Shown piece by piece: positions 1-64,000 of a stretch of DNA of 64,000 nt. The stretch is from Bacteroidota bacterium (GTDB lineage Bacteria; Bacteroidota; Bacteroidia; Bacteroidales; NBLH01). The translations under genes and the position numbers were made by a program. The DNA is taken from positions 124,001-188,000 of the forward strand of contig JANYKN010000089.1 of assembly GCA_025361565.1 (NCBI GenBank). Direction: 5' to 3'. The notes under the pieces are model-generated. The model was given only the letters and a program-made list of their open reading frames with translations. It made no database searches and was not told the origin of the DNA. How positions within the stretch are numbered: the stretch's first letter is position 1; each line of letters starts with the position of its first letter.

Positions 1-2
1 GT

Positions 3-968
3 TTTTCCAACGACCCCAATGAATCGTTTCAAACCACAGGAAACAAAAAGGGAAATGCCGAATCGGTTATGATTGCCGGATTATTTGTTTTATATGGACA
101 GGACTTTGTGGATTTATGCAAACAAATTGGCAAAACTGACGAAGCTGCCACAGCACAAATTCATGTAAATGAAATGATTGAAACTGTTAAAAAGCACGGT
201 TGGGATGGTGAATGGTTTGTGAGGGCTTATGATTATTATGGCAAGAAAGTAGGAAGCAATGAAAACGAAGAAGGCAAAATCTTTATCGAATCGCAAGGAT
301 TCTGCACCATGGCCGGAATTGGTGTAGATGATGGAAAAGCAAAAAAAGCGCTTGATTCAGTAAAAGAAAGACTTGATTGTGAATATGGTATTGTACTTAA
401 TAATCCCGCTTTTACAAAATATTACATTGAATATGGCGAAATTTCAACTTATCCTGCCGGATATAAGGAAAATGCTGGAATATTCTGTCACAATAACCCT
501 TGGATTATGATTGGTGAAACCATTATTGGACGCGGTAAAATGGCATTTGACTATTATAAGAAAATTGCACCTTCATATCTTGAAGAAATCAGCGATTTGC
601 ATAAAACAGAACCTTATGTATATGCCCAAATGGTTGCCGGTAAAGATGCTTACAAGCCTGGTGAAGCAAAAAACTCTTGGCTGACAGGGACTGCTGCCTG
701 GAATTACTATGCAATTACTCAATACATTTTAGGTGTTAAACCCGAATATAATGGATTGTCAATAAATCCTTGTATACCCGAAGACTGGAATGGATTTCAA
801 GTTACGCGTAAGTTTAGAAAGGCAGTTTATCATATCACCATTCAAAATCCAAATCATTTATCAAAAGGAATTAAGAAATTAACTGTTGACAATAAAGAAA
901 TTTCGGGTTCTATTGTCCCAATTTTTGATGATAATTTAATTCATGAGGTCATTGTTGTAATGGGCTGA
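3..968 (+). CDS. GH94-family glycoside phosphorylase, C-terminal part (5' end outside window)
   Basis: The reading frame is open from base 3 to the stop, so the ATG at 69 is internal and the gene begins upstream. The segment [15 protein letters not shown] matches the part of GH94 enzymes (cellobiose, laminaribiose or chitobiose phosphorylases) that closely follows the catalytic Asp, which would lie just off the left edge. Later motifs fit the (alpha/alpha)6 barrel and C-terminal beta domain: [30 protein letters not shown] and the [12 protein letters not shown] segment. The family reversibly phosphorolyses beta-linked disaccharides to sugar-1-phosphate in the cytoplasm. The substrate cannot be told from this fragment. 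It may belong to a glycan-use locus upstream; its link to the SusCD genes downstream is only positional. Confidence 0.85.
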
Positions 969-1330
969 TTTAGTATAGATTATATGCTTTGTTAATTAAT
1001 AAACTTAACAATGAAAAATCTATTTACAAATATTGTTCAGATAAATAAAAGCAATCGCTTAAGATATTTCCGGAAGCGGTTTCTTTTCGCTTAATTTGAG
1101 CTTATTTAATATATTTTAACATATAGCTAATATATTACAAAATTCAATTTTAAATATTTGATTCTATACTTTTAACAAATAATAAGTAGGTTGTTTAATT
1201 GAAATTTTTCAATCTTTGAAATAAGTCAAATAGTAATATGTAAGTTTTTATATGCAAAAACTGATTTTCGATTTTCCTTTAAAATAAGCTAATTGTGTCT
1301 ATAAAAAAAATAGTTGAGGGCAAAAGTAAT
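969..1330. other. Intergenic region upstream of the ECF sigma gene
   Basis: This AT-rich stretch holds no convincing ORF. Near 1072-1095 there is a weak inverted repeat (AAGCG ... CGCTT) without a good T-run, so a terminator for the GH94 gene is doubtful. A TTTG at 1215-1218 followed 22 nt later by TAAGTTTT (1241-1248) resembles the Bacteroidota -33/-7 promoter with one mismatch and could serve the sigma factor gene. Confidence 0.3.
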
Positions 1331-1882
1331 ATGGAAAAGGATACGGAGAGTTTCGAATTAATTTTCAAGAAATATCATCAGCGACTGTGTTTCTATGCCA
1401 AAAAATTTGTTGAAGATGATGTAATAGCCCAAGATATTGTTCAAGATGTTTTTATGAATTTGTGGGATAGCCAGGAAATCATCGAAATGGAAGTTGTTTT
1501 GCGCGCCTACTTATTTAAATCTGTATATAACAGGTGTTTGAATCACTTGGATCATAAAAAAATGGCTGATAAGCATCATGAAAAAATCAACCAGAATTTA
1601 AAATACCTTGAAGTAGAATATTACAATTCATCTGACAACCAAGAACATAGCCTTTTTGAATTAGAAATAAAAATTGATTCTTCCATTGAATCATTACCTC
1701 CACAATGTCGTAATGTATTTGAAATGAGCAGATTGAGAGGCCTTAAAAACCGTGAAATTGCCGATGCCTTAAATATCTCAATTAAAGTTGTCGAAAAACA
1801 TATTTCAAAAGCATTAATTATTCTTCGCGAAAATTTAGTCGAGTATCTATCTCTTATTCTGCTATTTATTAAAATTCGTTAA
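1331..1882 (+). CDS. ECF-type RNA polymerase sigma-70 factor (FecI-like)
   Basis: A protein of about 183 residues when started at the ATG at 1331; the frame also allows a GTG at 1295, but the upstream codons look like leader. Region 2 is seen in the first third (FKKYHQRLCFYAKKFV, then DIVQDVFMNLW), and region 4 in the last third (LPPQCRNVFEMSRLRGLKNREIADAL, a helix-turn-helix with VVEKHISKAL). The family directs RNA polymerase to a small regulon and is held inactive by a partner anti-sigma factor. The next gene is a FecR-like protein, followed by a SusC with a STN domain. This is the standard trans-envelope signalling set, so the likely target promoter is upstream of susC. Confidence 0.92.
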   Translation: MEKDTESFELIFKKYHQRLCFYAKKFVEDDVIAQDIVQDVFMNLWDSQEIIEMEVVLRAYLFKSVYNRCLNHLDHKKMADKHHEKINQNLKYLEVEYYNSSDNQEHSLFELEIKIDSSIESLPPQCRNVFEMSRLRGLKNREIADALNISIKVVEKHISKALIILRENLVEYLSLILLFIKIR

Positions 1883-1950
1883 AATTTGTGAAAAAAATAA
1901 AAAAATAGAGGGTGGGTAAAATTGTCCTGCTTTGTCTTTATAGTACAATT

Positions 1951-3048
1951 ATGAAAATGAGAACAACAAGCGAAAATATTGATTTAATAGTCAAACTTTT
2001 AAAAGAAGAGGCTTCTTTAGAAGAAAAGGAACAGCTACTGATTTGGGCTAATGAAAATAATGAAAATAAAAAACTATATATCCAATTAAAAGATATCTGG
2101 GAAGCTACCCAGGCTATAAATGATAATAGATTTGATACTCAAAATGCCTGGAATCATTTTAAGCAGGAGATTGCAGAAAGAATTGATAATTCCAAACGAC
2201 AAAAAAGACGGATAGTATACTTTAATTTATTAAAAGTAGCTGCAATTGTTATCATTACTTTTGGAATTTCGTGGTTAACATTTCCTGTTAAAAATGAAGT
2301 AAAACAAAATATAGCCCACAACGAAATAAACGTTCCCCTAGGTTCAAAAACTCAAATCATACTTCCTGATGGATCTCAGGTTTGGATAAATTCAGGTAGT
2401 AAATTGAAATATGATTCGGATTTTAATGATACCAGCAGAATTGTATATTTAGTCGGAGAGGCCTATTTTGATGTGATAAAAAATCCGAAAAAACCTTTTG
2501 TTGTTAAAACCGGAACCATTGATGTTAAAGCTTATGGAACTGCTTTTAACGTTAAATCATATCCTGATGATAACTTTATTGAAACCATTCTGGTTCGTGG
2601 ATCGGTAACTCTAGTGCACGAAGGAACTAATTATCAGTTAGCACATCTTAAGCCGGATCAAAAGACAATTTATTATAAAAAAGGCGGGAAAATTGAATTT
2701 GAAAATAAAATTAAAAAAATCGAAAAAACACCTGAATTAGAAAACATAATTGCAATTAATCCAAAAGTGCAGTTGGTGCTTGTTGAAACCAAACCTGAAA
2801 ACTACACTTCATGGAAAGATCAAAAATTAATATTTAACAGCGAAACTTTTGATCAAATTGTTTTAAAACTCGAAAGGTGGTATGGAGTAAACATTGAAAT
2901 ACTTGACGAAAAACTAAAAACGGAGCGGTTTACAGGTAAATTTACCCATAATGAGCCTTTAATTCAAGTACTAGAAGTAATAAAAATAACAACCCCTATA
3001 AAATATACTGTAAAACTGAACGATGTATTTATTTCAGCAGAAAAATAG
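1951..3048 (+). CDS. FecR-family anti-sigma factor
   Basis: Inner-membrane regulator that relays occupancy of the outer-membrane receptor to the ECF sigma factor. The N-terminal cytoplasmic part (about 85 residues) is helical. One membrane span follows (VAAIVIITFGISWLTFPV). The periplasmic FecR domain begins with VPLGSKTQIILPDGSQVWIN and holds GEAYFDV. A C-terminal DUF4974-like domain (LIFNSETFDQIVLKLERWYG, then FTGKFTHNEPLIQVL) would contact the STN domain of SusC. I prefer ATG 1951 (or 1957) to the GTG at 1912, since the extra residues do not fit the family. It lies 68 bp after the sigma gene and ahead of susC, same strand. Confidence 0.9.
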   Translation: MKMRTTSENIDLIVKLLKEEASLEEKEQLLIWANENNENKKLYIQLKDIWEATQAINDNRFDTQNAWNHFKQEIAERIDNSKRQKRRIVYFNLLKVAAIVIITFGISWLTFPVKNEVKQNIAHNEINVPLGSKTQIILPDGSQVWINSGSKLKYDSDFNDTSRIVYLVGEAYFDVIKNPKKPFVVKTGTIDVKAYGTAFNVKSYPDDNFIETILVRGSVTLVHEGTNYQLAHLKPDQKTIYYKKGGKIEFENKIKKIEKTPELENIIAINPKVQLVLVETKPENYTSWKDQKLIFNSETFDQIVLKLERWYGVNIEILDEKLKTERFTGKFTHNEPLIQVLEVIKITTPIKYTVKLNDVFISAEK

Positions 3049-3107
3049 AACCAATTATTAACAATAAAAACCATTTTGCCTATGATACAGTGAAATACAA
3101 AGAAAAA

Positions 3108-3136
3108 GCCGAAAAGTGCTACCAACACTCCCCGGC
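3108..3136 (+). promoter_or_regulatory. Stem-loop in the susC 5' leader
   Basis: GCCG (3108-3111) pairs with CGGC (3133-3136) and AGTG (3115-3118) with CACT (3126-3129). An internal AAA/CCC loop separates the two stems, and the apical loop is CTACCAA. It lies between fecR and susC, about 80 bp before the susC start, with no T-run after it, so it looks like a structured leader rather than a terminator. Function unknown. Confidence 0.45.
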
Positions 3137-3215
3137 AAATTTAAAAAGCAATGTTAGTTGCTTTCATTTAAAATTAATAACTAAACAATCGTCATTAACT
3201 TAACAGGACAAAGTT

Positions 3216-6200
3216 ATGTATAAAAATCAGAAAACATACAGTTTTTTTGACAAAAAAGACTGTATAAAACTAATCAGAATTATGAAGCTAACCTTTCTAT
3301 TAACTCTGGTTGCCATTCTGCAGGTCTCCGCAGAAACCTATTCCCAGAGTACTAAGCTCACAATGAAAGTAAATTCCGCTACAGTTCAAGAATTAATTAG
3401 TATGATTGAAGCTCAAAGCGATTTTACTGTATTTTATAAAGACAATCAGCTAGATGCATCAATGTCAGTAAACCTGAACATGAAAAACGCAACAATAGCT
3501 GAAGTTTTAAATTCTGCTTTTGCAAACACCAATCTTGCATATAAAGTGCTTGATAAAATTATTGTTATAACAAATAAAGGTCAGTTGCAAAATGCAATTA
3601 CAGGTAAGATAACGTCTGCTGTGGATGGTGCTCCTTTACCTGGAGTAAATGTTAGCGTAAAAGGTACTACAGTGGGTACAGTTTCCGACATTGATGGTAA
3701 TTATAGCCTTGATGCGGATGCTACTTCTACTTTGGTATTCTCTTTTATGGGTTATATTACCCAGGAGGTAGCTGTTAATTCACAAACTGTTGTTAACGTA
3801 AGTTTGGCTGAAGATACCAAAGGTATCGAGGAAGTAGTTGTAGTAGGCTATGGCGTTAAGAAAAAGAGCCTTGTAACTGGTGCTATTTCTAGTGTTGGTG
3901 GTGAAGATGTTATTGCCTCTGTTTCCAGAGCTGAAGAAGTTATGCAAGGTAAAGCTTCTGGTGTTACTGTGTTGGCTAACTCAGGTGCTCCTGGAACTGG
4001 TATGAATGTTAGAATTCGCGGTGTTGGTTCCAATCAAAAATCAGAACCTCTTTATATTGTTGATGGTATGAAAACAGGAGATATTAACTATTTGGCTCCT
4101 GAAGATATCGAATCAATGGAAATATTGAAAGATGCTGCATCTTCTGCAATTTATGGAACTGAAGGTGCAAACGGTGTTGTTATTATTAAAACTAAATCCG
4201 GTAAAAAAGGAAAATCTGAAATTAACTATACTTTCCAATATGGAACTCAGAGCTTAAACAAAGCTCCAAAAACAATGGATGCCTTTCAGTATGCTACTTA
4301 TATGAACGAAGCTGGTATTAAAGACTCTCCAAATCCAGCTGATTTTGCTCCAGGATCCGGAACAAATTGGTTTGATGCTGCTTCTGAAAAAGCACCTATG
4401 CAGAAACATTATCTTTCGTTCACCGGAGGAAGTGAAAAAGGAGCTTATATGATAAGCGCTGGATATTCTAAGCAGGATGGTATTTTTGGTGGCAATAAGG
4501 CAAGTTTCGAAAGATTCACTACCCGTTTAAATGCAACTCAGCAAGTAAAAGATTGGCTTGAAGTTGGTGTGAATTTCTCTTATTCAAATTCAAACAGAGC
4601 TTCAATTACTGAGTTTGATGGATTTAATAGTTTGATTGGATCAATGTATAAAATGGATCCTACAACAAAACCTATTTATGCTCCGTCAGAAATAACTCCA
4701 TGGATGCAAACCCAATTAGATGCAGGTAACCTACTTGTAAAAGATGATAATGGTAATTATTATGGTATTTCTGATAATAATGGCGGCAAAACTAGCTTTG
4801 TAGGCGGTGAAACCTTTAACCCTTTATTACAGCTACACAGGAGCAAAGGACTTACTAAAGATAATAAAATCCTTTCAAGCGGATATGTAAAATTATCTCC
4901 ATTCAAAGGTTTTACTTTTACCTCCAGAGTTGGTATGGATTTGGCTTTTCAGAATTTTAATACATGGAACCCAAGTTATTGGGCCAGCTCTGATGGAAGC
5001 AGTAATTCTGCTGGAGTAACTGATAACGATCAAAAATGGAGTACCTGGTTATGGGAAAACTTTGCCACCTATTCAAAAAGCTTTGGTAATCATAACCTTT
5101 CTTTAATGGCTGGTATGTCTGCTCAAGAATATACTCATACAACTCTGAATACTTCTTCTGGTTTAATGCTTAGAGAATTGGATGAATTCAGATATCCTGA
5201 TTATATTACTTTGCGTGCCGGTGATGTTAATGGTGGATTATATGAAAAAACAAGAATGGCTTCTTATTTTGGTCGTTTATCTTACGATTTTAGCGGCAAA
5301 TATTTATTTGAAGCTACTGTGAGAAGAGATGGTTCTTCATTATTTGGGCCAAATAATAAATGGGGTAATTTCCCATCATTTTCTGCAGGATGGTTGGTAT
5401 CAAACGAAAAATTCTGGACAATTGATGCACTTAGCTACGCTAAAATTCGTGCCAGCTGGGGTAAAAACGGTAGTATATCTAATTTGGGTATAGATCAATA
5501 TCGTTCTCTTATTACAAGTACAAATATCAATAATCCTGATGGAAATGGTGTTTTACTTACCGGAGCAGAGCCAAATTTAATAGCCAATCCTGATTTACAG
5601 TGGGAAGCCAGTCAACAAACTGATTTTGGTTTAGATTTAAGGGCTTTGAATGATAGACTTTCATTTACTTTTGACTATTATAAAAAACTTACTAAAAACC
5701 TGATTACTGGAAGTAGAGATCCTCTTTCACTTGGAAACTACTTACCTTCTAAAAATTTGGGTGATGTTGAAAATACAGGTTTTGAATTCTCTATTGGTAT
5801 GAAAGATAAAGCAAAAGATTTCACTTACGATGTGAACTTTAATATTTCATTCCTTCAAAATAAAGTTACCAAGTTGAATGGTAATGCAGTTCGTACTGCT
5901 GGTGCAGTGCTTCCAACTATCGGATCAATATCTTATATGGAAGAAGGACAACCAATCTGGTATTTCAGAGGTTTTGAAACAGATGGTATTTTTGAATCTC
6001 AAACTCAAATTGACCAATGGTTAGTTGATAATCAAATTACTGGTGGATATACACCAAAACCTGGCGATCCTATTGTTAAAAATAATAAAAAGGATGGATT
6101 GGTTAATGATGATGATATGGTAAATATTGGAAATCCAAACCCAAAAATTGCTTACGGTGGTAATATTACCGTTGGTTACAAAGGATTTGATTTAAATGTT

Positions 6201-6626
6201 TTCCTTCAGGGTGTTGCTGGTGTTGACAACTTTATGGCTTTTAATCGTGCAGACCGTGCTACATATAACCAATTGGCAGAGTTCTATGATGGAAGATGGA
6301 CTCCAACTGCAACTACTGGCGCTAAATATCCTCGTGCCGGTTATGTTGGAAATAATTTTTTGAAGAGTGACCTTATGGTACAGAGTGGTGCTTACTTAAA
6401 AATCAGACAAATCCAATTGGGTTATACTTTGCCACAAGCAATTTCGTCTAAAGCAAAAATTTCCAATGCCAGAGTGTATGTTTCTTTAAATGATTTCTTT
6501 ACATTTTCTAAATATCCTGGATTGGATCCTGAAATTGGAAGTAATAGTTCTAATGCTGTGGGTGTTGATTATGGTACTTATCCAATAGCCAGAAAATTAC
6601 TATTTGGTTTATCAGTTACTTTCTAA
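3216..6626 (+). CDS. SusC-family TonB-dependent outer-membrane receptor with STN domain
   Basis: A 1136-residue transporter that imports an oligosaccharide or other ligand with its SusD partner. Order of parts: a basic N-terminus and signal peptide (residues 1-43, ending near VSAETYSQ); a STN signalling domain (about 47-120, TVQELISMIEAQSDFTVFYK); a carboxypeptidase-regulatory-like beta domain (about 127-200, GVNVSVKGTTVGTVSDIDG); EEVVVVGYG; a plug domain (IRGVGSNQKSEPLYIVDG, LKDAASSAIYGTEGANGVV); then a 22-strand-type barrel ending in FGLSVTF. The long basic N-terminus is typical of STN-type SusC proteins, supporting the first ATG. The STN domain explains the FecI/FecR genes just upstream. 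The ligand cannot be read from the sequence. Confidence 0.95.
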   Translation: MYKNQKTYSFFDKKDCIKLIRIMKLTFLLTLVAILQVSAETYSQSTKLTMKVNSATVQELISMIEAQSDFTVFYKDNQLDASMSVNLNMKNATIAEVLNSAFANTNLAYKVLDKIIVITNKGQLQNAITGKITSAVDGAPLPGVNVSVKGTTVGTVSDIDGNYSLDADATSTLVFSFMGYITQEVAVNSQTVVNVSLAEDTKGIEEVVVVGYGVKKKSLVTGAISSVGGEDVIASVSRAEEVMQGKASGVTVLANSGAPGTGMNVRIRGVGSNQKSEPLYIVDGMKTGDINYLAPEDIESMEILKDAASSAIYGTEGANGVVIIKTKSGKKGKSEINYTFQYGTQSLNKAPKTMDAFQYATYMNEAGIKDSPNPADFAPGSGTNWFDAASEKAPMQKHYLSFTGGSEKGAYMISAGYSKQDGIFGGNKASFERFTTRLNATQQVKDWLEVGVNFSYSNSNRASITEFDGFNSLIGSMYKMDPTTKPIYAPSEITPWMQTQLDAGNLLVKDDNGNYYGISDNNGGKTSFVGGETFNPLLQLHRSKGLTKDNKILSSGYVKLSPFKGFTFTSRVGMDLAFQNFNTWNPSYWASSDGSSNSAGVTDNDQKWSTWLWENFATYSKSFGNHNLSLMAGMSAQEYTHTTLNTSSGLMLRELDEFRYPDYITLRAGDVNGGLYEKTRMASYFGRLSYDFSGKYLFEATVRRDGSSLFGPNNKWGNFPSFSAGWLVSNEKFWTIDALSYAKIRASWGKNGSISNLGIDQYRSLITSTNINNPDGNGVLLTGAEPNLIANPDLQWEASQQTDFGLDLRALNDRLSFTFDYYKKLTKNLITGSRDPLSLGNYLPSKNLGDVENTGFEFSIGMKDKAKDFTYDVNFNISFLQNKVTKLNGNAVRTAGAVLPTIGSISYMEEGQPIWYFRGFETDGIFESQTQIDQWLVDNQITGGYTPKPGDPIVKNNKKDGLVNDDDMVNIGNPNPKIAYGGNITVGYKGFDLNVFLQGVAGVDNFMAFNRADRATYNQLAEFYDGRWTPTATTGAKYPRAGYVGNNFLKSDLMVQSGAYLKIRQIQLGYTLPQAISSKAKISNARVYVSLNDFFTFSKYPGLDPEIGSNSSNAVGVDYGTYPIARKLLFGLSVTF

Positions 6627-6669
6627 GAGTTTATCTCAATTTTATTATTTACAATTTTAAAGTTATAAT

Positions 6670-8457
6670 ATGAAAAAATATAAGTATATAACATTTCTAC
6701 TGATTGTTGGGTTGCTTGTTACCGCATCCTGTACAAAAGATTGGTTAGAAGTAAAACCTTATGGTAAAATAGAACCATCAACTTATTATTCAACTGATCA
6801 GGAGATACAAGCTGGAGTTATTTCTATATATGATATGCTAACTTCTGCCGACCAATTGAATGGATGGAGCAGTAATTTTATTGTTAGAAATTTACCTGGC
6901 GATGATGTGAATGCCGGTGGAGGAGGAGCTTCAGATCAAGCTCAATACCAAGCTATTGATGATTTTGATTGGACACCTTCTAACCCTGGTATTTCTTCAT
7001 TTTGGCAAATTGACTTTTTTGGTGTTTATCGCGCCAACCAAATAATTGATAATGTTAAAACAACAACAACAATAGCAAACAGATCTATTGCCGAGGCAAA
7101 ATTTTTCCGTGCCTATTTTTATTGTGAACTTGTTATGTGTTTTGGCGATGTTCCTTTGTATACAACAGCTGCTAAAGGTCTTAATGATTATGCTGCAAGA
7201 TCACCAAAAGCGGATGTATATGCTCAGATTGAAAAGGATCTTGCTGATGCTATAGCTGGTTTGCCTAATAAAAATGATTATGCAACAACCGATAGATTTA
7301 GGGTATCCAAACAAGCTGCTCAAGGTTTATTGGTAAGAGCAAGACTTTATCAGGAAGATTGGGCCGGAGCTATTACTGCTTTTGAATCTTTAGAGGCAGT
7401 TGAAGGTTCTCAGGTTGGTTTATATCCCGATTTTGAAGACATTACAAAAAAAGTTAGCGAATTTGGAATCGAATCATTACTTGAGGCTAATTTTATTGGC
7501 GAAGATAAAAACTGGGGAAATGTGCAATGGACCAGAACTGCCAATGATAATAGACATATTCAATTATGTGGGCCACGTTCCTCAATCGGTGGAAGCCTTG
7601 GAATCAATGGTGGATGGGGATTTATGCCTCCAACAGCTAAATTATATAATTCAATTCCTGATGCAGATCCAAGAAAAATATACACAGTTCTTGATAGCAC
7701 CGATATGGCTGGCTTTTCAATAAAAGAGACTTCTAATCTTGAAGTTAAAGCTGCATGTGCAAGTAATGGAAGTATTGTAATTACATTGGATGGAACACCT
7801 TTTAATGTAGCACTTACAACAGCAGCCAATACCCCTGCACTTGTTGCAAAAGCGATAATAACTGATTCTCTATCTTTTACTGGTTATAAAGTAGGAGGAA
7901 CTGATGTGAATGTTACATTTACAGGTGATTATACAGGTACACATTCTACCTATTCTGCAGGTACTACCGGAGCAACAGGCGTAATGACAACAACTCCGGA
8001 TTGTGGTTTTTCTGATGGTTGGGATACTGAAAAGGTGATTAGAAGAAAGTATACTACTTTCGCTTCAGAAACTAGCGGTGCTGGTGGAAATACACCAGAA
8101 TTAAATTTTGGTACAAATTGGAGGTTAATTACTTATCGCGAAGTGCTTTTAAATGCTGCCGAAGCATACTATAGAGCTGGTAATGAAATCGCAGCCAGGG
8201 CTCAAATCAACAAACTCAGAGATAGAGTTGGTTACGCAAATACAGCTGCTACTGGTACTGCACTTTTAGATGTTATTAAGTCTGAAAGAATGGTTGAATT
8301 AGCCTATGAAGGATTCCGTTTCTGGGATTTGGTTCGCTGGGGCGATGCTTCAGCTCAATTAAGTAATTTAGGTTTTGTTGCTGGTAAACATGAGCATTTT
8401 CCAATACCGGAACAAGAAGTAAATGGTGGTTTAGCAACTCAGAATCCTGGGTACTAA
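6670..8457 (+). CDS. SusD/RagB-family outer-membrane lipoprotein with a beta-rich insert
   Basis: Ligand-binding lid of the SusCD complex, 595 residues. The signal peptide ends in a lipobox with Cys21 (LLVTASC). Family landmarks are WLEVKPYGKIEPSTYY, the TPR-like helices (AEAKFFRAYFYCELVMCFGDVPL) and the C-terminal YREVLLNAAEAYYRAGNE and SERMVELAYEGFRFWDLVRWG. Residues about 340-450 do not look like SusD: they are rich in Thr, Ala, Gly and Val with a pattern like NGSIVITLDGTPFNVALTT, recalling small beta domains of surface adhesins. The flanking SusD sequence (DPRKIYTVLDS before, DGWDTEKVIRRKY after) continues normally, so this is an insertion rather than a frameshift. It starts 43 bp after susC. 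Confidence 0.93.
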   Translation: MKKYKYITFLLIVGLLVTASCTKDWLEVKPYGKIEPSTYYSTDQEIQAGVISIYDMLTSADQLNGWSSNFIVRNLPGDDVNAGGGGASDQAQYQAIDDFDWTPSNPGISSFWQIDFFGVYRANQIIDNVKTTTTIANRSIAEAKFFRAYFYCELVMCFGDVPLYTTAAKGLNDYAARSPKADVYAQIEKDLADAIAGLPNKNDYATTDRFRVSKQAAQGLLVRARLYQEDWAGAITAFESLEAVEGSQVGLYPDFEDITKKVSEFGIESLLEANFIGEDKNWGNVQWTRTANDNRHIQLCGPRSSIGGSLGINGGWGFMPPTAKLYNSIPDADPRKIYTVLDSTDMAGFSIKETSNLEVKAACASNGSIVITLDGTPFNVALTTAANTPALVAKAIITDSLSFTGYKVGGTDVNVTFTGDYTGTHSTYSAGTTGATGVMTTTPDCGFSDGWDTEKVIRRKYTTFASETSGAGGNTPELNFGTNWRLITYREVLLNAAEAYYRAGNEIAARAQINKLRDRVGYANTAATGTALLDVIKSERMVELAYEGFRFWDLVRWGDASAQLSNLGFVAGKHEHFPIPEQEVNGGLATQNPGY

Positions 8458-8590
8458 TTAAATACTGATTTTTCTAATAACAAAATTGTTTTAAATGCGC
8501 CTGGTTAAAAACAGGTGCATTCAAAAAACTCTCTCAAATTAATTAATAAAGATTCATTTCGATTAGTAATTTAGGTTTTTAATTGAGTTA

Positions 8591-8622
8591 AACCGTCCCC
8601 TAAAAACCAGGGGACGGTTTTC
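8591..8622 (+). terminator. Rho-independent terminator after susCD
   Basis: Perfect 11-bp stem AACCGTCCCCT / AGGGGACGGTT with a 7-nt loop, followed by TTTTC. It lies 134 bp after the SusD stop. A weaker stem-loop at 8496-8519 (TGCGCCTG / CAGGTGCA, one G-T pair, no T-run) lies in between. Confidence 0.85.
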
Positions 8623-8690
8623 TATATTTTGGGTCCAATGAAAATAATTATCTATTATGAAATTGTAGGATGAGTTGAAATTGAATTAAT

Positions 8691-8715
8691 AAAAAAACCC
8701 GCCAATCGGCAGGTT
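8691..8715 (-). terminator. Rho-independent terminator of pckA
   Basis: Read on the minus strand: AACCTGCC, loop GATT, GGCGGGTT, then a run of seven T. The stem is 8 bp with one U-G pair. It begins 27 bp after the pckA stop. Confidence 0.85.
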
Positions 8716-8741
8716 CTTTTAATTCAATCAAACTCAAATTT

Positions 8742-10340
8742 TTATAACTGCGGGCCAGCGGAGATTAATGCCTTTCCGGCAGGAGTATCCGTGTATTGTT
8801 CGAAATTTTGAATGTATTTGGCAGCTAAGGATTTAGCTTTGGTTTCCCACTCTGTTTTATCGCTGTATGTATCTCTTGGATCAAGTATTCCTTCGCTAAC
8901 ATTGTTCAATTTAGCAGGAGCAATCAAATTCAGGATTGGAATTTTAATTTTTTCTGTTTTTTCAATTGAACCATCTAGAATAGCATCTATAATTGCTCGT
9001 GTATTTTTAATTGAGATACGTTTTCCTGTTCCGTTCCAACCTGTATTTACCAAATAAGCCTTGGCATTGTGTTGTTTCATTTTATCAGCCAATACTTTTG
9101 CATAAATAGTTGGGTGTAAAGTTAAAAAAGCTTCGCCAAATGCCGGAGAGAATGAAGGAATTGGTTCTGTAATGCCACGTTCTGTACCAGCTAATTTTGA
9201 CGTATAACCACATAGGAAATGGTATTGAGACGATTTTTCATCCAAAATAGAAACTGGAGGCAATACACCAAATGCATCAGCCGATAAGTAAATTATTTTA
9301 TCAGCATGTCCTGCTTTTGAAGGTAGAACAATTTTGCTGATATGATGAATTGGATACGAAACGCGAGTATTCTCAGTTTTAGAAGCTTCTTTTGAAAAAT
9401 CTGGTGTTCCATCGGCATTGATTGTTACATTTTCAAGGAGTGCATCACGCCTTATTGCATGCCAGATATCCGGTTCATTTTCTTTACTGAGATCAATTAC
9501 TTTGGCATAGCAACCACCTTCGTAGTTAAAAATACCTCTATCGTCCCAGCCGTGCTCATCGTCGCCAATAAGATAACGTTTTGGATCTGCCGAAAGCGTT
9601 GTTTTGCCTGTTCCTGACAAACCAAAGAAAATAGCAACATCACCATCTTCTCCAACGTTGGCAGAGCAATGCATGGAAGCAATTCCTTTTAAAGGAAGAT
9701 AGAAGTTCATTAATGAAAAGATACCTTTCTTCATTTCACCACCGTACCAGGTTCCGCCTATCACTGACATTTTTTGTCCAAGGTTGAATAGAACAAACAC
9801 TTCAGAATTTAACCCTTGTTCTTTCCATTTGGGATTGGTTACTTTTGACCCGTTTAAAACAACAAAATCTGGTTCTCCAAAGTTAGCCAATTCATAATGT
9901 GATGGACGGATAAACATGTTGGTCACAAAATGTGCCTGCCAGGCTACTTCCATTATAAAACGAACTTTCATGCGGGTATCCGGATTGGTTCCACAAAAAG
10001 CATCTACAACATAAAGTCTGTCAACAGAACCCAACCTGTCGGTTACCAATTTTTTACAGTCCGACCAAACATCATTATTGATAGGGCGATTAATAACACC
10101 GTCCCACCACATATTTTTCTCAGTAATTTCATCTTTTACAAAATATTTATCTTTTGGAGAACGTCCTGTAAAAATACCAGTATCAACGGATACTGCACCA
10201 GAACTTGTTAACGTTCCTTTTTCGAAGCCGGTCAATTTTCCATCCATCTCGAATTTGAATAACTCATCGTATGATGGGTTATAAATTATCTCTTTTACTT
10301 CTTTTATTCCGTAATTACTTAAATTAACATTTTTAGCCAT
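8742..10340 (-). CDS. pckA: Phosphoenolpyruvate carboxykinase (ATP)
   Basis: Cytoplasmic enzyme that converts oxaloacetate and ATP to phosphoenolpyruvate, ADP and CO2; in anaerobic Bacteroidota it often runs toward carboxylation in the succinate pathway. The 532-residue length is normal. Visible motifs: [12 protein letters not shown] near the N-terminus, [11 protein letters not shown] with the metal-binding Lys, the P-loop [14 protein letters not shown], the kinase-2 motif [11 protein letters not shown], and [11 protein letters not shown] and [19 protein letters not shown] in the C-terminal half. It has its own terminator and a minus-strand -7-like box TATTTTTG (10370-10377) about 30 bp upstream of the start, so it is probably monocistronic. 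Confidence 0.97.
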
Positions 10341-10369
10341 CTATTTTCTTTTTAGTGTAATTTGATGTA

Positions 10370-10377
10370 CAAAAATA
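10370..10377 (-). promoter_or_regulatory. Putative -7 box of pckA
   Basis: TATTTTTG on the minus strand matches the Bacteroidota TAnnTTTG consensus, 30 bp before the pckA ATG. I could not find a TTTG -33 element at the right distance. Confidence 0.4.
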
Positions 10378-10499
10378 ATTCAAAAAACCTATTGTATCCA
10401 TTATTTAAATGTTAACAATGTGTTTTTTTGAGGATAAATAGCTTAATTTAAGATTTTTTAACAAACACCCCCTTTATAAAACAAAGTATCTAGATATTT

Positions 10500-11411
10500 T
10501 CATATTTTTTTTATTGATCTGGGATGAAAATCAGTGATGGTTTGTCGTAAATACTCTTTAGAAAGATGTGTGTAAATTTCTGTGGTGATAATGGATTCAT
10601 GTCCAAGCATTTCCTGCACTGCTCTTAGATCTGCACCTCCATCAACCAAATGTGTTGCAAAGGAGTGCCTGAAAGTATGTGGACTTATGTTTTTATTCAA
10701 ACCAACTTTCTCTGCCAGGTCTTTAACAATGGTAAATATCATTTCGCGGGTTAATTTTTGGCCTCTACGATTTAAAAACACATAATTTTCGAAACCGGTT
10801 TTAATTATTTGATGATTTCTAATTTCGGCTATGTAAATATTAATCTCGTCAATTGCTTGTTTACTGATTGGTACCAACCGCTCTTTATCACCTTTTCCCG
10901 TTACTTTTATAAAATCCAGATCGAAGAATAGATTCGTCAGTTTTAAATTAATTAATTCTGAAACCCTTAATCCACAACTATATAATGTTTCAATAATGGC
11001 TCTGTTCCGGTGTCCTTCGGGTTTGCTTAAATCAATATTTTTTTCAAGCAAATCGATTTCTTCAATGCTCAAAAATACAGGTAACTTTTTTCCTAATGTT
11101 GGTAATTCAAGCAAAAGACTTGGATCTGAATCAATTATATCTTCAATTAATAGATATTTAAAAAAAGAGCGAATTCCTGAAATAATTCTGGCTTGAGAGC
11201 GAGGCGCAATTTCAATTTGGTTTAAAAAAACAATAAACGCTTTTAAATGAGATAATTCAATCGATGTTAATGTCAATTCTCCATATCCATCATTTAAGTA
11301 AATCAAAAATCTTTCAACATCTGAAATGTAGGCTTTGATCGAATTCTCCGACAATGATTTGTCAATTAGAAGAAATGACTTATAATCAGACCAAATTGAT
11401 TTTTCGAGCAT
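10500..11411 (-). CDS. xerD: Site-specific tyrosine recombinase (XerD-like)
   Basis: Resolves chromosome dimers at dif together with a second Xer protein. The 303-residue protein has the N-terminal SAM-like core-binding domain (SENSIKAYISDVERFLIYL) and the full catalytic set: Arg149 (SCGLRVSEL), Lys173 (TGKGDKERLVP), His245 and Arg248 (HTFRHSFATHL), His271 (LGHESI) and the nucleophile Tyr280 (EIYTH). The length and lack of mobile-element neighbours favour the housekeeping Xer over an integron or phage integrase. It stands back to back with aroQ, an arrangement I recall as common in Bacteroidota. XerC and XerD are hard to separate without alignment. Confidence 0.9.
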   Translation of the reverse strand: MLEKSIWSDYKSFLLIDKSLSENSIKAYISDVERFLIYLNDGYGELTLTSIELSHLKAFIVFLNQIEIAPRSQARIISGIRSFFKYLLIEDIIDSDPSLLLELPTLGKKLPVFLSIEEIDLLEKNIDLSKPEGHRNRAIIETLYSCGLRVSELINLKLTNLFFDLDFIKVTGKGDKERLVPISKQAIDEINIYIAEIRNHQIIKTGFENYVFLNRRGQKLTREMIFTIVKDLAEKVGLNKNISPHTFRHSFATHLVDGGADLRAVQEMLGHESIITTEIYTHLSKEYLRQTITDFHPRSIKKI

Positions 11412-11612
11412 ATATTTATAAATTCATCATTCCAAAATTATACAATTAATAATAACTTCTAAACAAAGAAATTGTTTGTGAAATCATTTTTAAAATTATT
11501 TCTCATGCTGTGTCTGCCTTTTATTGATAATGAAATCAAATTTAATATATTCCATTTATCGAAAATCAGTTATTCAATACTTTATTTTCGATACAAAAAA
11601 TTAAAAAATGAT

Positions 11613-11620
11613 TACTTTTG
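11613..11620 (+). promoter_or_regulatory. Putative -7 box of aroQ
   Basis: TACTTTTG fits TAnnTTTG and lies 27 bp before the aroQ start. Upstream, the sequence near 11583-11589 (TATTTTC) is a poor match to TTTG. Confidence 0.45.
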
Positions 11621-11647
11621 GCCTTCTTATTTAAAAAGAACTGAGAA

Positions 11648-12064
11648 ATGAAAATTCTAATTATAAATGGTCCGAATTTAAACTTGCTTGGAAAACGCGA
11701 ACCAGAAATTTATGGTGTCGAGAACTTTGATGGAGCATTTGCAAAATTGAAAATGGAATTTTCTGAGCATCAGCTTGATTTTTTTCAATCCAATCATCAA
11801 GGTGTGCTTATCGATAAAATCCAAATGGCGGATGGCAATTACGACGGAATTGTTTTAAATGCAGGTGCATACACTCATACATCTATTGCAATTGCCGATG
11901 CAATTTCAGCAATAAGCATCCCTGTAGTCGAAGTTCATATTTCAAATATATTTAAAAGAGAAACATTCAGGCATGTTTCTGTGATTGCTCCATATTGTGC
12001 GGGCAGTATAAGTGGTTTTGGTATTGACTCATACAGACTTGGAATATTGAGCATTATCAAATAA
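11648..12064 (+). CDS. aroQ: Type II 3-dehydroquinate dehydratase
   Basis: Third step of the shikimate pathway: trans-dehydration of 3-dehydroquinate to 3-dehydroshikimate, as a cytoplasmic dodecamer. The 138-residue length is usual. Visible active-site pieces: INGPNLNLLGKREPEIYG with Asn12, Arg17 and the catalytic Tyr22, the lid region; FFQSNHQG; NAGAYTHTS; VEVHISN with His97; and FRHVS with Arg108. It stands alone, some 35 kb from the aromatic operon at 47-53.6 kb, which lacks this step. Confidence 0.96.
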   Translation: MKILIINGPNLNLLGKREPEIYGVENFDGAFAKLKMEFSEHQLDFFQSNHQGVLIDKIQMADGNYDGIVLNAGAYTHTSIAIADAISAISIPVVEVHISNIFKRETFRHVSVIAPYCAGSISGFGIDSYRLGILSIIK

Positions 12065-12171
12065 TTACCTCGTACGTATTAATTGGAATAGCTTAATTTG
12101 ATCCTGATTGTATTAATTATTTGATCAACCTTTCTATTATTCATGCATTTATGCATTCAATCATTAAAACA

Positions 12172-13029
12172 ATGGAAAACAAAATAAACACAAGGAGGAA
12201 ACCTGATTGGTTAAAAATCCGCCTTCCAATGGGTACAAGCTTTGCCGAAGTGAAAGGTATTATTCGTAAAAACAACTTGCATACCATTTGTACTAGTGGC
12301 GATTGCCCAAATATGGGCGAATGCTGGGATGCTGGAACTGCAACTTTTATGATACTTGGAGATGTTTGTACCCGTGCATGTAAATTTTGTGCAGTCAAAA
12401 CCGGAAAACCAATGGCTGCAGATTTGGCAGAACCGAAGAAATTGGCCGAATCTATTCAATTGTTAAATCTCAAGCATTGCGTGGTAACTTCAGTTGATAG
12501 AGACGATTTAGAAGATGGAGGCGCTGCCATTTGGGAACAATCCATCAGACAGGTTAAAATATTAAACCCAAAAACTACAATTGAAGTATTAATACCTGAT
12601 TTTTTAGGCGATGAAAATTTAATTCAAATGCTGGTGAATGCCAGGCCAGATGTAATTTCGCACAATTTGGAAACAGTTCGCAGATTAACACCAAAAGTGA
12701 GGAGCAAGGCTCAATACGATCGCAGCTTAAAGGTGATTGAATTTATTGGAAAGTCAGGAATCCGTTCAAAATCGGGAATTATGCTCGGTATTGGCGAAAC
12801 AATGGATGAAATTATTGAAACTATGAAAGATCTCCGCTCCGTTAAATGCGAAGTGATGACCATTGGGCAATATTTGCAGCCTACCTTAAAAAACCTTGAA
12901 GTTGTGGAGTACATCAAACCAGATGTTTTTGCCGAATTAAAAACTATTGGTCTCGAAATGGGTTTCCGATTTGTTGAAAGTGGTCCATTGGTGCGCTCTT
13001 CTTATCATGCGGAGAAACATGTGTTGTAA
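12172..13029 (+). CDS. lipA: Lipoyl synthase (radical SAM)
   Basis: Inserts two sulfur atoms into protein-bound octanoyl groups to make lipoyl cofactor. Started at ATG 12172 the protein has about 285 residues; the frame runs back to a TTG at 12121, but residues before MENK do not fit the family. The auxiliary 4Fe-4S cysteines are Cys40, Cys45 and Cys51 (CTSGDCPNMGEC). The radical SAM cluster is CTRACKFC (Cys66, 70, 73). The C-terminus has the conserved RSSYHAE. It is followed 82 bp later by lipB, so the two-step lipoate route (LipB then LipA) is probably one operon. Confidence 0.96.
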   Translation: MENKINTRRKPDWLKIRLPMGTSFAEVKGIIRKNNLHTICTSGDCPNMGECWDAGTATFMILGDVCTRACKFCAVKTGKPMAADLAEPKKLAESIQLLNLKHCVVTSVDRDDLEDGGAAIWEQSIRQVKILNPKTTIEVLIPDFLGDENLIQMLVNARPDVISHNLETVRRLTPKVRSKAQYDRSLKVIEFIGKSGIRSKSGIMLGIGETMDEIIETMKDLRSVKCEVMTIGQYLQPTLKNLEVVEYIKPDVFAELKTIGLEMGFRFVESGPLVRSSYHAEKHVL

Positions 13030-13111
13030 TTGATATTGATTATTGTCTATCGACTATTGTTTTTTGTTTTTTGACTTTTATCTTAATATTCTTATCTATT
13101 ATTTAACTTAA

Positions 13112-13804
13112 ATGAAAAATCTGATTTTAGAGGATCTGGGATTAATAAATTATAAAAAGGCCTGGGATTACCAGATTCAGTTGTTTAATGATATGCTGTT
13201 GAATAAAAACAATGAACAAATAAATCAGGAACATCACATTTTATTTTGTGAACATCCACATGTATTCACAAACGGGAAAAATGGCAACCATTCTAACTTG
13301 TTAATTAATAATGAATTATTAAAGGAAAAGGAAATTGAATATTATGATATAGATAGGGGTGGAGACATTACTTATCACGGCCCCGGACAGCAAGTTGTTT
13401 ATCCAATCCTCGATTTGGACGAATTTGGGATCAACACACGCGAATATGTTCACAGGCTTGAAGAATCTGTAATCAACACACTGGAATCATTTTCGATAAA
13501 AGCCGCACGGCTCAATGGAGCTGCGGGCATTTGGCTCGATGTGGACGATAAATCAAAATGCCGTAAAATTTGCGCCATTGGGGTAAAAAGCAGCCGCAGG
13601 ATTACCATGCATGGCCTTGCTCTCAATATAAACACCGATTTAAAATATTTCAGCTTTATGAACCCTTGTGGATTTATAGATAAAGGCGTAACTTCCATGC
13701 AAAAGGAACTTGGTCAAATTATTGATATTAGCCTTGTCAAATCTAAGTTATGGGAGAATTTAATGGTGCACTTTAATATTGATTCTCTGGTGTTAGGTGA
13801 ATAG
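13112..13804 (+). CDS. lipB: Octanoyl-[acyl carrier protein]-protein N-octanoyltransferase
   Basis: Transfers octanoate from acyl carrier protein to lipoyl domains of 2-oxoacid dehydrogenases and the glycine cleavage H protein, giving the substrate for LipA just upstream. Key features in the 230 residues: RGGDITYHGPGQQVVYPI, the conserved Lys159 in IGVKSSRRITMHG, and the catalytic Cys186 in MNPCGFIDKGVTS. The family has a PaaI-unrelated biotin/lipoate ligase-like fold. The length and motifs are complete. Confidence 0.95.
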   Translation: MKNLILEDLGLINYKKAWDYQIQLFNDMLLNKNNEQINQEHHILFCEHPHVFTNGKNGNHSNLLINNELLKEKEIEYYDIDRGGDITYHGPGQQVVYPILDLDEFGINTREYVHRLEESVINTLESFSIKAARLNGAAGIWLDVDDKSKCRKICAIGVKSSRRITMHGLALNINTDLKYFSFMNPCGFIDKGVTSMQKELGQIIDISLVKSKLWENLMVHFNIDSLVLGE

Positions 13805-13830
13805 TTAATTTCGATTTCTAACACCAATTT

Positions 13831-14418
13831 CTAAAACAACCCCGACCGTTCAAACATCAATATCAACGAAACACCCAACCCTGCACCCGATAATACCAAA
13901 GTCCACTCTCTTTTGTGTATTTTGAGTAAATTGAGCATTAAAAAAGCTGCACTTAGAATTATGCTTACTATAATAATCTGCCCGATTTCTAGTCCTAAAT
14001 TAAAGGCAAACAGCGGTTTTATAATATTTTCTTGTTCGCCCAACAGGCTTTTTAAATAGCTCGAAAATCCCAATCCATGGATTAGTCCAAAAAATAGTGC
14101 CGTTGCATATTTAAAGCGGTGCAATCCAATTGAATAATCAGTTTGTTTAATCGAAATATTGGCAATTGCGGTAATAAATATCGTTAGAGGTATCAGAAAC
14201 TCAACCAATTGGGCTTTGATATTAATGATATTCAATGATGCTAATGCAAGTGTGGTAGTATGCCCGATTGTAAATGCCGTAACCAATACCAGCACATGTT
14301 TCCATTCCTGAATTTGATATACTGCACACAAAGTAACAATAAACAAAATATGGTCGTAAGCCCTCAAATCTATAATATGGCCAAAGCCAAGCTGAAGATA
14401 CATGCTGAATATTGACAT
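13831..14418 (-). CDS. HupE/UreJ-like integral membrane protein
   Basis: A 195-residue protein with about six hydrophobic spans. The N-terminal region has FGHIIDLRAYDHILFIV, then LVTAFTIGHTTTLALA, followed by FGLIHGLGFSSYL. The His/Asp pattern (GxxHIxxxxDHxLF, FTxGHTxTL, GLxHGLGF) is that of the HupE/UreJ_2 family, whose better known members are suspected nickel or cobalt permeases; the function of the Bacteroidota branch is not settled. It is convergent with lipB and lies near sodC and a DUF6702-like gene. Confidence 0.75.
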   Translation of the reverse strand: MSIFSMYLQLGFGHIIDLRAYDHILFIVTLCAVYQIQEWKHVLVLVTAFTIGHTTTLALASLNIINIKAQLVEFLIPLTIFITAIANISIKQTDYSIGLHRFKYATALFFGLIHGLGFSSYLKSLLGEQENIIKPLFAFNLGLEIGQIIIVSIILSAAFLMLNLLKIHKREWTLVLSGAGLGVSLILMFERSGLF

Positions 14419-14698
14419 AAATTGTTTTGCTTTAACTGGTTTTTTATTGCTGCAAATATAGCATTAAATAAAAATCATTAGTGTGCAGTAGTTAATTGGC
14501 TAATCTTTACAAAGTCTTTCTAAATAAGCGTATAACATGAGAAAGAATACTTAATTAATTTTCAACAATAATAAATTTTGCATCTTCAAAATCAGTAAGG
14601 TTATAATAAGAGTTTGAATTCTTATTAAAAGTAATAAATCAAACTTATATTGACAGCAGGGCATTTTTATTATTAACATAAAACTAAATATTTTCATT

Positions 14699-15277
14699 AT
14701 GGTAAAACTATCTTTATTTTTAAGATTATTTGTGGCATTGGCAGCTTTATTTATTTTAAATTCTTTTCAAATAAAAACAGCTGAAAAAGAGATAAAGGGA
14801 AGAGTTGCTGGTGTAACATTAACTGAAACCACAAAAGCAATTTGTGTGTTAATGCCTACTTCTGGGAGCAATGTGCATGGTACTGTTACTTTTACACAAA
14901 GTGATTCCGGAGTTGTGGTTGTTGTCGATATTAATGGATTGACACCAGGTAAACATGGATTTCATATTCACGAGTTTGGTGATTGTTCTGCTCCTGATGG
15001 AACTTCAGCAGGCGGACATTATAATCCGGAAGGCAAGATGCACGGAGATCCCATGTCCGGAATGCGGCACGAAGGCGATTTAGGGAATATTATTGCAAAC
15101 GAAAAAGGAATTGCTAAAATGAGATATATCGATTCTCATTTGAAATTAAGTGGCAACAATTCAATTATCGGAAGATCGGTAGTTGTGCATGAAAAAGAAG
15201 ATGATATGAAAACTCAGCCAACCGGAAATTCAGGTACTAGAATTGCTTGCGGTGTTATTGGAATTATGAAAGCTTAA
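14699..15277 (+). CDS. sodC: Cu/Zn superoxide dismutase, exported
   Basis: Dismutates superoxide outside the cytoplasm. The 192-residue precursor has an N-terminal hydrophobic segment (residues 6-22) with no lipobox Cys. All ligands are visible: His89 and His91 (GFHIHEFGDC), the bridging His107 (GGHYNP), Zn ligands His115, His124 and Asp127 (HGDPMSG, RHEGDLGNI) and the Cu ligand His164 (VVVHEKEDD). The structural disulfide pair is Cys96/Cys184, and the channel Arg181 is in NSGTRIACGVIG. A strong terminator follows, so it seems to be transcribed alone. Confidence 0.95.
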   Translation: MVKLSLFLRLFVALAALFILNSFQIKTAEKEIKGRVAGVTLTETTKAICVLMPTSGSNVHGTVTFTQSDSGVVVVVDINGLTPGKHGFHIHEFGDCSAPDGTSAGGHYNPEGKMHGDPMSGMRHEGDLGNIIANEKGIAKMRYIDSHLKLSGNNSIIGRSVVVHEKEDDMKTQPTGNSGTRIACGVIGIMKA

Positions 15278-15347
15278 ATGAGAATAAAATTTTTGAGCGC
15301 ACTATTGAAATTTACCAATTAAACAAAAGCTCTACAAAAATGAAGTA

Positions 15348-15380
15348 AAAACGACAGTTTTAGAGCTGTCGTTTTGTTTT
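15348..15380 (+). terminator. Rho-independent terminator of sodC
   Basis: Ten-bp stem AAAACGACAG / CTGTCGTTTT with an 8-nt loop, followed by GTTTTTG. It lies 70 bp after the sodC stop. Confidence 0.85.
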
Positions 15381-15542
15381 TGTAAAACCATGAGACGAAA
15401 ATATTAACCTTATAATAGCTGAAATGGATACATGACCTATTATTCACAAATCAATACCTAAAATGTCTATTTCCAGATAAATTAATTTACTTCACAATAA
15501 TAAATTGTAAATTTGTATGTTATTTAGCTATATCGGTAACAA

Positions 15543-16112
15543 ATGAAAAGGGGGATTTTGTATATCAGTTTAATTATATGCATATTTTTTGAAAATAATA
15601 TATATGCTAATCGATTTTTTCATCTTCAATCCATAGATTTACAAGATTATATAACTCCAACCTTTCATCCAGTTCATATTTCCTTTACTAATATTGAATA
15701 CAATCAAACAACAAAGAAATTTGAGATACTGATTAAACTGTTTGTCGATGATTTTAATGTGATTTTAAACAGGAAATATGGGAAGAACATAAACCTTAAT
15801 GATAATCAGCAGTTAAAAGGCTCACACGAAACTATAAATAGTTACATCAACGAACATTTTAAATTGACAATCAACGGAAAGGATAAAGCAAAATCTCAGT
15901 TGGAGCTCAATAAGATGGAAATTAAAGAATTATCCATTTGGTTGTATTACGATTTTAGTTATAAAGGGGTTTGCAGTACCTTTGATATCTATAATTCATT
16001 GATGACTGATTTGTATCAGGATCAAACCAATTTGTTGATTTTTACATATAAAGATGAGCAAAAGGCATTTAAATTCAATATAGGAAAACCGAAGGAACAA
16101 CTTACACTTTAA
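15543..16112 (+). CDS. DUF6702-like secreted protein
   Basis: A 189-residue protein with a cleavable signal peptide (residues 1-22, ILYISLIICIFFENNIYA). The core HPVHISFTNIEYNQTTKKFEILIKLFVDDFN, with a later WLYYDF, resembles the DUF6702 family of Bacteroidota, a small beta-rich exported domain of unknown role. A -7-like box TAAATTTG (15508-15515) precedes it. It is followed by a CHU_C surface protein after 7 bp, suggesting co-transcription. I recall DUF6702 genes occurring near HupE/UreJ genes, as here, but infer no function. Confidence 0.65.
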   Translation: MKRGILYISLIICIFFENNIYANRFFHLQSIDLQDYITPTFHPVHISFTNIEYNQTTKKFEILIKLFVDDFNVILNRKYGKNINLNDNQQLKGSHETINSYINEHFKLTINGKDKAKSQLELNKMEIKELSIWLYYDFSYKGVCSTFDIYNSLMTDLYQDQTNLLIFTYKDEQKAFKFNIGKPKEQLTL

Positions 16113-16119
16113 TTTAAAG

Positions 16120-18744
16120 ATGTACAAAATTAGAATAATACTACAGACTGTTGCATTAATATTTTTGATGCAAATTTCAACAACTGCTTTGTTTGCAACT
16201 CATAATAGGGCAGGAGAGATTACTTATGTGCAAAAAGGGCCATATACCTTTGAGATTACCCTTATAACCTATACTTATACCAAAGCACCAGCCGACAGGC
16301 CCCAATTGGATATTTATTTTGGCGATGGAACTTTGGCAACTGTTGATCGCAACCAGGAAATCTATCTTCCGGACGATTATAAAAAAAACCGTTACCAGAT
16401 AACGCATACTTATCCCGGCGCCGGTACATTTATTATTATGATGCAAGATCCAAACAGAAATGAAGGTGTATTAAATATTCCTAATTCTGTGAATATCAAA
16501 TTTGCGGTAAAAACTACTTTGCAAATAAACCCTGTGTTGGGATCTAACAGCACACCAGTAATGCTTAATCCTCCTATTGATAAAGCTGCTAAAAACCAGA
16601 TATTTGTGCATAATCCAAATGCTTATGATCCCGATGGTGACAGTCTTTCATATAAGCTTTCAGTATGCCTTGGTGATAATGGACAGCCAATTGCAAATTA
16701 TACTTTACCTCCTGCTAAAAATTCCTTAAGAGTAGATCCAATTTCTGGCGATTTGATCTGGGACTATCCAGAAACATTAGGTATTTTTAATGTAGCTATG
16801 GAAATTTCTGAATGGCGCCGGGGAATCAAGATTGGAGCAATAATTCGTGACATGCAAATTGAAGTAATTGAAACGGATAATAAGCCTCCAATTATTGGCC
16901 CTTTGAAAGATTACTGTGTTGAGCCCGATTCTTTAGTCCGTTTTACAGTTACTGCCAGTGACGTGGCAACTGAAAAAGTTACTCTCAGCTCCACAGGCGG
17001 TGTTTATCAATTGAGTCAAAATCCTGCTTATTTCAAGGATTCAACTGGATTAGGTACAGTCCATTCCGATTTTACGTGGACTCCCAATTGTTCCCATGTT
17101 CGTAAACAACCTTATCTTGTAATTTTTAAAGCTACCGATAATAATCCTGATCAGGCTTTGGTTAGTTATGAAAATGTTAATATTCATGTTGTGGGCCCTG
17201 CTCCTGAAAATGTTGTTGCTGTAGCGACTAATAATAGTATATTTCTTAAATGGGATCCTTCGCGCTGTTCCGAAGTAGTTGGTTACAAGATTTATCGTAA
17301 AAATAGAAGAGCTTATTTTACTCATGCCCAATGTGAAGTTGGAGTACCTGAATATACAGGTTATCAATATATTGGATCAGTAATTGGCCTAAATAATTCC
17401 GAATATATCGACACTGATAATGGACAGGGGCTTACACAAGGTTTTGAATATTGTTATATGATTGTTGCCTATTATCCCGATGCAGCTGAGAGTTATGCTT
17501 CTTATGAAGTCTGCGCCGAAATTTCAAGAGGTGTTCCATTCATTTTAAAAACCAGTGTATCAACAACCGATCAGTTACATGGTGCTATTCATTTACAATG
17601 GATGGAGCCGCTTGACTTCGATTCTGTTGCAAATCCAGGACCTTATCGTTATCAATTTTATAGATCTGATGATCTGTTTGGAACTGCATTTAAAGATCCA
17701 TTCTATGTGAATGGACTACATAACTTAAATTATGTCGATTCAAATTATAATACACTCGAAAAACCTCGTATTTATAAAATGGATTTGTACAATTATAATT
17801 CTTCACTCGGCACATGGGATGTAATTGGTTATTCAGGAAAAGCTGCTACTCCATTTCTTACACTTCATCCGAGTGACAATCAAATAGAACTTGAACTTGG
17901 CGAAAATATTCCCTGGGAAAATTATCAGTATGTTATTTATCGTAAAACCCTTCCGGATATTGTGTTTGATTCAATTGCTACTTCTTCTGTAAATAAATAT
18001 ATTGATCATGGTTTAACAAATGGATTGACCTATTGTTATAAAATTAAATGCATCGGAAAATATGGACTCGATACCATTCCTGGCCCACTTGTTAATTATT
18101 CTCAGGAAGCAAGCGCAATTCCGATTGATACTGTTGCTCCTTGTCCTCCAAATCTTTCATTAATTAATAATTGCGACAGTGCGCGGAATGAATTGGTATG
18201 GACAAATCCAAATCATTCCTGTGCCAATGACGTAATCAGCTATAATATCTATTATACTCCCAATCATCAGACCAATTATCAACTCATAAAAACAATTGAT
18301 AACCCGAATGATACCGTTTTTTGGCATTATCCGGGAAAGGCCCTTGCTGGTTGTTATCTTGTTACCGCAGTTGATTCATTTCAAAACGAAAGTTCTAAGA
18401 ATGCTTTTGTATGTGCTGATAATTGCGATTATTATAAATTGCCAAATAGCTTCACTCCTGATGGCAATGGAATTAATGATATTTTTAAACCCTTTCCATA
18501 TCAAATGGTTGAAAAAATTGACATTAAAATATATAGTAGATATGGAGGGCTGGTTTTTGAAACAACAAACCCCGATATCAATTGGGATGGTAGGAACATG
18601 ACCACCAGCCAAATTGTTGCCAGTGGGGTTTATTATTATGTTTGTGATGTTTGGGAGTATCGGTTGAGTGGTTTGGAAGTCAGAAACCTAACAGGTTTTA
18701 TTCAAGTATTTTCAGGAGGAGGCTCTGGCCTTCCTAATAAATAA
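16120..18744 (+). CDS. Large secreted protein with FN3-like repeats and gliding-type (CHU_C) C-terminal domain
   Basis: An 874-residue exported protein; the signal peptide ends near residue 26 (STTALFATHN). The N-terminal half carries beta-sandwich segments, including a cadherin/PKD-like part (NPNAYDPDGDSLSYKLS). The middle has several fibronectin-III-like units (APENVVAVATNNSIFLKWDP, the GLTYCYKIKCIGKYG type). The last 90 residues are a gliding-motility-associated C-terminal domain: LPNSFTPDGNGINDIFKP, then IYSRYGGLVFETTNP and NWDGRN, with a terminal GFIQVF. This is the type B sorting signal of the type IX secretion system, so the protein probably reaches the cell surface. The TPR gene follows 9 bp later. 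Confidence 0.88.
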   Translation: MYKIRIILQTVALIFLMQISTTALFATHNRAGEITYVQKGPYTFEITLITYTYTKAPADRPQLDIYFGDGTLATVDRNQEIYLPDDYKKNRYQITHTYPGAGTFIIMMQDPNRNEGVLNIPNSVNIKFAVKTTLQINPVLGSNSTPVMLNPPIDKAAKNQIFVHNPNAYDPDGDSLSYKLSVCLGDNGQPIANYTLPPAKNSLRVDPISGDLIWDYPETLGIFNVAMEISEWRRGIKIGAIIRDMQIEVIETDNKPPIIGPLKDYCVEPDSLVRFTVTASDVATEKVTLSSTGGVYQLSQNPAYFKDSTGLGTVHSDFTWTPNCSHVRKQPYLVIFKATDNNPDQALVSYENVNIHVVGPAPENVVAVATNNSIFLKWDPSRCSEVVGYKIYRKNRRAYFTHAQCEVGVPEYTGYQYIGSVIGLNNSEYIDTDNGQGLTQGFEYCYMIVAYYPDAAESYASYEVCAEISRGVPFILKTSVSTTDQLHGAIHLQWMEPLDFDSVANPGPYRYQFYRSDDLFGTAFKDPFYVNGLHNLNYVDSNYNTLEKPRIYKMDLYNYNSSLGTWDVIGYSGKAATPFLTLHPSDNQIELELGENIPWENYQYVIYRKTLPDIVFDSIATSSVNKYIDHGLTNGLTYCYKIKCIGKYGLDTIPGPLVNYSQEASAIPIDTVAPCPPNLSLINNCDSARNELVWTNPNHSCANDVISYNIYYTPNHQTNYQLIKTIDNPNDTVFWHYPGKALAGCYLVTAVDSFQNESSKNAFVCADNCDYYKLPNSFTPDGNGINDIFKPFPYQMVEKIDIKIYSRYGGLVFETTNPDINWDGRNMTTSQIVASGVYYYVCDVWEYRLSGLEVRNLTGFIQVFSGGGSGLPNK

Positions 18745-18753
18745 TATAGAAAA

Positions 18754-19959
18754 ATGGTATTAAGAATAAAAATTATCATATTGGGATTAATATTGCTGGC
18801 TAACTTTATTGCTGCTGCTCAATCAAATCCATATATAAATGCCCAGGTTGCTTTTGAGAAAATGCAATATAAAGATGCTGTTGATTATCTGAACTTGCAT
18901 ATTTCCGTTTATCCTAAACATGACAAGTCAATTTTGTTAAGGGCTAAATCGTTTATTGAATTAGGGAATTATCAATTGGCATTGGAAGATATTTCAAAAT
19001 TGAAAGTTTCTGGCAATAATGAGATATATCTGTTACTTGCCAGGGCAAATGCAGGAATGGGTAAAAATGATTTAGCCTTTGAACAATTGGATAAATATTT
19101 AGGAACAAACACAAAACTCCCCGAGCCTGTAATTAAATCTTTTAAAGAATTCCAGGCACTTAAAACATCTGATAAATGGTCAACTTTATGGAAGGCAGAA
19201 CATTATACTAATAAAGAAATTATTTTAAATAATGCCAAATATGCCATTCATTCAGGCAATTATGCTGAAGCTGCTGACAGGCTTGATGAATATCTTTTAA
19301 AATATACAAGAAGTCCCGAAGCATATTATCTGCGAGGTAATATTTATTATTATTCGAAAGATTACAAATTAGCCTCGGAATTTTATGAAAGTGCTTTAAA
19401 ACTTGAACCTGAATTTCAGGAATGTCTTTTGGCACATGCCAATTGTGCTAATGAGGTAGGGAAATATAAAACGGCTCTTAACTTATTCAATTCCATTATA
19501 GCATCTGATAGTTTGTATATTCAGGCATTTTTAGGGAGAGCTAAATCATTGGTTGAGAATGGATCTTTTGACCAGGCTAAATCTGATATTGCAAAATACA
19601 GGTCATATTATCCTGAAAATAAGGAAGCACAATTTCTTGAAGCGTATATTGATACTAAGAACGGTGATTTTTTAAATGCAATTTCTAATTATGGTCAGCT
19701 AATTAAAGCAAATCCTGGAAAATCAGAATATTTTATTGCCAGAGCAAATGCATATATGGCAACCAAAACCTATAAATATGCAATAAAAGATTTTTCGATG
19801 GCGCTTGATCTGGAGCCTAAAAATATAGAAGTTTATAAATTAAAGGCAAAAGCACATCAACTGGCAGGAGAAATTAATCAAGCTTGTTTTGAATGGCAGA
19901 ATGCCGCTAGGCTTGGTGATATCGAAAGTATGGATAATTTTCACAAATATTGCAAATAG
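18754..19959 (+). CDS. Exported TPR-repeat protein
   Basis: A 401-residue protein with a signal peptide (residues 1-22, LILLANFIAAAQ) and about nine tetratricopeptide repeats along its length (for example YLRGNIYYYSKDYKLASEFY and FIARANAYMATKTYKYAIKD). TPR arrays bind other proteins; the partner is unknown. It begins 9 bp after the CHU_C gene on the same strand, so a periplasmic helper role for that surface protein is possible but not shown. A strong terminator follows. Confidence 0.85.
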   Translation: MVLRIKIIILGLILLANFIAAAQSNPYINAQVAFEKMQYKDAVDYLNLHISVYPKHDKSILLRAKSFIELGNYQLALEDISKLKVSGNNEIYLLLARANAGMGKNDLAFEQLDKYLGTNTKLPEPVIKSFKEFQALKTSDKWSTLWKAEHYTNKEIILNNAKYAIHSGNYAEAADRLDEYLLKYTRSPEAYYLRGNIYYYSKDYKLASEFYESALKLEPEFQECLLAHANCANEVGKYKTALNLFNSIIASDSLYIQAFLGRAKSLVENGSFDQAKSDIAKYRSYYPENKEAQFLEAYIDTKNGDFLNAISNYGQLIKANPGKSEYFIARANAYMATKTYKYAIKDFSMALDLEPKNIEVYKLKAKAHQLAGEINQACFEWQNAARLGDIESMDNFHKYCK

Positions 19960-19978
19960 CATTAAACTATTTTAAAAG

Positions 19979-20011
19979 AAAACCCGAATGAATTTGATTC
20001 ATTCGGGTTTT
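19979..20011. terminator. Bidirectional rho-independent terminator
   Basis: Perfect 14-bp stem AAAACCCGAATGAA / TTCATTCGGGTTTT with a 5-nt loop (TTTGA). It lies between the TPR gene (plus strand, ends 19959) and the aminotransferase gene (minus strand, ends 20028), and the A/T tails serve both directions. Confidence 0.88.
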
Positions 20012-20027
20012 AAAGTTTATAGTCAAA

Positions 20028-21134
20028 TTATAATTTGTTGAAAAACTGCTTAATAACTTCTGCTACATAATTCATCATTTCAATTTTCAATTCCGGATAC
20101 ATAGGTAAAGACAGAATTTCGTGCTGAAATTTTGCAGCTCTTGGAAAATCTTCTGTTTTATGGTTCAGGTTGCTGTAAGTTTCCATAAAAGGTAAAGCTA
20201 CAGGATAGTGTATTGCTGTTCCAATTCCATTTTCATTCAAATGTTTCATCAAAGCATCTCTATGTTTTGTGCGGATTGAATAAACATGATAAATATGGGT
20301 AACATTTTCTCTCACAGGTGGAATAATAATATCACCAATTCCTTCAAGAATGTCATCGTAATACCTTGCATTTTTTAAACGCATTTCATTCCATTGATAG
20401 ATATAAGGGAGTTTAACTTTTAAAATAGCTGCTTGAATAGTATCCAACCTGCTGTTTATGCCATCAATCAAGTGAACATGCTTTTTAAGGGCACCATGAT
20501 TTGCGTACATACGCATTTTAGTTGCCAAATCATCATCATTTGTAATTATAGCACCGGCATCACCGTAAGCACCAAGATTTTTCCCCGGATAAAAACTAAA
20601 GGTTGCAATGTCACCAAAAGTTCCAACTTTTTGTCCTTCAAATTCAGCGAAATGTGATTGAGCGCAATCTTCAATCAAATAGAGTTTATGTTTTTCTGCA
20701 ATTTTTGCAATAGCTTTAATATCAGCTGGCTGTCCGTAGAGATGAACCGGAATAATCGCAATGGTATTTTCATTAATCTTCTCTTCAATTTTTGATACGT
20801 CAATTGTTGAAAATTCATCTATATCAACAAAAACTGGTTTTGCTCCCGTTTGCACAATTGTTTCTGATGTTGAAATCCATGAGTTTGATACAGTAATAAC
20901 TTCATCTTCTGGACCTATTCCTAACATCTTCATAGCAATATAAAGTGCATCAGTTCCATTTGCAACGCCTATACAATGATTAACACCATATTGCTTAGCA
21001 AAGTTTTTCTCAAATTCTTCAACTTCTTCGCCTTTAATAAAAGCTGTTCTATCAATCACAGATTGAATGGCAGCATCAATATCCTTTTTTAATAGTTTAT
21101 ATTGAATGTTTAAGTCTACAAATGGTACGTTCAT
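20028..21134 (-). CDS. DegT/DnrJ/EryC1/StrS-family sugar aminotransferase (WbpE-like, first set)
   Basis: PLP-dependent transaminase acting on a keto nucleotide sugar, 368 residues. Start VPFVDLNIQYKLLKKDID; cofactor pocket GVANGTDALYIAM; EDCAQSH; and the Schiff-base Lys in SFYPGKNLGAYGDAGAI. The active site of WbpE/WlbC and of 3-keto-hexose aminotransferases looks like this. Its neighbours in the same direction are a hexapeptide acetyltransferase and a Gfo/Idh dehydrogenase, together an oxidise, aminate, acetylate module that installs a 3-acetamido group. A second such module lies at 38-40.8 kb. The exact sugar is not determined. Confidence 0.85.
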   Translation of the reverse strand: MNVPFVDLNIQYKLLKKDIDAAIQSVIDRTAFIKGEEVEEFEKNFAKQYGVNHCIGVANGTDALYIAMKMLGIGPEDEVITVSNSWISTSETIVQTGAKPVFVDIDEFSTIDVSKIEEKINENTIAIIPVHLYGQPADIKAIAKIAEKHKLYLIEDCAQSHFAEFEGQKVGTFGDIATFSFYPGKNLGAYGDAGAIITNDDDLATKMRMYANHGALKKHVHLIDGINSRLDTIQAAILKVKLPYIYQWNEMRLKNARYYDDILEGIGDIIIPPVRENVTHIYHVYSIRTKHRDALMKHLNENGIGTAIHYPVALPFMETYSNLNHKTEDFPRAAKFQHEILSLPMYPELKIEMMNYVAEVIKQFFNKL

Positions 21135-21335
21135 ATTTTACAAATTAGATTATTGGTCATTTGAAATTTGTTAATTGAAATTAAAGATGCACTGATCTCT
21201 ATTAATTGGTTTTCAAACTATTACACTAAATAAATTACAACAGATGCACGGAGAATCAAAGGTATAAAAAAAATTAAATCTGTGAATCTGTGGCCATTTT
21301 TTTACTAAAGAAGAATGCAACTTTCCAATTATTAT

Positions 21336-21797
21336 TTATTTTTTCATCTTTTTTGCAGGATTTCCAGCATAAATTCCTGGTTCAGTAATATTTTTTGTTA
21401 CAACTGAACCTGCGCCAACTACAACATTATCGCAAATTTCAACTGGTAAAATAGTTGCATTTGTTCCGATCGAAACATGATTTCCAATTTTGGTTGCTTT
21501 CCATTTGGTCTGGTCACCACCTGCAGGACCACCGCCTGAAAATGTATCATTAATAAACATAGCTCCGTGAGAGATAAAACATTTATTACCAATTGTAACC
21601 ATCTCACAGATAAATGCATGTGATTGTATTTTTGTATTATCGCCAATCACAACCCCTTTTTGGATTTCGACAAATGGGCCTATAAAGCAATTGTTTCCAA
21701 TCTGTACATCATAAATATTTACAGGCTCTACGATTTTAACATTTTCACCGAATTTTACGTTTCGAATTTGGCATTTATAGATTGTTGGTTCCGACAT
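21336..21797 (-). CDS. Left-handed beta-helix acetyltransferase (WbpD-like, first set)
   Basis: A 153-residue hexapeptide-repeat protein (IGNNCFIGPFVEIQKGVVIGDNTKIQSHAFICEMVTIGNKCFI and similar turns). It ends with the usual VVVGAGSVVTKNITEPGIYAGNPAKKMKK coil, though I list only the pattern. This shape is typical of WbpD/WlbB enzymes that N-acetylate the 3-amino group of UDP-amino-uronates with acetyl-CoA. It lies 11 bp downstream of the dehydrogenase gene. A gap of 201 bp with remnants of direct repeats (near 21240-21300) separates it from the aminotransferase gene. Confidence 0.82.
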   Translation of the reverse strand: MSEPTIYKCQIRNVKFGENVKIVEPVNIYDVQIGNNCFIGPFVEIQKGVVIGDNTKIQSHAFICEMVTIGNKCFISHGAMFINDTFSGGGPAGGDQTKWKATKIGNHVSIGTNATILPVEICDNVVVGAGSVVTKNITEPGIYAGNPAKKMKK

Positions 21798-21808
21798 ATT
21801 TAATTTAT

Positions 21809-22825
21809 TTACTTATTTCTATTTGCCTCAGTATATATTTTCTCAATGATTTCGACTGTTTTCATCCCTTCAAAGGCATTTGTTGCAATAATTCCTTTAT
21901 TATCAAGCACATCGATTACATTTTCGTATACTTTATCATGATTTGACATAGAACCTTTGTATTCACCATATTCATTTGGAGGGTTTCCAGGGGGTAAATC
22001 TTTAATTTCAAAATTATCAAACTTTTGATATTCAAGTTCATTCAAGTATTGGCCACCAATTTTCACTGTTCCTTTTTCTGCAAATATGGTAATTGAACCT
22101 TCCATATTTTTTTGATAGCTATTAACACTATAATTAATAGTTCCGACTGCCCCATTATAAAATTCAAGTGAAACGGCACCGGTATCTTCAAATTCAATGA
22201 TTCCCTGATGGCCGTAATTTCCGGTTTTTGCACGGACTTCTTTAACATCGCCAACCAACCAATACAATAAATCAATAAAGTGGCTGAATTGTGTGAATAA
22301 CGTTCCTCCATCAAGTTTTAATGTTCCTTTCCAATCAGATGTTTTGTAATATGCTTCATTTCTATTCCAAAAGCAATTTAATTGAGCACTATAAATTTTT
22401 CCTAATTTACCTTCATCGATAATGTGTTTAACAGCTATAACCGGAGGATTAAACCTATTTTGTTTTACAATAAATAATAGTTTATTTGCCCGCAGAGATT
22501 CAGAAATCATTTGACCGGCATCAGCGACAGAAAGTGCCATAGGTTTTTCGCACAAAACATGCAAACCTGCGCGTAGAGCTTTGATGGTTTGCTCTGCATG
22601 CAAACCATTTGGTGAGCAAATTGAAACTACATCTATGTCTTTTTCATTATCCAGCAAGTCTTCCAGGCTGTAATAAACATTAGAATGATATTCATTTCCA
22701 AGTTTGTCAGCTTTTTCCTTCACAACATCACAAACAGCTTGTAATATGCCGTTATTAGCAATATGTTCAGCATGTCTTTGCGCTATTCGTCCGCATCCAA
22801 TAAGGGCAAATTTGTATTTTTTCAT
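21809..22825 (-). CDS. Gfo/Idh/MocA-family nucleotide-sugar dehydrogenase (WbpB-like, first set)
   Basis: NAD(P)-dependent oxidoreductase of 338 residues. Rossmann motif FALIGCGRIAQRHAEHI; the signature ICSPNGLHAEQTIKAL; the conserved LCEKPMAL with the catalytic-site Lys; and GGTLFTQFSHFIDLLYWLVG with the active-site His. Within the cluster it would oxidise C3 of a UDP-sugar so the aminotransferase can add an amino group, as WlbA/WbpB do. It heads a three-gene minus-strand module. It is clearly different in sequence from the second WbpB-like protein at 38 kb. Confidence 0.83.
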   Translation of the reverse strand: MKKYKFALIGCGRIAQRHAEHIANNGILQAVCDVVKEKADKLGNEYHSNVYYSLEDLLDNEKDIDVVSICSPNGLHAEQTIKALRAGLHVLCEKPMALSVADAGQMISESLRANKLLFIVKQNRFNPPVIAVKHIIDEGKLGKIYSAQLNCFWNRNEAYYKTSDWKGTLKLDGGTLFTQFSHFIDLLYWLVGDVKEVRAKTGNYGHQGIIEFEDTGAVSLEFYNGAVGTINYSVNSYQKNMEGSITIFAEKGTVKIGGQYLNELEYQKFDNFEIKDLPPGNPPNEYGEYKGSMSNHDKVYENVIDVLDNKGIIATNAFEGMKTVEIIEKIYTEANRNK

Positions 22826-22956
22826 TTAATATTTGTTTTAATTTCAAAATCATCTAAAAGTAGCGCTAATCTGATAGAATGTAAATGGAATTTTATGATT
22901 TGATTTTTTTTTTTGATGGGTGGATTCTTCCGATTAAAATCGTTTATGTTCAGAAT

Positions 22957-24279
22957 TTAATTAAGTTTAATTTTTCCGTTAAATTCTGGAATATTTGCAA
23001 ATATCAATAAACTTATAAAAAACATCATAAATAAAATGCCAGCCATACGATTAAGTGCAGATTCAAAAAGGAAATTGAAAGAGATAATCAAAATGAGTAA
23101 AAACAATAAATAGTTGTGCTTCTTTATCGAGATAACAAAACCATATATTAAAATAAATATCAGGGAAATAAAGCCAAATATTCCAAGCCCAGCAAAGGTT
23201 TCCAGATATTGATTGTGGGAGTTTAATTGTTCTTTTTCAGCACTTTTAAAACCAAGTTCCTTATATTTTATCACTAATTGATCTGTCAAATTAGCCGGAC
23301 TTGTCCCAAACCAAAAATTGTCCTTAATTACTTGAATTGAGGTATACCAAAGCTGAAACCTTGTATCAGAATTATTCAATGAAAAACTTGTTGGATTAAT
23401 GTAGATTTCTTTCAGTTCTGAAATGTTTTTGTCAATTTTTGAACTGGAAAGAATTACAAAACCAAAAATGACTGTAACTGCAATGATTAATATAAAATAT
23501 CTTTTTTTAAGGTTTGATTGAATTTCAATTAGAATAATTAAAAAAAATACAAAAGCCAATGAAATCAATCCGGCTCTCGATTGTAAAAGATATATAATAA
23601 AAGAAAAATAAAGAATTAGAGTATAAGCGGCGATTTTAATCCATTTCTTTTTAATCCATTTCTTACGCATTAAATAGGCAAGAATACATATAGAAAATAG
23701 CAAATACATAGTAAAGTAAGCAGGGTGCTTTAAGATAGATAAATATGTATATGAGAAATTACTTACACGCATATTTACAAGATCCCAAAATGAATAATCC
23801 TGCATACTTAACCAATGAGTATATCTAAGAATTGAAACTCCATTTTCATGAACAACGCTTATAAAAAGTGCATTAGCAAGGCAATATATGCTTGCAACTA
23901 TGTTTCCTAGGATGAAAGCTATAAAAACAGTATTAAAATTTTGTTTTATTATCTTATTTGAGCCCATAAGAAAAATTGGAAAAAATAACATAGACAATTT
24001 TTCCTGAATTTGAAAAACTCCATATTTCAAATCATTTGAATATGAAAGAGCTATTACAGTTAATAAAAAGTAAGAGGCGAGAGCAATATAGAATGGTTTA
24101 TTTTCAAATGGAATTAATCTAGTTTTAAAATTGCCTTCCAATAGCCACGTAAAAATCCAAATAGCCAATATTAGGGGTAAATAATCATCTTTAAGTGGTA
24201 GCCAAAAAATAAAAAGAAGAATAGTCCAATAGTTAATATTACTCCTGATATTTTGAATATTTATGTTAATTAAATTCAT
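22957..24279 (-). CDS. O-antigen ligase-family (Wzy_C) membrane protein
   Basis: A 440-residue protein with about ten to twelve hydrophobic spans. The Wzy_C region shows LLQSRAGLISLAFVF, then a periplasmic stretch RFQLWYTSIQVIKDNFWFG and LNSHNQYLETFAGLGIFG, with the Arg and His residues typical of WaaL ligases and Wzy polymerases. In this locus an EpsG-like protein could be the polymerase and this one the ligase, but the assignment could be swapped. Its start overlaps the stop of the sugar-transferase gene by 4 bp (ATGA), so the two are translationally coupled. Confidence 0.85.
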   Translation of the reverse strand: MNLININIQNIRSNINYWTILLFIFWLPLKDDYLPLILAIWIFTWLLEGNFKTRLIPFENKPFYIALASYFLLTVIALSYSNDLKYGVFQIQEKLSMLFFPIFLMGSNKIIKQNFNTVFIAFILGNIVASIYCLANALFISVVHENGVSILRYTHWLSMQDYSFWDLVNMRVSNFSYTYLSILKHPAYFTMYLLFSICILAYLMRKKWIKKKWIKIAAYTLILYFSFIIYLLQSRAGLISLAFVFFLIILIEIQSNLKKRYFILIIAVTVIFGFVILSSSKIDKNISELKEIYINPTSFSLNNSDTRFQLWYTSIQVIKDNFWFGTSPANLTDQLVIKYKELGFKSAEKEQLNSHNQYLETFAGLGIFGFISLIFILIYGFVISIKKHNYLLFLLILIISFNFLFESALNRMAGILFMMFFISLLIFANIPEFNGKIKLN

Positions 24280-24869
24280 CTAATTCGAATTATTTTTTTG
24301 AATGTCAACATAATAATTTTAAAATAATTGAAAATGGTTGGCTTATTGATAAATTTCATATTCAATTTAATTTTTTCAGGAATTATCATTTCTATGTATA
24401 ACTTTTCATGATCTTCTGCTTGTGATAGCAATTCATTTTCATTCGAAAATTCTACGGATGCATAGTCTGTAATTCCAGGTTTTACAGAAAGAACAAGCAT
24501 TTGATCCTTAGTATAACAATCAATATATTTTTTTACTTCTGGCCGAGGTCCGACAATGCTCATATCTCCTTTCAAAACATTCATTAACTGAGGCAGTTCA
24601 TCAAGTTTATATTTTCGGATAAACAATCCTACGCTCGTAATTCTTGGGTCTAAGTTCCCAACCGTCAGCAATCCTTTTTGATCTGAGCCAATCCGCATGG
24701 ATCTGAATTTATACAAATCAAAATCAATAAGATTTTTTCCAATTCTTTTTTGCTTGTATATAACCGGCCCTCTTGAATTGAACTTGATAAAAAGAATGAT
24801 TATTAGAAATAGAGGGCTCAATATAAGCAAGCCAAGCACACTGAACAGGATATCAAAAAAACGAATCAT
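24276..24869 (-). CDS. Undecaprenyl-phosphate sugar phosphotransferase (initiating transferase, PglC-like)
   Basis: Starts the lipid-linked repeat unit by moving a sugar-1-phosphate to undecaprenyl phosphate. At 197 residues it is the short, monotopic form. The N-terminal re-entrant helix (RFFDILFSVLGLLILSPLFL) is followed by the catalytic core: GPVIYKQKRIGKN, FDLYKFRSMR, RITSVGLFIRKYKLDELPQL, then the conserved GDMSIVGPRPE and KPGITDYASV. It ends exactly where the next aminotransferase gene stops and overlaps the ligase start, so the three are an operon. Confidence 0.92.
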   Translation of the reverse strand: MIRFFDILFSVLGLLILSPLFLIIILFIKFNSRGPVIYKQKRIGKNLIDFDLYKFRSMRIGSDQKGLLTVGNLDPRITSVGLFIRKYKLDELPQLMNVLKGDMSIVGPRPEVKKYIDCYTKDQMLVLSVKPGITDYASVEFSNENELLSQAEDHEKLYIEMIIPEKIKLNMKFINKPTIFNYFKIIMLTFKKIIRIR

Positions 24870-26086
24870 TAATGGTTTTCAATTATTATGTTATACGATA
24901 ATACAATCTGTTCTACAATATAATCCACCTCATTGTTTGTTAGTTGTGGATAAATTGGAAGCGAAATTTCACGGGAATAATTATCGTAAGCAATTGGAAA
25001 ATCATTTATCCGATATCCCATTCCTTTAAATAGACTCAACATTGGCATAGGTATAAAATGAACATTTACTGCCACACCTGTCTTACTGATTTCATCAATC
25101 ATTTCATCGCGTTGGTTTTCAGTAATTTTATTAATGCGCAGAGCATATATATGATAAGAGGATGATTGCAGTGAATTGTCCTGTGGAGGAAGTTGTGCCC
25201 ATTTATATTGTGCAAATAATTCGGAGTATCTTTGGAAAACCCTTTTTCGTTCTGCCAATAATTTATCATACTTTTTTATCTGTGCTAATCCAATTGCAGC
25301 GCATATATCCGGCATGTTTATTTTTAAACCTTGCATAACTATGTCATATCTCCAGCCACCAGCTTTTGTTTTTGTAAAAGCATCTTTCGTTTGCCCATTT
25401 AAAGTCATCATTCTCAAATAAGAATATAATTCATTGTTATCAAATGGTTTAGGCATATTGATACATATTGCACCACCTTCGGCAGTTGTAAGGTTCTTAA
25501 CAGCGTGCAATGAAAAGATACTAATATCGCTTATTTTGGTCGCAGATTTTTTCTTCATCACTGAACCAAAAGAATGCGCAGCATCTGCTAAAACTAAAAT
25601 TCTTTTCAATTTTTGTTGGATTGCTGATTCAGGGATAAATTTATCAATAATGCCTTGTTCATTGACAAGATCCATGATTGCCTGATAATTGCATAACCAG
25701 CCTGCGATATCAACTGGCATTATTGCCTTTGTCTTGGATGTTATTGCTTTTCGAATAGCATCTACGGAAATGACAAAATCTTCAGTAACATCAACCATTA
25801 TAGGAGTTGCCCCGCAATGGAGAACTGCTAAAGCTGTTGCACTGTAAGTATAAGCAGGCACAATAACTTCATCACCTTCTTTAATTCCCAGCCATTTCAA
25901 AATTAATATGGCACCTGAAGTCCATGAGTTAACACACAAAATGTTTGTAATTCCTGTATAATTTGCTATTTCTTCTTCCAATGCTTTTACTTTGGGGCCT
26001 GTTGTTATCCAACCTGAATTTAAAGAGGAAACTACTTCATTGATTACATCTTCATCAATATATGGTGGGGAGAATGGAATTTTCAT
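24869..26086 (-). CDS. DegT/DnrJ/EryC1/StrS-family aminotransferase (PglE/ArnB-like)
   Basis: A 405-residue PLP enzyme that probably aminates a 4-keto-6-deoxy UDP-sugar. Start IPFSPPYIDEDVINEVVSSL and GWITTGPKVKALEEE are typical of 4-aminotransferases. Other landmarks are VNSWTSGAILILKWLG, VLADAAHSFGS and the cofactor Lys in FSLHAVKNLTTAEGGAI. It overlaps the initiating transferase by one base (stop shared with that start), so its product may be the first sugar of the repeat unit, as with PglE and PglC in bacillosamine synthesis. No 4,6-dehydratase for UDP-sugars is seen nearby, so it would have to be elsewhere. Confidence 0.82.
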   Translation of the reverse strand: MKIPFSPPYIDEDVINEVVSSLNSGWITTGPKVKALEEEIANYTGITNILCVNSWTSGAILILKWLGIKEGDEVIVPAYTYSATALAVLHCGATPIMVDVTEDFVISVDAIRKAITSKTKAIMPVDIAGWLCNYQAIMDLVNEQGIIDKFIPESAIQQKLKRILVLADAAHSFGSVMKKKSATKISDISIFSLHAVKNLTTAEGGAICINMPKPFDNNELYSYLRMMTLNGQTKDAFTKTKAGGWRYDIVMQGLKINMPDICAAIGLAQIKKYDKLLAERKRVFQRYSELFAQYKWAQLPPQDNSLQSSSYHIYALRINKITENQRDEMIDEISKTGVAVNVHFIPMPMLSLFKGMGYRINDFPIAYDNYSREISLPIYPQLTNNEVDYIVEQIVLSYNIIIENH

Positions 26087-26107
26087 TTATCTAATATATT
26101 TATTTGA

Positions 26108-27334
26108 TTATTTAAAAAGTTCAAGATATTCTAAAGCTAAAGTTTCATAAGTTCGATTTTTTAAAACATATTCTCTTCCGTTTTCCATTTTTAATAATTC
26201 TTCTTTGGATAATCCTTTAATATGAAGAATTGCATCGATTAGCCTCAAATGATCCTCAGAAGGTACAATAATACCACTTTTTGTTTCTTCCAATAAGTTA
26301 TCATATCCACTGTATGAAACGATAATGGGTTTATTGCTGTAAAGATAATCCATCCATTTATTTCTGGAAATACCATATTTGTATAAGTTTACGGATAAAA
26401 CACTATCGTAGAGTATGTTGCATTTTTTCAGAAAAGACTGAATATAATAACTAGCAATTTTTGGGATAAAAGTGACATTTTTAAGATTTTCTGCACTTTT
26501 CATTAAACTAGCTTTATCATGCCCATCACCTAAAAGTAAAAAATGTATTTCCTGATTTTTTTCCATTAACTCTTTTGCCGCTTCCAATAAAGTAGAAAGT
26601 GCATTTGATAAACCTATTGTTCCAGCATATCCAACAATAAACTTGTTACTTGGAATATAATCTCTTATAAATTCTGCTGGCAAATCAAGCTGCTTTGAAA
26701 AAAATTGTTTATCTATTCCTTGTGGTATACATTTAAAGTCAAATTTTTTCTTTATCCTTGATGAAATATGTAAATCAGCTTTCGGCATTGTTGCAACAAT
26801 ATGATTTGCTTTTTTATATCCCATCTTTTCAAAAAAACCAAGGAATAAAGCCAATGGATGATATTTGGAATGATTTCCTAGTTCAATAAATGTTTCTGGC
26901 CAAATATCCCTGATTTCGAAAATAAATTTTTTTGCCTTATACCTATATTTTAACCAAATGGCATTTAATACTGGCAAAATGGAAACCGATGAAACTATTA
27001 TTATTTCAGGTTTACCAAGTTTTTTCCATGGCAAGAAAAACAATTTCAAAGAAAATGTTATCCATGAAATTACTCTTTCTATTCCATTTGAGTTTTTGTA
27101 TTCAAATCCTTTTACCCATATAAAAGTTACACCATCCACATCTTCAAAATTAAATTGTTTGTTTTTAGGTGGACTTTTATGAATGTAATGATTGTATGTG
27201 CATGTAATAATGTAAACTTGATATCCGGCTTTTAGGTATTCTTTTGCAAAATATAAATGCCTGGCACCAAAATGGCTATATTCCAATGGAGCAGCATATT
27301 GATTTATTATCCAAATGGTTTTTGATTTATCCAT
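26108..27334 (-). CDS. Glycosyltransferase family 4 (WbuB-like)
   Basis: A 408-residue GT-B transferase. The N-terminal acceptor domain starts IWIINQYAAPLEYSHFGARH, typical of the WbuB/fucosyl-N-acetamine group, with FEIRDIWPETFIELG. The donor domain has FIVGYAGTIGLSNALSTLLEA, FLLLGDGHDKASL and a final KPIIVSYSGYDNLLEE with the acidic donor-binding residues. It adds a sugar to the lipid-linked unit on the cytoplasmic face. Donor and linkage are not predictable. It lies 21 bp upstream of the aminotransferase gene in the same operon. Confidence 0.88.
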   Translation of the reverse strand: MDKSKTIWIINQYAAPLEYSHFGARHLYFAKEYLKAGYQVYIITCTYNHYIHKSPPKNKQFNFEDVDGVTFIWVKGFEYKNSNGIERVISWITFSLKLFFLPWKKLGKPEIIIVSSVSILPVLNAIWLKYRYKAKKFIFEIRDIWPETFIELGNHSKYHPLALFLGFFEKMGYKKANHIVATMPKADLHISSRIKKKFDFKCIPQGIDKQFFSKQLDLPAEFIRDYIPSNKFIVGYAGTIGLSNALSTLLEAAKELMEKNQEIHFLLLGDGHDKASLMKSAENLKNVTFIPKIASYYIQSFLKKCNILYDSVLSVNLYKYGISRNKWMDYLYSNKPIIVSYSGYDNLLEETKSGIIVPSEDHLRLIDAILHIKGLSKEELLKMENGREYVLKNRTYETLALEYLELFK

Positions 27335-27398
27335 TTTGTTATTAAGTATGAAACAGAAAATTTAAAAAAGTATTAACATCACTCGCAATATTAAGTTA

Positions 27399-28505
27399 TT
27401 AGAATCTAGCGGATTTTGATATAACCGAATGATAAATATCAATCATTTTCTGAACATTATCGTCCCAATTATATAAGCACTCTACTCGTTCTCTACCTTT
27501 CTTACCCATTTTTTCTCTCAATGAACTATCATCAATAATTTTTTGGATTGCAAGTGCGGTTGCTTCTATATTTCTTTTAGGTACAATAAATCCTGTTTCG
27601 TTATCTACAACTACCTCTTTAAAACCATCGGCATCTGAAACAATGACCGGACATTCGCATGCCATGGATTCAACTGCTACTACACCAAAACTCTCAGCAT
27701 CTGATAGGGCTACAAATGTAGAGAAATTATTGTAATAACTTGGCAAATGATTGTTTTCTACTTTTCCTATAAAATGAACATATTTTTCTATTTGTAAATT
27801 ACATGTCAATAATTGTAATTTCTCCTTATCTGGCCCAATTCCAATAATTTGCAATTTCAAATTTAGGTTTGGATTTTTATCGAGTACTAATTTAAACGAT
27901 TTGATAAGTATATCAATACGATATATGGAAGCCAAAGATTTTACAGTACCGATAATAAACTCATTTTCTGGTTTTACTGTATCCAATTTTTTGAAAAGAT
28001 TAATATCGACTCCAAAAGGCGTTATTTCAATTGGTTTGTTGGAGTATTTTTTCGTTTCCTTTGCCATAATATTGCTCGTAGACAACAAATAATCAGCTTT
28101 TGACAAATTATACCTTATAATTGATTTATGTAAATATGAAATATTCGGGAAGTCATATACATCACTACCCCAAACTGAAATAATGTATGGATGAAACCCA
28201 GTTAAAGCACCTAATAAACCATAGCTTGAGGCATAGTGCGCATGAATTATATCTGGCATAAACTCTTTAATTTTCTTTTTTAAAATATTTAATACATTTA
28301 AATATTTTAATTTTTTTAATGACAATCTCCCTAAATTTGAAGTATAATCTGAGGCATAAACTTGTAAATTTTTATATTGGCTATAAAATCCGTCATCACT
28401 TTGGTTTATTCCAAATAAAAATATCTCAATTCCTTTTTCCGACAAGTAGGATACCCATCGTTTTGTATGAATGCTGCTAGGGTCTGAGAGTATAAGGATT
28501 TTCAT
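27399..28505 (-). CDS. Glycosyltransferase family 4
   Basis: A 368-residue GT-B enzyme. The first domain begins MKILILSDPSSIHTKRWVSYL and holds IIHAHYASSYGLLG and SVWGSDVYDFP. The donor domain includes EFIIGTVKSLASIYRIDILIK and the E-x7-E type motif in SDAESFGVVAVESMACECPV, followed by GFIVPKRN. It transfers an activated sugar with retention of configuration in polysaccharide assembly. The 228-bp gap to the next gene upstream (28506-28733) has no ORF in the right orientation and no repeat that I recognise. Confidence 0.9.
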   Translation of the reverse strand: MKILILSDPSSIHTKRWVSYLSEKGIEIFLFGINQSDDGFYSQYKNLQVYASDYTSNLGRLSLKKLKYLNVLNILKKKIKEFMPDIIHAHYASSYGLLGALTGFHPYIISVWGSDVYDFPNISYLHKSIIRYNLSKADYLLSTSNIMAKETKKYSNKPIEITPFGVDINLFKKLDTVKPENEFIIGTVKSLASIYRIDILIKSFKLVLDKNPNLNLKLQIIGIGPDKEKLQLLTCNLQIEKYVHFIGKVENNHLPSYYNNFSTFVALSDAESFGVVAVESMACECPVIVSDADGFKEVVVDNETGFIVPKRNIEATALAIQKIIDDSSLREKMGKKGRERVECLYNWDDNVQKMIDIYHSVISKSARF

Positions 28506-28733
28506 AGTAATATTAATTTGATTATTCTTGTTTATTACCTAAATAATAGGCTTAAGGAACAAGAAATTCTATTTGCAATATCAATCATAAATCAGGTTTT
28601 ATAAAAATTTAATGCAATTTGTAATATCTATTTTTCCTTTTAAAATGTATTGTAAATTAATTTATTCCAATTCTACTATAAGATTATACAGTCAATTAAA
28701 AGTAGAAACAGCTTCTAATAGAATAAAGTTGAT

Positions 28734-29663
28734 TCATACATTATTACTAACATCATGTTTGTATAAATACATTGTTTTCTTCAAAAATTCAATTAATAGT
28801 TTTTTATATGATTTGGATGCGATTGCATTCATTGAAAAAGGAATAATATGCAATAATGAAACAACAAAATATTGAATAGCATTTATTCTTGCATACTTTT
28901 TTAATACATATTGAGAACTATAAAAACGATGAAAACGAATAAAAGCTTCTCCTTCCTTTTTTACAGTTTTAGAATGATCATGTAAAACCACCGCACTTGA
29001 TAATATTTTAGTCAGTTTACCAATTTTGGACAATTTATACGCTAAGATGTCTTCTTCATAATAAAGGAATAAATTATCATCAAAAAATCCTATTGATTTA
29101 AACACATCGGCTTTTATCATAAAACAGCACCCTGATACCATACCTTGAAATGTAAAATCTTCATTAAAGTTATAAGGATAATATCTTGTTTCTTTGATAT
29201 GTTTATTATTAAAAAATGCTAATGGCTTTCTTGTACAAAAGAATCCAATGAAGGTATAAAGTTTAGCTGCAAATTGCATGTTTTCATTCTTGGTGTCAAC
29301 TATTCTGGGGCCAACTACAGCAATATCCTTGTCTTTGGATAAAGCTTTGTACATTATATCTACTGCATTATTTACTAGCGTTACATCAGGATTAATTATA
29401 AGAATGGAATCAGCCCCTTCATTGATTGCTTTTATGGTACCAAAATTATTTCCATAGGAATAACCTCCATTAATGTCGGATTTTATTATATCAACATTTT
29501 CTTTTCCATGAAAACAGGACAACAAATATTCATAGGAATCATCAACCGAACAACCATCAACAACATATATCTTATATTCAAAATCTTTAAATTTTTCTAT
29601 TGATTGGATGCATTTGATGGTATCATTAGCTGAATTATAATTTAGAATTATTATTCCAATCAT
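28734..29663 (-). CDS. Glycosyltransferase family 2 (rhamnosyltransferase-like)
   Basis: A GT-A enzyme of about 309 residues. The longest frame starts at 29729, but I place the start at the ATG 29663, since MIGIIILNYNSANDT is the usual family beginning and the earlier residues overlap the previous gene. Motifs are VVDGCSVDDSYEYL, NGGYSYGNNFGTIKAI, the metal-binding INPDVTL and, further on, GMVSGCCFMIKADVF and FFDDNLFLYYEEDILAYKL. It resembles rhamnosyl- or related dTDP/GDP-sugar transferases; GDP-fucose from the genes at 34-36.6 kb is a possible donor. It is followed by the GT4 gene and preceded by the EpsG-like gene with a 2-bp gap. Confidence 0.88.
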   Translation of the reverse strand: MIGIIILNYNSANDTIKCIQSIEKFKDFEYKIYVVDGCSVDDSYEYLLSCFHGKENVDIIKSDINGGYSYGNNFGTIKAINEGADSILIINPDVTLVNNAVDIMYKALSKDKDIAVVGPRIVDTKNENMQFAAKLYTFIGFFCTRKPLAFFNNKHIKETRYYPYNFNEDFTFQGMVSGCCFMIKADVFKSIGFFDDNLFLYYEEDILAYKLSKIGKLTKILSSAVVLHDHSKTVKKEGEAFIRFHRFYSSQYVLKKYARINAIQYFVVSLLHIIPFSMNAIASKSYKKLLIEFLKKTMYLYKHDVSNNV

Positions 29664-29665
29664 AA

Positions 29666-30712
29666 TCAATAGGTTAACATAGATGGAACCGCACTTACAA
29701 CATTCACATAATTTAAGATGCTTAGACATAATGCCCCTAATAGCACTACTTTCCTAGGTATTGTAGAATGCTCATACAATAATCCAACAAGTGCAAATTC
29801 AAAGAAAAAGAATATATAAGCCAATCTGTTTCCTGCTGTGATATAATGTGTTAAGGCAATTAAAACGACTCCTGTGATATAGATATTTAGAAAGAAGTTA
29901 TACATTTCTTTTTTTTCTGTAATTAGCGGTCTTATTCCAATAAAAATAAAAGCCATAATAATATATTTAATAAAAGTTAAACTGTAAATACCACTTGTAT
30001 CAAATTTTGCACGAACTTGAGTATAAGATAAAAATTTTTTGAATGAAAAAAAATTTATAAAAATCTCTAAAGCACTTGAAATGAGGTGTTGAATATTTAT
30101 CAATGGTATGAAAATCGAAATTATTACAATAATAATGGCCAATTTTGAACTATATTTTCTCAATGCATAAAAAGGCAATAAATAAAAAACGGCCATCGAT
30201 TGTTGGAAGAAAATAGTAACAGTTACAATGCCGAAATACATAAAATATCCTTTTAAGTTTCTATTGTTCAAAAGAAATGTTAGAGCATAATAACACAAAG
30301 TTAATCCCATTCCAGTTCTTATAATTATTCCATAATTATAAATACCCATAAAAGGTAAAAAAACCAAAAAAACAATATGTGGGTTTTTGAAATTTTTCTT
30401 CGAAATATAAAACCATAAACTGAACAAAATAATTTCAAATATCAATAGAAAAGTGTTAAAGCTTAATCTATGCGAGTTTGCAATTCGACACATTAAAGCA
30501 TAAAGATATTCGAACTTTACTCCTTTTTCTGGAGTATAATAGGATGTAATATAACTTTGAGTATCCGGGACTGTTAAGCTTCGGGTAGAAAATATTATCA
30601 ATAACCATAAGTATCCAATAGACAACAAGGATATCTTTATATCATTTTTAAAACCTTTTGAATGATTAATTATGTTGGCGAAAACTAAATAAATGAAAGC
30701 AGAAATTAACAT
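29666..30712 (-). CDS. EpsG-family polysaccharide polymerase-like membrane protein
   Basis: A 348-residue protein with about ten spans. An early loop holds STRSLTVPDTQSYITSYYTP, the pattern of EpsG/Wzy proteins (R-x-x-D-x-x-Y). Later parts are FLPFMGIYNYGIIIRTGMGL and AGNRLAYIFFFFEFALVGLL. It likely polymerises repeat units on the periplasmic side. It sits between the GT2 gene and an O-acetyltransferase. Wzy proteins vary much, so the call rests on topology, the D-x-x-Y loop and the context. Confidence 0.75.
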   Translation of the reverse strand: MLISAFIYLVFANIINHSKGFKNDIKISLLSIGYLWLLIIFSTRSLTVPDTQSYITSYYTPEKGVKFEYLYALMCRIANSHRLSFNTFLLIFEIILFSLWFYISKKNFKNPHIVFLVFLPFMGIYNYGIIIRTGMGLTLCYYALTFLLNNRNLKGYFMYFGIVTVTIFFQQSMAVFYLLPFYALRKYSSKLAIIIVIISIFIPLINIQHLISSALEIFINFFSFKKFLSYTQVRAKFDTSGIYSLTFIKYIIMAFIFIGIRPLITEKKEMYNFFLNIYITGVVLIALTHYITAGNRLAYIFFFFEFALVGLLYEHSTIPRKVVLLGALCLSILNYVNVVSAVPSMLTY

Positions 30713-30953
30713 AATGTTTTAGAAGATAACAATAATTTCAAAATAAAAATGGTTCCATTAATTATTTATTCATTGAAATATTTAAAATTTTATTACTTCT
30801 ATATATTCCACTTATGGTTCAAACCTGTAAATTTGAAAAAAATATCGGCTTATTTAGAAATTGATTTCAATTTTACATTTATTTTAGTGAATTTATAGAA
30901 TTTAAATTTATTAGATTAAAATTTATCAATTAAGATTAATGATTGTCCAGTAA

Positions 30954-31691
30954 TTATTTAATTAATTTATTTTTTATTTCGCCTACCAGTTCTTCGTTTA
31001 AAGGTGAATACAATTCTAATAGTAATCTCGGAATTTTCTTTTCATCAATTTTATCAAAATCAATGTCAATAAGAGTGTTTATTAAAGATTCATCAAATCT
31101 TTTTTTAATTAATTTTGCAGGATTCCCTCCAACAATTGAATATGGTATCGTTGATTTTGTAACAACGCTTCCTGCTGCTACAATAGTTCCTTTAGCTAAA
31201 GTGACACCAGAGAGAATAATGGCATTTGTTCCAATCCAAACATCATCTTCAACATTTATTTCGCCTCTTGACAAAGCTTCGTATTTTTCATTATTGAAAA
31301 AATGACGGAATGGATATGTTGAAAATGTATTAATATTATGATTACCGCCTAAAATAAATTTTACACCACTGGCAATAGAACAGTAATTGCGAATATTTAA
31401 TCTTTCACCAATTGCACCAAAATTGTAGACACAAAGGACTCCATAACTATGTTTGCCAACGGTGACTTTATCGATAGGAAAATCAATTTCATTTATTTTA
31501 TTTCCGATAGTTGTGTGATTATTTTTATTCATATATCGCCAAATTGTTTGCATTTTGGCAAATTTTACTTGGTGTTTAAAAATCTGATAAAAATTGTAAA
31601 AAAATCTGATAAAAGTTAAAAAACCCAATTTGTATAAAATTTTAATAATTAATTCTTTCATCGTTCCTAAAATAAATTTTGATTGTTTCAT
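30954..31691 (-). CDS. CatB-related O-acetyltransferase
   Basis: A 245-residue left-handed beta-helix enzyme with an N-terminal extension of about 50 residues rich in aromatic and basic residues. CatB-type landmarks: NIRNYCSIASGVKFILGGNH, NTFSTYPFRHFF, INVEDDVWIGTNAIILSGV and GSVVTKSTIPYSIVGGNPAK. The His in GGNHN is the catalytic residue in xenobiotic acetyltransferases. In this locus it probably decorates the polysaccharide with acetyl groups. Gaps of 230-240 bp on both sides are AT-rich and hold nothing recognisable. Confidence 0.87.
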   Translation of the reverse strand: MKQSKFILGTMKELIIKILYKLGFLTFIRFFYNFYQIFKHQVKFAKMQTIWRYMNKNNHTTIGNKINEIDFPIDKVTVGKHSYGVLCVYNFGAIGERLNIRNYCSIASGVKFILGGNHNINTFSTYPFRHFFNNEKYEALSRGEINVEDDVWIGTNAIILSGVTLAKGTIVAAGSVVTKSTIPYSIVGGNPAKLIKKRFDESLINTLIDIDFDKIDEKKIPRLLLELYSPLNEELVGEIKNKLIK

Positions 31692-31923
31692 AAACCTAAT
31701 TTAAAAAAATAATTTTTGCGTGTAATTTAGATGAACTAGGTATTTTAAATTTAATTATTGGATTTTTTGTTTAATTGTATTTGATAGTTTTCATTACAAC
31801 TATTATTTTTAAATTCTTTGAAATTCCATTCATTAACTAAGACATATTTAACCTGATTGTTTTTAATTGTGTAATTGGTTTTGTGTTTAAACAATTGGAT
31901 TTAAAAAATTGTCATCAAGAATT

Positions 31924-33318
31924 TTATTTTCTGAAAGTATTTAAAAAATCGAATGTGGCATTATTATAATCCATTAAACTGATATTGAACTCCTTCTTGA
32001 CTTCCCATGGCCATTTCCATGCTTGGTAAAATAAATCAACAATCATTGGAACCAGGACTAAACACAATAGTCCGATATTTGTAAATTGAAATGCAATCAA
32101 TAAGCCAATTACAATGCTAGCTCCAGATATTAATGATGCTTTAAAAAAAGGGACTTCGTTTTTGGTGAGTAATATACCTCCTGCAATACTTAAATTGGTT
32201 TCGATAAATGAAACAACGAGAGCTAGCAATAAAATTGTGAATGGCATTAACTGAGTTTGGCTACCAATGAGGTTTAATGACCATTTTCCAAAAATTAATA
32301 AACTTATACTACCAATAATAAATGTTGAAAAAAGTACAATCTGACCTTTCAAATAAATTTCTTTAATTGAATTACTATTTTGTTCAACACGCAATTGAGA
32401 TATTTTAGGTATGTAAGTGGAAATATATATTCCAGCCAACCCTGAAACAACTGCAATAAGTTGCATTGTAATGCCATAAGAGGCTATTTCGCTTAGTGAC
32501 AAATAAAGTGAACCTATAATTATTGCAGATTTTTGAACTAAAAAGCCACCAAGAGAAGTAAATCCTAGCTTCATCGCATTTGGATAAATTGCTTCCAAAA
32601 TTTCTTTTCTTGTATGAGATATTGCTTTATTTAGGGCTTGTTTTAGAAATGTAGTAAAAAAAATGCGGTATGAAAGAAAACGTACAATAATAACGGATAG
32701 TGCTTGTGCAGAAACAATTGCTACTAAATTGAAACCTAACATAATTAGAATTGCAGCAATAACTAAATAAACAACTTGTCCAATAACAACAATTTGTTTG
32801 GACCTTTTAATCAAACCTTTCCCCTGCAATAAAGAATCGTAGTAAAGTGTATAAAGACTATATGTATTAATAATAATCAATAAAATCCAGGATATATATA
32901 TTTCAGAATGACTTTCTTTATATGTCTTTAGTATGAAATAAATATAAAATGTTCCTATGGAAATAAGTATAAGAAACAAAATTGCTGCTACACGCAAATA
33001 AAACCATTTCATGGCCTTAATCAATCCTTTTAACAAGCCATAATCAATTTCTTTATCTTCAATGTCAATGCTTGAAAATCCTTTGGATTTGAGAATTCTA
33101 ACTCCACTAAATACGTAGGTGATATTGCGAGTGAAAGAAGGATTAAACCCAAAATCAAGCAATGAAATGAATGAAGTTATGGTCATGAAAATATTCCAAA
33201 TACCAACTGTTTCCGAAGACATCATTCTTAGAATAAATGGAAATAACAAGATTGCAGAGGCAATTTTAAAAAAAGTTGCAGTATAATTCCATAAAATATC
33301 TTTTTTTCCTATTTGCAT
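31924..33318 (-). CDS. Polysaccharide flippase (Wzx-like, MATE/MVF fold)
   Basis: A 464-residue protein with about twelve to fourteen membrane segments. The N-terminus (ILWNYTATFFKIASAILLFP, LRMMSSETVGIWNIFMTI) is typical of Wzx translocases, as are LLDFGFNPSFTRNITYVFSG and later MKLGFTSLGGFLVQKSAIII. It would move undecaprenyl-linked repeat units to the periplasmic face for polymerisation. A charged cytoplasmic loop near residue 80 (KGFSSIDIEDKEIDYG) is longer than in many relatives. It starts one base before the wzz-like gene ends, so they are co-transcribed. Confidence 0.9.
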   Translation of the reverse strand: MQIGKKDILWNYTATFFKIASAILLFPFILRMMSSETVGIWNIFMTITSFISLLDFGFNPSFTRNITYVFSGVRILKSKGFSSIDIEDKEIDYGLLKGLIKAMKWFYLRVAAILFLILISIGTFYIYFILKTYKESHSEIYISWILLIIINTYSLYTLYYDSLLQGKGLIKRSKQIVVIGQVVYLVIAAILIMLGFNLVAIVSAQALSVIIVRFLSYRIFFTTFLKQALNKAISHTRKEILEAIYPNAMKLGFTSLGGFLVQKSAIIIGSLYLSLSEIASYGITMQLIAVVSGLAGIYISTYIPKISQLRVEQNSNSIKEIYLKGQIVLFSTFIIGSISLLIFGKWSLNLIGSQTQLMPFTILLLALVVSFIETNLSIAGGILLTKNEVPFFKASLISGASIVIGLLIAFQFTNIGLLCLVLVPMIVDLFYQAWKWPWEVKKEFNISLMDYNNATFDFLNTFRK

Positions 33319-34263
33319 TTATTTATTTACTTTAACTTTCTTTTCAATATTTTTAACCAGTATTATATATTCAAGAATGAGTGTTATAAAAAAACCAATT
33401 CCAAAACAGATAGCAACATATTTTAGAATTGTTTTTATAAATGAAATCTTTTCTTTATGCAGACCTGTTTTTTGATCAATTATATATAGTCCTGTAATTC
33501 TATCAAGTCTTTTAAGTTCTTGTTGTCTGCTGGCTTCAAGATTAATGATATCGTTGTGGAAAAAACCATCTGATTTATCACTTAAAATAAGCAATTTTTC
33601 TTGATTTGAACCTGAAGATTCATGACTTAAGTGTAAAATGGAATTTTGAAGGCTATCTAAATTTTTGATCTCCTGGTTGTATTTATGTAACATGGCCAAA
33701 CTTCTATTTTTTTCAAATCTTAATTCATTTTTTACATATAGAGAGGAATCAATGTAATTGTTAATACACTTAGTAAAGTGCTTTAAATCAATACTTTTAG
33801 AAAATTTTACATTAATTTCTATTGGTTTGATGGGTTCATCTTTTAATAATACGGTCTTGCCAGATGGAAGATTTAAACCGTATTGGATGGCTTGAATCGT
33901 TTGCACATTTTGGATTTTTTGAATAGTGTCTGCACTAATTCCAATAAAACTATTTGCTTCTTCAATGCTTACATTCAATACTTTACTAGTGAGTACTTTA
34001 TCTGTGCTATTTAATTCATCTAATGAATTTATTATATCAATGATTATCTCTGGAGGAACAATATAAGAAGTTGCAATGATTCTATTAACATGTTCTTCTT
34101 TATTATTAGAGGACAATTCAAGGCATATGATTAAACCTATTACTAAACCAAAGGCAGCAAATATTCCTAAAAGCTTGTATCTTCTTATGCTATAATGATA
34201 TACCCTTACCATTATATTTCTGGATAATTCCAATAAGTCAATTTCGTTATTTTTTTCTTCCAT
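33319..34263 (-). CDS. Wzz-like chain-length determinant protein
   Basis: A 314-residue protein with two membrane spans, at residues about 30-50 (LGIFAAFGLVIGLIICLEL) and 282-303, and a periplasmic middle with coiled-coil segments (about 170-245). This is the polysaccharide co-polymerase layout, without a kinase domain. It would tune chain length through contact with the polymerase. It lacks the strict Pro/Gly motif of enterobacterial Wzz, so the assignment rests on topology and position. It is the first gene of the 34-20 kb minus-strand block, with a -7-like box 29 bp upstream. Confidence 0.75.
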   Translation of the reverse strand: MEEKNNEIDLLELSRNIMVRVYHYSIRRYKLLGIFAAFGLVIGLIICLELSSNNKEEHVNRIIATSYIVPPEIIIDIINSLDELNSTDKVLTSKVLNVSIEEANSFIGISADTIQKIQNVQTIQAIQYGLNLPSGKTVLLKDEPIKPIEINVKFSKSIDLKHFTKCINNYIDSSLYVKNELRFEKNRSLAMLHKYNQEIKNLDSLQNSILHLSHESSGSNQEKLLILSDKSDGFFHNDIINLEASRQQELKRLDRITGLYIIDQKTGLHKEKISFIKTILKYVAICFGIGFFITLILEYIILVKNIEKKVKVNK

Positions 34264-34291
34264 TGGAGTTCAAGTTCTAATTTAGCTTCCA

Positions 34292-34344
34292 CAAAAGTAA
34301 TGTTTTTTCCACATCATTAAAATTTATATAAATGATTACTTTTG
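34292..34344. promoter_or_regulatory. Divergent putative promoters of the wzz-like operon and gmd
   Basis: Two identical TACTTTTG boxes match TAnnTTTG: one on the minus strand (34292-34299), 29 bp before the wzz-like start, and one on the plus strand (34337-34344), 23 bp before gmd. Neither has a clear TTTG at -33. Confidence 0.5.
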
Positions 34345-34366
34345 TTTTATAGTAAATACAATTACA

Positions 34367-35494
34367 ATGGCAAAAAAAGCTTTAATTACTGGCATTACCG
34401 GTCAGGATGGTGCCTATTTGGCAGAATTACTGATTAGCAAAGGTTATGAGGTGCATGGCATTAAACGACGTAGTTCTTTATTTAATACCGAACGGATCGA
34501 TCATTTGTATCTTGATCCGCATGTTGAAAACAGGAACTTTATTCTCCATTATGGCGACTTAACGGATTCAACTAACCTGATTCGAATCGTCCAGGAGGTG
34601 CAACCCGATGAAATATACAACCTGGCGGCTATGAGCCATGTTCACGTTAGTTTTGATACTCCTGAATATACAGCAAATGCTGATGGGATAGGAGCTTTGC
34701 GAATTTTAGAAGCAATTCGGTTGTTGGGATTGACCGGTAAAACCCGGTTTTATCAGGCTTCAACAAGTGAATTGTATGGATTGGTTCAGCAAGTTCCTCA
34801 AAGCGAATCTACACCATTTTATCCAAGAAGTCCTTATGCTGTAGCAAAACTATATGCATACTGGATAACAGTGAATTATAGGGAGGCTTATAATATTTAC
34901 GCTTGTAATGGTATTTTATTCAACCATGAATCTCCAGTAAGGGGCGAAACATTTGTTACCAGAAAAATAACTCGCGCTGCTTCGCGCATTGCACTTGGAA
35001 TGCAAAAGGATTTGTTTTTAGGCAACCTTTCGGCAAAAAGAGATTGGGGGCATGCAAAAGATTACGTTGAGGCAATGTACTTAATGTTGCAACAGCCTTT
35101 AGCCGAAGATTATGTAATAGCCACTGGAAAAACGACTGAAGTTCGTGAATTTGTTAGAATGGCTTTTGCCGAAGCTGGCATTATTTTGGACTTTCAAGGC
35201 GAGGGTGGCGATGAAAAAGGTGTAATTGCTGAAATATCAAATCCAAAACTTAAAGAAAAAAAATATTTAAAAATAGGAGATATTGTTGTTCGTGTTGATC
35301 CACGATATTTTAGGCCTACCGAAGTAGATCTGCTTTTAGGAGATCCTACAAAAGCAATGACGAAACTTGGGTGGCAGCCCAAGTATGATATTGATTCTCT
35401 TGTTAAAGATATGATGAAAAGTGATATGGAATTGATGCGGAAAGAAAAATTTCTGAAAGAAGGCGGTTACCAGGTCTTGAATTATTTTGAATAA
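34367..35494 (+). CDS. gmd: GDP-mannose 4,6-dehydratase
   Basis: Converts GDP-mannose to GDP-4-keto-6-deoxymannose, the first step to GDP-fucose and related sugars. The 375-residue length is right. Visible: the cofactor motif [31 protein letters not shown]; the Thr/Ser of ASTSELYG; the catalytic Tyr-x3-Lys in [32 protein letters not shown]; and [15 protein letters not shown]. It runs opposite to the flanking genes and forms a pair with the fucose synthase gene 53 bp downstream. Confidence 0.97.
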
Positions 35495-35547
35495 AAAATG
35501 TCTATAAAGACGGATTGGATTAGACTTTCAAAATTAATAATAAAATA

Positions 35548-36651
35548 ATGGATAAAAATTCTAAAATATATATAGCCGGTCATACAGGACTTGTTGGTAG
35601 TTCAATAGTTCGTAATTTAATGGCAAAAGTATACACAAATTTTGTTTATACTCCTTTTCCTGAATATGATCTGACAGACCAAAAAAGTACATTGGATTTT
35701 TTCATAAAAGAAAAGCCCGAATACGTTTTTCTGGCCGCGGCAAAAGTTGGTGGAATTGTGGCAAATAATACATATCGTGCTCAATTTATATACGAAAACC
35801 TTCAAATTCAAAACAATATCATTCATTCGAGTTATTTGAATAAGGTTAAGAAATTGCTTTTTTTAGGAAGTTCCTGTATTTATCCAAGAGCTTGCCCACA
35901 GCCAATGAAGGAAGATTATCTTTTAACAGATGTACTCGAGTATACGAATGAACCTTATGCAATTGCTAAAATTGCGGGCATCAAAATGATTGAAAGTTAT
36001 AATTTGCAATATGGTACAAATTATATTGCTGTAATGCCAACAAACCTTTATGGCCCAAATGACAATTTTGATTTGGAAAAATCTCACGTATTACCTGCAA
36101 TTATGCGTAAAATGCATTTGGGAAAATGCTTGATGGCAGGTGATTATAATTCAATTCGAAATGATTTTAAGAAGTATCCAATTGAAAACGGTTCGGAATT
36201 TTTAACGGATGGTCAAATTGAGAAAATCCTTGAAAAATACAATGTAAAGAAATCTTCCATCGAATTGTGGGGAAGTGGCAATCCAAAACGTGAATTTTTA
36301 TATTCTGATGATTTGGCTGATGCTTGTGTATATTTAATGGAAAACATTGATTTTACTCACATAGTCAAAGCGGCGTTCGGAATTGATAGAATTGAAACAC
36401 CAATAAAACATGAAATTAGGAATACCCATATCAATATTGGAACTGGCAAAGATATCACAATCAATGATTTAGCTGAAATGCTGAAAAATATCATCGGATA
36501 CAAAGGAGAGATTATTTGGAATAAAGATAAACCCGATGGAACAGTTCAAAAATTATTGGATGTAACAAAATTAAATAGTTATGGTTGGAAAGAAAAAATA
36601 TCGTTAAAAGAAGGGGTTTCGAAAGTTTACTTGAATTATATTAGCTCGTAG
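35548..36651 (+). CDS. fcl: GDP-L-fucose synthase
   Basis: Epimerises and reduces GDP-4-keto-6-deoxymannose to GDP-L-fucose. The 367 residues include the NADP motif AGHTGLVGSSIV, AAKVGGIVANN, GSSCIYPRACPQPM with the active-site Cys, and the Tyr-x3-Lys in EPYAIAKIAGIKM. It is about 50 residues longer than the enterobacterial enzyme because of an insert near residues 195-235 (YNSIRNDFKKYPIENG and following), a feature I recall from other Bacteroidota enzymes. With gmd it supplies fucose to the surface polysaccharide made by the surrounding genes. Confidence 0.95.
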   Translation: MDKNSKIYIAGHTGLVGSSIVRNLMAKVYTNFVYTPFPEYDLTDQKSTLDFFIKEKPEYVFLAAAKVGGIVANNTYRAQFIYENLQIQNNIIHSSYLNKVKKLLFLGSSCIYPRACPQPMKEDYLLTDVLEYTNEPYAIAKIAGIKMIESYNLQYGTNYIAVMPTNLYGPNDNFDLEKSHVLPAIMRKMHLGKCLMAGDYNSIRNDFKKYPIENGSEFLTDGQIEKILEKYNVKKSSIELWGSGNPKREFLYSDDLADACVYLMENIDFTHIVKAAFGIDRIETPIKHEIRNTHINIGTGKDITINDLAEMLKNIIGYKGEIIWNKDKPDGTVQKLLDVTKLNSYGWKEKISLKEGVSKVYLNYISS

Positions 36652-36681
36652 AAGTGCTCCTTACCAACTCCATTTCATTCA

Positions 36682-36725
36682 GTGCACTGATTTTTAATGA
36701 TTTAAATCTATAAATATCAGTGCAC
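36682..36725. terminator. Inverted repeat between convergent genes
   Basis: GTGCACTGAT (36682-36691) pairs with ATCAGTGCAC (36716-36725), a perfect 10-bp stem with a 24-nt AT-rich loop, between the ends of fcl (plus) and the UDP-sugar dehydrogenase gene (minus). The tails are AT-rich but lack a clean T-run, so it is at best a weak bidirectional terminator. Confidence 0.4.
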
Positions 36726-36737
36726 CATTTATTTAAA

Positions 36738-38027
36738 TTATAAACTCCAGTAATCCAAACTTTTTATTTTATCACGATAAATGCCTTTAAGATCAACTAT
36801 AATCCCATCGGGAGTGCTTAGTTCCTTGAAATCTTTTTCGGTAAGTGGTGTATATTGCTTGTGGTTTACTGCAATTATGATTGAATCATAAATTCCTGTA
36901 GGTTTTTCACTTAATTGTAATTGATATTCTTCTTCGATTTCTTTTGCTCCACCAAATGGATCAACAACATCAACTTTTACATGATATGATTGAAGTTCTC
37001 TAATCAGATCAACAACTTTAGAATTCCTGATATCACTCACATTTTCTTTAAATGTGATACCCATAACTAAAATTCTTACTTTTCTTAAATCTTTGTCTTT
37101 TGCAATTATTTTTTTTACTGTTTGTTTTGCAACATAGCCACCCATAGAATCATTTACAAACCTCCCGGCATTAATGATTTGGGCATGATATCCCAATTGT
37201 TTGGCTTTGTATGTTAAATAATATGGATCTACTCCAATGCAATGGCCGCCTACAAGGCCCGGATAAAATTTCAAGAAATTCCATTTGGTGCCTGCCGCTT
37301 CCAAAACTTCATAAGTATTGATGTTAAGCCTGTTAAAAATGATTGATAACTCATTCATCAAAGCTATGTTAACATCTCGCTGTGTATTTTCAATAATTTT
37401 TGCAGCTTCGGCAACTTTTATTGAGCTAGCTCTATGAACTCCGGCTTTAATAATTAATTCATAGGTTTTGGCAATTTCTTCCGATGATTCTGCATCACAA
37501 CCTGAAACCACTTTTACAATCGATGTTAATGTATGATGCCTATCACCAGGATTTATCCGCTCTGGAGAGAAACCAACTTTAAAATCATCAATAAATTTCA
37601 GACCCGATAATCGTTCTAAGATTGGAACACAATCCTCTTCGGTACAACCTGGATAAACGGTTGATTCGTAGACTACATAATCACCTTTTTTTAATACTTT
37701 ACCAACAGTTTCGCAAGCTTTTAAAAGCGGTGTTAAATCCGGTTGCTGATGATCGTCAATTGGCGTAGGAACTGCAACAATATAAAGCTGTGCCTTTTTT
37801 AAATCCTCCAATTCATGAGTAAAAAGAATATCAGTATTTTCAAAATCAACAGATTCCAATTCATTACTAGGATCTATTTTGTTTTTCATCATTTCAATCC
37901 TTTCCGGTTTGATATCGAATCCTATGACTGATATCTTTTTACCAAATTCCAAAGCAATTGGCAGACCCACATATCCCAATCCAATTACAGCAATTTTGTT
38001 TGTTTTTGAAACAATTTGTTTATACAT
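36738..38027 (-). CDS. UDP-N-acetylhexosamine 6-dehydrogenase (WbpA/TviB-like)
   Basis: Oxidises UDP-GlcNAc (or GalNAc) twice at C6 to the uronate with two NAD. The 429 residues have the Rossmann motif IAVIGLGYVGLPIALEFG, VAVPTPIDDHQQPDL, the catalytic loop YPGLVGGHCIGVDPYYLTYK with the nucleophilic Cys, and the C-terminal domain MGITFKENVSDIRNSKVVDL. It is the last gene of a four-gene minus-strand set (WbpE-, WbpD-, WbpB- and WbpA-like), which makes the full chemistry for a UDP-2,3-diacetamido-uronate. No matching C2-epimerase gene (WbpI) is in the window. Confidence 0.9.
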   Translation of the reverse strand: MYKQIVSKTNKIAVIGLGYVGLPIALEFGKKISVIGFDIKPERIEMMKNKIDPSNELESVDFENTDILFTHELEDLKKAQLYIVAVPTPIDDHQQPDLTPLLKACETVGKVLKKGDYVVYESTVYPGCTEEDCVPILERLSGLKFIDDFKVGFSPERINPGDRHHTLTSIVKVVSGCDAESSEEIAKTYELIIKAGVHRASSIKVAEAAKIIENTQRDVNIALMNELSIIFNRLNINTYEVLEAAGTKWNFLKFYPGLVGGHCIGVDPYYLTYKAKQLGYHAQIINAGRFVNDSMGGYVAKQTVKKIIAKDKDLRKVRILVMGITFKENVSDIRNSKVVDLIRELQSYHVKVDVVDPFGGAKEIEEEYQLQLSEKPTGIYDSIIIAVNHKQYTPLTEKDFKELSTPDGIIVDLKGIYRDKIKSLDYWSL

Positions 38028-38053
38028 ATTATTTAAGTTTTAAAGTGATACAT

Positions 38054-38992
38054 TTATTTTTTTGCAAATGGGTGGTAATCTCCTATAAGTCCTACCGCTA
38101 CTGAATTTCGTATAGAATATACCATTTGAATGGAACTTCTTGCTTCGTTTAAACTAAATCCATTGCCTTTTAAAATCTCTTCATAACTAACAGTGTGTAA
38201 GTCTGTGAATCCTTCGCTAAACTCAAACTCTTTTTTGTTTATGCTGATGTTTCGATATGTTCTTTGCCCAATATCTTTTTGTTGTTTTGGCAAATCGTTA
38301 AAATCAAGACTCATAAACCATCTGACATTGGCTTTTTCTAATTGCAGAAAGCCAGCAGCTTTTTTTGTTTCCGAAATGTTTACACAATTTACTTTTACAT
38401 TGCCAAAAATCCATGTAAGTATATCGAAAAAATGTACACCAATGTTTGTTGCAATACCACCCGATTTTTGATTTTCTGCTTTCCAGCTCTGGAAGTACCA
38501 GTTTCCTCGTGAAGTAATATATGTTAACTCAATATCATATATTTTATCCTTTGGTCCATTTTCAATTTCTTCTTTTAATTTGATAATGCCCGGATGGAGC
38601 CTAAGTTGAAAGATATTGTTTATTTTCCTTCCAGTTTCAACTTCAATCTCTGCAAGGGCATCGATGTTCCATGGATTTAGTACTAGAGGCTTTTCACATA
38701 TTGCGTCTGATTGTTGCCGTAGTGCAAATCTAATATGTGAATCGTGCAAATAGTTAGGAGTGCAGATACTCATGTAATCAATTTTTTTCCCATTGCGCTT
38801 TAATCGATCAATATGCCTGTCAAATCTTTCAAACTCTGTAAAAAAATCTGCATCAGGGAAATAGCTGTCAATAATTCCAACACTATCAAATTTATCGAGA
38901 GCAGCCATCAGGTTGTTACCTGTTTCTTTTATGGCTTTCATATGCCTTACTGCTATATATCCGGCTGCACCAATTAATGCAAAATTCTTCAT
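38054..38992 (-). CDS. UDP-N-acetyl-2-amino-2-deoxyglucuronate dehydrogenase (WbpB/WlbA-like, second set)
   Basis: C3 oxidation of UDP-GlcNAc-uronate ahead of transamination. The start FALIGAAGYIAVRHMKAIKE is the distinctive WlbA/WbpB beginning, followed by MSICTPNYLHDSHIRFALR, AICEKPLVLNPWNID, and GGIATNIGVHFFDILTWIFG with the active-site His. At 312 residues the length is normal. It stands between the UDP-sugar dehydrogenase and acetyltransferase genes (26 and 23 bp gaps), which strengthens the substrate call. WbpA, WbpB and WbpE work as a cofactor-recycling set in Pseudomonas. Confidence 0.9.
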   Translation of the reverse strand: MKNFALIGAAGYIAVRHMKAIKETGNNLMAALDKFDSVGIIDSYFPDADFFTEFERFDRHIDRLKRNGKKIDYMSICTPNYLHDSHIRFALRQQSDAICEKPLVLNPWNIDALAEIEVETGRKINNIFQLRLHPGIIKLKEEIENGPKDKIYDIELTYITSRGNWYFQSWKAENQKSGGIATNIGVHFFDILTWIFGNVKVNCVNISETKKAAGFLQLEKANVRWFMSLDFNDLPKQQKDIGQRTYRNISINKKEFEFSEGFTDLHTVSYEEILKGNGFSLNEARSSIQMVYSIRNSVAVGLIGDYHPFAKK

Positions 38993-39015
38993 GTTAATTT
39001 TTTAATTGAATAATA

Positions 39016-39618
39016 TTATGTAATTATCTTATTTACATGATTGTCAATTAATTTATATTTCTCTTTACTTTCGGGGCATATTGCATTCCCTTCACCGTTA
39101 AATTCCAATTTTTGACCATATTCACTCATCCAACCTGATTGCCTCCCAGGGTTTCCAATTATTAGTGCATAATCTTTCACATTTTTAGTCACCACTGCAC
39201 CTGCTCCAATAAATGCATATTTTCCTATGGTAATTCCACAAATTATCGTACAATTAGCTCCAAAAGTCGCTCCTTGTTTCACATACGTTTTCATGTATTC
39301 AGCTTTTCTGTTAACTGCACTTCGTGGATTTATAACGTTTGTAAAAACCATTGAAGGGCCCATAAATACATCATCTTCACATATTACTCCTGTATATACG
39401 GAAACATTGTTTTGTACTTTGGTGTTATTCCCAAGCACAACTTCAGGCGAAATCACAACATTTTGGCCGATATTACAGTTTTCTCCAATTACTGAGTTGG
39501 TCATGATATGTGAAAAGTGCCAAATTTTTGTACATTTTCCAATCGTTGCTCCTTCATCAATTATTGCTGTTTCATGAGCATAATATTCTTTTTCAGGATT
39601 TTGTCTAAGCTCAGACAT
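39016..39618 (-). CDS. UDP-3-amino-uronate N-acetyltransferase (WbpD/WlbB-like, second set)
   Basis: A 200-residue hexapeptide-repeat acetyltransferase. It begins YYAHETAIIDEGATIGKCTK and IWHFSHIMTNSVIGENCNIG, the usual WlbB/WbpD entry, and contains VFTNVINPRSAVNRKAEYM, the family's conserved loop, and IGAGAVVTKNVKDYALIIG before a C-terminal tail GRQSGWMSEYG. It acetylates the 3-amino group with acetyl-CoA. It lies 7 bp downstream of the aminotransferase gene. Confidence 0.92.
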   Translation of the reverse strand: MSELRQNPEKEYYAHETAIIDEGATIGKCTKIWHFSHIMTNSVIGENCNIGQNVVISPEVVLGNNTKVQNNVSVYTGVICEDDVFMGPSMVFTNVINPRSAVNRKAEYMKTYVKQGATFGANCTIICGITIGKYAFIGAGAVVTKNVKDYALIIGNPGRQSGWMSEYGQKLEFNGEGNAICPESKEKYKLIDNHVNKIIT

Positions 39619-39625
39619 TTAAAAT

Positions 39626-40756
39626 TTATTTTAATAAATCAACAATATTTATGATACTTTCAATAATGTGATCTTGTTGCTCTTTGCTAAGTTCAGTATG
39701 CATTGGTAATGATATAACTGATTTTGAAAGTGATTCCGAAATTGGAAAATCCCCTTTTTTATATCCATTATGATAAGCTTTTTGTAGGTGCAATGGTACT
39801 GGATAATAGACCATTGCAGGAATTCCTTTTTCTTCTAGCATCTCTATTAGTTTATCCCTATTTAAATTGGTAACCAATGTATATTGATGAAATGTATGAT
39901 TTGAAAATGGCACCCGAAAAGGTATTTTTATGTTTTTATTACCTTTAAAGCCATTGTCGTAATAATTGGCTGCATCGATTCTTTTTTGGTTATAAAGATC
40001 CAAATATTGCAACTTAACTTTTAAAACGGCGGCCTGCAAAGTATCGAGACGTGAATTTACTCCTACATGATCATGATAATACTTTACTCGCATTCCATGG
40101 TTAACTAAAGAGCCAATTCGTGTTGCGTAGACATCGTCATTTGTAAAAATTGCACCCCCATCGCCAAAACAACCAAGATTTTTAGAAGGGAAAAATGAAG
40201 TACAACCGATATCACCGATGGTTCCAACTTTTTGTTTGTGTCCGTCTTTAAAATAATAATCTGCTCCAATTGACTGGGCTGTGTCCTCAATAATATGGAG
40301 TTTGTAATTTTTGGCTATTGAAATGATTTCTTCCATATTGGCAGATTGTCCAAATAAATGAACAGGAATAATCACTTTAGTCTTTGGAGTTATAGCTTTT
40401 TTTATAGCTTCGGGATCAATTAAAAAAGAATCAGGATCAACATCAATTAAAACTGGTTTTAAGCCTAACAATGCAATTGCTTCAATTGTTGAAATAAAAG
40501 TAAAATCGGATGTAATTATTTCGTCTCCAGATTTTAAGTCAAGTGCCATCATGGCTATCTGTAAGGCATCTGTTCCATTTGCGCACGGAATAACATGTTT
40601 TACTCCAAGATAACTTTCTAAATTCTTTTTGAATTCTTTAACAGCATCTCCGTTGATAAACTGGGTAGAGTCAATTACTTTAAAAATTTCATTATCAATC
40701 TCAGATTTAATATTAAGATATTGACCATGAAGGTCAACCATTCTTATTGGTTCCAT
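39626..40756 (-). CDS. UDP-3-keto-uronate aminotransferase (WbpE/WlbC-like, second set)
   Basis: Glutamate-dependent PLP aminotransferase of 376 residues that adds the 3-amino group. Key parts: IRMVDLHGQYLNIKSEIDNE, PCANGTDALQIAMMAL, VHLFGQSANMEEI, IEDTAQSIGADY and the Schiff-base Lys in SFFPSKNLGCFGDGGAI. This FFPSKNLGC form is the WbpE type. It is the first gene of the minus-strand E-D-B-A set. It is related to, but clearly distinct from, the aminotransferase at 20-21.1 kb. Confidence 0.92.
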   Translation of the reverse strand: MEPIRMVDLHGQYLNIKSEIDNEIFKVIDSTQFINGDAVKEFKKNLESYLGVKHVIPCANGTDALQIAMMALDLKSGDEIITSDFTFISTIEAIALLGLKPVLIDVDPDSFLIDPEAIKKAITPKTKVIIPVHLFGQSANMEEIISIAKNYKLHIIEDTAQSIGADYYFKDGHKQKVGTIGDIGCTSFFPSKNLGCFGDGGAIFTNDDVYATRIGSLVNHGMRVKYYHDHVGVNSRLDTLQAAVLKVKLQYLDLYNQKRIDAANYYDNGFKGNKNIKIPFRVPFSNHTFHQYTLVTNLNRDKLIEMLEEKGIPAMVYYPVPLHLQKAYHNGYKKGDFPISESLSKSVISLPMHTELSKEQQDHIIESIINIVDLLK

Positions 40757-40875
40757 TCTTTCCCATTGTTAAGAATGTAAAAATAAATAATAAAATTTAA
40801 GTTAAATTTATGAATATTGGTTTATCCATAAACTGTATTATTTTTTTGATGGATAGCCTTATTTATATATCATAA

Positions 40876-40904
40876 AAAAAACCAGACTGTTTGCCTGGTT
40901 TTTT
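40876..40904 (-). terminator. Rho-independent terminator of rny
   Basis: AAAAAACCAG / CTGGTTTTTT, a 10-bp stem around a 9-nt loop, with A-runs and T-runs on both sides. It lies 8 bp after the rny stop on the minus strand and ahead of the WbpE-like gene. Confidence 0.85.
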
Positions 40905-40911
40905 GATTCTT

Positions 40912-42471
40912 TTATTTCGCATAATTTATTGCCCTTGTTTCCCGGATTACTGTTATTTTTATTTGCCCCGGATAGGTCATTTCATCCTGAATTTTTTTAG
41001 CAATATTGTATGATAAAGTTTCGGTTTCTTTATCTGAAACGTTTTCACTGCCAACAATTACCCTTAATTCTCTACCTGCCTGTATAGCATAAGTTTTTAA
41101 AACTCCGGGGTAGGATAGGGCAACCTGTTCTAAATCTTTCAGCCTCTTAATATAAGATTCAGCTATTTCTCTTCTTGCACCAGGCCTTGCTCCTGAAATG
41201 GCATCGCAAACCTGCACGATTGGAGAAATCATACTAGTCATTTCAACTTCATCATGATGGGCGCCAATGCCATTACATACATCAGGTTTTTCTTTATATC
41301 GCTCTGCCAATTTCATTCCATAAATTGCATGTGATAAGTCTGTTTCTTCTTCAGGAACTTTTCCAATATCATGCAATAGACCAGCACGTTTAGCGGTTTT
41401 GGGATTTAATCCTAGTTCAGCCGCCATAATTGCACATAAATTTGCAGTTTCTCTAGAGTGTTGAAGTAAATTCTGTCCATAGGATGAACGATATTTCATA
41501 CGACCAACCATTCTGATTAATTCTGGATGTAAACCATGAATGCCTAAATCAATACAAGTTCTTTTTCCTACTTCAACTATTTCTTCCTCAACTAGTTTTT
41601 TTGTTTTGTTAACAACTTCTTCAATCCGAGCTGGATGTATCCTTCCATCTGTAACCAATTGATGCAGTGATAAACGAGCTATTTCTCTTCTCACCGGGTC
41701 AAATGCTGATAATACAATTGCCTCTGGAGTATCATCAACAATTATTTCTACTCCTGTTGCTGCTTCAATAGCTCTGATATTTCTACCTTCACGGCCAATA
41801 ATCCGCCCTTTAATTTCATCACTTTCAATATGAAATACTGTAACTGCGTTTTCAACAGCTGTCTCAGTACCAACCCTTTGAATGGTTTGAATAATAATAC
41901 GTTTGGCTTCTTTAGTTGCAGTCATTTTAGCTTCTTCCATAATATCGTTAATAAACGACATGGCCTCGGTCTTTGTCTCTTCTTTTAGAGATTCTATCAT
42001 TTGCTCTTTTGCTTCGTGAGCTGATAGGCCAGCAACAGACTCTAGTTTATCAACCTGTTCTTTGTGAAGTTTATCTAGCTCAAGATTCTTTTTATCAACT
42101 AATTCGATTTGATAAGTAAGGTTTTGTTTGACAGTATCAACTTCTTTTTTCTTAATCTCTAATTCTTTCTGTTGTTTTTGAATCTCTTCTCTTCGTTGAT
42201 TTAGAGATGTTTCTCTTTGATTTAGACGATTTTCGAGCGCTGCAATTTTTGCATTTTTTTCTGAAATGTATTTTTCGTGTTCCGTTTTTAGAGTAAGAAA
42301 TTTTTCTTTAGCCTGTAATATTTTCTCTTTTCTAATTACCTGAGATTCGGCTTCTGCTTCATGCAGAATCTTTTTAGCTTTGCTTTGAAGCCCCTTTATT
42401 TTGAGGAAAAAAGCAATTAAGGCTCCAGCAATAAAAGCTGAAATTCCTATAATTATTACTATGATATCCAT
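40912..42471 (-). CDS. rny: Ribonuclease Y
   Basis: Membrane-anchored endoribonuclease starting mRNA decay, 519 residues. Order of parts: an N-terminal membrane span (residues 3-24), a long charged coiled coil (about 28-200), a KH RNA-binding domain ([21 protein letters not shown]), and an HD domain ([18 protein letters not shown], then the metal-binding [10 protein letters not shown] and [10 protein letters not shown]). The C-terminal conserved VTVIRETRA closes the protein. It is downstream of the 6S RNA and zapA in the same direction. Confidence 0.97.
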
Positions 42472-42494
42472 GTTATAAATTTTAAGTTGTTAAA

Positions 42495-42698
42495 AATAAA
42501 AGACCCGCATTAATTCCTTTAATGATTTAGAAAACCCCAAGTAGACATGGGTGAAGCGGCCATATTGTTTCGAACGTCCAATGTCTTTTCAGTGAAAAGA
42601 TACCCGAAGGTAGTAAGGCCTGTTCTACACAACTTGAGCTATGCTTCAAATTGTAAAGATGTTGAGTTCTCAAATGCTTAAAGAAACAATGCGGGCTT
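42495..42698 (-). ncRNA. ssrS: 6S RNA (SsrS), Bacteroidota type
   Basis: Between zapA and rny there is no protein gene, but the minus strand folds as one long rod of about 195-200 nt. The closing stem pairs GCCCGCATT with AATGCGGGTC, and TTTCTTTAA with TTAAAGGAA just inside. A large, poorly paired central region follows, then an apical arm with a TCTTTT/AAAAGA hairpin and a TACC/GGTA hairpin. The closing stem is followed by TTTTATTTTT as terminator. 6S RNA mimics an open promoter and binds the housekeeping RNA polymerase. The zapA-ssrS order matches the well known arrangement in other bacteria. The ends are estimates. Confidence 0.75.
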
Positions 42699-42751
42699 TT
42701 TTTGTATCCCTTAACTATCAAATTTCTAATTCAATTTTCTAAAGAATATAT

Positions 42752-43045
42752 TTATTTAATATTATTCAAGTAGTCTTCAATATCTTTATTTAGGCTAACA
42801 ACCTCATTAATAATTGGTGTTTCATCCAGTTTTTCTTCTAATTCCAATAATCTTGAAGCAAAATCCAATGAAACCATCGCCATAAAATCCTGAGGTTCCT
42901 TACCAGTATAAGTTTGTTTATAGAGTAATAGCTTATCATTGATCATTTTAGCAGCTTTCCTTATCCTTTCTTCTTCATCCCTGCCAACTTTTAAAGGATA
43001 ATATCTTTCTGCTATATTGATACGTATTGAAAGCTTATCTTCCAT
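42752..43045 (-). CDS. zapA: Cell division protein ZapA
   Basis: A 97-residue FtsZ-associated protein. The N-terminal globular domain begins LSIRINIAERYYPLKVGRDEE with RIRKAAKMINDKL, followed by a C-terminal helix that forms the coiled-coil dimer or tetramer (DFMAMVSLDFASRLLELEEK). It promotes bundling of FtsZ filaments at the division site. It lies 20 bp downstream of a small coiled-coil gene and upstream of 6S RNA. Confidence 0.88.
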   Translation of the reverse strand: MEDKLSIRINIAERYYPLKVGRDEEERIRKAAKMINDKLLLYKQTYTGKEPQDFMAMVSLDFASRLLELEEKLDETPIINEVVSLNKDIEDYLNNIK

Positions 43046-43065
43046 TTTATTTTATCAATTTTTGA

Positions 43066-43359
43066 TTACTTGTTTAATAATGATATACATTTATCAATTT
43101 CCCGCACTATTCTATTTAATTTCACTTTAGCATCATGCGCATCCGAACTTGATGCAGCTATGGTTTTGGCAAGCTTCAGTGATTCATATTTTTTTGATAA
43201 TAGATCGTTCTCTTTTTCTAGTTCTTCAATTTCAGTTAAAAGTTTGGTTATTTCTTCTTTAAGTCCTTGATTTTCAACCAATACTTTTGAATGTAATTCT
43301 TCAATATTGTGAATTTTTCCCTTTAAAATTTGAATAACATTTTTTAGTTCCGGCGTCAT
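43066..43359 (-). CDS. Small coiled-coil protein (ZapB-like)
   Basis: A 97-residue protein that is almost one long heptad-repeat helix from residue 5 to 70 (IHNIEELHSKVLVENQGL, ITKLLTEIEELEKENDLLSK), then a short helical end (RIVREIDKCISLLNK). Position immediately upstream of zapA suggests a cell-division role like ZapB, which binds ZapA, but coiled coils look alike and no specific ZapB signature can be claimed. Confidence 0.65.
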   Translation of the reverse strand: MTPELKNVIQILKGKIHNIEELHSKVLVENQGLKEEITKLLTEIEELEKENDLLSKKYESLKLAKTIAASSSDAHDAKVKLNRIVREIDKCISLLNK

Positions 43360-43658
43360 TTTATCAGTGACAATACAAAGTTAATACTACTCTCAAAATT
43401 AAGCAAATTCTAATTTGCATACTTCTTTTTCATTTGCGAAATATCGGAATTATTTTTGAATTATCTATAAATTAATATAATCTGATACTGTATATTTGTG
43501 CTTTTCTTTACAATAATCCGAATAAAAATACACTGAAAGTAGCGCTATTTCTAATAAACTTTATTTTAAACAACATTAATTTTAGAGTTAAATATTTGTC
43601 AAATTTCTTTTATTATTTGCTCGTGATCTGATTTTTATTTGAAGTAATAAATATTTAT
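43360..43658. other. Intergenic region between divergent genes
   Basis: AT-rich, no ORF or hairpin of note. A TATATTTG (43491-43498) matches the -7 consensus on the plus strand, about 160 bp before the M23 peptidase gene, but no TTTG sits at the right distance. Confidence 0.3.
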
Positions 43659-45356
43659 ATGTACATTTTAATGATGAGAGCTATTTTTCTGTCGATTTTG
43701 CAAATGTTTGTTTTTATGGGTTTTGCCCAGAATTATCCCAAAAAATATTTTTCTTCACCTATTGAAAAAAAACTTTCTATTTCAAGTAATTTTGGAAAGA
43801 TCCGCACTAATCATTTCCATTCAGGATTGGATATAAGTACCAAACTGAAATCTGGAGTTAACATTTTTGCGGCTGCACCAGGTTACATTTCCCGGGTCAA
43901 TATTTCCTCCACAGGATATGGAAAAGCTGTTTACATTACTCATCCGAATGGATATGTTACAGTTTATGGGCATTTGAGCGAAATTAAAAAAAAAGTAACT
44001 GATTATGTTAATCGGATTCAGCATCAAAAACATCGGTTTAATGTTGATCTTTTTTTTCCACCAGATAAGTTTCCTGTTTTAAAAGGTGAAGTAATTGGCA
44101 AATCTGGCAACACAGGAAGATCTTTTGGAGCTCATCTTCATTTTGAAATAAGAGAAAAAGAATCCGAACTAGCATTAAATCCGCTACTTTTTGGTTTTGA
44201 TGCGCCTGATAATGAAGCCCCCAGTATTAAAAGTCTACATTTATATCGTTTTTCAGACGATAGTTGGCAGGGAAATTATCAAGAAAAGTATGAATTAAAT
44301 ATCCATGAAGGAGATACGATTTCTTCATTTGGCAAACTTGGACTGGGTCTTGAAATCTGCGATTACCTTTCAAAGAAGAAAGGTAATCTAGATGTTTATC
44401 AGCTTAAGCTGTTGGTTGATGATAGCTTGTTTTTTAAATATAAGTTCGACCGATTTTCTTTTGATGAATCCAGGTATATCAATAGTTTTATCGATTATAG
44501 CGAAATACGGAGATCCGGTAAAAAAATTATTAAATGTTATATTGATCCCAATAATAAATTAAGCATTTATAAAACCCATCAAACTGGTTTATTTAATTTT
44601 TCAGATGGAAAAATTCATAAGTTAAGTATTTCAGCATCAGATATTATTGGAAATACTTCAAAATTTAGTTTTTATATTCAGTCTGATTCATTGCAAGCAT
44701 TATTACCAATCGAAAAAAGCAAATTAATTGTAAAAAATATTGACTATTCTAAAATCGAAGAATATACTACTGATTCATTTAGAATTTTATTCAATAAGGA
44801 TTGCTTATATAATAACCTGGAATTTAAATATTTTGTTTCAAATGGCCTAGCTTCAGCATTTTCGAAATATTATTATATTCATAATCCATCAATTCCATTA
44901 CACAATGAAGCGACCATTGAAATAAAACCTATCAATATGCCCGAATATTTGAAAGCTAAAGCTCTTATTGCAGGAGTGGGAAGAAAAGGTAGTTTGTTTT
45001 CAGTTGGCGGAACATGGAATAATGGTTTTATTCAAACAAACATCAGTAGCTTTGGAACTTATTTTGTTACAATTGATACTATTTTGCCAACGATTGAACC
45101 AATTCATTATAAAACCAAAAAGAAAAAAAAATCCGATTTTTTAAATTTTAAGATAAAAGATGATTTATCTGGAATTGAAGAATATGTCGGATTTATTGAT
45201 GATAATTGGGCTCTTTTTGAATATGATGAAAAAAATGATTTGATTTCGTGTAATTTGCCAAAAGAAAAAGTTTCAGAAGGAAAACACCGTATAATCCTGT
45301 GGGTAAGAGATAAATGTAATAATTTAAATGTGTTTGAATCTGAATTTGATTTTTAA
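43659..45356 (+). CDS. M23-family metallopeptidase (LytM domain), exported
   Basis: A 565-residue envelope protein with an N-terminal signal peptide (residues 1-23, ending GFAQ). The LytM peptidase domain spans about 40-185: HFHSGLDIST holds the first His and Asp ligands; VTVYGHLSEI has the active-site His; and GAHLHFEIRE the last metal-binding His. A long beta-rich C-terminal part (about 195-565) with no family I recognise follows. Since the Zn ligands are present it may be a real endopeptidase cleaving cross-links in peptidoglycan rather than an inactive EnvC-like activator. It is transcribed away from the zapA cluster. Confidence 0.88.
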   Translation: MYILMMRAIFLSILQMFVFMGFAQNYPKKYFSSPIEKKLSISSNFGKIRTNHFHSGLDISTKLKSGVNIFAAAPGYISRVNISSTGYGKAVYITHPNGYVTVYGHLSEIKKKVTDYVNRIQHQKHRFNVDLFFPPDKFPVLKGEVIGKSGNTGRSFGAHLHFEIREKESELALNPLLFGFDAPDNEAPSIKSLHLYRFSDDSWQGNYQEKYELNIHEGDTISSFGKLGLGLEICDYLSKKKGNLDVYQLKLLVDDSLFFKYKFDRFSFDESRYINSFIDYSEIRRSGKKIIKCYIDPNNKLSIYKTHQTGLFNFSDGKIHKLSISASDIIGNTSKFSFYIQSDSLQALLPIEKSKLIVKNIDYSKIEEYTTDSFRILFNKDCLYNNLEFKYFVSNGLASAFSKYYYIHNPSIPLHNEATIEIKPINMPEYLKAKALIAGVGRKGSLFSVGGTWNNGFIQTNISSFGTYFVTIDTILPTIEPIHYKTKKKKKSDFLNFKIKDDLSGIEEYVGFIDDNWALFEYDEKNDLISCNLPKEKVSEGKHRIILWVRDKCNNLNVFESEFDF

Positions 45357-45644
45357 GATAGTAAATATTCTATTCAGTTTAATAGGATATAAAAAAAGTG
45401 ACAAAATGTAAAATTTATAATTATGTTTTTATCAACTTTTCAATTTTATAATGAATTGAAAAATACCAATTTGGAATTTATTTTTTTGATTTGTGTTATC
45501 ATAAAATGACTTTATGATTTATTTGTGCTAACATTCATTTACTGAATTTTAATAAATTTATAGCTGTTTACATTTTTTCTTTCTATTTTCGGTAAAATAT
45601 TTATCAAAATTGATGTTAAACGTTAAAAATTCTGATAGCCGGTT

Positions 45645-46523
45645 ATGAAAATACTAATTGTTGAAGATGATTTTGGTTCAAGAGAGTTTTTATTAAATCT
45701 AATTAAACTTGAAGGATATGATGTTCGACAAGCCGTAAATGGCGAAGAAGGTCTAGAAGTATATAAAGAATACCATCCAAATTTAATTATTTGTGATATA
45801 CAAATGCCAAAAATGGATGGTCTTGAAATGCTTAGCAGACTGCGTGAAGAGAAGGAAGATGTTATTTTTATTATAACTACTGCTTTTGGAAGTGAAGACT
45901 ATGCAATTGAGGCATTGCGCCTTGGAGCCAATAATTATCTTAAAAAGCCGATTGATCGGAAAAGCCTGATTGGACTGGTAAAGAAATATCAGGCTATAAT
46001 TGAAAGCCGCCTTCTTGCACAAAAAGCTGAAGGCCGGGTTCTTGAAAAAGCAATAAAAGTTGAATTTGATACCAATTTTGAACATGTTCCAGCTGTAGTC
46101 AGTCAACTGATTTCAGAAATAACTTTAAAGTATAACGATTCGGATAAAACTAATATAGAACTTGGTCTTGATGAATTGATTGCCAATTCTATTGAACATG
46201 GAAATCTTGAAATTACTTTTGAAGATAAAGTAGAAGCTTCAGATAACAATTCGATGCTTGAGCTTTATGCTAAAAAAATGCAAATTCCCGAAATTGCCAA
46301 CCGAAAGATTATTGTTGAATACATACAAAAGCAAAACTATTCTGAATGGACAATTACTGATGAAGGAAAAGGATTTGATTGGAAATCAATACCAGATCCA
46401 ACACAGGGAGCACAATTAATGGAATTGAACGGACGAGGTATTTTTATAACCAATTTTTTGTTTGATGAATTGGAATATCTGGGCAAAGGGAATCAGGTAA
46501 GGGTGAGAAAATTATTTCAATGA
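45645..46523 (+). CDS. Response regulator with C-terminal RsbW-like ATPase domain
   Basis: A 292-residue protein. The receiver domain (1-120) has the acidic pair Glu-Asp-Asp at 7-9, phospho-acceptor Asp51 (CDIQMPKMDG), the Thr in IITTAFGS and Lys in YLKKPID. A linker helix joins it to a GHKL ATPase domain of the RsbW/SpoIIAB type (about 145-290): ELGLDELIANSIEHGN (N box), ITDEGKGFDW (G1) and LNGRGIFITNFLFDEL (G2). There is no dimerisation/His-phosphotransfer helix, so it is not a histidine kinase. It may act as a phosphorylation-gated serine kinase or anti-sigma antagonist. No STAS partner or phosphatase is adjacent. Confidence 0.85.
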   Translation: MKILIVEDDFGSREFLLNLIKLEGYDVRQAVNGEEGLEVYKEYHPNLIICDIQMPKMDGLEMLSRLREEKEDVIFIITTAFGSEDYAIEALRLGANNYLKKPIDRKSLIGLVKKYQAIIESRLLAQKAEGRVLEKAIKVEFDTNFEHVPAVVSQLISEITLKYNDSDKTNIELGLDELIANSIEHGNLEITFEDKVEASDNNSMLELYAKKMQIPEIANRKIIVEYIQKQNYSEWTITDEGKGFDWKSIPDPTQGAQLMELNGRGIFITNFLFDELEYLGKGNQVRVRKLFQ

Positions 46524-46635
46524 AGGGAAAATGATATAGAAAATTAGTTTCAATTATAATCTTGACTTTTATTGCTATTTTCATATTATTATAACTGAAA
46601 AAAAGTCTTTTTCACAATATTATAAGCTAAATAAA

Positions 46636-46665
46636 TTTGATTTATTAAAATTGTTTCTATATTTG
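46636..46665 (+). promoter_or_regulatory. Promoter of the aromatic amino acid operon
   Basis: TTTG (46636-46639), an 18-nt spacer and TATATTTG (46658-46665) match the Bacteroidota -33/-7 consensus exactly. Expected transcription start near 46670-46673, about 12 nt before the first leader ATG. Confidence 0.7.
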
Positions 46666-46683
46666 CAGCAAATTAGTTAACAA

Positions 46684-46749
46684 ATGAAGAGTTTTTTTGC
46701 ATTTTATTATTTTTATTTTTACTATCCGGAAAGGCTCCTGAGAAGATAA
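46684..46749 (+). CDS. Leader peptide 1 (Phe/Tyr-rich attenuator peptide)
   Basis: A 21-residue ORF, starting ATGAAGAGT and ending TAA at 46747-46749. Codons 4-14 read FFAFYYFYFYY: five Phe and five Tyr among eleven. This is what is expected of a leader peptide sensing charged tRNA-Phe and tRNA-Tyr. It is followed by terminator 46773-46801. The segment CTCCTGAGA (46735-46743), at the end of the ORF, can pair with TCTCAGGGG (46769-46777), which overlaps the 5' arm of the terminator. A ribosome stalled at the Phe/Tyr codons leaves that segment free, so the antiterminator forms and transcription continues. A ribosome that reaches the stop covers it and the terminator forms. Confidence 0.8.
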   Translation: MKSFFAFYYFYFYYPERLLRR

Positions 46750-46772
46750 ATTATTATATGTAATAAAATCTC

Positions 46773-46801
46773 AGGGGTTCCAATTGGAACTCTTTTTTTT
46801 T
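46773..46801 (+). terminator. Attenuator terminator 1
   Basis: AGGGGTTCC (46773-46781), loop AATT, then GGAACTCTT (46786-46794) with two G-T pairs, followed by a run of T through 46801. It overlaps the antiterminator partner TCTCAGGGG, so the two folds exclude each other. Confidence 0.8.
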
Positions 46802-46943
46802 GTATAAATGAGAATAATCTAACAAAATATAATCAGAAATCCCAATTATGAAAGTAATCATTAGCATAAAACTATTTTGTAAACAGTTAGTGGCATGTTT
46901 TTCTGCTTTCTTATTGTCAAATTGGTATTGTTACTGTGGCCAA

Positions 46944-47009
46944 ATGAAAAATTTCTTTTTTTATTTTTATTACTTTACTTATAGTGACCGGGGACTTATA
47001 ATGCTTTGA
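46944..47009 (+). CDS. Leader peptide 2 (Phe/Tyr-rich attenuator peptide)
   Basis: A second 21-residue ORF, with TGA at 47007-47009. Codons 4-13 read FFFYFYYFTY: five Phe and four Tyr among ten. An in-frame ATG at 46848 would extend it upstream by 32 codons, including a Trp and two more Tyr. Downstream, CCGGGG-x-CT-x-ATAA (46988-47001) can pair with TTATAGCCCCGG (47013-47024). This antiterminator uses up the 5' arm of the terminator at 47019-47025. The design repeats that of leader 1, 260 bp upstream. Confidence 0.8.
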   Translation: MKNFFFYFYYFTYSDRGLIML

Positions 47010-47016
47010 ATTTTAT

Positions 47017-47044
47017 AGCCCCGGGTAAATGCCTGGGGTTTTTT
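47017..47044 (+). terminator. Attenuator terminator 2
   Basis: CCCCGGG (47019-47025) pairs with CCTGGGG (47032-47038) with one G-T pair, extended by an A-T pair, then a run of six T. It ends 16 bp before the pheA ATG. Confidence 0.82.
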
Positions 47045-47060
47045 ATTTTATAAATAAATT

Positions 47061-47975
47061 ATGGAAAATTATCTAAAAAAGAAGATTGCAATACAAGGAG
47101 GAGAAGGTTCGTTTCACGAAATAGCTTCCATATTTCACTTTGGTAATAAAAATATCAATACAGTTCCTTTTGAAACTTTTATTGATTTGGTTGATTCTGT
47201 TGAAAACCATGAAGTTGATGGTGGACTTATGGCCATTGAAAATACTGTTGCAGGAAGTTTGATGCCAAATTACGTATTACTTGAAGAGCGTGAAATCTTT
47301 GTTGTTGGTGAAATTCTTCTTCGGATTGAACAAAATCTTTTGGCTCTTGAAGGTCAAAAAATTGAAGATATCAAGGAAGTTCATTCACATCCAATTGCGC
47401 TGATGCAATGTGCAAGGTTTTTTAAAGATTATCCACACATTAAACTTATCGAATCTGATGATACAGCTAATAGTGCACGAAAAATCAGTGAGCAAAATCT
47501 CAAAGGTATTGGAGCTATTGCCAGTCAGAGAGCTGCTGGTTTATTCGGTCTTTCAGTTTTAGAAGCTGGGATTGAAACTAACAAACGCAATTTTACAAGA
47601 TTTTTGGTTCTTAACAGCAAACTTCATAAAAATGGCGAATCACACGGAAAAGAAAATATAAACAAGGCTTCTATTAGTTTTTCATTGATTCACAAAACGG
47701 GCAGTTTATCTAAAGTTTTATCCATTTTTTCATTCTATAATATCAACCTTAGTAAAATACAATCTATTCCAATTATTGGAAAAGAATGGGAGTATCATTT
47801 TATTGTTGATGTGGTATTCGATGGATATGAAATTTATAAACAATCTTTAATCGCCGTTCAACCACTAATTGATAAGTTACAGGTTTTGGGCGAATATTCC
47901 AAAGCAGATAGGTACTATATGTCAAATGAAATTACAACAGATGTTGATGTTCAGGCAATACATGTCAATTTATAA
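47061..47975 (+). CDS. pheA: Prephenate dehydratase
   Basis: Converts prephenate to phenylpyruvate for Phe. The 304 residues have the catalytic PDT domain (1-190): IAIQGGEGSFHEIAS, MAIENTVAGSLMPNY, ASQRAAGLFGLSVL and the catalytic Thr-Arg-Phe in NKRNFTRFLVL. The ACT regulatory domain follows (about 205-285, ISFSLIHKTGSLSKVLSIFS); the usual ESRP motif reads QSIP here. There is no chorismate mutase domain; that activity is fused to DAHP synthase three genes downstream. First gene of the operon behind two tandem attenuators. Confidence 0.95.
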   Translation: MENYLKKKIAIQGGEGSFHEIASIFHFGNKNINTVPFETFIDLVDSVENHEVDGGLMAIENTVAGSLMPNYVLLEEREIFVVGEILLRIEQNLLALEGQKIEDIKEVHSHPIALMQCARFFKDYPHIKLIESDDTANSARKISEQNLKGIGAIASQRAAGLFGLSVLEAGIETNKRNFTRFLVLNSKLHKNGESHGKENINKASISFSLIHKTGSLSKVLSIFSFYNINLSKIQSIPIIGKEWEYHFIVDVVFDGYEIYKQSLIAVQPLIDKLQVLGEYSKADRYYMSNEITTDVDVQAIHVNL

Positions 47976-47995
47976 ACCGAATTAAAAGATTAAAT

Positions 47996-49141
47996 ATGAT
48001 AAAACCAGCTCAAAGGCTATCAACAGTTAAGGAATATTATTTTTCGAATAAACTTAGAGAAATTGATAATTTGCGTGCCTCAGGAATAAATGTGCTAAAT
48101 CTTGGAATTGGAAATCCTGATTTACCACCTTCAGAAGAGACTTTAAATACCTTGCATATAGCTAGTTCTGATAAAAAAAATCATGGCTATCCCAGTTACA
48201 ATGGACACAAATCGTTGAGAGAAGCTTTTTCAAAATGGTACAAAAAATACTTTAAAGTTGATCTCGACAGCGAAAATGAAGTGCTTCCTTTAATAGGTTC
48301 TAAAGAAGGAATTATGCATATCTCTATGGCGTTTTTAAATCCTGGCGATGGTGTATTGATACCAAACCCTTCTTATCCGGCGTATCGAGCTGTTGCTAAC
48401 CTTGTAGGTGCAAAAATAATTGATTTCAATCTTACCGAAGCCAACGGATGGTTTCCTGATTTTGACGAAATAGAAAAAAATGATTTGAGCAATGTAAAAA
48501 TGATGTGGGTCAATTACCCAAATATGCCCACAGGAAAACTGGTAAGCGCAGCAGATTTTAAAAAGCTGGTTGATTTTGGTTTGAAACACAACATTCTTAT
48601 TTGCAACGATAATCCATACAGTTTTATCTTGAATAAAAATTTTTCGAGCATTTTTCAGGTAAATGGTGCAAAAGATATTGCGCTTGAACTTAATTCTTTG
48701 AGCAAATCTCATAATATGGCAGGTTGGAGAATTGGTGTTCTAATTGGAAATCAGACGCTTATAAAATATGTACTAACTGTAAAAAGCAATGTAGATTCAG
48801 GAATGTTTCTACCATTACAACTTGCTGCTGCTCAGGCATTAAATAGTCCTGACAATTGGTATGATGATTTAAACGTTCATTATGAGCGTCGAAGAAAATT
48901 GGCACATCAGATTTTAGATTCCGCAAATTGTACTTATTCTTCAGATCAGGCAGGAATGTTTGTTTGGGCAAAAATTCCTGATGCTTATCAGGATTCAATA
49001 TCATTTACTGACGAATTGCTCGGAAAATATGCTCTTTTTATTACTCCAGGTCAGATTTTTGGAAGCAATGGAAATAGATATATTAGAATTTCGTTGGCAA
49101 GTAAAGAAAATGATTTAATCGAAGCACAAAAACGATTTTAA
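47996..49141 (+). CDS. Class I/II aminotransferase, likely aromatic or prephenate aminotransferase
   Basis: A 381-residue PLP enzyme of fold type I. NVLNLGIGNPDLPPSEETL, PNPSYPAYRAVANLVGA, NYPNMPTGKLVSAADF, ICNDNPYSFI and the Schiff-base Lys in NSLSKSHNMAGWRIGVL are visible; the C-terminal substrate Arg is in NRYIRISLA. Its position between pheA and tyrA points to the last transamination of phenylpyruvate and 4-hydroxyphenylpyruvate (or of prephenate to arogenate). The sequence is like the LL-diaminopimelate/aspartate group, so specificity rests on context. Confidence 0.85.
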   Translation: MIKPAQRLSTVKEYYFSNKLREIDNLRASGINVLNLGIGNPDLPPSEETLNTLHIASSDKKNHGYPSYNGHKSLREAFSKWYKKYFKVDLDSENEVLPLIGSKEGIMHISMAFLNPGDGVLIPNPSYPAYRAVANLVGAKIIDFNLTEANGWFPDFDEIEKNDLSNVKMMWVNYPNMPTGKLVSAADFKKLVDFGLKHNILICNDNPYSFILNKNFSSIFQVNGAKDIALELNSLSKSHNMAGWRIGVLIGNQTLIKYVLTVKSNVDSGMFLPLQLAAAQALNSPDNWYDDLNVHYERRRKLAHQILDSANCTYSSDQAGMFVWAKIPDAYQDSISFTDELLGKYALFITPGQIFGSNGNRYIRISLASKENDLIEAQKRF

Positions 49142-49178
49142 TGAGTTAAACGATTTTTCGAATTAAAATGGAAATGAA

Positions 49179-50060
49179 ATGTTAAATATTGCAATTATAG
49201 GAACAGGTTTAATAGGTGGCTCAATGGCACTTGATTTAAGAAAACACCCAAAAGTCAAAAAAATAATTGGTGTTGATAATAACCAGGAACATTTATATCG
49301 GGCCAAACAACTTGGAATCATTGATGATTCGCTACCTTTGAAGCAGGCCATTGCTGAATCTAATCTTATAGTTTTGGCAACCCCTGTTGATACAAGCATT
49401 CGTTTATTGCCCGAAATTCTTGCTATTGTTGATAAACAAATAGTATTTGATGTTGGTTCTACAAAGGAAAATATCATCAAGTGTATCGATAATTACCCAA
49501 GAAGAGGACGTTTTGTGGCTTCTCACCCAATGGCAGGAACTGAATATTCTGGCCCCGATGCAGCTTTAAATAACTTGTTTAGAAATAAATCTGTAATGAT
49601 TTGCGATGCCGACGGTTCTGATGATGATGCTTTGGAAAAGGTAAAAGAAATTTATGGTTTTCTGGGGATGAACATCGTTTACATGGATCCAAAACCGCAC
49701 GATTTGCATGCTGCATATGTATCTCATATTTCGCACATTAGTTCTTTTGCATTGTCATTAACAGTGTTGGAAAAAGAAAAAATTGAAAAGAATATACTCG
49801 ATATGGCAAGTGGAGGTTTTGATTCGACAGTTCGTCTGGCAAAGAGTTCTCCTGCAATGTGGACACCAATTTTTATGCAGAATTCAGGGAATATCGTGGA
49901 TGTTCTTAATTCGTATATATCTGTTTTACAGAAATTTAAAAATGTAATTTTGGAACATGATTCATCAAAGATATTTGAAATGATCCATCAATCGAATGAG
50001 ATCAGGAAAGTTCTTGATAAATTTCAACAAAAGGCAGAAAAGGCAGAAATGACAGAATGA
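49179..50060 (+). CDS. tyrA: Prephenate dehydrogenase
   Basis: Oxidative decarboxylation of prephenate to 4-hydroxyphenylpyruvate for Tyr. The 293-residue protein begins LNIAIIGTGLIGGSMALDL, the NAD Rossmann motif, followed by VLATPVDTSI, VFDVGSTKENI, SHPMAGTEYSGP with the catalytic His, and HAAYVSHISHISSFAL with the second conserved His. The helical dimerisation domain follows. No ACT domain is present. Start chosen as the third of three close ATGs (49168, 49174, 49179), the only one in frame. Confidence 0.93.
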   Translation: MLNIAIIGTGLIGGSMALDLRKHPKVKKIIGVDNNQEHLYRAKQLGIIDDSLPLKQAIAESNLIVLATPVDTSIRLLPEILAIVDKQIVFDVGSTKENIIKCIDNYPRRGRFVASHPMAGTEYSGPDAALNNLFRNKSVMICDADGSDDDALEKVKEIYGFLGMNIVYMDPKPHDLHAAYVSHISHISSFALSLTVLEKEKIEKNILDMASGGFDSTVRLAKSSPAMWTPIFMQNSGNIVDVLNSYISVLQKFKNVILEHDSSKIFEMIHQSNEIRKVLDKFQQKAEKAEMTE

Positions 50061-50149
50061 AAATTAATTCGAAAATAAATTGAACAAAATGATCAACAAA
50101 TTTTATGTTGATTGAACTTTAAAATTAAATAAAAATAAAATTTTAAGAT

Positions 50150-51238
50150 ATGAAATTACTATTAGATACAAAACCGATTAAGGAGTGGGGCATTCAATTT
50201 GAAAACCGTCCTGTTGTAATTGCCGGCCCTTGTAGCGCTGAAACTGAAAAACAAGTTCTTGATACTGCTTTTCAGTTAAAAGAAAAGGGAATAACCATCT
50301 TTAGGGCAGGTATTTGGAAACCCAGAACTCGTCCCGGTTACTTTGAAGGGGTTGGCTCAAAGGGACTGGCATGGCTCAAAAAAGTGAAAGAAGAAACGGG
50401 TTTACTTGTTGCAACTGAAGTAGCCTCTGAAAAGCATGTATATGAAGCACTTAAATATGGAATTGATATACTCTGGGTTGGTGCACGTTCTACTGCAAAT
50501 CCTTTTGTTGTTCAAGATATTGCAGATGCACTTAAAGGTATCGATATTCCAATTTTGGTAAAAAATCCAATCAATCCCGATTTGGAATTATGGAAAGGAG
50601 CGATTGAAAGAATCCATGCTGCTGGAATTTCCAGAATTGGTGCTATTCATCGTGGTTTTTCAAGTTATGGAAAAACAGTTTACCGGAATTTACCAACCTG
50701 GCAGCTTCCAATTGACTTAAAAACTGATTTCCCTAATATTCCAATGATTAATGATCCAAGCCACATTGCTGGTAAAAGGGAATTGTTATTTGAAATTATA
50801 CAGAAAGCAATGGACTTGAATTTTGATGGTTTAATTATTGAATCACATTGCGATCCCTCTTGTGCTCTAAGTGATGCCGCTCAACAAGTAACACCGAATG
50901 ATTTGGATAAAATGTTAAAGTCGATCATCATTCGGAATCCAAATGGCCAATCAAAGGAATCGTATCAGGAATTGAAAGAATATAGGGCACAAATTGATAG
51001 CTTTGACAAAATGTTGCTCAATCTTCTTGAAGAAAGGATGGAAATTGTTAAAAAAATAGGGCGTTTTAAAAAGAATAATAACCTGACTATTTTGCAATCA
51101 ACCAGGTGGGAACAGATTATTGAAAAAAATCTTGAAGAGGGATCTAGCCGGGGTTTTAGCGAGTTATTTATTAACAGGCTATTTAAAGCTATTCACCAGG
51201 AATCAATAGAATATCAAACAAAAATAATGAATGAATAA
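50150..51238 (+). CDS. Bifunctional DAHP synthase / chorismate mutase
   Basis: First step of the shikimate pathway joined to the branch-point mutase. Residues 1-265 are a type I-beta DAHP synthase: VVIAGPCSAETEKQVLDTA, FRAGIWKPRTRPGYFEGVG, VGARSTANPFVVQ, LVKNPINPDLELW, IHRGFSSYG, INDPSHIAGKR and ESHCDPSCALSDA, holding the phosphoenolpyruvate and metal ligands. Residues about 275-362 are an AroQ-class chorismate mutase helix bundle (YRAQIDSFDKMLLNLLEERM, IGRFKKNNNL). This fusion is common in Bacteroidota, and the mutase part often gives feedback control. It overlaps aroA by 8 bp. Confidence 0.93.
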   Translation: MKLLLDTKPIKEWGIQFENRPVVIAGPCSAETEKQVLDTAFQLKEKGITIFRAGIWKPRTRPGYFEGVGSKGLAWLKKVKEETGLLVATEVASEKHVYEALKYGIDILWVGARSTANPFVVQDIADALKGIDIPILVKNPINPDLELWKGAIERIHAAGISRIGAIHRGFSSYGKTVYRNLPTWQLPIDLKTDFPNIPMINDPSHIAGKRELLFEIIQKAMDLNFDGLIIESHCDPSCALSDAAQQVTPNDLDKMLKSIIIRNPNGQSKESYQELKEYRAQIDSFDKMLLNLLEERMEIVKKIGRFKKNNNLTILQSTRWEQIIEKNLEEGSSRGFSELFINRLFKAIHQESIEYQTKIMNE

Positions 51239-52478
51239 AACGGTTTCGAAATCAGTTATTCAAGGTACTTTAATTGCTCCAACTTCGAAAAGTGCATTAC
51301 AAAGGTTGATTGTCGCTAGTATTTTATCAAAAGGTAAGTCGATAATTAATTTTGAATCGATGAGCGAAGATGCCGAAGCTGTTTTAGGTATTGCCAAAAG
51401 TTTAGGTGCCCAATTTATTTTAAGTGAAAATAGAATTGAAATTGATGGCGGAATTCAAAATCCTTCAGAACAGATATACATCGGTGAATCTGGACTGGGC
51501 CTAAGAATGATTGCACCAGTTTTGGCATCTACCCATTATTCGTTTGAAATTTTGGGAATGGGAAGCCTTTTAAATCGACCTCTAGGTTTTGTTGTCGATA
51601 CACTTTTAGCTTGTGGTGTCAGAGCAGAGAGCACTTGTGGAGGTTTACCGCTTAAATTAAATGGACCCATTCAAACCAATAAAGTTTTAATTGATGGTTC
51701 GGTTGGATCGCAACTTCTTACGGGTTTTTTGTTTGCTGCCCCAATTTTAAACAGAGATTTTGAAATTGAAGTGACCAATCTCAAGAGTAAGCCTTATATT
51801 GATCTTACTATTAGTGTATTGCAGGAATTTGGAATAGAGATTTCAAATTATACATATGAAAGATTTTTTATCAACGGTGGTCAATCATACAAAGCTTGTA
51901 ATTGTTATGCCGAAGGTGATTGGAGTGGAGCTGCTTTTGTTCTTGTTGCTGCTGCAATTGCAGGTGAAATCTGCTTGACTGGAATTAATAATCATTCTTT
52001 GCAGGGTGATAAGCAAATAGTGGATGTGATTAAGGCTTGTGGGGCTCAAGTAATTGAATCGGAGAATGAAATATTTGTTAAAAAAGATAAATTATTGGCG
52101 TTTGAATTTGATGCCACTGATGTTCCTGATTTATTTCCACCTTTGGTTTCATTAGCCGTAAATTGTGTTGGAAAGTCTTATATAAAAGGTGTAAGCAGGC
52201 TTAAACACAAGGAAAGTGATAGAGCAGTAACTTTACAGACTGAATTTGCAAAACTTGGGTCCAATATCCAGATTAAAGATGATGTTATGATTGTGGATGG
52301 CGTGCAATTGATTGGTAATCAGGTTTATTCACATCACGATCATCGCATTGCAATGGCTCTGGCTGTTGCAGCATTAACCATTGAAAAAGACGTGGTAATC
52401 GAATATAGCGAAGCAGTTGGAAAATCCTGGCCAGACTTTTTTGAAAAATTAGAACTTATTGGAGCAAAGGTAAAGTGA
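51231..52478 (+). CDS. aroA: 3-phosphoshikimate 1-carboxyvinyltransferase (EPSP synthase)
   Basis: Sixth step of the shikimate pathway, 415 residues. The substrate-binding motif is IAPTSKSALQRLIVASIL. The segment that is usually GNAGTxxR reads GESGLGLRM, a notable departure in the region that shapes the phosphoenolpyruvate/glyphosate site. Other motifs are normal: FDATDVPDLFPPL with the catalytic Asp, RLKHKESDRAVTLQTEFAKL, HHDHRIAMALAVAAL and GKSWPDFF. It begins inside the end of the DAHP synthase gene, so translation is coupled. Confidence 0.94.
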   Translation: MNKTVSKSVIQGTLIAPTSKSALQRLIVASILSKGKSIINFESMSEDAEAVLGIAKSLGAQFILSENRIEIDGGIQNPSEQIYIGESGLGLRMIAPVLASTHYSFEILGMGSLLNRPLGFVVDTLLACGVRAESTCGGLPLKLNGPIQTNKVLIDGSVGSQLLTGFLFAAPILNRDFEIEVTNLKSKPYIDLTISVLQEFGIEISNYTYERFFINGGQSYKACNCYAEGDWSGAAFVLVAAAIAGEICLTGINNHSLQGDKQIVDVIKACGAQVIESENEIFVKKDKLLAFEFDATDVPDLFPPLVSLAVNCVGKSYIKGVSRLKHKESDRAVTLQTEFAKLGSNIQIKDDVMIVDGVQLIGNQVYSHHDHRIAMALAVAALTIEKDVVIEYSEAVGKSWPDFFEKLELIGAKVK

Positions 52479-52561
52479 GTCGGATTAAAAATAATTCCAA
52501 TTCTTTATTTATCCATTAAAAATTATTAATATATTAGTAATCATTAAGTTAAAATTATAAA

Positions 52562-53554
52562 ATGAATAGCTTCGGTCGAAAATTTAAAATCAGTATATTT
52601 GGGGAATCTCATGGAAAGTCTGTTGGTGTTACCATTGATGGTTGTCCTCCTGGAATAAAACTCGATGAAGCCGATTTTTTAAGTGATTTGGATCGCCGAA
52701 AGAGCGGAGCAAAAGGAACTACGCCTAGACAGGAAACGGATTTACCTGAAATAATAAGTGGTGTTTTTAATGGCTTTTCAACTGGTGCACCTATTACTAT
52801 TATTTTTAAAAATGAAGATACCCGTTCAAAAGACTATTCAAAATTAAAAGAACATCCAAGGCCTGGGCATGCAGATTTTACTGCATTTAAAAAATACAAT
52901 GGATTTAATGATTATAGGGGTGGAGGCCATTTTTCAGCTAGATTAACCTTGGCTCTTGTAAGTGCCGGAGTGGTTGCAAAAAAATTAATTTCGCCAATCG
53001 ATATTCGAGCTCAGCTGATTAGTGTTCATGGAAATTCAAATATTGAACAGGCAATTGATGATGCAATAAGTAAAGGTGAGTCTGTAGGTGCTATTGTTGA
53101 ATGTATAGCTTCAAATTTGCCTGTTGGATTGGGCGAGCCATTTTTCGATTCAGTTGAATCGGTGATCAGTCATCTTGTTTTTGCTATTCCGGCCATTAAA
53201 GGAATTGAATTTGGTTCGGGCTTTAAAGCAGCGCAAATGTATGGGAGTGAACACAATGATTTGATCCTCGATGAATCTGGAAAAACATCATCGAACCATG
53301 CAGCTGGTATCAACGGTGGTATCACAAATGGAAATGAAATTGTTTTCAGGATAGCAGTAAAACCTACTTCCAGCATCTCAAAAGCACAGGAGACTTTTAA
53401 TTTAAAAACTGGAAAATTAGAACAATTAATGATAGGAGGAAGGCACGATGTGTGTGTGGCACTTCGGGTACCGGTTATTCTTGAAGCTGTTACTGCAATT
53501 GCTTTGGCCGATTTTTTCCTAATTTCAGGACTAAATCATTTAACTAATACCTAA
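52562..53554 (+). CDS. aroC: Chorismate synthase
   Basis: Last step of the common aromatic pathway, making chorismate from EPSP with reduced FMN. The 330 residues include the signature GESHGKSVGVTIDGCPPG (catalytic His), RRKSGAKGTTPRQETD, RPGHADFTAFKKYN with the second conserved His, DYRGGGHFSARLT, and the late GGRHDVCVALRVPVILEA. The protein is about 20-30 residues shorter than many homologues but has all motifs. It ends the operon; no clear terminator separates it from the convergent kinase gene at 53587. Confidence 0.96.
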   Translation: MNSFGRKFKISIFGESHGKSVGVTIDGCPPGIKLDEADFLSDLDRRKSGAKGTTPRQETDLPEIISGVFNGFSTGAPITIIFKNEDTRSKDYSKLKEHPRPGHADFTAFKKYNGFNDYRGGGHFSARLTLALVSAGVVAKKLISPIDIRAQLISVHGNSNIEQAIDDAISKGESVGAIVECIASNLPVGLGEPFFDSVESVISHLVFAIPAIKGIEFGSGFKAAQMYGSEHNDLILDESGKTSSNHAAGINGGITNGNEIVFRIAVKPTSSISKAQETFNLKTGKLEQLMIGGRHDVCVALRVPVILEAVTAIALADFFLISGLNHLTNT

Positions 53555-53586
53555 TGATTTTAAACATTTATCTTTTATCTTGGACT

Positions 53587-54702
53587 TTATTTTGGTTTTG
53601 GAAGCATAAATGAGAATTCGCTCCCTTCATCTATTTTGCTTTTTGCAACCAGCTTGCCCATATTTCTTTCAATAAATTCTTTGCACAACATCAACCCCAA
53701 ACCTGTACCGCGTTCATTTGCAGTGCCTACAGTTGAATGTTTAACATCTATCCTGAATATTTTTTCAAGATCTTCGTCACTCATTCCAACACCATTATCT
53801 TTGATTTTAATCTCTACAAAATTATCGTGTGAAATACCGTAGATATCAACTGTGCCATTTTCATTAGTAAATTTTATAGCATTTGAAACTAAATTTCTTA
53901 TTACAGTTAATATCATATTTAAATCAGCGAAAGCAAGCAATGATTCAGGTACATTATTGGAAAGCATAATTTTTTTACTGTTTGCCTGACTATATAAAAG
54001 CGTTATATTTTCTTCAACAATATCCTTTAAATCAATAATAACAGGTTCAACTTCCATTTTTCCGGTTTGCGATTTGGACCATTTTAAAAGATTATCCAAT
54101 AAATTATAGCCTTGTTTCGAAGTTTGGTAGAAAGTTCTTAGATAGTTTAAAACATCATCTTTACTAAAATCATCGAAAGAGTCAATTAATAATTTTGAAA
54201 ACGTTATAAGAACTGAAAAAGGATTGCTCAAGTCATGGGCAATAATGGATAATAGCTTGTCTTTGTCCTGATTGGCTTTTTGTAAATTCAAATTGGTTTC
54301 CGACAATATTTCCCTAACCATTTTAAGCTGGATATGAGTAGAAACCCTTGCTAGTAACTCATTGGATTTAAATGGTTTAGATATAAAATCGACTCCACCG
54401 GATTCAAAACCTTTTTTTAAACTATCTTCAGTGGTTTTAGCGGTTAGAAATATAACAGGTATATCTTTAGTTCTGTGATCATTTTTAAGCTTTACACATA
54501 CTTCGTAGCCATCCATTTCAGGCATCATAATATCCAGGAGGATTAGATCAAAATTAACCTGCTGGGCTCTTTCTATTCCTGTTTTACCATTTTGAGCATA
54601 GCTAATATTATAGTTGTTTTTTTTAAGCAAATTAGCAACTACCTGAATATTTGAGGCTATATCGTCAATTATCAGAATTTTAGGATTTTCGTCAATTTTC
54701 AT
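53587..54702 (-). CDS. Receiver-histidine kinase protein
   Basis: A 371-residue soluble signalling protein. Receiver domain (8-125): acidic pair Asp13-Asp14, phospho-acceptor Asp57 (LLDIMMPEMDGYEV), Thr in FLTAKT and Lys109 in FISKPFK. A coiled linker leads to a HisKA domain with His156 (LSIIAHDLSNPFSVL) and a HATPase domain (about 265-370: NLVSNAIKFTNENG, IKDNGVGMSDEDL, GTGLGLMLCKEFI). The receiver at the front suggests that phosphorylation by another kinase controls its own kinase activity. It lies downstream of a large hybrid kinase in the same direction, so the two may form a relay. Confidence 0.92.
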   Translation of the reverse strand: MKIDENPKILIIDDIASNIQVVANLLKKNNYNISYAQNGKTGIERAQQVNFDLILLDIMMPEMDGYEVCVKLKNDHRTKDIPVIFLTAKTTEDSLKKGFESGGVDFISKPFKSNELLARVSTHIQLKMVREILSETNLNLQKANQDKDKLLSIIAHDLSNPFSVLITFSKLLIDSFDDFSKDDVLNYLRTFYQTSKQGYNLLDNLLKWSKSQTGKMEVEPVIIDLKDIVEENITLLYSQANSKKIMLSNNVPESLLAFADLNMILTVIRNLVSNAIKFTNENGTVDIYGISHDNFVEIKIKDNGVGMSDEDLEKIFRIDVKHSTVGTANERGTGLGLMLCKEFIERNMGKLVAKSKIDEGSEFSFMLPKPK

Positions 54703-54794
54703 GCTTGGTTTGGTGTAATACTCTAAAATAGGTTATCCTTCACCTTATTATCATAAAATAAAAAAGCGATTAATTATTCCTTAAATGTGAAACT

Positions 54795-54837
54795 TTAACT
54801 CTTATAATACTTTGACTCCAAATATTATAAGAGTTAA
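54795..54837. repeat. 15-bp perfect inverted repeat between the two kinase genes
   Basis: TTAACTCTTATAATA (54795-54809) and TATTATAAGAGTTAA (54823-54837), with a 13-nt spacer. It is AT-rich and lacks a T-run, so it could be a weak terminator for the hybrid kinase gene or a protein-binding site ahead of the smaller kinase gene. Confidence 0.6.
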
Positions 54838-54880
54838 TTCATTGCAAAAATGATCGATATTATTTGGTTAAAAATAAGGA

Positions 54881-57709
54881 TTATTTCATGAATTCCTCAT
54901 AGTTTTCAGGAATTAAATTTTGAATTATCTTAGGGAATGAATTTAATCCAACAGTTATTTCTGTTAAATCAAAGCTACTTAGGTGCTCAAGCAAAGAATT
55001 CGCATACTCATGAACTGGCTTTAAATTATATTCAAGACTAAAAAGCTCAAGTTCTTTTGCAAATTTTTCTATATCATCAGATAGCGAATCTCGTGTAACT
55101 TTTTTCCATTCTGTAAGGAATTTATTTATCAATTGATTCTTAATAAGCTCATAATTGGGATGTGTTTTGATATTTTCTATTTCAGCACTGGGCTCAAAAT
55201 GCTGTTTTTTCTCTTTGGATATCCTGATTTTTCGATGAGGAATATATTTTGAAATGGTTGATATTAATTCAGTTCGTTTTATTGGCTTTGAAAGATAGTC
55301 GTTAAATCCATAATCTAATGGCTTTATAACCCCTGTAGACATGGCTACCACTGGAATATTTTTGAACTTCTTCTGTTCTTTGATCCATTGTAATATCTCA
55401 TAACCCTCATTGTCTTTGATATTTACATCTAAAAGGATCAAACGTGGTTTTTGATTTACCGGTCCTATCAGATTTTTATCACCATCAGAAATTGAAATAA
55501 TATTTAAGTTAGAGTTTAAGAAGTTTTCTTTAATTAGTCGGCAATTGTTTTTATCCTTATCTATGACTATAATATTTGATTTGTCATAACGGATTTCGAA
55601 TTCTAAATTTTTTAATAATTCTTTTTCTTGTTTTAGTTGGTTTGATGTATCAACCTCTTTAAAAACAATGGTAAATTCCGTATATTGACTTTCAACACTT
55701 TGCAAAGAAATTTGTCCATTCATTGCTTCAACAAGTTTTTTACTTATAGTTAATCCGAGACCTGTTCCACCATATCTCCTTGTATTTTGACCGGCTTGTT
55801 GTTTAAATGCTTTAAATATGTTTTCTTGTTGATCTTTTGGAATTCCTATACCAGAGTCTCGAACCGTGATTTGAATCGTTGATTTATCATTTCGCTTATT
55901 TAACTCTTTAATTGTTAGTTTAATTCCTCCCTTTTCTGTAAACTTAATTGCATTCCCAACCAGGTTAAATAAAATTTGGCGCAATCTTATTTCATCAAGA
56001 AACGCGTAATCTGGCAAGCTGGGCGATAATTCTGTTTCAAAAGTTAATTTTTTTTCATCAAATTGAATGCTAAAAATTTGTGAAATTTCATCAACCAAAG
56101 TATGGAAATTGATTGGCTCATAGCTCAATTCCATCTTTCCGGCTTCAATCTTTGAAAGATCCAAAATATCGTTGATAATAGTCAATAGAGCCCTTCCTCC
56201 TGCCTTTATGGATCTTAAATGCTTTTGGTGGTTTATATCTTCAATCTGGGTTTCGAGCAATTCTGTAAAACCAATCACTGAGTTTAGCGGCGTCCGAATT
56301 TCATGACTCATATTTGCTAAAAATTCACTTTTGGCCTTGTTGGCTTTTTCGGCTTCATTTTTGGCTTTTTCAAGTTCAACTTGGGTGTTTTTTAAATCGG
56401 TAATATCCAAAGTGTTAACAGTTATTGCTTCAACTTTGCCTCTGCTTCCTAAAACAGGCTGATAGGTAACATCCATAAATTTATTACCTAGGTTTTTGTA
56501 TGAAAACCAATCCTGGAAACGAATCTGTTTTCCTGAAAAAACCTCAAGAAATTTATCCTTTATTTTTTCTTCAAATATTTCTTTGCCCCATAATTCCTCA
56601 GTAGTTTTACCTTCAATCTCATGTTTTTTCAAATTATGTGCCTGAACATAGGAATCATTTACAACCAAATACCTGAAATCCTTGTCAACCAGAGACATCA
56701 TTTCACTTGAATTTCGAATGATCAGTTCGTAGTTCTTAAGTTTATTTAATAATTTCTCTTTTTTAGTGATGTCTTCTAAAATACCAACATATCCAATAAT
56801 TACGCCTTCATTGACCATTTCACTGGCTATTGAATGTACTTTGATGATTTTTTTGTTTTTGGTATTTTTAATCCGATAAATAACGTTATAATTTACCGGG
56901 CTTTTCTGAATTCCTCTAAGCCAACGCTTTTTGACCATCTCAAGATCTTCTGGATGTATTGCCTTTTTCCAGCCACTGTCCAGCGCTTCGTCAAAGCTTA
57001 ATCCACTCAATTTACAGTATTCTTTATTTACAAACTCATTGCCACCTTCAGGATTACATACATAAATGCCAAATGGTATGCTTTCGCTCATATTTCTAAA
57101 TCGTAATTCGCTGTTAATTAGTTCTATGGATTTTTTAACAATTTCATTGTTAGATTTTTCCAACTCTTTATTAATCGATCTGAGCTTTAAATTATTTTGT
57201 TCAATTTCTTTATTTTTTTTGTTAAGCTCAATTTCAAATTCTTTCCGCTTACTTATGTTGACACCTGTTATAATGTATCCTTTCAAATTTCCTTTTGCGC
57301 TCATTCGTGACCTTACGTTCCACCATAACCATCTCTCTTTTCCGGTTTTTGTTTTATTTAAAGTGATAAAAGTTTGACCTGCCGAATGTGGAAGTGGTAT
57401 TTCTTCAATAAATTTACCTATTTCATCTTCATCCTCAATTATATCGATAAACATAGAAGGTGAAAACTTTTTTCCGATGATTTGGTTTAATTCAGGCTTT
57501 ACTAAATCGAGAAATAAATAATTGCAATACAATAATATACCGTTCTTTGAAAGTTTAATTACCGCGGCATTAACCCAATCAAGTATATCTTTTAAAGCTC
57601 TTTCCTTTTTGTTGGATGTTTTCAACTTTTTTTCAAGCGAATTCAAGTTTGGATTTGCAACTTCGGAATTTTCCTGAATATTTGCCAGATTATCTTCTTT
57701 CTTATTCAT
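54881..57709 (-). CDS. PAS-containing hybrid sensor histidine kinase
   Basis: A 942-residue kinase with no clear membrane span. Three PAS domains (about 42-155, 203-315 with PFGIYVCNPEGGNEFVN, 325-440 with MSLVDKDFRYLVVND) lie ahead of a HisKA domain with His469 (FLANMSHEIRTPLNSVIG). The ATPase domain (about 570-685) has NLVGNAIKFTEKGG, RDSGIGIPKDQQ and YGGTGLGLTISKKL. A receiver domain (712-830) follows with Asp761 (LLDVNIKDNEGYE) and Lys808 in YLSKPI. The C-terminal 110 residues are helical but lack the His-x-x-Lys-Gly motif of an HPt domain. It would sense an internal signal such as redox state; the ligand is unknown. Confidence 0.93.
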   Translation of the reverse strand: MNKKEDNLANIQENSEVANPNLNSLEKKLKTSNKKERALKDILDWVNAAVIKLSKNGILLYCNYLFLDLVKPELNQIIGKKFSPSMFIDIIEDEDEIGKFIEEIPLPHSAGQTFITLNKTKTGKERWLWWNVRSRMSAKGNLKGYIITGVNISKRKEFEIELNKKNKEIEQNNLKLRSINKELEKSNNEIVKKSIELINSELRFRNMSESIPFGIYVCNPEGGNEFVNKEYCKLSGLSFDEALDSGWKKAIHPEDLEMVKKRWLRGIQKSPVNYNVIYRIKNTKNKKIIKVHSIASEMVNEGVIIGYVGILEDITKKEKLLNKLKNYELIIRNSSEMMSLVDKDFRYLVVNDSYVQAHNLKKHEIEGKTTEELWGKEIFEEKIKDKFLEVFSGKQIRFQDWFSYKNLGNKFMDVTYQPVLGSRGKVEAITVNTLDITDLKNTQVELEKAKNEAEKANKAKSEFLANMSHEIRTPLNSVIGFTELLETQIEDINHQKHLRSIKAGGRALLTIINDILDLSKIEAGKMELSYEPINFHTLVDEISQIFSIQFDEKKLTFETELSPSLPDYAFLDEIRLRQILFNLVGNAIKFTEKGGIKLTIKELNKRNDKSTIQITVRDSGIGIPKDQQENIFKAFKQQAGQNTRRYGGTGLGLTISKKLVEAMNGQISLQSVESQYTEFTIVFKEVDTSNQLKQEKELLKNLEFEIRYDKSNIIVIDKDKNNCRLIKENFLNSNLNIISISDGDKNLIGPVNQKPRLILLDVNIKDNEGYEILQWIKEQKKFKNIPVVAMSTGVIKPLDYGFNDYLSKPIKRTELISTISKYIPHRKIRISKEKKQHFEPSAEIENIKTHPNYELIKNQLINKFLTEWKKVTRDSLSDDIEKFAKELELFSLEYNLKPVHEYANSLLEHLSSFDLTEITVGLNSFPKIIQNLIPENYEEFMK

Positions 57710-57860
57710 TTTTGCAGTGATGGGTAAATGCTTAGTTCACCTGTTTTATCCTTTCGGAATGGGCAATGCGATTTTGTATTATGACAATTTACACTTCGTC
57801 AAATTTATTAAAAATAGATTAATTCCACCAGATTCTTCTAATTTATCTGCATAAATAGGC

Positions 57861-57904
57861 AAAACCTGAATTCAATAATAATTGATTAAATGAATTCAGG
57901 TTTT
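57861..57904. terminator. Rho-independent terminator, mainly of msrB
   Basis: Perfect 14-bp stem AAAACCTGAATTCA (57861-57874) / TGAATTCAGGTTTT (57891-57904) with a 16-nt loop. It lies 92 bp after the msrB stop on the minus strand. The A/T ends allow use in either direction. The rest of 57710-57995 holds nothing else recognisable. Confidence 0.75.
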
Positions 57905-57995
57905 AGTGAGTGTAAAAATATTTGCCAGATGAAAAAAGTTTGACTTCTAATAATATAGAATTTTAAATTATTGTATATTATTAGTGAAGTTGGGA

Positions 57996-58499
57996 TTAAT
58001 CTTTTTTAAAAGGGATAAATTCAAGGGCAGCTGAATTTATGCAGTATCTTAAACCTGTTGGTTTTGGGCCATCTTCAAATACATGGCCAAGATGTGCATC
58101 GCATTTTGAACAGCGCACTTCAATTCTTACCATTCCATGCGTTACATCTTTTTTTGATACTACATTTTTACTCGAACGGATATCAAAAAAAGCTGGCCAT
58201 CCACAGCCGGAATTGAATTTTGTGCTTGATTCAAATAATTCCTGGCCGCAACAAGCGCAGATATAAGTTCCTTTCTCAAAAAAATTATCAAATTTACCTG
58301 TATATGGACTTTCTGTTCCATTTTCGCGAGTCACAAAATACTGCATTGGACTTAGTATTTTTTTCCATTCTTCTTTTGTCTTTTCCATTTTATCTGTGTT
58401 TATTTTTCCCTGGTTTTCGGATTCATTTTTCTGTGCATATAATTGGCTGTCTATATTAATTATAAATAGCACTAAGCAATATAATAAAAGTGTTTTCAT
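57996..58499 (-). CDS. msrB: Peptide-methionine (R)-S-oxide reductase, exported
   Basis: Repairs methionine-R-sulfoxide in proteins. The 167-residue precursor has a signal peptide (1-22, ending QLYAQ), so it acts in the periplasm, unlike cytoplasmic MsrB. The Zn site is formed by CACCGQ and CSKCDAH; STKFNSGCGWPAFF and the catalytic Cys in GLRYCINSAALEF are intact. A periplasmic reductant would be needed. No msrA is adjacent. Confidence 0.95.
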   Translation of the reverse strand: MKTLLLYCLVLFIINIDSQLYAQKNESENQGKINTDKMEKTKEEWKKILSPMQYFVTRENGTESPYTGKFDNFFEKGTYICACCGQELFESSTKFNSGCGWPAFFDIRSSKNVVSKKDVTHGMVRIEVRCSKCDAHLGHVFEDGPKPTGLRYCINSAALEFIPFKKD

Positions 58500-59035
58500 T
58501 TGATGATGATTTAATATATTATTTCATTGAAAATTATTTTCCTAATCCTTAATCAATGTTGTTTAGTTAAGCCTGAAAGGCTTTAATATGAATAGCCACG
58601 GGTTGAACCCGTGGGAAAATATGAAAAATGCAAATAACCCTGAAAGGGTTAAATATCAAACATTTATTATTCAACCCATTCTGGGTTGTCTTACCCATGC
58701 ATCGTTTTCCATGGGTTTACCCATGGTTATTCATATTATACCCCGAAGGGGTATTTGATTATCAGATATTTATTCTTAGCTAAACGACATTGAATCCTTA
58801 ATTCAAAATTATTTGTTTATTGCATCATTACATTTTACATTGAATTTTATAAATGTTACGTAGAAACTATTAAAATTATAGAATTCATACAAATCAAATT
58901 TATGCTAATTTAGAACTGTATTTCTGTTTGGTTATTAAACATGATCAAAACAATTGGTGTAGTTAATGGTTCAAATTTGTTTTATTTTTATTGAAATATT
59001 TAAATTCGAAAAAACGCTTATCTTCCATTTTTTAA
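58500..59035. other. Intergenic region with REP-like palindromes, no gene
   Basis: The left part (58565-58755) is a cluster of palindromes listed separately. The right part (58755-59035) is AT-rich with no feature I recognise. No ORF longer than about 40 codons looks coding. Confidence 0.7.
58565..58755. repeat. REP-like palindrome cluster
   Basis: At least six short palindromes in 190 bp: AAGCC-TGAAA-GGCTT (58569-58583), CCACGGGTTGAACCCGTGG (58596-58614), AACCCTGAAAGGGTT (58636-58650), CAACCCATTCTGGGTTG (58672-58688), CCATGGGTTTACCCATGG (58709-58726) and TACCCCGAAGGGGTA (58739-58753). The spacers are TTTAATATGAATAG and its complement CTATTCATATTA-like sequence. This is the look of the REP/BIME elements that RAYT transposases spread in Bacteroidota. 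Confidence 0.75.
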
Positions 59036-59524
59036 ATGAAAAAAGTTTATAAATATAAGGAAAACAGGAATTTAAAAACCGGAGATGTTTATAAATTTTG
59101 GATTATAAAGAAAATCAAATTTCCGGATGGTGTTGATTATTTTGTGATGAGAGATCCTTATGGCGAAAAGCATTTATTACCTGCCAGATATTACAGGCAT
59201 TATAATATCCAAACCAAATCTTATTACAATTGCAGAATTGATAAGATCAATTGTCAGGGTAGATTATTTTTTGAACCGGAACATCCATTTTTTGAGCTTG
59301 GAAATACCTATTTATTTTATTTTAAAAAAATTGCGGTTCTTATTTCTAAAAATAGGAATTTAACCCAATACTTCTTAATGAAAAGTGGAAACGGAGAATC
59401 TGCTTACCTTCTCTATAATCCATTATTAAAACCCCAAAAAGGAAAATTTGAAATGTATAAAGTTATAAAAGTTAAAAAAGCAAAGATTTTCCTTCAAAAA
59501 GCTGAAATTCCAAAATTGGATTGA
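59036..59524 (+). CDS. Hypothetical protein, possibly OB/S1-like
   Basis: A 162-residue protein I do not recognise. It has no signal peptide or membrane span, is basic (many Lys, Tyr and Phe), and its pattern of short beta strands (GDVYKFWIIKKIKFPDGVDYF, though only pattern is claimed, then NCRIDKINCQGRLFFEPEHP) resembles an OB- or S1-like fold such as RNA-binding proteins have. It stands alone between repeat clusters. Codon use is like that of the neighbours. The frame is clean and the composition protein-like, so I regard it as a real gene of unknown role. Confidence 0.6.
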   Translation: MKKVYKYKENRNLKTGDVYKFWIIKKIKFPDGVDYFVMRDPYGEKHLLPARYYRHYNIQTKSYYNCRIDKINCQGRLFFEPEHPFFELGNTYLFYFKKIAVLISKNRNLTQYFLMKSGNGESAYLLYNPLLKPQKGKFEMYKVIKVKKAKIFLQKAEIPKLD

Positions 59525-59534
59525 TGATTTTAAA

Positions 59535-59700
59535 TCAGTGAGACAATGATTTTAAAAGTCGAAGACGTATTAAAATCATTATGTCGAACTGATCCCGAAT
59601 GCGAAGCATGTCGGGATCTAATAGGGTTATATTCCCCACTGTTTGCGGTGTATTATTAAAAATAATATACCGTAGAGATACCCCTTCCACTTGTGGAGGG
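59535..59700 (+). repeat. Palindromic intergenic element, left copy
   Basis: TTAAATCAGTGAGAC, then a hairpin (AATGATTTTAA / TTAAAATCATT), GTCGAACTG and a second palindrome GATCCCGA ... TCGGGATC (59591-59618), followed by more short palindromes (CCCCTTCCACTTGTGGAGGGG near 59680-59701). A diverged copy in inverted orientation lies at 60630-60745. Confidence 0.55.
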
Positions 59701-59721
59701 GAAGTCAAATATTCTATAAAA

Positions 59722-59751
59722 ACAAAAAAGCCCTGCTGTAAAGAGGGCTTT
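59722..59751 (-). terminator. Rho-independent terminator of the outer-membrane protein gene
   Basis: AAAGCCCT (59727-59734) pairs with AGGGCTTT (59744-59751). On the minus strand the stem is followed by TTTTTTG and further T, 21 bp after the stop of the beta-barrel gene. Confidence 0.8.
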
Positions 59752-59772
59752 AATAGGTTTCAAATAAATTTA

Positions 59773-60468
59773 TTAAAACGTCAAAAGCACTCCTGCATTA
59801 TAATTAAAGTAAGCAATCGCTTGCTTATTTTTTACATTTTCTAATGTTTTATAATCGTAGGTTTCAAAAGTCGGATTTCCGGCAATATAATCTGCCGAAA
59901 GATTTAACCCAAACCTGCTGCTTAGTTTAAACAATGCACCTGCCCCAAAATTGTATGCAAAAGTACCTGTATATTTACCAATAGTTGATTTGCTAACAAG
60001 GGTTTGTCCATAAAATTGATATACCAAGGTTTGGCTTGGCCTGTAGGCCGACATTACACCAATAAATGTTTTTCCATAAATAGAAACATAGTCTCCAATA
60101 TTTACTTTAAGTATTGGGCCAATTAAAAAGTTATGCAGATTATAATTGCCCGATGAAAGGCCAATGGTATCAACCTCATTCTTAAATCTTTCTTTAAGTA
60201 AACCGTTGAAAAATCCGGAATTAAAATTGCAGTTATTAAACCTTAAGTCTGCTCCAATACCAATAAAATCAGAAAAGTAATACGACATTTCAAAACTGAA
60301 ATTATAACCGTTTTGTGCATATCCCGATTCTTTGTTGTTCAAATCCGATTCTGCAAAATTACCTACAGGAACGGTGTATCCACCAGTAACGCTAAGGTAT
60401 TTTTCCTGGGCATGGCTTAAAGAAATACCCAATATAGTAATTAGTAGCAGGGCTGATAGTTTTTTCAT
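59773..60468 (-). CDS. Outer-membrane beta-barrel protein
   Basis: A 231-residue protein with a signal peptide (residues 1-20, LISLSHAQ-like end). Alternating hydrophobic strands with aromatic girdles run through it (YLSVTGGYTVPVGNFAES, FSFEMSYYFSDFIGIGADLR, FLIGPILKVNIGDYVSIYGK). The protein ends in Phe (YNAGVLLTF), the usual BAM recognition end. It is like small eight-stranded porin-family barrels of Bacteroidota, with no known function. The gene stands alone, flanked on both sides by an inverted pair of palindromic elements. Confidence 0.8.
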   Translation of the reverse strand: MKKLSALLLITILGISLSHAQEKYLSVTGGYTVPVGNFAESDLNNKESGYAQNGYNFSFEMSYYFSDFIGIGADLRFNNCNFNSGFFNGLLKERFKNEVDTIGLSSGNYNLHNFLIGPILKVNIGDYVSIYGKTFIGVMSAYRPSQTLVYQFYGQTLVSKSTIGKYTGTFAYNFGAGALFKLSSRFGLNLSADYIAGNPTFETYDYKTLENVKNKQAIAYFNYNAGVLLTF

Positions 60469-61185
60469 GGGGTTTTTATAAGTTTAATTGATACAAAGAT
60501 ATTAAAAAACCAAGGATGCAACAAAAGTGCTTACTCATGTATTGCAATTTATTTTTTTTCTTGCTAACTATTCTTAACATTGGATGTTCCCTCATATCCA
60601 TATGCCAAAAATAAACTACTGCGCCCCTTGGTGGGGGTAGATGACCCAAGGGATCCCTCGACTTTGCTCGGGAGCAGTTCGACTAGATAATTTCAGTTCA
60701 CTATCGTTCACGAAATTATAGTCTCACTGATTTAATGCCAATCATTTTTAAGGGTTGACAAAACCATATTAATTGCTGATATTTGCATCAAAAATATTAA
60801 ATTTGTGAACTATTTCTATTTCAGGTAAATGGGCCTTATTATTTGGTGTTAAAATAGATTTGGAACAGTTCTTGTAAATAAAATGAGGATATTTTATATG
60901 AAATCCTGTATTTTGTCCGTTCATTTTATAGGTATTTTTTGTATTTTGTAAATTTTGTATCAATCAGATCATAAAAAATTCATATTTATTAATTTCAAAT
61001 ACCAGCTTATTTTAATAAAAACTAAAGATTAACACATGAAACAACCATATGAATGTAATATCCAAAATCAAATTGAAAATGAGGAAGTTACATCAATTGA
61101 AAAAATGCAAATTACCGAAGGCTTGTCCGACTTACCAAAGGCGGGCGTTTTTTTAAGCTTAAGAAAAAAACTTAATAATAATCCA
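60469..61185. other. Intergenic region with an inverted palindromic element
   Basis: Besides the element at 60630-60745, the region holds AT-rich sequence only. The frame 61036-61185 is open and in frame with the Kelch gene, but its 50 residues precede a signal peptide and are unlikely to be coding. Confidence 0.6.
60630..60745 (-). repeat. Palindromic intergenic element, right copy (inverted)
   Basis: Read on the minus strand it shows TTAAATCAGTGAGAC, a hairpin (ATAATTTC / GAAATTAT), then GTCGAACTG-CTCCCGA and a palindrome GGGATCCCTTGGGTC-type tail. The order and several words are the same as in the left copy at 59535-59700, which lies on the other side of the outer-membrane protein gene. 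Confidence 0.5.
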
Positions 61186-62757
61186 ATGAAAAAAGCAAGC
61201 TATTTTATACTAATTGCTATTATTTTTGTGGCCTTTTCATGTAAAAAAGAAACGGAAGTATTTTCTTTTTACAGGCCATCAAATCCACAGAATTTTAAAA
61301 CCGTTAAAGGTGGTGAGTTGTATGCCTTTGCTGCAGATGATTCGTTACTTGTCCGTGCCGATTATTATTTGAAAGTATTGGGACAAATCCAAAATTACGG
61401 AAGTGGAATTCTTCGATACGGTTTTACCTGGAGTAAATCAATTGCAAAACCTGTACTTGGCAATGCATCATGCTCCGATACTATAATAGAATCACCAATA
61501 GCTGAGCAGGATACGCTCTCATTTACACTGCCTTTGACAAATTTAACTCCAAATACACTTTATAATATCCGATCATTCATAATTACAGATATAGATACTG
61601 CCTATAATCCGGTAGTACTGAAAGTAACCACTAAAAACGCCATTGATGAGTGGTTTGAACAGACAGGGGAGTTAAACAAACCAATTTCATTGGTATATGA
61701 TGCTGTTGCCTTTAATTTTGGCGATACCGTTTTCTTTGGAACAGGTAATTTTGGGAAAACATTTTTATCCAATAATATGTATATGTATGATCCAAAAGTT
61801 GGCACTTGGACCACTTTACCTGCAGTACCTAAAACTCCTTTACCGTTAAACCGTAGTGAAGTAACCGATGCTGTTGGTTTTGCTATTGCCTTCCATGATA
61901 TTTACGGACCACAGGGGGAAATAAATAAATTAATGTATATTGGATTAGGTGATTTTGGTGGTAAGGATCTTGGATCTGAAAAATCATCAACAATGCAGAT
62001 ATATGACTTGATCAAAAATGAATGGACAGGAGTTCAAACTGCTCCTTTTGCCGGAGGGAAAATGAGTGGTGCTGTTAGTTTTGTGTTAGGTGAAGTAGCC
62101 TATGTGGGTACCGGTTCAAACACTGCTGCTACAAAGGCTTGGTACGTTTATATACCGGCTTATGACAGGGATGGAGTTATTGCAACAGAGCCATGGCAGC
62201 AATTACTATCTGAGCCAGGAACTAAAAAAAGGACAGGTGCTGTTGCGTTTACTATAAATGGCAGAGGTTACTTTGGTTTAGGAATGGATGAAGCCGGAAA
62301 TTTCCTTAATGATTTTTGGGAGTTCAGGCCAAATAATGATGATCCAACAAAAGGTAGTTGGTCTCCAAGGCGTCCATTTCCTGGGACTCCAAGGGCAAAT
62401 GCCTCAGCCTTTTCAATCGGAGATCAAGGATATATAGGTACAGGGGATAACTTTTTACCGATAGTTCCTGGAGATAAAGTTGATCCAGAGAGTGATCCAG
62501 CAAATTTTACAGGCGAAATGTTTAAAGATCTTTGGCGTTATGATCCTTTCAATGATAAATGGTGGCCGCAAGCTGATTATACATCAAATAAAACTGATAG
62601 GCTTAATATGTTTAAAAAAGTAACCCGTGGAGTTGGTTATTCTAGCCCAAAAAACAGAGTTGGATTTATAGGTTTTGGAATTGTTCCAGAAGACCCAACA
62701 TGGCGTCCACAAGGTGATTTATGGAAATATCAACCATTCGAAAGTGGTAATAAATAA
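61186..62757 (+). CDS. Kelch-repeat lipoprotein
   Basis: Started at ATG 61186 it has 523 residues and a signal peptide with a lipobox (IIFVAFSC), so it is anchored in a membrane. The first ATG of the frame (61036) would place 50 hydrophilic residues ahead of the signal peptide and is rejected. Residues about 20-150 form a beta-sandwich (LRYGFTWSKS, NLTPNTLYNIRSFI). Then come about six Kelch blades (DAVAFNFGDTVFFGTG, NMYMYDPKVGTWTTLPAVP, GAVSFVLGEVAYVGTG, GAVAFTINGRGYFGLG, ASAFSIGDQGYIGTGDN), making a beta-propeller. Target unknown. A small outer-membrane protein gene follows after 63 bp. Confidence 0.88.
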   Translation: MKKASYFILIAIIFVAFSCKKETEVFSFYRPSNPQNFKTVKGGELYAFAADDSLLVRADYYLKVLGQIQNYGSGILRYGFTWSKSIAKPVLGNASCSDTIIESPIAEQDTLSFTLPLTNLTPNTLYNIRSFIITDIDTAYNPVVLKVTTKNAIDEWFEQTGELNKPISLVYDAVAFNFGDTVFFGTGNFGKTFLSNNMYMYDPKVGTWTTLPAVPKTPLPLNRSEVTDAVGFAIAFHDIYGPQGEINKLMYIGLGDFGGKDLGSEKSSTMQIYDLIKNEWTGVQTAPFAGGKMSGAVSFVLGEVAYVGTGSNTAATKAWYVYIPAYDRDGVIATEPWQQLLSEPGTKKRTGAVAFTINGRGYFGLGMDEAGNFLNDFWEFRPNNDDPTKGSWSPRRPFPGTPRANASAFSIGDQGYIGTGDNFLPIVPGDKVDPESDPANFTGEMFKDLWRYDPFNDKWWPQADYTSNKTDRLNMFKKVTRGVGYSSPKNRVGFIGFGIVPEDPTWRPQGDLWKYQPFESGNK

Positions 62758-62820
62758 CAAACTAATTGACAAATACTTTTGGGTTTGGCCCGATTTATAA
62801 AAACAAATTAAAATTAGCAA

Positions 62821-63591
62821 ATGGAAAACCGTATTATATTATTAATCATAGGGTTGTGGATTTCGACAATTTCCTTTTCGCAAAAGAATGAATATCAATA
62901 CATTGCACTAAAGTTTGGTGGCAGTTTCGGTTTTAGTGGAGCTCCGGGCTTTAATGCCAATAAATATTTAAATACCCCTGATGGTGAAATGCAAGTCACT
63001 CCAGTATCTTCTTTTAAAGGATTTACTCCGGGTTTTGCTGCAGATTTTCTATATCATTTTGATTTTACAAACAATAATTCGGGTATTTTTACTGGCCTGG
63101 AGTATAATTTCAATGGTATTTCGGCAAAATATGTTACCCAGGAACCAAATGTTTATGATATGGTCGAAACCTACAGAATGCACACGGTAGGGCTTCCGAT
63201 AGCCTTTAAATATGGCCCCGATATTTGGAAAACCCAGCGATATGTTTATGCAGGTGTTCAGATTAATTATATCATCACAATGAGTTCTGTGCAAAAATAT
63301 AGTTGGAAACCTACACCATCAGCTATGAAATTGGGAAAAGACGAATATAATAAAACAGCCTTTAATCTTTTTTTTGGTGCAAATTATTCTGCATTTAACT
63401 TGCAATTTGAATTTTATCCTTCATCCATTTTTAATAAGAGTTATAAAGATGCTGGTGGATTTAAAATACATGATGGGCAGGTGGAGAAAAGGTTTGCAAT
63501 CAAAACAAGTGTTAATATTCCTTATGGATGGTTAAGTGATCAAAGTTTCTGGTGGAAACGTAAATTGAAGAAACTTAAAATTTGGAAGTAA
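62821..63591 (+). CDS. PorT-family outer-membrane beta-barrel protein
   Basis: A 256-residue protein with a signal peptide (1-20, STISFSQ). Barrel strands include YIALKFGGSFGFSGAPG, FTPGFAADFLYHFDF, GIFTGLEYNFNGISAKYV and TVGLPIAFKYGPDIWK, the last being typical of PorT-like barrels (outer-membrane proteins named after PorT of the type IX secretion system, though most members have other roles). A basic C-terminus follows the barrel (WKRKLKKLKIWK). It is co-oriented with the Kelch lipoprotein gene, and a strong terminator follows, so the two form a unit. Confidence 0.75.
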   Translation: MENRIILLIIGLWISTISFSQKNEYQYIALKFGGSFGFSGAPGFNANKYLNTPDGEMQVTPVSSFKGFTPGFAADFLYHFDFTNNNSGIFTGLEYNFNGISAKYVTQEPNVYDMVETYRMHTVGLPIAFKYGPDIWKTQRYVYAGVQINYIITMSSVQKYSWKPTPSAMKLGKDEYNKTAFNLFFGANYSAFNLQFEFYPSSIFNKSYKDAGGFKIHDGQVEKRFAIKTSVNIPYGWLSDQSFWWKRKLKKLKIWK

Positions 63592-63728
63592 ACAATGTAG
63601 CTCCGAAAATAATTGCCATGAATTCACGAATTATATAATTAAAAGGATTTATTATTATTAGTTGATGAATTTTTGGATAATATAATGCTGAGCAATCTAA
63701 TTTGATTTTCCAAGAGATTCTTAAAAAT

Positions 63729-63771
63729 AATGCGGTTAAATGTTCTTAAAACGGTTAACCGCATTTTTTAT
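63729..63771 (+). terminator. Rho-independent terminator
   Basis: AATGCGGTTAA (63729-63739) pairs with TTAACCGCATT (63755-63765), an 11-bp perfect stem, followed by TTTTTA. It ends the Kelch/outer-membrane protein unit; the following 63788-63814 has short tandem ATTCACTC units. Confidence 0.85.
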
Positions 63772-63815
63772 TTTCATTATAATTCCTTCATTCACTCATT
63801 CACTCATTCAATCAT

Positions 63816-64000
63816 TTACTTCCTGAAAATCTTAGGTTTAGCAATCCCAATTTTATCAAAGAAATAGGCAAACGATACTGATAGTACACCAAAACCATAT
63901 TTCATGCTTCTTCGAAGGTTAATCGATGATGCTTCCTCAAAATATTTTGTAGGGCAAGTAATTTCTGCAATTTCAAAGCCTGCTTTAAATATTTGAGCAA
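63816..64000 (-). CDS. Glycosyltransferase family 2, C-terminal part (5' end outside window)
   Basis: An open minus-strand frame from the right edge to TAA at 63816-63818 encodes 60 residues. It includes QIFKAGFEIAEITCPTKYFE, SSINLRRSMKYGFGVLSV and a basic end KPKIFRK. This is the typical C-terminus of dolichyl-phosphate-mannose-synthase-like GT2 proteins in Bacteroidota (EIxCPTKYFEEASSINxxRS). Too short to judge function; it has no start codon in the window. Confidence 0.75.
   Translation of the reverse strand, partial: AQIFKAGFEIAEITCPTKYFEEASSINLRRSMKYGFGVLSVSFAYFFDKIGIAKPKIFRK

Follow-up and report, generated by a model that had tools for sequence, protein, structure and literature searches.

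Classical ribosome-mediated attenuators of amino-acid operons include trpL, hisL, and pheL of Escherichia coli. The assumption in the initial annotation of the locus described here that classical attenuation uses one leader per operon holds as a general rule, but not without exception, since the mgtCBR operon of Salmonella has tandem attenuators (PMC3641672). In the relevant literature, tandem switches for the same ligand are expected to behave pseudo-cooperatively, as stated for riboswitches (PMC12452182), the hyper-sensitivity of single-leader attenuation is modelled (PMC1183508), strong indications of attenuation by leader peptides upstream of amino-acid operons are given for Flavobacterium psychrophilum (PMC9723704), and a candidate Phe-codon uORF is described before aroF in Acholeplasma (PMC8632094). 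Among the titles and abstracts listed in a literature search that covered few subscription journals, there were no tandem leader attenuators for the same amino acid and no attenuation of pheA in Bacteroidota.

The double Phe/Tyr switch considered here comes from the genome of an uncultured Bacteroidota bacterium, where both units stand ahead of genes for Phe and Tyr biosynthesis within a stretch of 64,000 nucleotides that was analyzed as a whole (the window). Both units, their pairing and conservation, a single promoter motif, a short hand-over from one unit to the next, and recurrence in other genomes can be read from the DNA, and they make it highly probable that the locus comprises two full attenuators of the ribosome-mediated transcriptional type, placed one after the other on a single leader RNA and responding to the same signal (charged tRNA-Phe and tRNA-Tyr).

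Layout of the leader region and the operon

Between positions 46636 and 47060, the promoter is followed by leader 1, antiterminator 1, terminator 1, leader 2, antiterminator 2, and terminator 2, and then by pheA (Table 1); the coordinates first assigned to these elements proved correct to the base when the sequence was read again. The promoter-like element is presumably of the Bacteroidota type, for which the consensus is TTG/TTTG-TAnnTTTG. The antiterminator 1 duplex (CTCCTGAGA with TCTCAGGGG) has 9 pairs, one of them G-U. An alternative start of leader 2 (ATG 46944) gives a 21-codon reading, MKNFFFYFYYFTYSDRGLIML, with the same stop and with nine Phe or Tyr codons in codons 4-13; the Phe/Tyr run itself begins at 46953. 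Terminator 2 ends 16 nt before the pheA start codon.

Table 1. Features of the tandem leader region and the downstream operon (positions within the window; F/Y, Phe or Tyr codons)
Feature	Coordinates	Strand	Evidence or remark
Promoter-like element, Bacteroidota-type: TTTG (46636-46639), 18 nt, TATATTTG (46658-46665)	46636..46665	+	Sequence; TAnnTTTG kept in genus
Leader ORF 1, MKSFFAFYYFYFYYPERLLRR, ATG 46684, stop 46749, 21 codons	46684..46749	+	Ten F/Y, codons 4-14
Antiterminator 1, 5' arm CTCCTGAGA, inside end of leader 1	46735..46743	+	Duplex p=0.003 vs shuffled arms
Antiterminator 1, 3' arm TCTCAGGGG, shared with terminator 1	46769..46777	+	Pairing, folding, genus comparison
Intrinsic terminator 1, hairpin 46775-46792, nine T 46793-46801	46773..46801	+	Core -8.3 kcal/mol
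Leader ORF 2, preferred reading, ATG 46848, 53 codons, F/Y run near C terminus, stop 47009	46848..47009	+	Tandem-locus comparison
Antiterminator 2, 5' arm, inside leader ORF 2	46988..47001	+	Duplex p=0.003 vs shuffled arms
Antiterminator 2, 3' arm, shared with terminator 2	47013..47024	+	Duplex test, genus pairing
Intrinsic terminator 2, hairpin 47019-47038, six T 47039-47044	47017..47044	+	Core -13.9 kcal/mol
pheA, prephenate dehydratase, ATG 47061	47061..47975	+	PF00800 2e-52
Class I/II aminotransferase, probably aromatic	47996..49141	+	PF00155; substrate inferred from operon
tyrA, prephenate dehydrogenase	49179..50060	+	PF02153, PF20463; NF006307 over cut-off
DAHP synthase-chorismate mutase fusion	50150..51238	+	PF00793 + PF01817
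aroA, EPSP synthase	51231..52478	+	TIGR01356 over cut-off
aroC, chorismate synthase	52562..53554	+	NF003793 + TIGR00033 over cut-offs

The six genes of the operon share one strand up to 53554, and the next long ORF lies on the opposite strand. The amino acids encoded in the runs of both leaders, Phe and Tyr, are those that the operon produces, in line with the proposed match between sensing and products. For the aminotransferase, whose aromatic role is probable from its place in the operon, the nearest models are those of LL-DAP (LL-diaminopimelate) aminotransferases, below their cut-offs. Directly upstream of the leader region, a response regulator fused to a HATPase_c_2 domain is encoded on the same strand (45645-46523); no connection with the operon was apparent.

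In the same genome, hisG is preceded by a single leader, MTKTHSHIHHHHLLLSGELFV, and one terminator; this His leader (L225, C109) lies ~95-160 nt before the gene with a promoter-like TATATTTG. A scan of the 420 nt before the one chorismate-binding gene, three of four HMGL-like genes, and pheS gave no comparable leader with a terminator. Among the genes covered, the tandem arrangement is thus not the rule in this genome. A weak DNA match (L002, 88% over 33 nt), considered as a second Phe/Tyr leader elsewhere in the genome, seems to lie inside a coding stretch of the opposite strand and was taken as chance.

We infer translation of both leaders, ribosome stalling, termination, and a steeper response to shortage, which would come about as follows. 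RNA polymerase would start at the promoter and transcribe leader 1. With Phe and Tyr ample, the ribosome would reach the stop of leader 1 and mask the upstream arm of antiterminator 1, and transcription would end at terminator 1; with Phe or Tyr short, the ribosome would stall in the Phe/Tyr run and leave the arm free, antiterminator 1 would form, and the polymerase would pass. A second ribosome would load on leader 2 just past terminator 1, and the same choice would be repeated at terminator 2. Read-through into the operon would be the product of two read-through probabilities, so that leak would be multiplied down and logarithmic sensitivities would add, giving a steeper (pseudo-cooperative) response, with a lower maximum as the price since both races must be won. 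Redundancy for one signal, yielding low leak and a steeper response, appears to be the best reading of the arrangement, and the earlier suggestion that two leaders would tighten control is a reasonable one.

Pairing, conservation, and the probable signal of each unit

In both units an antiterminator overlaps an intrinsic terminator, with an antiterminator arm near the leader stop, and both leaders contain a run coding for products of the operon, as in ribosome-mediated attenuators. The segment 46724-46801 folds as antiterminator 1 and gives terminator 1 when the 5' arm is removed. The two-strand energy of antiterminator 2 is -15.9 kcal/mol (loop cost excluded) versus -13.9 kcal/mol for the core of terminator 2. 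The fold of 46980-47044 favors terminator 2 although the segment includes the competing arm, which counts against the best explanation and means that the choice in unit 2 would have to be kinetic. Of the 139 units compared across loci, 126 have a stretch around the leader stop that pairs with the 5' half of the terminator better than shuffled stretches do at p<0.05 (97 of them at p<0.01); in this test 23 of the 24 units from 12 tandem loci reached p<0.05, the miss being unit 2 of L162 (p = 0.106).

Seven genomes of the genus, including that of the window, were sampled, and the search gave no pheA match in one (G001). The other six all possess both units, with Phe/Tyr runs and alternative stems kept, as the proposal of tandem attenuation leads one to expect of close relatives. 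Since MAFFT alignments (A1 and A2) shift the antiterminator arms between subgroups, pairs were counted on hand-anchored helices, a procedure biased towards pairing. Counted in this way over the six members, terminator 1 has 42 of 42 cells paired and antiterminator 1 has 50 of 54, each with one pair changed on both sides (in antiterminator 1, G-C in two members and A-T in four), and terminator 2 has 41 of 42 cells paired with two pairs changed on both sides. The core of antiterminator 2 (6 pairs) is paired in 36 of 36 cells with no two-sided change, which counts against the best explanation. All six members have TAnnTTTG before leader 1, with TTG upstream in the five whose contig extends there, and leader 1 ends within the antiterminator arm or a few bases off. 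The first codon position is T in 54 of 60 codons of the leader 1 run, the six exceptions all falling in one Ala/Thr column, and in 47 of 48 codons of the leader 2 run. Bases vary at codon positions 1, 2, and 3 in 1, 8, and 3 of the 10 codons of the first run and in 1, 6, and 5 of the 8 codons of the second, a pattern concentrated at positions 2 and 3 which indicates that aromatic residues are kept more than bases. The six genomes are few and related, so more weight is placed on the wider set of loci below.

Both Phe and Tyr occur in the 12-codon span of 147 of 150 single leaders, and the tandem pairs have similar Phe fractions, 0.53 for unit 1 and 0.56 for unit 2 (Wilcoxon p = 0.38, 25 pairs). 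The initial annotation had proposed that the two units answer different levels or ratios of Phe and Tyr; with Phe fractions that do not differ between the units of the 25 loci, the part concerning ratios finds no support. A division of labor, with one unit tuned to Phe and the other to Tyr or the two tuned to different depths of starvation, is accordingly unlikely, and the comparison bears on codon make-up and not on thresholds that terminator strength could set. Strength is indeed unequal between the units in the genus (about -8 kcal/mol for terminator 1 and -10 to -18 kcal/mol for terminator 2), a difference that favors such a division, as do Trp codons in the leader 1 run of four of the six members and the leader 2 run of two. 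These Trp codons are found in leader 1 of L005, L006, L007, and L008 and in leader 2 of L007 and L008, and are absent from the runs of the window; in the four members Trp sensing by leader 1 is possible.

The weakness of terminator 1 in the genus means that unit 1 may terminate only partly, and it favors a further alternative, in which only the pheA-proximal unit 2 regulates and unit 1 is left over, as a relic or a degenerating copy. That 150 of the 175 unit-bearing upstreams surveyed manage with a single unit speaks for the same alternative and also counts against the best explanation. However, unit 1 adjoins the promoter motif and keeps its Phe/Tyr run as well as its paired terminator and antiterminator (42/42 and 50/54 cells), with a two-sided pair change in each, and a relic at this position is therefore improbable. 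Regulation by both units in response to one signal remains the preferred reading.

Probable transcriptional linkage and distribution in Bacteroidota

The promoter motif TTG-17..23-TAnnTTTG was sought at most 120 nt before the last ATG of each leader. Among single units it was present in 78 of 149, among first units in 15 of 24, and among second units in 1 of 25; one further unit of each of the first two kinds lay too close to the start of its stretch to be scored. In the set collapsed for common sequence the counts are 73 of 142, 15 of 23, and 1 of 24. The sole second unit with the motif is that of L206, and the second unit of the window is without it. The motif as written is also absent from 80 of 173 first and single units, so that its absence before second units is a strong contrast and no proof for any one locus. 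A general sigma-70 promoter scan found 27 sites versus 30.3 expected in shuffles and was uninformative.

The start of leader 2 bears on the same point. Its first in-frame ATG lies 7-55 nt past the terminator 1 hairpin in all 25 tandem loci, the longest gap being that of the window (55 nt, to ATG 46848), and the 208 codons from first ATG to Phe/Tyr span contain no stop in the leader frame, compared with 25 and 16 stops in the two other frames. Leader 2 of G003 has a single in-frame ATG, which lies 16 nt after the terminator 1 hairpin. Because of this position, the open frame, and the G003 start, ATG 46848 is preferred over 46944 for the window. Leader 2 is thus likely to comprise 53 codons, and the 21 codons originally given for it are probably too few.

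The near-absence of the motif and the 16-nt gap in G003 indicate that unit 2 is probably reached by read-through of unit 1 and has no promoter of its own. The alternative of two separate transcription units, with leader 1 producing a short RNA and a second promoter past terminator 1 serving leader 2 and the operon, would find space in the 151 nt between the terminator 1 hairpin and ATG 46944 in the window; with the motif before one second unit (L206) as against 15 of 24 first units, and with so little room in G003, it is very improbable. The original description as two attenuators in series ahead of an aromatic operon is sustained by conserved, partly compensatory arms and by a unit 2 that lacks the promoter motif in the window and in all tandem loci except L206.

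To be detected as a unit, a locus had to contain an ORF with at least 6 Phe/Tyr codons in 12, followed by a terminator of the hairpin-plus-T type. The best 80 of 528 candidate loci and further genome draws gave 213 pooled pheA upstreams, after leaving out near-copies (L035 and L036 of L007 and L008), L202 (identical to L104), and exact copies. One unit was found in 150 upstreams, two in 25, and none in 38; collapsing by common 60-mer left 204 upstreams with 143, 24, and 37, respectively, and 6 of these 37 are stretches of <300 nt. The tandem arrangement is therefore present before pheA in related Bacteroidota, both in the genus and in other, distant lineages. The 25 tandem loci comprise the six genus members with pheA, ten in f117 (the family holding the Saprospiraceae locus L104), seven in f104, and one each at L012 and L029. 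A looser spacing gave ten doubles in f117, of which L200 is absent from the final set. Unit 1 of L012 is weak (6 Phe/Tyr codons, -7.7 kcal/mol) and may be a relic, and some 'single' Saprospiraceae may be doubles with a weaker terminator under the cut. The f104 and f117 draws were centered on known tandem genomes and so do not give frequencies valid for the class as a whole; drawing from the class itself added 57 new upstreams, 3 of them with the tandem (L124, L155, and L162). At the Saprospiraceae locus L104 (JAKVCU010000001.1), both leaders, 280-370 and 128-190 nt before pheA, end in FYFFYGQP, a common end that suggests duplication. In L053, from a record titled Lentisphaerae, a short ORF (MITMTALRYYGTSYAFRFSG) with a strong terminator lies in G+C-rich DNA 108-171 nt before pheA; uncounted by the detector, it may be a Phe/Tyr leader outside Bacteroidota.

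Chance, i.e., A+T-rich DNA that reads as Phe/Tyr beside ordinary terminators, could draw on codons made only of T, A, and C in a window of 32% G+C (25% upstream of pheA), but its probability is negligible given that dinucleotide shuffles of 153 upstreams (n=459) yielded 1 single unit and no doubles, that one of 406 half-overlapping window tiles on both strands held two units, at the finding itself, that the f104 doubles sit in tandem upstreams of 48-60% G+C, and that the first base of the run codons is T (54/60 and 47/48) while positions 2 and 3 vary. The 153 upstreams, each 600 nt or longer, come from a set of 164 distinct ones (115 with one unit, 14 with two, and 35 with none).

A tree of PheA (FastTree; one short protein, with long branches) covered the 159 of the 175 unit-bearing upstreams that had enough protein. 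By parsimony, this tree needs at least 10 switches between the single and the tandem state, as against 23.6 with shuffled labels, and branches with support >=95 force 5 of the 10. We read this as several gains of the tandem, with losses as the alternative, gain and loss not being told apart on the tree. More likely than not, phe/tyr operons of Bacteroidota have repeatedly gained tandem ribosome attenuators for one signal (in this genus, in f117, in f104, and at L012 and L029), a recurrent design in which leader 2 directly behind terminator 1 would impose two successive races between translation and transcription. Such a design would be a cascade of natural origin, sharpening the response to an amino acid with no protein regulator involved. 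Two same-signal attenuators in series would then be an apparently repeated evolutionary way to sharpen an RNA switch, and the occurrence in nature of one switch in both single and tandem form would make the predicted gain in the sensitivity of attenuation measurable. The survey also documents predicted Phe/Tyr leader attenuation across Bacteroidota, a phylum for which the papers listed in the literature search gave only a short mention (PMC9723704).

Comparison with described attenuators

At the gathering score, no Rfam family is found in the window. Below the cut-off, full-length matches to RF01859 (Phe_leader) occur in the right place and on the right strand at unit 1 of the window (33.6 bits), L159 (39.3 bits; here pheA is on the minus strand and the match is on the strand of the leader), unit 2 of L198 (35.7 bits), and unit 1 of L203 (40.0 bits); no match reaches the gathering score of 55, and unit 2 of the window gave no row up to E = 10. 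Phe/Tyr units before pheA also match Thr_leader (L143, 33.1 bits) and Leu_leader (L024, 33.8 bits), both below cut-off, and these cross-matches indicate that the Rfam likeness is one of layout. A T-box riboswitch was considered and rejected, as the window has no Rfam match that reaches a gathering score. The Bacteroides sRNA family RF04180 (BTnc231) matches unit 1 of L203 at 28.8 bits and weakly 9 of 119 genomes of the order, none over the cut-off; the weak matches in G029 and G036 are not on the pheA contig, and the family was dropped.

The locus resembles the classical attenuators and RF01859 in having a leader ORF rich in product codons, mutually exclusive antiterminator and terminator, and a terminator just before the first gene; it differs in having two full units in series and runs that mix Phe and Tyr. 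With mgtCBR (PMC3641672) it shares two leader ORFs in one leader RNA (mgtM and mgtP in Salmonella), each acting there on transcription elongation and here probably doing so. The signals of mgtCBR differ, however (ATP and proline), and its stem-loops are unlike intrinsic terminators (PMC3641672), whereas both units here hold codons for the same amino acids (p = 0.38), so that two distinct signals are not seen in the codon content, and an intrinsic terminator belongs to each unit. Bacillota are enriched in riboswitches and T-boxes that stand in tandem (PMC12452182); these are likewise two transcriptional switches for the same signal in series, but their sensing relies on an RNA aptamer or on the binding of tRNA, whereas sensing here would be by leader peptide. 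The leaders of Flavobacterium psychrophilum differ in that the passage concerned (PMC9723704) gives no tandem arrangement. Leader attenuation as such is already known; the recurrent tandem of leader peptides for the same signal is, judged by the papers listed, new.
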